A DNA stretch of 22,288 nucleotides, taken from a virus. Location of the stretch: the IMG/VR virus record IMGVR_UViG_3300027861_000212, positions 1 through 22,288 of that record; one strand, 5' to 3'. A program made the translations under genes and the position numbers. The notes below the pieces were generated by a model, which ran no database searches, was not told where the DNA came from, and worked only from the letters and a program-made list of their open reading frames with translations. This document shows positions 1 through 22,288 of the stretch, piece by piece; position 1 is the first letter of the stretch; each line of letters starts with the position of its first letter.

Positions 1-725
1 CCCGCACCGTCAGCACGACAAGGTGTGGCCGTAACGCCTAACCCTTTGGCGTTGATGAATAGATCGGTCGCTTTCATCCATTTGTTACGTTTACCACCAA
101 CCGCCGCGCAATGATGCGCCTCGTCAGTCACCCATAACGTAACGGTCGGGGCGTAACTGCGTAGACGTTCCGACATGTTTTTCGGTGGTAATTTACCTTT
201 AATCGAACCGATGGGTGTAGCGTCCACTTGCACACCTTGCGACCAATACCCATCAGTACGTTCGTATTGCCACAGTGTTTTATCGGGGCGCGTTTGAACG
301 TACGTGTCACCGTCGACACCAGTTCCTAACCAACTCATAATAGTGTCCACACCAGCAACCGCAGCCGTCGCCGATGGGTCATACAGTGATATTCCGACTT
401 CAATCATGTGTTGTGATACGATCATACGGATGAGTTTGTCAGGGCCAATGATGCGGTGACGTACGCCGTTACGTGCCAGCGCGATAGATATTTGACACAC
501 CAGTTCTTGACGATGCGCAATGGTACAACTCGCTCCGTTATGGTCGTGTATAATTTTTGACAACAGAACCGTTTTGCCCGCACCCGTGGGCATCACTGCC
601 AATACGTTACGATGACCGAGCGACCACTCGTGATGGATATCGCGTTCGGCGTCTTGCTGATACGGCCGAAGCTGTATCGTTGCGCGTCGAACCGCTTCGG
701 CGGTCTTAGTTATTACAGGTATCAT
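1..725 (-). CDS. SF2 DEAD/DEAH-box helicase, N-terminal part (runs off the left edge)
   Basis: Reading leftward from the ATG at 725 gives about 241 residues with no stop before the window edge. A Walker A motif (MPTGAGKT) lies about 45 residues in, followed by a motif II box DEAH and, about 30 residues on, motif III TATP. This is the RecA-like domain 1 of a superfamily 2 helicase/ATPase, as encoded by many phages for replication or recombination. The second RecA domain lies outside the window. The start has a good ribosome site (AGAAGGGA) 5-7 bases upstream, and the upstream gene stops one base away, so the two are probably co-transcribed. Which SF2 subfamily it belongs to (recombination helicase, restriction-type or origin-melting) cannot be told from this half. 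Confidence 0.9.
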   Translation of the reverse strand, partial: MIPVITKTAEAVRRATIQLRPYQQDAERDIHHEWSLGHRNVLAVMPTGAGKTVLLSKIIHDHNGASCTIAHRQELVCQISIALARNGVRHRIIGPDKLIRMIVSQHMIEVGISLYDPSATAAVAGVDTIMSWLGTGVDGDTYVQTRPDKTLWQYERTDGYWSQGVQVDATPIGSIKGKLPPKNMSERLRSYAPTVTLWVTDEAHHCAAVGGKRNKWMKATDLFINAKGLGVTATPCRADGA

Positions 726-726
726 A

Positions 727-957
727 TTAATCCCTTCTTGGTAAAACCGTCACGATACTGTGCGATCCTGAGTGAACGACAAATACGCACAACGGTGTGA
801 CATAATAGTTACGCCCCGCCACCGTTTTGACATTTAATGACCGTACATAATTATGTTTAACTTTTCTTGCTCGGTTAAACTCTTGCAATATATCATTGTC
901 GACCCGATGCCCGAACCGCTCGTCCCATCGCTGTTGGGCGTGGTTGGTAATTATCAT
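727..957 (-). CDS. Unknown small protein, 76 aa
   Basis: I do not recognise this protein with certainty. It starts with a His/Arg-rich helix (N-H-A-Q-Q-R-W-D-E-R) and continues with alternating basic and beta-prone segments (RNYYVTPLCVFVV, HSIVTVLP). That layout is reminiscent of small phage RelE/BrnT-like folds, but no catalytic set is clear enough to claim one. Its ATG overlaps the stop of the upstream gene (ATGA, 954-957), and it ends one base before the helicase start, so it belongs to a tightly coupled three-gene leftward operon. Compact and probably functional in the early phase; function not assigned. Confidence 0.65.
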   Translation of the reverse strand: MIITNHAQQRWDERFGHRVDNDILQEFNRARKVKHNYVRSLNVKTVAGRNYYVTPLCVFVVHSGSHSIVTVLPRRD

Positions 958-1196
958 GATGCGCCTCGCTTATATAAGAACACGAGAAGATCCGAAACGC
1001 TGATTTCGATTTCCTCGTATCCACTGTAACAACAACTATTAAATACCCTCACGACATACACTGTTTCACCGTCGCGAATAATATTGTCTAATAGGCTGTG
1101 GATCGGCGAGTCTGACAAATAATGATCACTATTCTTTAAGTAGTCCTCTAATAATTCTTCCATTTTTATCACCGTTACTATTGACTGAGGCGTCAT
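954..1196 (-). CDS. Unknown small acidic protein, 80 aa
   Basis: First gene of the short leftward operon ending in the helicase. The protein is acidic and helical at the N-terminus (MEELLEDYLKNSDHYL) and beta-rich in the second half. No known motif is visible. The start at 1196 has an AAAGGT ribosome site; an internal Met (residue 12, before EELLEDY) is an alternative start. It overlaps the next gene by four bases (ATGA), which indicates translational coupling. Divergent from the rightward replication operon beginning at 1246. Confidence 0.6.
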   Translation of the reverse strand: MTPQSIVTVIKMEELLEDYLKNSDHYLSDSPIHSLLDNIIRDGETVYVVRVFNSCCYSGYEEIEISVSDLLVFLYKRGAS

Positions 1197-1210
1197 ATTA
1201 CCTTTATAGT
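1181..1210 (+). promoter_or_regulatory. Sigma70-type promoter for the rightward replication operon
   Basis: TTGACT (1181-1186), an 18-base spacer and TATAGT (1205-1210) match the sigma70 consensus at 5/6 and 5/6. The predicted start near 1217 lies about 30 bases before the first rightward ATG at 1246. It overlaps the 5' end of the divergent gene at 954-1196. No equally good leftward promoter was found in the 49-base gap. Confidence 0.6.
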
Positions 1211-1245
1211 GTCGCTGTCGTCAACAATTAATCAAAGGAAACACA

Positions 1246-2205
1246 ATGTCAGAACTTAATTTACAAATAAACATGGACGAGCCTGTTCAACTGTTATTCA
1301 TATCCGACGCGTTACGTTCAATCGCGTTACACCAAGGCGCCGACGCGTCATTGTTAAACGGTGTCAAAACAACTGAGGAAGAAGCTGCTGAATCAATAGC
1401 GTTAGGCGAAGTGTTCGATAATATTGTTGGTGACATGAGCGTTACGAAAACGGTCGAGTTTGAACAACCGGTTAAAGTAGATGTCGAAGCGACCATTATC
1501 ACACCACCAACGCTCGACGAGTTAGCCGTCAATGATATGGACGAAGCGCTAGCCGCGACGACTAATATCGTCACTCCACCTGTCACCACCGACGCGCCTG
1601 AAATACCTTGGGACGCTCGTATTCACTCGAAAAACAAGACGACTAACGCTGATGGTTCGTTCAAGATGCGTAAGAAACCAGCCGACCAAACTAAAGAACA
1701 GTGGACATCATACGTCGAAGCGGTGGAAGTCGAACTTAAACAACTGATGAATCCGACACCCGTTACATACAGTGAACCAGTCGTTGTCGAACCTGTAATT
1801 GTCGACGGTGATGTGGTGGGTGTATCCGTTGGTCACGTCGTAGAACAACAAGACGCATCAACCGTGTTCGCCGAGACACCGCCCGTCGTCGTTACGCCTC
1901 CAGTCGTTACCGAGACACCGCCCGTCGTCGTTACGCCTCCAGTCGTTACCGAGACACCACCTGTTGTCGTTACACCTCCAGTCGTGACCGAGACACCACC
2001 TGTTGTAGCGGAAGGTGACCAACCGAAGACGTTCGGCGAGTTGATGAAGTTCGTCACAACTAACAAGGTTAAATTGACACCTGACGCATGTAACGAAGTG
2101 TTAAAAGCGCACGGTATTGAAAAATGGCCGTTGCTAGCGACTAAGTTAAACGCTCAACCTGATTTCATGAACACCATTTACCCAGCATTAAAGGCGTTAG
2201 TATGA
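1246..2205 (+). CDS. Proline-repeat early protein, 319 aa, unknown function
   Basis: Three parts are visible. Residues 1-110 are acidic and helical. Around residues 122-165 is the motif PWDARIHSKNK followed by an N-x-DGSFKxR segment, a conserved element I associate with phage early proteins of unknown role. Residues about 208-250 are a proline-valine low-complexity linker made of a 13-residue unit (core ETPPVVVTPPVV) in three copies. The last 60 residues (TFGELMKF to the end) form a small helical domain. The arrangement suggests a two-domain tether protein, perhaps joining replication partners. It is the first gene of the rightward operon, with a ribosome site AAAGGAAA before the ATG, and its stop overlaps the next start (ATGA). 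No function is assigned. Confidence 0.8.
   Translation: MSELNLQINMDEPVQLLFISDALRSIALHQGADASLLNGVKTTEEEAAESIALGEVFDNIVGDMSVTKTVEFEQPVKVDVEATIITPPTLDELAVNDMDEALAATTNIVTPPVTTDAPEIPWDARIHSKNKTTNADGSFKMRKKPADQTKEQWTSYVEAVEVELKQLMNPTPVTYSEPVVVEPVIVDGDVVGVSVGHVVEQQDASTVFAETPPVVVTPPVVTETPPVVVTPPVVTETPPVVVTPPVVTETPPVVAEGDQPKTFGELMKFVTTNKVKLTPDACNEVLKAHGIEKWPLLATKLNAQPDFMNTIYPALKALV
1873..2004 (+). repeat. 39-bp in-frame tandem repeat, three copies plus a partial fourth
   Basis: Units begin with GAGACACC at 1873, 1912, 1951 and 1990, a strict 39-base period. Copies 1 and 2 are identical in DNA; copy 3 has synonymous changes only. Each unit encodes 13 residues of a Pro-Val linker in the early protein at 1246-2205. 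Copy number may vary by slippage or recombination without breaking the frame. Confidence 0.9.
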
Positions 2206-3374
2206 GTAAATCACCCTTATTAGCATCGGATGCTAACCGTTGGGTCGAATGTAATGGGGCGCCGTCACTGGCGCGTCAGTTCCCCGAAATAGTCGACGAA
2301 GACGGTAAACAATCGCGCCTAGATGGTCGAGCGTTCCACGAAGTCGGTCAACGTATTCTCGAATCGTTCCGTGATCCTAACGGTGAATTAGTGTCGAAAC
2401 CTCACATCCTAGGTACGCAGTCCGCCGATGGCGTTGTGATCACGGATGAAATATACGACGCAGCGTTGGTTTATTCGAATGACGTTCTCGCGACGTGTAA
2501 AGGCCCCGTTTCGATGAAAGACTTACACATCGAAGAACGTGTCGAATTGGATTGTATTTATCCAGGTCATTACGGGTTTGTCGACGCGTGGGTGTTTGAC
2601 AAGTCCACTATGACGTTAACAGTGTGGGAAGGTAAATTCGGACATCGATTTGTAGAAGTGTTCGAGAACTGGCAATTGACGCAATACGTAGCAGGTATTC
2701 TCGACACGCTCAACGTGAACGGTTTCATGGACCAGCAAATCACAGTCGTGATGAAAATCGTACAACCTCGTTGTTTTGACGTTCGCGGTACGATACGACA
2801 TTGGACGGTAAAGGCGTCAGATCTACGTGCGCAAATCAACACCGTGATCATGGCGGCGTGGGCGTCAATCGAACCGAACGCCAAATGTAAAACGGGCCCA
2901 CAATGTAACACGTGTGGTTCGCGATACGGATGTACGACATTACAACGCGGTTCGTATGTGGCGATGGAATACGTCCACGAGACAGGTGGTGTGTCATTGA
3001 GCGGTAATAACTTAGCGTTCGAGCTGCGAATGTTGACACGCGCTGAAGAACTTATCAAAGCGCGTAAATCGGGTCTAGAAATGCAAGCGTTGGCCGAAGT
3101 GCGTAGCGGAACGTTGATACCTGGTTACTCTGCCGTTCAAGGTTACGGCAATAAGCGATGGCGCAAAGATACGCCCGTCGATGAAGTTATCGCAATGGGT
3201 GACATGATGGGTCTTGACCTACGTAAACCCGTTACTTTAGACACACCAGCACAAAGTTTGCAAAAAGGTCTTGACGACTCCGTCATTGACGCGTACAGTG
3301 AGACACCAAGAACGAAGATGAAGTTAGTCGAAGATAACGGTTCGAAAGCTCGTCAAGTATTTAAACCACAATAA
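2202..3374 (+). CDS. Cas4-like PD-(D/E)XK nuclease, DUF2800 family
   Basis: The 390-residue protein has the DUF2800 layout: an N-terminal S-x-ANRW-x-EC segment, an active-site region with D128 (GFVDAW) and E143-x-K145 (WEGKFG), then a Q-x-x-x-Y helix (NWQLTQYVAG) typical of RecB/Cas4 nucleases. A cysteine cluster at C229, C235, C238 and C244 resembles the Fe-S or zinc-binding knuckle of this superfamily. Such proteins are thought to act as DNA exonucleases in phage recombination or replication. The gene overlaps the previous stop by four bases (ATGA) and precedes the ssDNA-binding protein and polymerase, the usual DUF2800-DUF2815-polymerase order. Family assignment is from remembered motifs. 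Confidence 0.85.
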   Translation: MSKSPLLASDANRWVECNGAPSLARQFPEIVDEDGKQSRLDGRAFHEVGQRILESFRDPNGELVSKPHILGTQSADGVVITDEIYDAALVYSNDVLATCKGPVSMKDLHIEERVELDCIYPGHYGFVDAWVFDKSTMTLTVWEGKFGHRFVEVFENWQLTQYVAGILDTLNVNGFMDQQITVVMKIVQPRCFDVRGTIRHWTVKASDLRAQINTVIMAAWASIEPNAKCKTGPQCNTCGSRYGCTTLQRGSYVAMEYVHETGGVSLSGNNLAFELRMLTRAEELIKARKSGLEMQALAEVRSGTLIPGYSAVQGYGNKRWRKDTPVDEVIAMGDMMGLDLRKPVTLDTPAQSLQKGLDDSVIDAYSETPRTKMKLVEDNGSKARQVFKPQ

Positions 3375-3387
3375 AAAGGTACACGTT

Positions 3388-3603
3388 ATGTTTAAAAAAA
3401 GTTTAGCAATTGCGTTAATGGGTATGTTCATGCCGTCGCTCGCAGCGACACACGCTATCCGCATGGACGGCGGTCGTTTCGATGACATTAAACCGACAAA
3501 GGGTGAAAAAGGTCAAAAACGTTCGGCACGTCAAAAACCGTCAGGTGCTGCAGTAAATAAACGCGCCGCGACGAAACGTAATAACATTCGTAAACGTAAG
3601 TAA
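3388..3603 (+). CDS. Small exported basic protein, 71 aa
   Basis: The N-terminus looks like a secretion signal: MFKK, a hydrophobic core SLAIALMGMFMP, then a possible signal peptidase I site (S-L-A/A). The mature part is extremely basic (KGEKGQKRSARQK to the C-terminal RKRK) and has no recognisable domain. An AAAAAGG ribosome site precedes the ATG, and the gene lies 13 bases after the nuclease. A periplasm-targeted, Arg/Lys-rich peptide is unexpected between DNA replication genes. It could alternatively be a cytoplasmic DNA- or RNA-binding protein whose hydrophobic start is a membrane anchor. Function unknown. Confidence 0.65.
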   Translation: MFKKSLAIALMGMFMPSLAATHAIRMDGGRFDDIKPTKGEKGQKRSARQKPSGAAVNKRAATKRNNIRKRK

Positions 3604-3625
3604 CATTTAATCATTTAATCAATAA

Positions 3626-3642
3626 GGGCGGCACAGTCGCCC
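3626..3642 (+). promoter_or_regulatory. Hairpin in the leader of the ssDNA-binding protein gene
   Basis: GGGCG (3626-3630) pairs with CGCCC (3638-3642) around a 7-base loop. No T tract follows, so it is not a terminator. It lies about 10 bases before the GGAG ribosome site of the gene at 3661, in a 57-base gap that also has a direct repeat ATTTAATC. It may stabilise the mRNA or tune translation of an abundantly needed protein. Confidence 0.35.
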
Positions 3643-3660
3643 GTAACGGAGCAATAAATT

Positions 3661-4548
3661 ATGTCAGATATTTTAACAACAGTAGGTCGTTTAGTTTCAG
3701 GTCACCCAATGGTAATGCATGCTGCAAACGACAACAAAGGCGTTCAAAAAACGTTTAAAGATGGTTCGTTGATGTTCACTCAATCTGTTGGTATCGCGTT
3801 TGCCAAAGGTGCCGAGACACATTGGAATCAAACACAATGGGGCATGGCGATTTACGCAGCGGCTCAAGCGGCTTTCCCACAAGGTCAACATGGTGCTCCA
3901 ACGTTCGCATGGAAGATCACCGACGGTGACAGTGCCGTTCCGAACAAGAAAGGTAATAAACCATGTGACCGTGAAGGTTACCCAGGTCATTGGGTACTGT
4001 TCGCGACGTCTTGCTTCCCCACACCGACGTATCATGCGGGTCGTTATGCTGCACACGAAGTGATTCAAAACAAAGACGAGATCAAAGCGGGTGATTACGT
4101 TCGTCTATCGTTCAATGTGTCAGGTAACGGTTCAACGGATAGCCCAGGTATGTACATTAACCCCGTCATGCTTGAGCTGACACGTGCTGGTATTCAAATC
4201 ATCAGCGCAAACGCCCCTGACGCATCAGCCGCGTTCGGTGGTTCAGCTGGCGTATTACCACAAGGTGCTATGGTCGACACGAACGTTCAACCCGTTACAC
4301 CTGTTACACCCGTTACCGCAGCGGTCGTCACACCTGTTCAAGCCGCAGTAACAACACCTGTTCAACCTGCTACGGACTTGGTACAACCTCAAACGTTGAC
4401 GCCAGGTGTCGTTACACCACCGCCAGTTATCGCACCACCTGTCGTTGAAGAAAGTTACATCATTGACGGTGTGACACACACCAAAGCGGCGTTGTTAGCG
4501 ATGCCAGGATGGACCGAAGCGCACCTCGCCAATCTAACTAAGGCGTAA
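3661..4548 (+). CDS. Single-stranded DNA-binding protein, DUF2815-like, with Pro-rich tail
   Basis: Residues 1-180 match the DUF2815 phage ssDNA-binding family as I know it: a W-K-x-x-DGD strand, CDREGYPGHW, and the late GDYVRLSF/GMYINPVML strands of an OB-type barrel (compare T7 gp2.5-like proteins). After about residue 205 comes a low-complexity Pro/Thr/Val linker (repeats such as TPVTPV, TPVQ), then a short C-terminal segment YIIDGVTHTKAALLAMPGW. The C-terminus is not the acidic tail of bacterial SSB but could serve the same purpose, recruiting partner proteins. GGAG ribosome site before the ATG. Lies between nuclease and polymerase, as expected of a replication SSB. The family call is an inference from pattern and order. 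Confidence 0.75.
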   Translation: MSDILTTVGRLVSGHPMVMHAANDNKGVQKTFKDGSLMFTQSVGIAFAKGAETHWNQTQWGMAIYAAAQAAFPQGQHGAPTFAWKITDGDSAVPNKKGNKPCDREGYPGHWVLFATSCFPTPTYHAGRYAAHEVIQNKDEIKAGDYVRLSFNVSGNGSTDSPGMYINPVMLELTRAGIQIISANAPDASAAFGGSAGVLPQGAMVDTNVQPVTPVTPVTAAVVTPVQAAVTTPVQPATDLVQPQTLTPGVVTPPPVIAPPVVEESYIIDGVTHTKAALLAMPGWTEAHLANLTKA

Positions 4549-4571
4549 CCGTCACACATTAACCGTTAACG

Positions 4572-4597
4572 CCCCGTCATGTGACGGGGTTTTCGTT
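4572..4597 (+). terminator. Weak rho-independent terminator between SSB and polymerase genes
   Basis: CCCCGTC (4572-4578) pairs with GACGGGG (4583-4589) around an ATGT loop and is followed by TTTTCGTT. The polymerase gene has its own strong GGAGG ribosome site just after it. The site could reduce polymerase expression relative to the SSB rather than end the operon. Confidence 0.6.
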
Positions 4598-4608
4598 GGA
4601 GGACTATT

Positions 4609-6129
4609 ATGATCTATTTAAGAAAGTGTGACGATTTGAACGGGTGTGGTAAAACGTACCCCGGCGACATGTCATACTGTCCGTCATGTGGCGTTGGTCA
4701 CGAGTTTAGCGACGCAGCACCCGTTAACCCCCGCGATTACACGTACGACATCGAAACGTACCCTAACGTGTTTACATGTGCAGTCATTCACATTGCCACC
4801 AATACACGTTGGCGGTTTGAGATCTCCGAATTCCGTAACGACGTTGAAGATCTCGTCGAATTCATCATGTCGTTAAAAGCGTGTCGTGCTCGAATGGTCG
4901 GTTATAACAACGTCGGGTTTGATTATCCGGTGTTACATTTCATCGTAATGAACCCCCATGCTTCACCGCGTGCAATATACGATAAAGCAATGGACATTAT
5001 AAAAGGTGGTGACAAGTTCGGTCACATGATTTGGGATAAGGACCAATTGGTTGAACAGCTCGACCTATACAAGATCCGTCACTTCGACAACATGGCACGC
5101 GCAACTTCGCTCAAGTCTCTTGAAATAGCGATGAAGATGGACAACGTCGAAGATCTCCCGTTCCCCGTTGGAACGACATTGACGCGTGACGAAATCGAAG
5201 TGTTGCACACATACAATGACCACGACGTTGTATCCACTATTTACTTCTACGTGCGCACATTAGCCGAGATTAAATTTCGTGAAGTATTAACCGAACGCTA
5301 CAGTCGAAATTTCATGAATCACAACGATACTAAAATCGGCAAAGATTATTTCATTATGGAACTTGAGCGTAACGGTGTTGAATGTTACGAGAAGATATGC
5401 GGGAAACGTCAACCCCGACAAACAATCCGACCGTCTATTAATCTCGGTGATGTGATCTTCCCTTACGTGAAACTCGAACACCCTGAATTCAGACGCATAC
5501 ACGAGCACCTGGCGAATAAGACAATCACCGAAACAAAAGGGTCGATCAAAGACCTCACGTGTGTTGTTGGCGGATTGAGTTATAAATTCGGAACGGGCGG
5601 TTTACACGCGTCAGATGATTGTAAAATTTTCAGGTCTGACGACGAAATGACAGTTGAAATGCGAGACGTAACGAGTTATTATCCTAGCATGGCAATCGTT
5701 AACCGCATATACCCGAAACATCTTGGTGATAAGTTCTGCGACATATACAAAGACATGTTCGATCAGCGGCGTTCGCACGCCAAAGGTACACCAGAAAACG
5801 CAATGTTAAAGCTCGCGTTAAATGGTACTTACGGCGATTCAAACAATGTGTATTCACCGTTTTATGACCCGTTTTTTTGTATGCAAATCACCCTTAATGG
5901 TCAGTTGTTACTGTGCATGTTGGTTGAACAGTTAATTAAAACACCAGGTTTACGAATGATTAACGTCAACACTGATGGTGTGGGATTCATTTACCCCCGC
6001 AAGCACCGACAACATGTGGACGCGGTATGTCAATGGTGGATGGATTTGACCGCGTTAGGTCTGGAAACTGACGAATATTCGTTGTTTGCACAACGAGATT
6101 GTAATAATTATATAGGTGTTGAAGCATGA
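4609..6129 (+). CDS. Family B DNA polymerase, N-terminal part (exonuclease + palm/fingers); split gene
   Basis: A 506-residue fragment of a family B replicative polymerase. In order: a Cys4 zinc-ribbon-like start (C7, C13, C24, C27); 3'-5' exonuclease motifs Exo I D47-I-E49, Exo II YNNVGFD (99-105) and Exo III Y202-x3-D206; polymerase motif A D353-VTSYYPS; motif B K401-LALNGTYG; motif C NTDG with D456. The thumb and the Lys/Tyr (KRKGAYEY) segment that should follow motif C are missing here; they are encoded by the separate gene at 6862-7467. The stop overlaps the start of a homing endonuclease by four bases (ATGA). Start chosen for the GGAGG site 7 bases upstream. All catalytic residues are in this half, so activity probably needs assembly with the second piece. 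Confidence 0.9.
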   Translation: MIYLRKCDDLNGCGKTYPGDMSYCPSCGVGHEFSDAAPVNPRDYTYDIETYPNVFTCAVIHIATNTRWRFEISEFRNDVEDLVEFIMSLKACRARMVGYNNVGFDYPVLHFIVMNPHASPRAIYDKAMDIIKGGDKFGHMIWDKDQLVEQLDLYKIRHFDNMARATSLKSLEIAMKMDNVEDLPFPVGTTLTRDEIEVLHTYNDHDVVSTIYFYVRTLAEIKFREVLTERYSRNFMNHNDTKIGKDYFIMELERNGVECYEKICGKRQPRQTIRPSINLGDVIFPYVKLEHPEFRRIHEHLANKTITETKGSIKDLTCVVGGLSYKFGTGGLHASDDCKIFRSDDEMTVEMRDVTSYYPSMAIVNRIYPKHLGDKFCDIYKDMFDQRRSHAKGTPENAMLKLALNGTYGDSNNVYSPFYDPFFCMQITLNGQLLLCMLVEQLIKTPGLRMINVNTDGVGFIYPRKHRQHVDAVCQWWMDLTALGLETDEYSLFAQRDCNNYIGVEA

Positions 6130-6875
6130 CGATCGGCATATACGCAATAATCAATAAAATTAATGGCAAATGCTATGTCGGCAAGTCGATAAACATAGAA
6201 CGTCGATTCACGCACCACCGCCATCACCTGAACAAAAAAGACCGATCGGTCAGACAAACAAACCGTCATCTGTTCGACTCGGTGAAGAAGTACGGTATCG
6301 ATTCGTTCAGTTTTGAAATAGTAGAGTCATTCGATGCCATTAACGAATGTCTGATATCCGAACGAGAATTATTTTGGATGGATTTTTTCATGTCGACGTC
6401 TGGCAATGCGGGATACAATCTCCGAAGAGATTCCTCAACGGGAATGATTATACACCCCAGCACACGTAAGATACTGAGTGAAAATAACAAAGGCGTTAAT
6501 AATCCTAATTACGGTAACAAATGGAGTGAAGACAAGAAAAAACGCATGTCAGATTTGAAATCAAAACAACACGTTGACGGTGTTTACGATGACGAATGGA
6601 AATCTAAGATAGGTGTCAAATCCAAAGCGTTTTGGGCTGATAACCCAGATGTCAAATCGAAAATGGCGTCAAAGGTGAGTCAAGCTAAACAAAAGTTCGA
6701 CTTCATTCAAATGGACGACGACTTGAACGTGATTCGAGTATGGCCGTCAATACAATCGATAATTGAATGCAATCCTGATTGGAAATGGCAGAACATATAC
6801 TCTGTCTGTAACGGTTATAAAAAACGAATATACGGGTTCAAATGGAAAAGGGTGTTGAAAAATGTCAAAGATTAA
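6126..6875 (+). CDS. GIY-YIG homing endonuclease inserted in the DNA polymerase gene
   Basis: The 249-residue protein begins with GIY (residues 4-6), YVG (17-19), the conserved Arg around residue 26, and an acidic catalytic candidate (E79/E81 in ISERELFW) at the end of the GIY-YIG domain. A NUMOD3-like motif (NPNYGNKWSEDKKKRM) and a C-terminal NUMOD1-like helix-turn-helix (ending YGFKWKR) provide DNA recognition, the usual layout of free-standing phage homing endonucleases. It overlaps the upstream polymerase fragment by 4 bases and the downstream fragment by 14, so there is no room for a group I intron core. It is in a different frame from the polymerase pieces, so it is not an intein. Its likely target is the uninterrupted polymerase gene of related phages. 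Confidence 0.9.
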   Translation: MTIGIYAIINKINGKCYVGKSINIERRFTHHRHHLNKKDRSVRQTNRHLFDSVKKYGIDSFSFEIVESFDAINECLISERELFWMDFFMSTSGNAGYNLRRDSSTGMIIHPSTRKILSENNKGVNNPNYGNKWSEDKKKRMSDLKSKQHVDGVYDDEWKSKIGVKSKAFWADNPDVKSKMASKVSQAKQKFDFIQMDDDLNVIRVWPSIQSIIECNPDWKWQNIYSVCNGYKKRIYGFKWKRVLKNVKD

Positions 6876-7467
6876 ACGCAAAGGGGCGTACGAATACGAT
6901 TTACAGTGGCACCAAGATCAATCGTCAATGGTGTGTGCACGTGCAGCCGAAGCAGCTCTCGTGCGCGGCGAAGATATCCGTACGTTCATCGAGAATCACG
7001 CGGATGATTACGACTTCATGTGTCGAGCAAAGGCGCCGCGTTCGAATAATATCGTGATGCGTTGGCCCGAGTATGACAACGCCGAAATGCCATTGGCCAA
7101 CATCGTCCGTTATTACGTGTCGAAAGACGGCGGAACGTTGACCAAGATCGCCCCACCAACCGGCGAACCTGGCACATGGAAGCGCGCCGCACGTGTGAGC
7201 GATACGTTATACCAACAAGTGATGGCTGAGATAACTGGAACCAATGACGGGTTTGTCGATGAGGATAGCGCAGGAACGCCACACGACGCCCGTATCCACA
7301 CGAAAAACAAATCGAAGCATACCATACGCGAAATGGGTATTTGTGTCGGCTGGCGTGTAACGGATTGTTCCAACGTGAAGAATTTCGACCGCTCAACGAT
7401 CAATTACGATTATTACGTTGCGGAGGCTGAAAAACTAGTCAAACCACTATTGACGAAAGCGTCATAA
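6862..7467 (+). CDS. Family B DNA polymerase, C-terminal part (thumb); split gene
   Basis: The 201-residue product starts IKRKGAYEYDLQWHQ, the Lys/Tyr element that directly follows motif C in phage family B polymerases. It continues with helices I recognise from the thumb (AAEAALVRGEDI, PRSNNIV, VRYYVSKDGGTLTKI) and ends in IHTKNKSKH to AEAEKLV. It therefore continues the protein that stops at 6129. Both pieces are in the same reading frame of the window, separated by the endonuclease. The start at 6862 lies inside the endonuclease end, with AAGGG about 10 bases upstream, so it is translated as a separate subunit, probably coupled. Compare the split gp43A/gp43B polymerases of some T4-related phages, where the pieces associate. 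Confidence 0.85.
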   Translation: MSKIKRKGAYEYDLQWHQDQSSMVCARAAEAALVRGEDIRTFIENHADDYDFMCRAKAPRSNNIVMRWPEYDNAEMPLANIVRYYVSKDGGTLTKIAPPTGEPGTWKRAARVSDTLYQQVMAEITGTNDGFVDEDSAGTPHDARIHTKNKSKHTIREMGICVGWRVTDCSNVKNFDRSTINYDYYVAEAEKLVKPLLTKAS

Positions 7468-7492
7468 GCGAGTAAATTAATAAATAACGAAA

Positions 7493-7514
7493 CGCCTCGT
7501 AACGGTACGGGGCG
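7493..7514 (-). terminator. Hairpin, possible terminator of leftward late transcripts
   Basis: CGCCTCGT (7493-7500) pairs with ACGGGGCG (7507-7514), 8 pairs with one T-G, loop of 6. On the minus strand it is followed by TTTCGTTATTTATT; on the plus strand no T tract follows. It lies about 300 bases beyond the last leftward lysis gene and could stop late transcripts from reading into the early genes. Weak support. Confidence 0.35.
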
Positions 7515-7537
7515 ATAAATTGATAAGGTGCAGCGTA

Positions 7538-7828
7538 ATGATAATAACTTTAGAGAACGGTAAATACACGTGGTCGTTCGACGAACTGTCTGGTAAACAA
7601 GAAGCGTTGCGTCACGGTGAGCCATGGCGTGACCTTTGTGGTGATAACCTCACGTTAGCGATGGGTAACCGTTTGGTTGAACTCGATGACGCACTACGTG
7701 AAGCGCATCGTGTCATTCTTCACGAGATGGATAACGGTCGAACGCCGTACATGCTCAAAGCGGAAAACGGCGGTAAAGGTTTGGGATATTTCGAGGACGT
7801 ATTGGGAGGTGTTAAGCGTCAGGGTTAG
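7538..7828 (+). CDS. Unknown early protein, 96 aa
   Basis: Last gene of the rightward operon. A longer reading from TTG at 7520 exists, but the ATG at 7538 has an AAGGTG ribosome site at correct spacing and is preferred. The protein is mixed alpha/beta and acidic (WSFDELSGKQEALRHG, GNRLVELDDALREAHRVILHE). I recognise no motif. It runs 17 bases into the 3' end of the convergent gene at 7812, with no clear terminator between the two. Real by its ribosome site and position; function not assigned. Confidence 0.65.
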   Translation: MIITLENGKYTWSFDELSGKQEALRHGEPWRDLCGDNLTLAMGNRLVELDDALREAHRVILHEMDNGRTPYMLKAENGGKGLGYFEDVLGGVKRQG

Positions 7829-8081
7829 TGTCACGCCTTAACTCTTCGATAATCTCACGGCGCAGTTCTTCACGGTTCTGCGCTTCTTGCCGTGAGCGCC
7901 ATCTGACCGTTGAGATCTGGAACATGAAACCCACAAGTAACGATAACACCGATATACTTAATCCGATGACAACAGCATTTTCATTAACCCATTGTGACGC
8001 ACCACTAACTGTCGTCATTACGCCTGTTGTTCCTGATACGGTTAGCGCCGCATTCCCCGCATTTGGTGATCCGTCGTTCAT
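7812..8081 (-). CDS. Holin-like single-pass membrane protein, 89 aa
   Basis: One strong membrane segment (AVVIGLSISVLSLLVGFMF, about residues 37-55) is followed by a highly charged C-terminal helix (RWRSRQEAQNREELRREIIEELRRD). This matches a class of small phage membrane proteins found next to endolysins and usually called holins or holin partners. The start at 8081 (internal to a longer reading from 8114) is chosen because AAGGGA lies 9 bases upstream and because it overlaps the previous stop by ATGA. Last gene of the leftward late operon. It could also be an antiholin or an i-spanin-like protein, since its single anchor plus coiled C-terminus fits both. Confidence 0.65.
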   Translation of the reverse strand: MNDGSPNAGNAALTVSGTTGVMTTVSGASQWVNENAVVIGLSISVLSLLVGFMFQISTVRWRSRQEAQNREELRREIIEELRRDTNPDA

Positions 8082-8521
8082 GATCTCGAATCCCTTTGTA
8101 AATGTTCCATCCAAGGTGTCCGACTTGCAATGTAATCAATATAACTATTGCGTACCGTTGGATAAACGCCAAACAACTGACAAGTAACCAGTCCATAGAT
8201 TACAGCCTCGTAATAGTTATATATCAAGACATGCTCACCTTGAGAAACGTCAAATTCTAACATCCCATACGCTGAAAGAGTCAAAAGCAGTACACAAGCT
8301 TGGTACACCGATAAAGGTGTCCATCTAATGACTAAAAGTGAACCCGCGATCATAGTCAACGTCGAACGTATTACATACAATTCAACATCATTGTGATCAT
8401 AAACCAACGTGTTAACCCACGTCGCCAACAGTAAGAATGATAAAACACCCCATTCATAACGATGCGGTCGGTAAACGGTCAACATTGCGAACAGGGTGAA
8501 TAAACCGAGCTGATAAAGCAT
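8078..8521 (-). CDS. Multi-pass membrane protein of the lysis cassette, 147 aa
   Basis: Four to five hydrophobic segments are visible (about residues 2-17, 24-41, 52-66, 70-87 and 97-117), with short polar links and a basic C-terminus. The gene directly abuts the upstream 29-aa gene (TAA then ATG) and overlaps the downstream holin-like gene by ATGA, so it is translated within the lysis operon. The ribosome site is weak (AAAAAG), which fits coupling to the upstream mini-gene. A holin role is possible from size and context, but four or more spans and the lack of a recognisable family leave it open. Confidence 0.65.
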   Translation of the reverse strand: MLYQLGLFTLFAMLTVYRPHRYEWGVLSFLLLATWVNTLVYDHNDVELYVIRSTLTMIAGSLLVIRWTPLSVYQACVLLLTLSAYGMLEFDVSQGEHVLIYNYYEAVIYGLVTCQLFGVYPTVRNSYIDYIASRTPWMEHLQRDSRS

Positions 8522-8611
8522 TTACTTTTTGTCAGTCTTTTCGGCTGGTTTTTTAGATTGGGCTTTTCGGTCTGTTTGACCTTTGAGATCTGGCTTGGTT
8601 GCGTCTGGCAT
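8522..8611 (-). CDS. 29-aa highly charged mini-protein
   Basis: An ATG at 8611 is preceded by GGAG at good spacing, lying in the last codons of the transglycosylase gene. The frame encodes 29 residues rich in Lys, Asp and Pro (MPDATKPDLKGQTDRK, then KKPAEKTDKK) and stops at TAA immediately before the ATG of the 147-aa membrane protein. The perfect fit between two genes and the strong ribosome site argue that it is translated. It may act mainly as a translational coupler for the membrane protein, or it may be a functional micro-protein. No homology recognised. Confidence 0.55.
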   Translation of the reverse strand: MPDATKPDLKGQTDRKAQSKKPAEKTDKK

Positions 8612-8615
8612 GATA

Positions 8616-9227
8616 CTACTCCATTGAATGATTAAATCGTCGTTTATAATGTTTCTCGATGTGTGGAACATAACCCAACGTTTCCGCCGCGTGACGTCCC
8701 GTTATCATCGGAAGACAGCTCATTATAGCAGCGTAACCGCTTGGATTTCCACACTCTACTTGTGATTTGTGGATATTACCCGCACCCGCGTTATAACTTG
8801 CCAACGCTAATCGTAACCGATCCGAGTCGGGGCGCGGGCTTGACCAGAATCGCGACAACTGTGACATGTAAAACGCTTGCGCTTGAATAGCGTGACGCGC
8901 GTCACGTGGTGATGCGTCAAGTGGTACAACGCTTGCCCGTTTCATATCCTCCCACGTCAACGGCATGAACTGAGCAAGACCCAACGCACCGACAGGTGAC
9001 CGAGCGTTCGGATCACCTGCTGACTCTTGTTGTATCTGCGCCCAACCAACACCCCAATCGTATTGCGGAAGATAGCGCCCCCAGGCGCTACGTATTTGTT
9101 TATCGTATTGCGCAACATCAGTTCTACGTGCCGAGCATGCCGCTTGCGAGTATACACACGCCAAGCACCCAAGCAGCACGATACACAGATAACGACAACG
9201 GGTCGGATTTAATGATCGGGTAAACAT
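8616..9227 (-). CDS. Lytic transglycosylase (SLT/lysozyme-like fold), probable endolysin, 203 aa
   Basis: The SLT motifs are in order: catalytic E68 in IQQESAGDP, then SPVGALGLAQFMP, LALASYNAGAGN, and ETLGYVPHIEKHYKRR at the end. The enzyme would cleave the glycan strands of peptidoglycan. The start at 9227 gives an N-terminal export signal (basic MFTRSLNPTRCR, core YLCIVLLGCLACVY, then S-Q-A-A), so the protein can reach the periplasm without depending fully on a holin; signal-anchor-release is an alternative. A longer reading begins at TTG 9290 but has no ribosome site; GGGAG lies 11 bases before 9227. Its first 104 bases overlap the end of the membrane gene at 9124-9327 in another frame. 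Could also be a virion-associated lysin. Confidence 0.85.
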   Translation of the reverse strand: MFTRSLNPTRCRYLCIVLLGCLACVYSQAACSARRTDVAQYDKQIRSAWGRYLPQYDWGVGWAQIQQESAGDPNARSPVGALGLAQFMPLTWEDMKRASVVPLDASPRDARHAIQAQAFYMSQLSRFWSSPRPDSDRLRLALASYNAGAGNIHKSQVECGNPSGYAAIMSCLPMITGRHAAETLGYVPHIEKHYKRRFNHSME

Positions 9228-9327
9228 CGGTTTTAAATCTCCCACCGTTGATGATGTCGAGGATCCGCAACAGTCCGAAGACTGTCGCAACGCTGATTAT
9301 GAGATAAATCAAGTTAATTAATATCAT
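9124..9327 (-). CDS. Small two-span membrane protein, 67 aa, possible holin
   Basis: Hydrophobic segments occupy about residues 2-25 (LINLIYLIISVATVFGLLRI) and 49-66 (AAWVLGVCILASGML), joined by a polar loop. This is the classic two-span holin topology. The ATG follows the tail-spike stop with no gap (TAA then ATG), and AGGTG lies 7 bases upstream. Its last 104 bases overlap the signal-peptide coding region of the transglycosylase in a different frame. Position directly before a lytic enzyme supports a lysis role; no sequence family was recognised, so holin is an inference. Confidence 0.6.
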   Translation of the reverse strand: MILINLIYLIISVATVFGLLRILDIINGGRFKTDVYPIIKSDPLSLSVYRAAWVLGVCILASGMLGT

Positions 9328-11286
9328 TTACATCACCTGCCATGATGAGCCGTCCCACCTGTATGGTGCACCGTTACCTGTGAGACTAACACGATCCCCC
9401 GGCAACACACCCCGAACGTTCGGGTCGCCGAACACAGGCAGTGTCGCGACTGGTAAAAGCTCCCGTACGCCATATGCATCACCGTGGAACTGGCCCAGCA
9501 CAGCAGATTCGCCACCACCCTTACCTAGCAGCTTATGGACCGTTATGGACCGGATGTCAACCGACGACGTCGTGTCCGTATACGGGCCTACTTTAGTTGT
9601 TAGCACACCAGTCACTGCGGGGACGACTAGCATCTCAGTGGTCCAGTAGTTTTCACCAAGGTTCGACTGACGGAATATTCGACAGTTTAAGTCCGCCGCC
9701 CCGTTGTTGACGGTAATGAACACTGCGTCAGACCCCGATGCTCGGCGACCCGTGACCGCGATCAGGTAAAACTCGCCCGTGGTGACGGTTACGGGGTTGA
9801 CGGGCGCAAAATTGACCGTTCCCAGCAGCTGATTAGGGTTGATCCGCACGAAGCGGACCCCGTCCTCCTCTAGCGCGTCCAGCTGGTCCCCGCCGATTGC
9901 ACCCGTTCTTGAGTTCATGAACCACGCGTTGCCATTAGCTGCCGCACTGACCGCGTCAAAGCCCACGTTTATCATGAACGGGTCATCTAAAAGATTCGGT
10001 CCTAGTGCGACCGTGTTCTCCAGCCTGAGTTCACCGAAGAACGGTTCGGACTCCGTGGACCACGTGTCGACGCTGCACGAGGTCAGCGTCACTTGCGCGC
10101 CGTCATACTGGCACTCCCCGATCCCACACGCCTGCACTGTTATGTTTCTGTTGGCCGTGCCTCCCGACCCATTCTCCAGCAGCGAGAGCTTGCTCATCTT
10201 CATGTTTTTAAGTGTTATGTTCTCGTTTAAGTCCGTGCTAGTGTTAGGTTCGAAGTTGACATGGAGTGCGCCCGCCTCGCCGTAACACCCGTCGAGGGTC
10301 GCCCCGTTCACGTTGCCAACAAAGGCGACATCGGATTGTGTGTTGTCGTCAAATCCACACTGTACTAATGACGAGTTAGACGACTCGCTGAGGTACATCC
10401 CCCACGCGTCAGTCGGGGAATCGACGTCCCGAAAGCCCGTAATTACTACACGTTCCATTCGGGCGTTCGACGAGTTTGTCATTGTCGCCCGCGAGTTGTC
10501 CAAGTCGTCAACAATGGACGCCACGCGGATATCGTGGGTGTAACTGTCACTGTTTATCTGACACATTACTGGCGAGAATGACCCCGTGTAGAACACCTCG
10601 ACCACTGTACCCCCAGTGAGACTGCTGCCGTCCCCGAACACCTCAGAGTCAGCCTTTACCTTGAACGTTTGCATACGGTAGCTGAAACCATCAACCTTTG
10701 GCATGCGGATACGACTTGGGCGAAGTGTGTCCACGATTGACAACCACTGGTTTGTCCAATCGGTGACTAGTGTACCGCCAACAGCAGTATCCGCGAACAT
10801 CCCGAGTGCGTTAATGTTAATGTCGTTAATATCATCTAATACAAATTCGTTACCTATGTTGTCGTATGCTTTAGCCGTCGAAAAATCAACAGTTCCCGCG
10901 CTCGGTAGTACCACCAAACCTGTCGATAGCCATTTGGCCGACCCACCATCACCGGCGACAGAATAACCGTTAACGTCTATGCTTTTCGCACCCGACAGAT
11001 CTTTACTCAATAACCCCACAGTTGTATCAACACTAGACGATGTAATGTTAAGTAAAGCTTCAAGTCTTTGTGACACTAATGTCGTGTCAGGTAAACCGCT
11101 GGGTTGTATGCCAGCTCTATTCAATAACGCGTCAGTGAACCCCAGCAAGTCATTGATTGTCGCTACTTCCAACGGTGTACCGTCATTAGCGCCTGGTACG
11201 GATTCGTTTTTAAACGAACCGTTCGGATAATTACCGTCAGCGGGATTCGCTCGTGGTCCGTAACGTTCAAAAACTTTAATAGCCAT
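9328..11286 (-). CDS. Tail spike / receptor-binding protein with beta-helix, 652 aa
   Basis: Start placed at 11286 (MAIKVFERYG) because GGAG lies 10 bases upstream and the preceding gene stops 5 bases before; a longer reading from 11355 runs into that gene. Residues about 1-95 look like a particle-binding head (GSFKNESVPGANDGTPLEV). The central part, about 180-420, has short beta repeats with Asn/Asp/Gly turns and stacked Cys typical of a right-handed parallel beta-helix, as in spikes that bind or depolymerise host polysaccharide. The C-terminal about 220 residues look like a beta-sandwich carbohydrate-binding domain and an end segment with GDRVSLTGNGAPYRWDG. No catalytic triad can be assigned. 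The part encoded left of about 10.6 kb is richer in G+C than the rest of the window, suggesting acquired host-range domains. Confidence 0.8.
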   Translation of the reverse strand: MAIKVFERYGPRANPADGNYPNGSFKNESVPGANDGTPLEVATINDLLGFTDALLNRAGIQPSGLPDTTLVSQRLEALLNITSSSVDTTVGLLSKDLSGAKSIDVNGYSVAGDGGSAKWLSTGLVVLPSAGTVDFSTAKAYDNIGNEFVLDDINDININALGMFADTAVGGTLVTDWTNQWLSIVDTLRPSRIRMPKVDGFSYRMQTFKVKADSEVFGDGSSLTGGTVVEVFYTGSFSPVMCQINSDSYTHDIRVASIVDDLDNSRATMTNSSNARMERVVITGFRDVDSPTDAWGMYLSESSNSSLVQCGFDDNTQSDVAFVGNVNGATLDGCYGEAGALHVNFEPNTSTDLNENITLKNMKMSKLSLLENGSGGTANRNITVQACGIGECQYDGAQVTLTSCSVDTWSTESEPFFGELRLENTVALGPNLLDDPFMINVGFDAVSAAANGNAWFMNSRTGAIGGDQLDALEEDGVRFVRINPNQLLGTVNFAPVNPVTVTTGEFYLIAVTGRRASGSDAVFITVNNGAADLNCRIFRQSNLGENYWTTEMLVVPAVTGVLTTKVGPYTDTTSSVDIRSITVHKLLGKGGGESAVLGQFHGDAYGVRELLPVATLPVFGDPNVRGVLPGDRVSLTGNGAPYRWDGSSWQVM

Positions 11287-11291
11287 TGTGA

Positions 11292-11936
11292 TTATACTCC
11301 AAAAAATTGCCCATATTGAGCGCGTGAGTCGCCCCACCCATAAATACCACCCCATTGAGTGATCGCAGGTTCTTCGGTGTAACCAAGAAACCTAACACTC
11401 TGTGGTCGTGGAACGATGTCAAAAGTATCTAAAACGAAACGAGTTATCGAATCGAGTTCTGAACCAAACGACACACTCATCGTCATATCTTCGTTGTCGA
11501 CGACGCGTATCGGTGCGGCGTTCGTAATGTACAGTAACGCGTCAACAACGCCGTCGAGTGTAGCGTCAGAATTATTCTTCGCGATCTTAGCTTTGATTAA
11601 CGTTCTGAAAATCGCATCGCTGACAGTATCATTAACTGTCATTCCCGATGATTCCCATTGTATATCAGCACCGCCCCATTGCGCTACGGGTTGGCCCCAC
11701 AACAGAGAATCCCACTGTAATGACGATTCGTAACTTCGGTCGATAACAACAATGCGACCGATGACGTCAAGTTGTTCACCTTCAGCCAAGTCAATATCGT
11801 ATGTTTTACGTATCTGTTCGAACGCTGTACATATTTCTAAACCTAGCGTCGGAACGATTCCGTACCATGCTTTCGCTTTCGGTTTGTTCCGATACTGTGC
11901 GTAAATTCGGTCAGGTGCGTAATTGACTGTCGCCAT
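11292..11936 (-). CDS. Baseplate protein, DUF2612-like, 214 aa
   Basis: The stretch LAEGEQLDVIGRIVVIDR near residue 55 is the signature of the DUF2612 baseplate family (TAEGxQLDxxGxIVG), which sits beside the J-like protein in many myoviruses and probably contacts the tail fibres. A later repeat of WGG/WG elements (SLLWGQPVAQWGGA; ITQWGGIYGWGD) is visible. Start set at 11936 (MATVNYAPDR), which overlaps the upstream stop by one base (TAATG), rather than at the longer reading from 11972. It lies between the J-like gene and the tail spike, as expected for a distal baseplate component. Confidence 0.8.
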   Translation of the reverse strand: MATVNYAPDRIYAQYRNKPKAKAWYGIVPTLGLEICTAFEQIRKTYDIDLAEGEQLDVIGRIVVIDRSYESSLQWDSLLWGQPVAQWGGADIQWESSGMTVNDTVSDAIFRTLIKAKIAKNNSDATLDGVVDALLYITNAAPIRVVDNEDMTMSVSFGSELDSITRFVLDTFDIVPRPQSVRFLGYTEEPAITQWGGIYGWGDSRAQYGQFFGV

Positions 11937-13147
11937 TAGTTGATCACCACCGTGATGTTCGCGTCGGTCCACTCTGACAATTCATTGAACGCGATGGGTA
12001 CTTGACCCGACGTCAATGTGTTTACGACTAAGCCTGTCACGTAACTGTTACCGTATGACCCAATGACTGAGTTAATAGGTGTGTATAGTCGAGAGATCGA
12101 AACCTCTTCGCCAATGTCGAAACCTAACGTGTTAAACCCACATTCGGGGTCGGTCAGCGTCCCACCAGCGTAACTGATAATCGCGTCTTTTATCATTTGG
12201 TCGGCGTCGTTCGGTAATGTGCCGTCGTTGGTGACAGTTACCGCGATAATCATCGGTACAGCTATCGGCCGACTGAACGTGATGTCTTTTTTATTCGACT
12301 CGTATTTATCGTATACATCTGGAACAACGACGGAAGTTCCCGCGGCATATAGAGCGCAACCAGGGTTCTTTTTACGGAATATCGACAACGCGACATCAGC
12401 GTCCGTACCACCATCAACGACGGGCGCCTCACTATGTGCCGGCAACCCGTTAGCGTCGACAGCACCTGTGAAATTCTCGTACACAACAGCGCGTCGAACG
12501 TTGGGTGTTGTGACGTTGTCGAGTAGTTCGCCCAATAGCGAATCGATTTGATTGTTACCCGGTTTACCGACCGACAATGTGCGTCGCTGGCGTAACTGTG
12601 CGTCGTTCTCGCGCGCTTCACCAGCTTGGGCAACGGTTAGGTTAGTAACTGATTGCCAACCACCCACAGTCGAAACGATACGTGTGATTGTACCGATACT
12701 AGCCTGTGTTGCACCTGTGACCAACGCCGTAGCGTTAACAGTCACTGTCCCACCAACACCAATCGTCACCGCTGCGTCAGTTGACCATTGTGAACCGTCA
12801 GCGACAGATTCGACAATTTTACCAGCGATGACAACCGTACCAGGTACGCCGGTCAATGTTAACTCCACATTGCTGGCTGTACCTTCGCTTCGAATCGTAC
12901 CCGTAATAAACGACACGATGTTGAGATCAACACCTTTCGCTTTGTTCGGGTCTTTCGAGTTATACGCTTGTTGACCGATTTCGTCGAGGTTTGCGAAGAT
13001 CTCAGCATCCGACGCGATTTTTAAACCGTCGGGCGTTGATGGGTCGAGGTTCCAATTCGGATCGATAGCCACGTACAACGCTTGTTCGTCAGCGAACCAT
13101 TCGTTCTGATTCTTTATCGTATAACCGTTTTCGTTTAATGTGCCCAT
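11936..13147 (-). CDS. Baseplate J-like wedge protein, 403 aa
   Basis: The protein has the baseplate_J pattern: a helical N-terminus with an early WNLDPSTPDG region, the beta segment with GTIRSEGTASNVELTLTG, the Ala/Thr-rich GGTVTVNATALVTGA stretch, and the conserved ARENDAQLRQRR helix around residue 180, followed by VRRAVVYENFTG. In P2 and related phages J-like proteins build the baseplate wedge periphery. Placed directly after the gp25/W-like gene, the standard order. Length is typical of the family. The start at 13147 follows the previous stop without a gap. Confidence 0.9.
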   Translation of the reverse strand: MGTLNENGYTIKNQNEWFADEQALYVAIDPNWNLDPSTPDGLKIASDAEIFANLDEIGQQAYNSKDPNKAKGVDLNIVSFITGTIRSEGTASNVELTLTGVPGTVVIAGKIVESVADGSQWSTDAAVTIGVGGTVTVNATALVTGATQASIGTITRIVSTVGGWQSVTNLTVAQAGEARENDAQLRQRRTLSVGKPGNNQIDSLLGELLDNVTTPNVRRAVVYENFTGAVDANGLPAHSEAPVVDGGTDADVALSIFRKKNPGCALYAAGTSVVVPDVYDKYESNKKDITFSRPIAVPMIIAVTVTNDGTLPNDADQMIKDAIISYAGGTLTDPECGFNTLGFDIGEEVSISRLYTPINSVIGSYGNSYVTGLVVNTLTSGQVPIAFNELSEWTDANITVVIN

Positions 13148-13501
13148 TTAAATGACATCCTGAACAGAAATTTGAGTCGCACCGAATGGTGTGAGTATAC
13201 CAGCATTGACGGTGTATGTCCTCGTCGGTAAATCGAAGTTAGTCTCGAACGATGTTAACTGTAATACACCATCGGTTCGAATGATGCGGTTTTTTATAGC
13301 CGCTTCCTTAGCTGACAGACTTGACGCTTTGTTCATCACCTGTTCGAACCACGGCGTACCATCCGTAATGTCACGAAAATATTCACCGAGGAATAATTTT
13401 AAACGAGTCGTGACGGTTTGTGCCACTTCGTTGATCTCGTCGGTGAACTGTTGACCCGACGTTGTGATGTCGCCGTCGGCCTGTAATTGTCTCACGGTCA
13501 T
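13148..13501 (-). CDS. Baseplate wedge protein, gp25/W-like, 117 aa
   Basis: Features of the GPW/gp25 family: GDITTSG near the start, a helix ending in RLKLFLGEYFRD, then DGTPWFEQVM and a helix leading to RIIRTDGV, with a C-terminal strand TRTYTVN. In T4 gp25 and P2 W the conserved LGE-x-F-x-D segment helps initiate sheath assembly on the baseplate. The ATG overlaps the stop of the upstream spike gene (ATGA). Family call by pattern and by position before the J-like gene. Confidence 0.85.
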   Translation of the reverse strand: MTVRQLQADGDITTSGQQFTDEINEVAQTVTTRLKLFLGEYFRDITDGTPWFEQVMNKASSLSAKEAAIKNRIIRTDGVLQLTSFETNFDLPTRTYTVNAGILTPFGATQISVQDVI

Positions 13502-14112
13502 GATGGGTCACCTGAACTGTTGATAACTGGATCGCCGCCCGCTTGATACGTACCGGCAGCGTGTTTATGGTCATCACCAACGTTAACGCCGTTGTGTGTG
13601 AATGTGGGCGCCTTAACGTCAAAACCTTGACACTTAATGTCAACCGTTCCGTCGTTCTTCAACCATACGTAATTGGTCGCATTTTTATCGCGAAGTCGAA
13701 TACCGTTGTTCTCGAACGCGGTCAATTGATTTGGTTCGGAACGTAGACCAGGGAAGAACACCGCGTCACCGTAATCGTGGAAACGTAATATCGGGTTTTC
13801 AGCGACACCACCCGTCGTGTTCCACGCGTCGATACAACGCTGTGAAAACATGATGAACCCTTCATCGTTCGGATCGATTTGATGTTCTACGCAGAATTTA
13901 CCGCCCGCAAAATACACGGGTACTTCTATCAACGGCGGTGGTACGAACGTTTTACCGTTGACGTCTATACGTACAATCCCTATTTGTATTTGTGCGCGTT
14001 GGGTAGTTGGGTCAAACGCCAAAACGTGACCGGGTATAGACGTGGCGACGTCCTTCATCATTTCTGAAAAAGTACGTTTAAATAGTTCGGTTAGCGTTGC
14101 GGTCTGAGTCAT
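13498..14112 (-). CDS. Membrane-puncturing spike, Gp138-like, 204 aa
   Basis: The N-terminal half resembles the Gp138 OB-fold domain (IPGHVLAFDPTTQRAQIQIGIVRI, then IEVPVYFAGG and the DEGFIMFSQRCIDAW strand). The second half is a narrow beta-helix-like region ending in DDHKHAAGTYQAGG, where H-x-H near the tip suggests the metal-binding apex seen in phage spikes. The trimer would cap the hub and pierce the outer membrane. No ribosome site is seen before the ATG at 14112; instead a candidate late promoter -10 element ends seven bases upstream, so the mRNA may be leaderless. It is separated from its usual neighbour, the hub gene, by the RNA region. Confidence 0.85.
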   Translation of the reverse strand: MTQTATLTELFKRTFSEMMKDVATSIPGHVLAFDPTTQRAQIQIGIVRIDVNGKTFVPPPLIEVPVYFAGGKFCVEHQIDPNDEGFIMFSQRCIDAWNTTGGVAENPILRFHDYGDAVFFPGLRSEPNQLTAFENNGIRLRDKNATNYVWLKNDGTVDIKCQGFDVKAPTFTHNGVNVGDDHKHAAGTYQAGGDPVINSSGDPS

Positions 14113-14118
14113 TCGTCA

Positions 14119-14129
14119 AGTATATCACC
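14119..14129 (-). promoter_or_regulatory. Candidate late promoter -10 element before the spike gene
   Basis: On the minus strand this reads GGTGATATACT, an extended -10 (TGnTATACT) identical in 11 bases to the element before the sheath gene at 22040-22050. The last T is 7 bases from the ATG at 14112, which would place the transcript start at or next to the start codon. Confidence 0.5.
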
Positions 14130-14159
14130 ACAATGGACAAAATAAAAAGTGATAAACTG

Positions 14160-14219
14160 TTGACAGTATTGTCAGTGATGTGCGATATTTGCGTTGTGAA
14201 GTGTTTGACATGATACAAT
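14160..14219 (+). promoter_or_regulatory. Tandem promoter candidates for the RNA region
   Basis: Promoter 1: TTGACA (14160-14165), 18-base spacer, GATATT (14184-14189). A small inverted repeat TGACA-GTAT-TGTCA (14161-14174) overlaps its -35 and could be an operator. Promoter 2: extended -10 TGATACAAT (14211-14219) with a poor -35. Either would start a rightward RNA near 14196-14226 that contains no credible coding frame. Confidence 0.5.
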
Positions 14220-14435
14220 CCGAGCAGAAGCGAGCCGTAAATCAGCGGATGGGTAAAAGGTCTGACTAAACAGTTCACTTAATGTGACGAAAAGTAATAA
14301 CCCGTTTCAATTTGGCGGTCGAAGTAATCACATTATTTGATAAACCCACTCGTTAACGGGAGGTGATTATCTCGCAGGGGAAGCGTTAGAACCCGAGCAG
14401 ACGTAACACCGCGAGGCGTAACCGATGCACAATTT

Positions 14436-14459
14436 TAAACATATTGGTTGAGTGTTATT
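14436..14459. repeat. Left arm of a perfect 24-bp inverted repeat
   Basis: Begins TAAACATATTGG and ends GAGTGTTATT. It is the exact reverse complement of 14624-14647. The bases just outside do not match, so the repeat has sharp ends. Confidence 0.95.
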
Positions 14460-14524
14460 TGCATACTAAAAAGTGATTAGTCGGTAAAGTCGACGGACGT
14501 GACGACGAGGCGTGATTTAGTGGA

Positions 14525-14572
14525 GGGTGGGGCGACTTAGATAGCCCTTGGGTTCGAATCCCGCTAACACCC
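14525..14572 (+). ncRNA. tRNA-like three-way element with a T-arm but no standard tRNA body
   Basis: GGGTTCGAATCCC (14550-14562) is a textbook T-loop (TTCGAAT closed by three G-C pairs). It is preceded by a second hairpin, GGGGC/GCCCT with a 10-base loop, and both are enclosed by GGGTG (14525-14529) pairing with CACCC (14568-14572). No seven-base acceptor partner for TAACACC lies at tRNA distance, and no D arm or 7-base anticodon loop was found. It may be a degenerate tRNA, a tRNA mimic inside the larger RNA, or part of an unrecognised fold. Confidence 0.4.
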
Positions 14573-14623
14573 GGTGAAAACTCTAAAAGTAGTCAGGTGT
14601 CATGGAGGAAAAAACTTCGGCAC

Positions 14624-14647
14624 AATAACACTCAACCAATATGTTTA
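14624..14647. repeat. Right arm of the perfect 24-bp inverted repeat
   Basis: Exact reverse complement of 14436-14459. It ends at 14647, one base before the first base of tRNA-Asp at 14649. Confidence 0.95.
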
Positions 14648-14648
14648 T

Positions 14649-14725
14649 AGCGATGAAGGGGAACTGGTTGACCCACATGCCTGTCACGCATGAAATAGCG
14701 AGTTCGAGTCTCGTCATTGCTGCCA
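14649..14725 (+). tRNA. tRNA-Asp (anticodon GUC)
   Basis: All arms can be drawn: acceptor AGCGATG pairs with CATTGCT (one G-T); D arm GGG/CCC with GG in the loop; anticodon stem CATGC/GCATG perfect, loop CTGTCAC with anticodon GTC after T33; variable loop AAATA; T arm GCGAG-TTCGAGT-CTCGT; discriminator G, as required for Asp; encoded CCA end at 14723-14725. It reads Asp GAC/GAU codons; GAC is very common in this phage's genes. It lies on the plus strand, opposite to the flanking baseplate genes, in the same transcription unit as the upstream RNA candidate and the downstream terminator. Confidence 0.9.
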
Positions 14726-14875
14726 AATTAGAAGTCACTCACACCACGCAATCAGAGCGGAAATGTCATACTTCATCATTCGACTCACGCTGGGTACTCA
14801 AGAACGCCGAAACGGCAAGCGAAAGCGAGTTGCAAGTCCAGCTCCAAATTCCCAAACAATGCACTGCGACCTTTC
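14726..14875 (+). other. Non-coding stretch after the tRNA with two small hairpins
   Basis: No gene or second tRNA was found. Two adjacent hairpins are visible: GCCG-AAA-CGGC (14806-14816), and an overlapping alternative GCAAGC with a GAAA tetraloop pairing to GC and TTGC (14815-14833, GAG bulge). The stretch is probably the 3' trailer of the tRNA/RNA transcript or another part of the structured RNA. Confidence 0.4.
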
Positions 14876-14900
14876 GCCCTCCTCGTGAGGGCATTTTTTT
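14876..14900 (+). terminator. Strong rho-independent terminator of the RNA/tRNA unit
   Basis: GCCCTC (14876-14881) pairs with GAGGGC (14887-14892) around CTCGT, followed by A and seven T. It ends a rightward transcript just before the 3' end of the convergent hub gene at 14906. Confidence 0.9.
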
Positions 14901-14905
14901 ACGTG

Positions 14906-15763
14906 TTATCTGAACCCGACGATTTTAGTCGACCACGCGTCGCCCCAGGTATCACCCGTGTGTGACAATCTGAAAATACGATAAACACCTTTACCAGCCG
15001 ATTCGGGTATGTCCACAAAATACAGGTTACTAAAATTAAACGTCGCTAAGTCCGATTCGATTTGATAACGACCACCGATCCGTATCTTCGGGTTTAACCT
15101 GATGACAACGTCCGCACCAACTTCGGTAATTTCGGGTATACCTTCCATACCGGTAAACTGCGAAACGATATGTACCGCCCCGTCACGAAAGAAACCGTCT
15201 TTAACGACGACGACTTTCTCGTTCTCAATAACGTAACTAAACTTTTCAGCCTGAGCGAGTTGGTCGAGGTACACGCGCGGATCACCATTAAGCACTTGCC
15301 CGCGTGGATATGGCGCAACATCTTCGAACTGTGTGTCGTCAATCACGATCGGATAACCCAACGCTTTGACACACGCGCGAATGATATCAGTGATCCGTGC
15401 GTTTTTACCCAACGTTTCGTTTATCTGTGTTGGTTCATCTGTCAGTTTTCCACCACGACAAATCAACCGTGTGATGGTATCGGGTCCGCGTCGCTCACGT
15501 ATAATGTTTCGGATCGTGCCGATGAATATCGAATCAATTGTTTCTTTATACCCGCAACGCAACGTTAGTTTTCCGCCGCGCTTAAACGCTTTGTTTGCTG
15601 TTTCGGCTGATAAATTGAAGATCGATAAGTCACAGTAACTCGTAAACCCGCCGAAGTCGTGAAGCACTTCGAACAACGCTTTAAACTGTCGACCGTCAGT
15701 TGGCGCAATGAACTGAACGTCATCGATCAACACTTCCCACCTGCGACCACTATATTCACTCAT
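14906..15763 (-). CDS. Baseplate hub protein, gp27/gpD-like, 285 aa
   Basis: The layout fits the late-control gpD / gp27 hub family: an N-terminal strand WEVLIDDVQFIAP, the beta segment GKLTLRCGYKETIDSIFIGTI, then ICRGGKLTDEP and a helical domain (IIRACVKALGYPIVI, DPRVYLDQLAQAEKFSYVIEN-type region) and a closing beta domain. This trimeric hub would sit on the tube end and hold the spike. It overlaps the upstream plug gene by 8 bases. It is unusual that the spike gene does not follow directly: the RNA/tRNA unit lies between. The family call rests on order and pattern, not on a motif unique to the family. Confidence 0.75.
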   Translation of the reverse strand: MSEYSGRRWEVLIDDVQFIAPTDGRQFKALFEVLHDFGGFTSYCDLSIFNLSAETANKAFKRGGKLTLRCGYKETIDSIFIGTIRNIIRERRGPDTITRLICRGGKLTDEPTQINETLGKNARITDIIRACVKALGYPIVIDDTQFEDVAPYPRGQVLNGDPRVYLDQLAQAEKFSYVIENEKVVVVKDGFFRDGAVHIVSQFTGMEGIPEITEVGADVVIRLNPKIRIGGRYQIESDLATFNFSNLYFVDIPESAGKGVYRIFRLSHTGDTWGDAWSTKIVGFR

Positions 15764-16061
15764 CGTCGTACACCCACGTTAACTTGTTAGCTGTTCCCAA
15801 GTTGTCGAGTGTGACCTCATCACCCGTGAAAATGAATCGACCGATATCCGCTTCGAAACCTAATGTCACATCGGTGTTCGGTTCTAACATCGCACCCGCC
15901 ACAAGTTGAACACCTTCGCGCGCGATGTCCATACTCCACGCTGGACCAGCAAGCGTTATGTAATTTAAAGTGAATTGCAATAAGTTGTCGCCGAGCTGCA
16001 TCGTGAATAATTGATGAGCGTTCGCGGCGCCGTTTTGTAACGGTACGTTAGTGATTGTCAT
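15756..16061 (-). CDS. Baseplate plug protein (DUF6983-like), 101 aa
   Basis: A small all-beta protein: N-terminal TITNVPLQNG, then the conserved pattern QFTLNYITLAGPAWSMDIAR, GVQLVAGAMLEPNTD and a C-terminal GRFIFTGDE / LTWVYDDE. This matches the small plug proteins that close the tube at the hub in simple contractile tails. Start overlaps the upstream stop by one base (TAATG). It lies between the Dit-like and hub genes, the order seen in phages with this tail type. Confidence 0.75.
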   Translation of the reverse strand: MTITNVPLQNGAANAHQLFTMQLGDNLLQFTLNYITLAGPAWSMDIAREGVQLVAGAMLEPNTDVTLGFEADIGRFIFTGDEVTLDNLGTANKLTWVYDDE

Positions 16062-16708
16062 TAACCGAGAACCCCCGCTACGTTATTCGATGTTTCAGCC
16101 GATGGAACCGAACCCGTCACTTCACCGTTGTTAACCGTCGCTGACGCTTGACTCTTCGACGGATCACCGTCACGCAATTGTGACGTCGACGGTTGGTTTT
16201 TAGCGAGTACGGTTTCCAATGTGGGGTACTCTTGCATGTCGGCCTCGAATATCAACGCGTTTTCATTTTGCGGATCTTTGGTTCGACGAATGCGACCAAT
16301 AACCATGTTCTTTAATTGAATGTCACCCGCATCGATGTCGAAAGGTTCACCCGTGGTCATCAGCGTGATTAAAAACTCTAATGTAGCGCTCGATCGTGTT
16401 TCGGCACTACCCGCGAGGAAACCTGCAGACAAACCCGCGACCGTTGCTAATATACCAGGATCATCGAAATTACTTGCGGCACCACCTAAGAAATCAGTTA
16501 GACCAATTTTCAACGGGTTGTTACTCACCGCGCCAATCAACGTCCATGTGAAAGGGTTAATGATGCGATGGTCACTGGCACGTGCACCGAGTTCAATCGT
16601 ATAACCTGTCAACGTAACGGACGCTTCGAGCGTATCTTCCAATACCGCGTCGAACTCATAACCGGCAATCGTCGGCGCCTTGCGCGTGAGAATGTTTACT
16701 ATGCTCAC
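16061..16708 (-). CDS. Dit-like tail/baseplate protein, 215 aa
   Basis: The N-terminal 150 residues fit the Dit-like phage tail domain: AGYEFDAVLEDTLEASVTLTG, then DHRIINPFTWTLIGAVSNNPL and the closing FDIDAGDIQLKNMVIGRIRRTKD and LIFEADMQEY strands. The last 50 residues are Ser/Gly/Thr-rich and probably flexible. It starts at a GTG (16708) one base after the tape-measure stop, with GGGGG upstream; the nearby ATG is followed at once by a stop. Dit-like proteins form a ring joining tube and hub. Confidence 0.75.
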   Translation of the reverse strand: MSIVNILTRKAPTIAGYEFDAVLEDTLEASVTLTGYTIELGARASDHRIINPFTWTLIGAVSNNPLKIGLTDFLGGAASNFDDPGILATVAGLSAGFLAGSAETRSSATLEFLITLMTTGEPFDIDAGDIQLKNMVIGRIRRTKDPQNENALIFEADMQEYPTLETVLAKNQPSTSQLRDGDPSKSQASATVNNGEVTGSVPSAETSNNVAGVLG

Positions 16709-16709
16709 A

Positions 16710-17846
16710 TTAACCCCCTGTCGTTGACGCTAAATCGTCAATCGCTGTTTGTGCCATGCCGTCAACGACACGCATTGTTCGTTGGTCGATGACTTGACCA
16801 TCCAACTGAAGTGTGACGTTTATGTCTTGTTGTATGGGTGTGCTGCCACGAGGTAAAAACGTGTTCGACGGAACAACCGTTTGCGATGGGTTATCGAGTC
16901 GTGTCGGTTCACGTTGGTAGATGTTAACGTCGTCACGCAAGTTACCCGAGTTAAAAAAATCGCTCGTTGCGTCGGATGCTGAATCGAACGCGACACCAGG
17001 TAAATCGGTCACCGGCATGAATAACCACTCGGGTAACCCCGTCGCTTTCGAAATATCTTCTGACTCTCCGACACCAAACGTCGCGCCAAACAACGAAGCG
17101 ATTGCGCGTAACGACTCGACGCGATTCTCGTCGAACCAAGAATTAATTTCATCGGTAATGTCTGTTAAGACTGGTAATAATTCGTTACCCATCACATCGA
17201 CAACACTACCGATATTTTGTTTCGTTTCGAGCCACGAGCGATTAAACGCTGCGGAACCTTCTGTCATTTCGTCAGTGATGGGGCGTATTGTTTGAAACTT
17301 TGAAATTGTCGCGTCGACTTCAGATCGACCTTTAGACAACAATCTAATACTTGCCTCGTCCAATCCTAACGCGCTGGCAGCGTTTAATCGTTGTTGTTGC
17401 GTCATTGCTTGGAATTGGTCAGCAAGTGCGAGATACGCTTCGGTGGCTGTCGTAGCTTCGATTAACGGACCAGTATCGATACCCGCTCGACCCGCTACGG
17501 ATATGAAACCCGCGTCACCAACTTGTAAACCAGCGCGGATCCGTTCGATGTTCTCAATCTGTGACATAAACGATTCGAGGTTCCCGCCCTCTTGTGCAAG
17601 TGCGTTACCGAACCCCATGATGTCGTTTGCTGTCAACCCGAATGTTTCGCCGAATTTTCCAAGACTGTCGGTCGCATTGGCGAAATCAGTCGACAACGCT
17701 TTGACACCGAACGCGCCCGCCAGTATCGAACCAGCTTGTAACGCTTTGGACTTGATCGAATCGATACCCGAAGCGGCTTGTCGCGCACCTTTGTTATCGA
17801 ATTGTATTCCTATACCTACTAGGAAATTGGTGATAGTATTAGCCAT
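16710..17846 (-). CDS. Tail tape measure protein, 378 aa
   Basis: The start MANTITNFLVGIGIQFDNKGARQAASGID and the following SIKSKALQAGSILAGAFGVKALS are typical of tape-measure N-termini. A long helical, Ala/Gly/Thr-rich body follows, then a beta C-terminus (QDINVTLQLDGQVIDQRTMR). At about 0.15 nm per residue it would specify a short tail near 55 nm. The upstream region lacks a good ribosome site and lacks the TGATATACT element. A diverged copy of the first 13-14 codons, with that element at normal distance, lies 980 bases away at 18782-18826, beyond a homing endonuclease. The present 5' end is therefore probably a rebuilt one. Confidence 0.8.
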   Translation of the reverse strand: MANTITNFLVGIGIQFDNKGARQAASGIDSIKSKALQAGSILAGAFGVKALSTDFANATDSLGKFGETFGLTANDIMGFGNALAQEGGNLESFMSQIENIERIRAGLQVGDAGFISVAGRAGIDTGPLIEATTATEAYLALADQFQAMTQQQRLNAASALGLDEASIRLLSKGRSEVDATISKFQTIRPITDEMTEGSAAFNRSWLETKQNIGSVVDVMGNELLPVLTDITDEINSWFDENRVESLRAIASLFGATFGVGESEDISKATGLPEWLFMPVTDLPGVAFDSASDATSDFFNSGNLRDDVNIYQREPTRLDNPSQTVVPSNTFLPRGSTPIQQDINVTLQLDGQVIDQRTMRVVDGMAQTAIDDLASTTGG

Positions 17847-17907
17847 ATCGACAACCGTATTTAATGAGTTGTTTAAATATTACCATTTAAAAAAGGTTAA
17901 GGCTAAC

Positions 17908-18783
17908 ATGACAAGAAGACTGACAACTGAAGAATTCATCGAGAGAGCTAAAAGTGCGCACGATGTGGTGTTTGATTACTCTAAATCAGTGTATGTAAGG
18001 AACAACATTAAATTGACGATATCATGTCCGATACACGGCGAGTTCAGTCAAACACCAGGTAACCATGTCAATTTGAAACAGGGGTGTCCAAAATGTGGTG
18101 GTACAGAGAAATTAACGTTAGATGATTTTATTAATAAAGCGAATAGAGTTCATAAGAATAAATTCACATATTGTCAATCAGTGTACGTGAATAACGTGAC
18201 AAAGGTTGAAATACTGTGTCCGAAACACGGTATTTTCACGCAGACACCACGTGACCATTTGTCAGGGTACGGGTGTCCTTCATGTTGTAAAACCACCCGT
18301 TTAACCACCGGTGAGTTTATAAGGAGGGCGATAAATGTTCACGGTGACAGATACAGTTACACTCTGTCAGTTTACAAAAACAAAGACACAAAATTGTCGA
18401 TATGTTGTGACTCACACGGGGTCTTTACGCAGACACCTCACAACCACGTGAGTTTGAAACAAGGTTGTCCTCTATGTTCTAAATCAGGGTTTAAAACCAA
18501 CAAAGAAGGTTTCGTATACATACTCGCGTCGTCATCAGGCGGGGTCATGAAGATAGGTATCACCAACGATGTGAAACAAAGAGTGTCTCAGTTAGGTAAA
18601 ACAACACCTTTCGACTTTAACCTTTTAGATTATTTTTCTGTACCTGGTGACAGCGCTCGACTAATTGAGAACGGTGTACATTCAATTTTAGCGTCGGCTA
18701 ATTTGAGAGGTTTCGACGGGGCGACGGAATGGTTCGAATACGACGGGAAAACGGTTCAAATGATGAGGGACCTTTTCTCTTGA
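17908..18783 (+). CDS. Homing endonuclease: three zinc-ribbon repeats plus GIY-YIG domain, 291 aa
   Basis: Three repeats of about 55 residues each start with F-I-x-x-A and contain C-P-x-H-G-x-F-x-Q-T-P and a later C-P-x-C (C-x2-H / C-x2-C zinc knuckles), resembling the DUF723-type DNA-binding repeat; they end near residue 200. The C-terminal part (GFVYILASSSGGVMKIGIT, R after 8 residues, then ARLIENGVHSILA with a candidate catalytic Glu) is a GIY-YIG nuclease of the T5orf172/MUG113 type. AAGG precedes the ATG. It is transcribed opposite to the late genes, between the tape measure and an orphan copy of its 5' end, so the tape-measure gene is its probable target. The frame is open far upstream, but that part is antisense to the tape measure. 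Confidence 0.85.
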   Translation: MTRRLTTEEFIERAKSAHDVVFDYSKSVYVRNNIKLTISCPIHGEFSQTPGNHVNLKQGCPKCGGTEKLTLDDFINKANRVHKNKFTYCQSVYVNNVTKVEILCPKHGIFTQTPRDHLSGYGCPSCCKTTRLTTGEFIRRAINVHGDRYSYTLSVYKNKDTKLSICCDSHGVFTQTPHNHVSLKQGCPLCSKSGFKTNKEGFVYILASSSGGVMKIGITNDVKQRVSQLGKTTPFDFNLLDYFSVPGDSARLIENGVHSILASANLRGFDGATEWFEYDGKTVQMMRDLFS

Positions 18784-18826
18784 TCGCACCCACGCCGACG
18801 AGGAATTGCGATATAACGTTAGCCAT
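18782..18826 (-). pseudogene. Orphan 5' end of a tape measure gene
   Basis: From the ATG at 18826 the minus strand reads MANVISQFLVGVGA, matching the current tape-measure start MANTITNFLVGIGI at 8-9 of 14 positions with conservative differences. After that the frame runs into the reverse of the endonuclease gene and stops at 18698. A TGATATACT element lies 32 bases upstream, the same distance as before the sheath gene. This is best read as the original tape-measure start, cut off by insertion of the endonuclease. The DNA differs at many third positions from the present start, so it is not a simple recent duplication. Confidence 0.7.
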
Positions 18827-18857
18827 AATCCCACACGTTGAATAAATTGATAACCGT

Positions 18858-18866
18858 AGTATATCA
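18858..18866 (-). promoter_or_regulatory. Candidate late promoter -10 element before the orphan tape-measure start
   Basis: Minus-strand TGATATACT, ending 32 bases before the ATG at 18826. The same nine bases occur before the sheath (33 bases from its ATG) and the spike gene. After the insertion it would transcribe antisense to the endonuclease and then into the current tape measure. Confidence 0.5.
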
Positions 18867-18895
18867 AACAATTTCAATTAATCGTAGATATATAC

Positions 18896-18924
18896 TTGAC
18901 GGTGTTGTCAATATGGACGATAAT
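18896..18924 (+). promoter_or_regulatory. Sigma70-type promoter for the rightward clamp cassette
   Basis: TTGACG (18896-18901), 17-base spacer, GATAAT (18919-18924): 5/6 and 5/6 matches at ideal spacing. Expected start near 18931, 30 bases before the ATG at 18961. This rules out the longer reading of that gene from 18838. Confidence 0.7.
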
Positions 18925-18960
18925 AGCTCTATCGAAACAAAACAAACAACGGAAAACATT

Positions 18961-19116
18961 ATGACTTACGAATACGCTTACACGAACGGCTTTAACATGG
19001 TTAAGTTTGACTTCGAAGGTAACTTTGTAATCGTCGGTGATGATGTCAGTGATTCAGACCTTGCAACAATGGAAAACATGCAAGACGTTGCTGGTTGGGA
19101 AATGAAAGATCTTTAA
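18961..19116 (+). CDS. Unknown acidic protein, 51 aa
   Basis: Starts at ATG 18961 with a GGAAAA site upstream and a good promoter 37 bases before. The protein is acidic (MTYEYAYTNGFNMVKFDF, then IVGDDVSDSDLATMENMQDVAGWEMKDL). No motif is recognised; size and charge resemble many small phage proteins that inhibit or modify host factors, but that is only a comparison. Followed by a terminator. Confidence 0.6.
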   Translation: MTYEYAYTNGFNMVKFDFEGNFVIVGDDVSDSDLATMENMQDVAGWEMKDL

Positions 19117-19125
19117 ATATTAAAC

Positions 19126-19144
19126 GGCCCTTCGGGGCTTTTCT
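19126..19144 (+). terminator. Rho-independent terminator after the 51-aa gene
   Basis: GCCC (19127-19130), TTCG tetraloop, GGGC (19135-19138), then TTTTCTT. Short but GC-rich with the very stable UUCG loop. It may limit read-through to the two following genes, which have their own ribosome sites. Confidence 0.7.
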
Positions 19145-19157
19145 TGGAGTGTTAACT

Positions 19158-19286
19158 ATGAATAGTCACGTAGAATTTTGGGTCGGACTTGCAACAGTCG
19201 CAACGGTGTTTGCTGTGTTGCTTGCTTTCGAAGTGTTAGAACTGCGCGATCAAATCGACGCGCTAACGAATGGGTGTGGGTTATGA
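19158..19286 (+). CDS. Small single-span membrane protein, 42 aa
   Basis: ATG at 19158 has GGAG 9 bases upstream. One hydrophobic segment (FWVGLATVATVFAVLLAF) is followed by a charged ELRDQIDAL helix. The stop overlaps the start of the clamp-like gene (ATGA at 19283-19286), so the two are coupled. Function unknown; a membrane micro-protein coupled to a replication protein is notable. Confidence 0.55.
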   Translation: MNSHVEFWVGLATVATVFAVLLAFEVLELRDQIDALTNGCGL

Positions 19287-19834
19287 TTAAGATTATAAAA
19301 GGTTTGTTGATGGTAGCTGCGAAGAAAGATGTTCGTTATTACCTGAACGGAATACACATCACGTGTGTCGACAGTGTTGTTACGTTATCAGCAAGTGACG
19401 GTTGTATAGGTATGATCCTCGACATCAAAGATGACATGTTCAACGTTGAAGATGGTACAAGCGTGATCTTATGTCGTGAGTCTTTAACCAAAGTTTTAAA
19501 GATGTATAACGCCAAGTCGAAACCATTGTTTACGATCAGCAACGATAACGTTAACATCGATGGTCATAACATTGACATTGTCGACGGTAGATTCCCAGAC
19601 ATTCATCGAGCGTTCAATCTCGGGAAAGGGTCCGCGCCTGATAAAATCAAAGGTATGGATTTTAATATTCTGTCAACGTTGTGTAAGGCTTGTTCTTTGG
19701 TGTTGCATGGTAATGCCGTTCAAGGTGGTTGTTTCGAAATACGTGACGCGAGGTCGCCGTTTCACATTACACAAACGTTCGGTGAGAATGGTGTCAACTC
19801 ACTTCGCGCAGTGATTATGTCGATGCGTCTTTAA
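19283..19834 (+). CDS. Sliding-clamp-like protein (short DnaN-like), 183 aa
   Basis: The segment DVRYYLNGIHI followed by SASDG resembles the ETRYYLNGI / ATDGHRL signature of the second domain of bacterial beta clamps. Later VDGRFPDIHRAF matches the S-x-x-IDG-x-FPDY pattern of the same protein. At 183 residues it would cover only about half to two-thirds of a bacterial clamp, so a different oligomeric state is likely if it forms a ring. It would serve the phage family B polymerase as processivity factor. The start is coupled to the previous stop (ATGA); an internal Met (MVAAKKDVRYY, 19310) is an alternative. Located in the rightward insert between late genes, far from the other replication genes. 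Family call moderate. Confidence 0.6.
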   Translation: MIKIIKGLLMVAAKKDVRYYLNGIHITCVDSVVTLSASDGCIGMILDIKDDMFNVEDGTSVILCRESLTKVLKMYNAKSKPLFTISNDNVNIDGHNIDIVDGRFPDIHRAFNLGKGSAPDKIKGMDFNILSTLCKACSLVLHGNAVQGGCFEIRDARSPFHITQTFGENGVNSLRAVIMSMRL

Positions 19835-19856
19835 CCATCACCACCAACCAATAATA

Positions 19857-19878
19857 ACGCCCCATTACGGGGCGTTTT
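19857..19878. terminator. Bidirectional terminator between clamp-like gene and tail chaperone
   Basis: CGCCCC (19858-19863) pairs with GGGGCG (19869-19874), loop ATTAC, followed by TTTTG on the plus strand and by TTATTATT on the minus strand. It serves the converging rightward cassette and leftward late genes. The stop codon of the frameshifted chaperone (19865-19867) lies inside the hairpin loop. Confidence 0.8.
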
Positions 19879-20433
19879 GTCTAGCTGCTTCACGTGCGTC
19901 GATTAACTCATCCATTGTGATATTAAATCGCATAACGTCCGCGATACTGTACGTCCCATCCTTCAAATCAGACCAATCGCACAACGGCGGGCATAGTTCA
20001 TATATACCCACACATGGCCGCATCATGAACCAATCGACGGCTGGATCGTCATCGACTACTTGTCTCGCGTTGCTTCGTCGGGTTTTACGCTTGCGAGAAA
20101 GGTAAAAAAATCATCGAGATTATACGCGATGGCCTCGGCGACCAATTTGAAATAATCAGTGATTTTACCTTGGAACGAACCGACATCGAGCGTCGTTGAT
20201 TCGCCCGCGATAATTGTTTTGTACAACACGATGCCCGCCACTTCGTCAAACTTCGCTTCGGGTAACACCATCAGCGAACCCATTAATAACGACGTGTCGA
20301 TTGGTTGACCTGACGTTGACGAACGCGCCGCAACGAGTGCACCCACAAGTAACATGAGTTTCTTTTGTTGTAATGCTGGCGCTTGTGCGACGTTATACGT
20401 CACGTTGTTGATAGTAAAGGCCCTTACTGTCAT
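19865..20433 (-). CDS. Tail assembly chaperone, long form made by -1 frameshift, 189 aa
   Basis: Residues 1-110 are shared with the short form. At the T run (20104-20110) a -1 slip continues into YLSRKRKTRRSN, then VDWFMMRPC, DWSDLKDGTYSIADVMRF and a final DELIDAREAAR helix, 79 further residues to TAA at 19865. The extension has coherent codon use and a compact helical C-terminus like other frameshifted chaperone tails. In lambda the equivalent G/GT pair recruits tube subunits to the tape measure. The tape measure gene should be the next leftward gene; here it is displaced 2 kb by the rightward insert. Confidence 0.75.
20056..20433 (-). CDS. Tail assembly chaperone, short form, 125 aa
   Basis: The zero-frame product starts MTVRAFTINNVTYNV, has a helical body (QQKKLMLLVGALVAARS, FDEVAGIVLYKTIIAG, YFKLVAEAIAYNLDDFFTF) and stops at 20056. 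Size, helical content and place right after the tube gene fit the G/gp13-type chaperone that keeps the tape measure soluble and nucleates tube assembly. Two bases separate it from the tube gene. The long form at 19865-20433 uses the same start. Confidence 0.8.
   Translation of the reverse strand: MTVRAFTINNVTYNVAQAPALQQKKLMLLVGALVAARSSTSGQPIDTSLLMGSLMVLPEAKFDEVAGIVLYKTIIAGESTTLDVGSFQGKITDYFKLVAEAIAYNLDDFFTFLASVKPDEATRDK
20104..20110 (-). other. Programmed -1 frameshift slippery site (T TTT TTT)
   Basis: On the minus strand the codons are GAT GAT TTT TTT ACC, so a T-TTT-TTT heptamer is in the phase needed for a simultaneous -1 slip of both tRNAs. The -1 frame stays open for 79 codons after it, while the zero frame ends 15 codons later. 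Confidence 0.8.
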
Positions 20434-20435
20434 TG

Positions 20436-20849
20436 TTAGTTACCACCCTTTAATGCTGTCCAAGTGTTGAATTCCATGATGTATTGGTCATCAGTGATCG
20501 TTGAACCACCTCGACCAACTTGACCGTCGTTAGTCATCACGCCCTCGGTGCCGATGGAGTTTTCCAACGTTCCGATTTGTGTCTTCGACAATGTGATGTT
20601 AGCGCCCGATTCAAATAGACCTTGCAAATACGCGCTGTCAGGTGAACCAGGGTTGATAAACAACGTCACGGTTCGACCAGGGTTGATTCGGTCCAAACGA
20701 ACAGCGTTACCACCTTGACCACGGCGCAACGTCGATTTCGGGTCAATAGGGTCATCGGTGTAAGGTGTTGCTGTTTCACCCCAATCACCAATGATCCGAC
20801 CGTTTACCGTGACCGTGAAGAGGTCTGTTGAAAAATTGTTTAAACTCAT
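20436..20849 (-). CDS. Tail tube protein (DUF3277-like), 137 aa
   Basis: Features: an N-terminal strand DLFTVTVNGRIIGDWGE, then GQGGNAVRLDRINPGRTVTLFINPGSPDSAYLQGL-type region, as in DUF3277 tube proteins (V-x-V-x-G-x-x-I-x-G; G-x-x-G; late serine-rich strand). It would stack as hexamers to form the inner tube. Located directly after the sheath with an AGGGG ribosome site, the canonical sheath-tube order. Confidence 0.85.
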   Translation of the reverse strand: MSLNNFSTDLFTVTVNGRIIGDWGETATPYTDDPIDPKSTLRRGQGGNAVRLDRINPGRTVTLFINPGSPDSAYLQGLFESGANITLSKTQIGTLENSIGTEGVMTNDGQVGRGGSTITDDQYIMEFNTWTALKGGN

Positions 20850-20861
20850 TTTAAACCCCTA

Positions 20862-22007
20862 TTAATAAACTAAGATGTCGACAGGTACGATGTGGATCGC
20901 GCCTTTACGGAAGATTCGAATACGAAGCGGTGCGGATTTACGCGCGTCACGGTCGGGTTCGAGTAAGTTTAAGATATCTTCAGGTTGCGTTAATATCTCG
21001 TAACCAACCGTGTATTTTTCAACACCGTCGTCGGGATCGATATAATTGCGCGGACCGAGATAACCGTTCGAAATGTACGTTTCACAAATCGCACGAGCCG
21101 AGCCAATTAACACCGACTGACCGACAGGGTCTTGACCGAGTTTGGTAATTTGATTCGCAACGGTATTATACAACGTCACTGACATCGCATTTTCGAATGC
21201 AGCTAGGTTAACGACATCATCCATCCATTCGCCGAACGAGCTGTGTGACCATGAGTTAATAACACGACCTGCGTCGGTACTGCCCTGTAAATCCACAATT
21301 GAGTAGAATTGACATTTTTTCGTGTCTTGGGTCATCGCACTGTATTCAGTGTCGGTTAAGTCTTCAGCCGCAACGCCTGATAACTTTTTGTATTCGCCCG
21401 TAATGGTCGAGTTGTCAGCGGTGTAATTCACAGCGGCAAACCATTTACATAACGCAATACCCGCGTAAGGATCTGTCGCATGACTGAACGTTGACGCGAA
21501 ACGAACACCCGACGTTGTCAACACTGACGAGATATCAGTTGTCAATAGTGGATCACGAATAGCCGTCGCCGAAGTTGCGGTCTGACAGTCCATGAAGTAC
21601 GACTTATTAGCGTTACACCATTGAGAGATATCAGGTACAGCCGTCGTGAGGTCAGCGTAAATAGTGTCGGTAAAGAACGACCAGAACCACCACAGTTCGT
21701 TACGTGCTTTGTTCAACGTATCAGTCCAATTCGCATCGGCGTCAGCGGTTCCCCACACTTTAACTTCACGTGTGGCAGGAATACCACCGAGCCAGCGGTT
21801 TTGCGCTTTGTACGTTTCGGTTGTACTTGGGAAGTCGACGGCCAATGCCGTTAACGAGTTGTAAGTTCGATATGTGTCAACAGCGAAACCTACTGGTAAT
21901 TCTGATTCAGGTGCGAACTGTAACGCTGACGCGAAGTTCGCGAACCCCAACCCGTTCGGTGATATTACCGTCGTGATTGGAATTATATTATCGACCGGGT
22001 ATGACAT
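20862..22007 (-). CDS. Contractile tail sheath protein (DUF3383-like), 381 aa
   Basis: The protein begins with the beta segment IIPITTVISPNGLGFANFAS, has the conserved Y-R-T-Y-x-S-L region, a VWGTADADANWTDTLNKA stretch, the Trp-rich WWFWSFF helix and a C-terminal EPDRDARKSAPLRIRIFRKGAIHIVPVDI strand that would interlock subunits. This matches the DUF3383 sheath family; length is somewhat shorter than the largest members. GGAG lies 9 bases before the ATG, and a candidate late promoter element is 33 bases upstream. Defines the phage as contractile-tailed. Confidence 0.85.
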   Translation of the reverse strand: MSYPVDNIIPITTVISPNGLGFANFASALQFAPESELPVGFAVDTYRTYNSLTALAVDFPSTTETYKAQNRWLGGIPATREVKVWGTADADANWTDTLNKARNELWWFWSFFTDTIYADLTTAVPDISQWCNANKSYFMDCQTATSATAIRDPLLTTDISSVLTTSGVRFASTFSHATDPYAGIALCKWFAAVNYTADNSTITGEYKKLSGVAAEDLTDTEYSAMTQDTKKCQFYSIVDLQGSTDAGRVINSWSHSSFGEWMDDVVNLAAFENAMSVTLYNTVANQITKLGQDPVGQSVLIGSARAICETYISNGYLGPRNYIDPDDGVEKYTVGYEILTQPEDILNLLEPDRDARKSAPLRIRIFRKGAIHIVPVDILVY

Positions 22008-22039
22008 GATTGGGACTCCATTGATTGCAATCGCTTAAC

Positions 22040-22050
22040 AGTATATCACC
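22040..22050 (-). promoter_or_regulatory. Candidate late promoter -10 element before the sheath gene
   Basis: Minus-strand GGTGATATACT, an extended -10, identical over 11 bases to the element at 14119-14129, and 33 bases from the sheath ATG. It sits in the 71-base gap after the upstream late gene. No convincing -35 was found, as is common for extended -10 promoters. Confidence 0.55.
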
Positions 22051-22078
22051 GCTTGACACACTGTGCGAGTGGGTATGA

Positions 22079-22288
22079 TTACGACGGGGGGTTGCTACTA
22101 TCAATTTCACCCGTCGATATAACTGTTCCGTCTTCGTCTTGAATTTCCCACTCTGCAGACTCGATACTGTTAATCGTAATCTCGTCACGCGTTTCGTACA
22201 TGACGAACACGCTTATCTGTGCGCGTTGTTCCCAATTGTGTGACTGTAACGCGTCGAGGTCGTTAACGGGTCCCGCTCTGTTCCATCC
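22079..22288 (-). CDS. Neck/tail-completion type protein, C-terminal 69 aa (runs off the right edge)
   Basis: The minus strand is open from the window edge to TAA at 22079. The fragment contains NWEQRAQISVFVMYETRDEITINSIES and ends in GEIDSSNPPS. The W-x-x-RA-x-I pattern is like that of small head-tail neck proteins encoded just upstream of sheath genes, which fits its place, but the fragment is too short for a firm family call. Confidence 0.6.
   Translation of the reverse strand, partial: GWNRAGPVNDLDALQSHNWEQRAQISVFVMYETRDEITINSIESAEWEIQDEDGTVISTGEIDSSNPPS

Follow-up and report, generated by a model that had tools for sequence, protein, structure and literature searches.

A modular phage RNA unit between baseplate genes that very probably represents an undescribed, tRNA-linked RNA family with a core complementary to the 16S rRNA 3' tail

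The DNA analysed here (the window, 22,288 nt of the phage record IMGVR_UViG_3300027861_000212) contains a 793-nt gap (14113-14905) between two minus-strand ORFs of 204 and 285 amino acids, corresponding to the baseplate spike and the baseplate hub (Table 1); the hub ORF matches the PHROG family 'baseplate hub' with an E-value of 3.5e-59. A preliminary description of this region had claimed a plus-strand promoter, the absence of any coding frame supported by a ribosome site, a tRNA-Asp and a strong terminator, all opposite in strand to the flanking baseplate genes, and these claims were borne out. The tRNA shows a cloverleaf with a GTC anticodon, and a hairpin followed by a T run forms the terminator. 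The sole long plus-strand ORF in the gap (14641-14913, 90 amino acids) overlaps both the tRNA and the terminator, has no Shine-Dalgarno sequence ahead of its ATG, and found no match in a PHROG search; the gap contains no credible ORF. It is read here as a noncoding RNA gene on the plus strand, with an expected transcript from about 14196 to 14900.

Table 1. Features of the gap and of its flanking genes, in window coordinates.
Feature	Position	Strand	Basis
Baseplate spike, flanking gene	13498-14112	-	annotation of relatives
Promoter TTGACA-18-GATATT, with overlapping operator TTGACAGTATTGTCA (14160-14174)	14160-14189	+	consensus match; recurrence
5' cassette, contains CCGAGCAGAAGCGAGCCGTAA	14194-14287	+	shared with L019, 85% over 98 nt
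Helix P_a, 14199-14206 with 14268-14280, bulged in window	14199-14280	+	counterparts in relatives compensated; window pairing taken from the sequence itself
Helix P_b, AATGTGA (14281-14287) with TCACATT (14328-14334)	14281-14334	+	sequence; relatives
Conserved core domain, 71 nt	14357-14427	+	R1 match, 39 bits, E 1.2e-8
GGGAGGTGATT, 11 contiguous pairs with the 16S rRNA 3' tail	14358-14368	+	computed pairing
Stem H1 of core (CTC/GAG and GGG/CCC)	14371-14397	+	sequence compared with relatives
Hairpin H2, ACACC-GCGA-GGCGT, GNRA-type loop, one A-C mismatch in window	14406-14419	+	covariation
Perfect 24-bp stem around a variable cassette, 14436-14459 with 14624-14647	14436-14647	+	inverted-repeat search
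tRNA-like module, T-arm TGGGTTCGAATCCCG and GGGTG/CACCC stem	14525-14572	+	read from sequence; not called by ARAGORN
tRNA-Asp (GTC)	14649-14725	+	cloverleaf; Rfam 52.9 bits
Intrinsic terminator, hairpin 14876-14892 then T run	14876-14899	+
Baseplate hub, flanking gene	14906-15763	-	annotation of relatives and PHROG

The promoter is of the sigma-70 type, with a TG before the -10 box, and its -35 box lies inside the dyad TTGAC-N6-GTCA. About one consensus match of this kind is expected per shuffled sequence. The TTGAC-N6-GTCA operator-promoter also stands in front of the RNA in the relatives' gaps, and because it recurs both there and in the window, the promoter is very probably real and part of a phage regulon, which the shared sites apparently constitute. 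Within the window, the dyad is followed by a -10-like box at 1181, 7450, 14160 and 18896 on the plus strand and at 18911 on the minus strand. The 328-nt hub-spike gap of two Vibrio phages, vB_VchM-138 and CP-T1 (L025 3471-3798 and L063 3353-3680; loci are given L numbers throughout), keeps the operator-promoter, and a search of L025 with the core model R1, described below, gave no core match in that gap.

Homologues of the hub led to 24 and then to 35 viral loci, two overlapping sets that comprise about 36 contigs. Some of these relatives have no gap, L002 and L023 carry a protein gene in it, and in others a promoter of this type accompanies 330-1100 nt of noncoding sequence. The RNA is co-oriented with the late genes in L004-L008, L018 and L019, and opposed to them in the window, L003, L010, L013-L017 and L060. 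The gap sequences are mosaics: stretches of unrelated sequence lie between blocks of 40-170 nt that share 75-97% identity, and individual blocks also turn up in unrelated phages (Klebsiella phi1_146050, Vibrio D79 and K172, Shewanella 1/41 and 3/49). A blastn search of phages with the whole gap of the window returned the tRNA-Asp and short chance matches only. Comparison of the homologous gap in related phages found an RNA unit retained, with covarying base pairs; together with a promoter and terminator of its own and a co-oriented tRNA, this favours the earlier proposal of a structured RNA that would be co-transcribed with a tRNA.

Part of the earlier claim of dense inverted repeats stood: the gap holds a perfect 24-bp stem, beyond what chance provides (the longest perfect repeat in 300 shuffles averaged 10 bp and never exceeded 18), but the unit as a whole is not exceptional, its folding energy being only mildly better than that of shuffles (z -1.55 and -1.68). 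Among the relatives, helix P_a is rebuilt with different letters in different members, and its strands compensate in nine cases. P_b varies little, although L122 has one compensated pair in it, and what it encloses differs, being a tRNA-Arg (ARAGORN) in L005 and different sequences in other relatives. Judged by these comparisons, most of the unit outside 14357-14427 consists of exchangeable, stem-mounted modules, some of them tRNAs or tRNA-like.

Several observations concern such modules elsewhere. In L091 (1980-2055, Vibrio phage K172), a 41-nt cassette, GCGTAGGATGACCCGCAAGC..ATCGATAAGAGTCAT, sits on its own stem after four tRNAs, and the same cassette is found on different stems in L003, L010, L017 and L008. 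Atypical tRNA-like genes missed by ARAGORN, with paired acceptor stems, GGTTCGAATCC-type T-arms and unusual middle parts, lie at about 5430-5540 in L114, about 4325-4425 in L006 and about 3880-3955 in L003. Just 5' of P_b, L005, L006, L008 and L107 carry an rrn boxA-like CTTTAACAAT, a possible aid to antitermination through the structured RNA.

The core was modelled separately, by aligning nine relatives with the window left out and using the H2 hairpin as the only structure (model R1). With filters off, the sole strong match of R1 in the window was 14357-14427, the next best having an E-value of 0.41, so that the window belongs to the core family by a model built without it. R1 also has a match in Shewanella phage ZP9, where a tRNA-Gly follows at a distance of 102 nt. 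A hub profile search of genome contigs gave one distant locus, in which R1 had no significant match. A DNA pattern for the core, searched in IMG/VR, retrieved 24 loci, 20 of them new, and 13 of these 20 reached R1 E-values of about 0.001 or better (the weakest of the 13 being 0.0011). L106, L114 and L115 match the pattern and adjoin tRNAs, but were excluded from the counts at R1 E-values of about 0.1-0.5. L102, L116 and L120 also fit the pattern, but were discarded as chance hits in GC-rich sequence (R1 9.2 bits, E 1.7).

Named phages with the core are Salmonella 9NA, E. coli Bas82, Klebsiella Carvaje and KP13-27, e270.1, and Shewanella 3/49 and ZP9. L117 is 100% identical to Salmonella phage 9NA, and led to the unit between head genes of phages from Salmonella, Escherichia (BASEL phage Bas82) and Klebsiella. 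Across 29 distinct cores, 99.3% of the H2 cells are paired, against at most 54% in slid controls, and three of the five pairs change on both sides. In L119, the 3' end of the RNA (7371-7464) matches the host small RNA RprA with 63.9 bits (gathering score 70); this match overlaps the core and ends in an RprA-type terminator.

The most conserved stretch of the core, GG[AG]GGTG[AG]T[CT], complements the 3' tail of 16S rRNA, and all its variants retain the pairing through G-U. Contiguous pairing in the cores averages 12.1 nt versus 6.2 in shuffles, a comparison in which the IMG/VR pattern itself partly selects for complementarity, so that independent evidence comes only from the baseplate relatives, from L085/L089 and L093, and from bases other than GGAGGTGRT; loci reached by synteny or through other cassettes are free of this selection. 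The pairing reaches 14-16 nt in L060, L093, L107, L110 and L117, and is 4-7 nt before the starts of the window's own genes; runs of 10-12 nt, G-U allowed, occur by chance at five other places in the window. L085 keeps the fold with only 6 bases paired. The comparisons show a core composed of a predicted 16S 3'-tail complement, a stem and a covarying GNRA-type hairpin, recurrent in unrelated phages. It is highly likely that such a family exists and that the unit belongs to it, as a previously undescribed, modular, tRNA-linked phage RNA; the titles and abstracts returned by open-access literature searches on related terms contained no description of it. The finding widens in this way from one gap to an undescribed, Rfam-negative RNA family.

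The complement could simply be a ribosome-binding site, GGAGGUGAUC serving minigenes or leader peptides before tRNA genes while the hairpin controls translation or decay. Short ORFs do occur at plausible spacing, such as MPATRL in L103/L107, MAARK in L108 and MLAGKPQTVGKARCETF in L117, and about half of the lineages have a start codon at usable distance. However, the window, L089, L110, L113, L121 and L122 have none at such a distance, the peptides are unrelated between lineages, and the spacing between the site and the conserved bases that follow shifts by 1-4 nt, so that no frame is kept. A conserved start codon and ORF after the Shine-Dalgarno-like stretch, as in an ordinary leader, was not found across the core loci. 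Since the start codon is not conserved and the spacing varies, the site is probably not an ordinary ribosome-binding site, and this reading is considered unlikely.

The core is closely linked to tRNA genes. ARAGORN detected 12 tRNAs in 30 core loci, all of them within 400 nt of the core and on its strand, although this zone makes up 10.8% of the sequence (binomial P about 2e-12, with relatedness among loci ignored). This linkage, and the boxA-like CTTTAACAAT before P_b in some members, would suit a leader, processing or stability element of tRNA operons, in which the core protects or matures co-transcribed phage tRNAs without any ribosome target. Such a role appears improbable, given that an ARAGORN tRNA is present in 9 of the 30 core loci and absent from 21, that the tRNA can also come before the core, as in L119, L125 and L127, and that the conserved 16S complement would be left unexplained. 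As a separate observation, tmRNA-like tag frames (ANDDVVLMAA, ANEEMYLAVA, ANDQTFLAVA) were noticed in unannotated phage RNA arrays, at 2329-2361 in L082 (Klebsiella phi1_146050), 1186-1218 in L126 (Shigella DS8), about 1100-1132 in L128 (Klebsiella KP13-27) and about 6875-6905 in L119. L082 and L119 have weak Rfam matches to permuted tmRNA, and the arrays in L128 and L119 also carry the core.

The explanation preferred here, with a probability of roughly 0.5, is docking to the 30S subunit. During infection, the RNA would pair with the anti-Shine-Dalgarno tail of the subunit while carrying tRNA modules, and ordinary tRNA processing would release the attached tRNA and tRNA-like modules, or they would be kept close to the ribosome. 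Because no start codon is conserved, the 16S-complement site would serve for docking or competition rather than as an ordinary ribosome-binding site. The stronger version, in which a widespread phage RNA pairs with the whole anti-Shine-Dalgarno tail and presents tRNAs and tRNA-like modules on the 30S subunit, is offered as a tentative and rather doubtful proposal; if it were true, phages would need nothing but RNA to redirect host translation initiation or to compete with it. Alternatively, the unit might be an anti-defence or moron locus in which small RNA modules serve as decoys for host nucleases, as the swapping of cassettes between unrelated phages and an array adjoining annotated anti-CRISPR genes could suggest. 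Nevertheless, no target was identified and the core, unlike the cassettes, is conserved, which makes decoys the least probable of the readings considered. For 30S docking, pairing with the 16S 3' tail provides a specific, mutable prediction on the long-standing question of what large phage RNAs do, and named members such as E. coli Bas82 and Salmonella 9NA make the role of large phage RNAs beside tRNA genes directly testable.

The preliminary description had left a choice between an RNA of the GOLLD or ROOL kind and a new class. With Rfam 15, neither GOLLD nor ROOL was matched at gathering score in the window and its relatives. Relaxing the limit to E 10 for the window region brought up neither, and the covariance search over RNA families found only the tRNA there; by these models, GOLLD or ROOL membership was rejected for every locus searched. 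The option of a new class is the one supported. In the broader sense of large noncoding phage RNAs near tRNA genes, the unit is nonetheless of a GOLLD/ROOL-like kind. OLE RNA is likewise large and ornate, with a ribosomal link proposed through bS21 (PMC12054373), but it is bacterial rather than phage-borne, and no OLE match was found here in Rfam. Phage tRNA arrays resemble the unit in the tRNA-Asp of the window and in the tRNA genes that adjoin the core elsewhere, yet here a conserved non-tRNA core and atypical tRNA-like modules missed by ARAGORN are added. ROOL shares a phage-borne, large RNA near tRNA islands (PMC12286853) and differs in its conserved elements as well as in the missing Rfam match. 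GOLLD is similarly phage-borne, several hundred nucleotides long and beside tRNAs, whereas in the present family the core measures about 71 nt and includes a 16S-tail complement, and many members are much shorter than GOLLD. Since GOLLD lies near tRNA islands, sometimes with tRNAs in its linker, and is reported to bind ribosomes in pull-downs (PMC12286853), the RNA described here may, by analogy, work like GOLLD without being a member of that family.

Follow-up and report, generated by a model that had tools for sequence, protein, structure and literature searches.

Freestanding homing endonuclease genes (HEGs) of phages are usually described as located between genes, or inside introns or inteins. 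Replacement of a gene end is known from the WHO elements of yeasts, which replace a 3′ end, and from the mORFs of fungal mitochondria, which replace carboxy-termini. In Torulaspora and Lachancea, the integrating HEG of a WHO element replaces the end of an essential gene, leaving a full-length chimeric gene at one flank and, at the opposite flank, a remnant of the former end (PMC7282813). In the fungal mitochondrial genes atp6, atp9, cox2, and nad3, the endonuclease ORF brings a substitute terminus and the native one is left behind, unexpressed in the case of atp6 and cox2 (PMC3630166).

Among phages, the closest described enzymes are the CapR-like endonucleases with T5orf172 and DUF723 domains (PHROG 681), which are located near tape-measure, terminase, and replication genes; the study describing them covers introns, inteins, and HEG islands, and no duplicated gene ends were found in the passages and terms examined (PMC10448857). 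SegF and SegG of phage T4 are freestanding HEGs that cut a neighbouring essential gene and co-convert its flanks, which results in marker exclusion. They insert between genes, and a term search of the review yielded no mention of duplicated, remnant, or truncated gene ends (PMC2988022). A search of the openly accessible literature, with subscription journals mostly outside its scope, found no earlier report of end replacement by phage HEGs, and the phage version described below appears to be new within the literature searched.

The locus analysed here is part of a 22,288-base stretch of viral DNA (IMG/VR record IMGVR_UViG_3300027861_000212; hereafter the window), whose minus strand carries a contractile tail module of sheath, tube, chaperone, tape measure, hub, and baseplate genes. 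The working tape-measure protein (TMP) gene occupies 16710-17846 on the minus strand and encodes 378 amino acids, beginning MANTITNFLVGIGIQFDNKG. Upstream of it, on the plus strand, lies a freestanding endonuclease gene (17908-18783) encoding 291 amino acids, and beyond this HEG, again on the minus strand, an orphan stub of 14 codons, MANVISQFLVGVGA, is found at 18785-18826. The start at 17846 is similar to the orphan start at 18826 and not the same; the two agree at 9 of 13 amino-acid positions and at 25 of 39 nucleotides. From its ATG the orphan frame continues after MANVISQFLVGVGA into antisense HEG sequence, and its homology to the TMP stops at codon 13-14, at most 4 nt from the HEG stop codon. 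The positions reported for the three features in a preliminary description of this DNA all hold.

As in a WHO element, a full-length target gene and a fragment of its end flank the HEG. The two differ in that the end replaced by WHO is the 3′ end of FBA1 and the encoded protein is intein-derived with a zinc finger, whereas the window has a phage enzyme of the GIY-YIG type and the duplicated end is a 5′ end including leader and start codon. The window HEG is not a member of the WHO protein family, since Pfam gives T5orf172/DUF723 only. By analogy, the locus may be said to work like WHO without being one. The mORFs involve carboxy-termini only, in mitochondria, and mostly LAGLIDADG enzymes; in the window the N-terminus of a phage tail protein is concerned and the HEG is antisense to its gene, so that the locus is not an mORF.

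The endonuclease combines DUF723-like zinc-finger repeats with a C-terminal T5orf172/MUG113 domain of the GIY-YIG type. Pfam matches were obtained for T5orf172 (E 1.8e-11) and MUG113 (E 9.4e-14), with DUF723 above the cut-off, and the match to PHROG 681 reached E 4.3e-75. Three Cys/His repeats, the feature of DUF723-like zinc fingers, are conserved in the HEG alignment. The gene is absent from the TMP start of L002, L008, L042, L035, and others, and is thus polymorphic in presence among relatives. Its domains and this presence/absence pattern identify it as a probable T5orf172/DUF723 phage homing endonuclease (PHROG 681), with cleavage and homing as predicted activities.

The resemblance of the orphan stub to the TMP N-terminus is not a matter of chance. 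The two 14-mers align with a BLOSUM62 score of 48, compared with 33 for the best of 20 dinucleotide-shuffled windows. In other viral loci totalling about 450 kb the best match reached 35, once the window's own TMP and the true TMP relative L091 were set aside. When the flanks of HEGs were swapped as a control for duplicated ends, the probability of the window's score was 0.0012. Chance similarity as the origin of the stub was rejected on these three controls.

TMP relatives lacking the HEG at the TMP start were obtained from IMG/VR scans; a search for TMP relatives in bacterial genomes, as prophages, yielded none. The relatives are distant, the nearest TMPs being approximately 52-57% identical to that of the window. 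HEG-less L002, L008, L014, and L042 share with the window a common layout of chaperone gene, opposite-strand clamp-like gene with a small ORF, promoter, and TMP gene, the last uninterrupted in the relatives. In the window the small ORF and the clamp-like gene, which has a weak Pfam match to DNA_pol3_beta_2, are located upstream of the stub at 19158-19834 on the plus strand. The TMPs of these four relatives start M[AS]NVISS[FL]LVGIGF, like the stub. Furthermore, the stub is preceded at -40 by an extended -10 box, TGATATACT (18858-18866, minus strand), in the native position of a TMP promoter: the seven HEG-less relatives tabulated (L002, L008, L014, L042, L003, L035, and L049) have a TGnTATACT box at -37 to -40 relative to the ATG of their TMP gene. 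Because the HEG-less relatives share the upstream genes, the promoter, and the M[AS]NVISS start with an uninterrupted TMP, the stub is most simply read as the natural 5′ end of the resident TMP gene, still behind its own promoter. The comparison with endonuclease-less relatives proposed in the preliminary description gave the expected result, with an uninterrupted TMP, an orphan-type start, and an orphan-type promoter at the orphan's position; the suggested entry of the endonuclease at about codon 14 is likewise supported, by the end of homology at codon 13-14 and by similar end duplications at other loci of the family. As a separate observation, the clamp-like module sits within the tail operon in antisense orientation, in the interval from the chaperone gene to the TMP gene, and is absent from L035.

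The element of the stub, TGATATACT, also precedes the sheath gene (22040-22048). The sequence TGNTATACT occurs four times in the window (13194, 14119, 18858, and 22040), in each case on the minus strand, where 0.3 occurrences would be expected, and is probably a promoter motif of the structural genes. It had been claimed that the orphan and not the current TMP copy carries the element at the distance seen before the sheath gene. The element is indeed at -40 of the orphan and before the sheath gene alike, but the current copy is not without one: its leader (17847-17907, minus strand) contains a degraded promoter-like TGGTAATAT at 17885-17877, that is, at -39. A minus-strand search from 18826 to 17846 found no terminator-like site, and read-through from the stub promoter, antisense to the HEG, could therefore also feed the TMP gene. 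The working copy could be driven by the box in its own leader and/or by such read-through. If active, the stub promoter would also yield RNA antisense to the HEG and a hybrid peptide of at least 42 amino acids (18700-18866, minus strand); the antisense RNA could limit late expression of the endonuclease.

The start of the working TMP appears to come from a different source. Its first codons, MANTITNFLVGIG, match the allele MANTITNFLVGVG of L035 and L058 at 11-12 of 14 positions, with L051 and L053 similar, and do not resemble a decayed version of the stub; they are of a different natural allele type, MANTITNF as in L035. Because the working start belongs to this other natural allele, the substitute start was most likely brought in. 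The preliminary description had left it as either brought or regenerated; the former is probable and the latter unlikely. It had also named, as evidence against its reading, endonuclease-less relatives whose TMP begins exactly as the current copy and which lack an orphan start. L035 and L058, with their MANTITNF start, come near to this; since both start alleles occur naturally, such relatives do not discriminate between the readings.

Beyond its first codons, the TMP is suggestive of a chimera. Codons 1-190 are closest to L035 (70.5%) and codons 200-378 to L002/L008 (41-43%). In an AU test the 5′ part rejected kinship with L002/L003/L042 (p 0.00035), and a breakpoint near codon 195 had a permutation p of 0.012, with L035 itself mixed in its TMP affinity. 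Because of this mixed affinity of L035, the breakpoint may predate the HEG event. Searches for relatives found no donor phage with this HEG beside a MANTITNF-type TMP, and the roles of resident and donor are provisionally assigned from the start type and the upstream genes.

To see how far the arrangement recurs, HEGs of the same family were collected from IMG/VR and their two flanks compared by translated same-strand matches, with swapped flanks as control. With short flanks, a duplicated gene end flanks the HEG at 9 of 194 loci at a score of at least 44, compared with 1.0 expected, and at 6 loci at a score of at least 48, compared with 0.29; the count of nine takes in the window and the candidate L157 (score 49), and the p-values are somewhat optimistic, since flank lengths and score cut-offs varied between survey runs and the shortest flanks were chosen after one copy had been seen to abut the HEG. 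With longer flanks, fixed beforehand, 10 loci scored at least 48 against 2.2 expected, and two of these (L201 and L223) were set aside. One copy of the duplicated end generally abuts the HEG stop codon.

A second 5′-end case is the NAPRTase gene of L174, in which a stub, MKQIVTHFTDNDFYKYW, stands before the HEG and the working gene, beginning MKQIVTKFTDNDLYTFT, overlaps the HEG end; on the upstream side of this stub, the DNA can be aligned with that of HEG-less L317 and L318 as far as the point where their intact gene begins. The other cases concern 3′ ends: of TerL in L261 and in L122/L167 (one contig), of PhoH in L142 and L173, of a helicase in L030, of a protein without known family in L101, and, more weakly (score 41), of a sigma factor in L200. 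In L261 both ends encode an identical KRASLGDML* by different codons, and in HEG-less L311 TerL runs directly into what is, as judged by eye, seemingly the same next gene. End duplication is not unique to the window; relatives of its HEG have the same arrangement at about eight further viral loci, mostly at the 3′ end of the target gene. All positive cases are IMG/VR contigs and represent a minority of the family's loci. In isolate phages a search placed this HEG at 1,721 sites; no convincing end duplication was seen at about 20 HEG loci of isolate phages of Vibrio, Salmonella, Klebsiella, Shewanella, and E. coli.

L119, L201, and L223 were not counted as duplicated target-gene ends, the repeat resembling the HEG leader or another nuclease-like gene. 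L119 shows apparent tandem HEGs (2504-5092), and in L201 (1431-3144) and L223 duplicated ends of genes that look nuclease-like by eye lie beside the HEGs.

From the observed anatomy, the relatives with an empty site, the difference between the start alleles, and the repetition at further HEG loci, we consider it probable that this is an end-replacing homing locus, in which the HEG entered the TMP gene near codon 14, at the 5′ end, and brought along a substitute start that came from a phage carrying a different TMP allele. The endonuclease would cut the resident TMP start on an unoccupied allele. The break would be repaired from a donor carrying a TMP start fragment, the HEG, and a full TMP gene in this order, so that the HEG is copied along with the donor's adjoining gene end. 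Because the replaced end in the window is a 5′ end, the transfer had to include leader and start codon, and the substitute would comprise the leader, the ATG, and at least the first codons of the TMP. The resident promoter and first 14 codons would be stranded beyond the HEG as the orphan stub, and the resident TMP body would be joined to the donor 5′ part, which would keep the essential gene intact. The altered TMP sequence should no longer be a target of the HEG, and the stranded recipient end may later serve as homology, as in the model for WHO elements (PMC7282813).

Ordinary phage mosaicism could also account for the locus: two phages might have exchanged DNA without any drive from the HEG, so that the old TMP start was left behind a segment of foreign DNA in which HEG and TMP lay together by coincidence. 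Mosaicism is a feature of phage tail genes, TMP affinities are mixed in several relatives, and cleavage by the endonuclease is a predicted activity; yet the HEG stop codon is where the stub ends, and unrelated phages repeat this geometry at unrelated genes, always around this HEG family, which an exchange of that kind does not predict. We therefore regard mosaicism as unlikely. It is more doubtful still that the stub is a fossil of an earlier host, carried along with an HEG that inserted just upstream of an undisturbed MANTITNF-type resident TMP, even though L035-type TMPs with that start exist without the HEG and pieces of genes from earlier hosts are present in some WHO10 insertions (PMC7282813). 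The stub stands in a native setting: as in phages of the MANVIS type, it has a promoter at -40 and is preceded by the clamp-like module, which L035 does not have. The L174 stub, moreover, sits exactly where its HEG-less relatives have an intact start.

Two starts on one strand might also reflect a tandem TMP duplication, after which the first copy decayed and the HEG inserted. No relative examined has a tandem TMP, nothing is left of the first copy past codon 14, and the two starts are different natural alleles, which makes this origin highly improbable. An intron, with the HEG inside it and the stub as exon 1 spliced to the TMP, has a precedent in ICP1, where an interrupted TMP is spliced around an HEG (PMC10448857). 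That the HEG is antisense to the TMP, that the gene downstream comes with a complete start and a leader of its own, and that no Rfam family matches in 16000-20500 leave splicing with hardly any likelihood.

If the end-replacing reading is right, a substitute gene end is another way for an essential gene to tolerate HEG insertion and a possible mechanism for mosaicism inside essential phage genes. The stub is predicted to mark the cut site and the new end to be resistant, TerL, PhoH, and TMP ends are predicted to be exchanged between phages, and stubs would make old homing sites readable from sequence alone. The chances seem to us evenly divided on a broader proposal, namely that T5orf172/DUF723 endonucleases form a general phage class travelling with a recoded, cleavage-resistant 5′ or 3′ end of an essential gene, each homing event swapping the end and leaving a stub. 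Such a class would be an independently arisen prokaryotic counterpart of WHO, and it would drive the mosaicism of tape-measure, terminase, and PhoH genes.

Other endonuclease genes were seen in the course of this work. HEGs of the same family lie between tube and chaperone genes in L091 (1127-2011) and right behind a structural gene about 5 kb upstream of the TMP in L012 (230-1114), with no end duplication seen at either. A second, different endonuclease of the window (GIY-YIG with NUMOD3, 6126-6875) splits its DNA polymerase gene in two (4609-7467, plus strand). The cuts and the ends of this HEG overlap, with no substitute end noticed at this place; compared with PHROG 1252, the N-terminal part of the polymerase matches up to position 507 and the C-terminal part from position 512.
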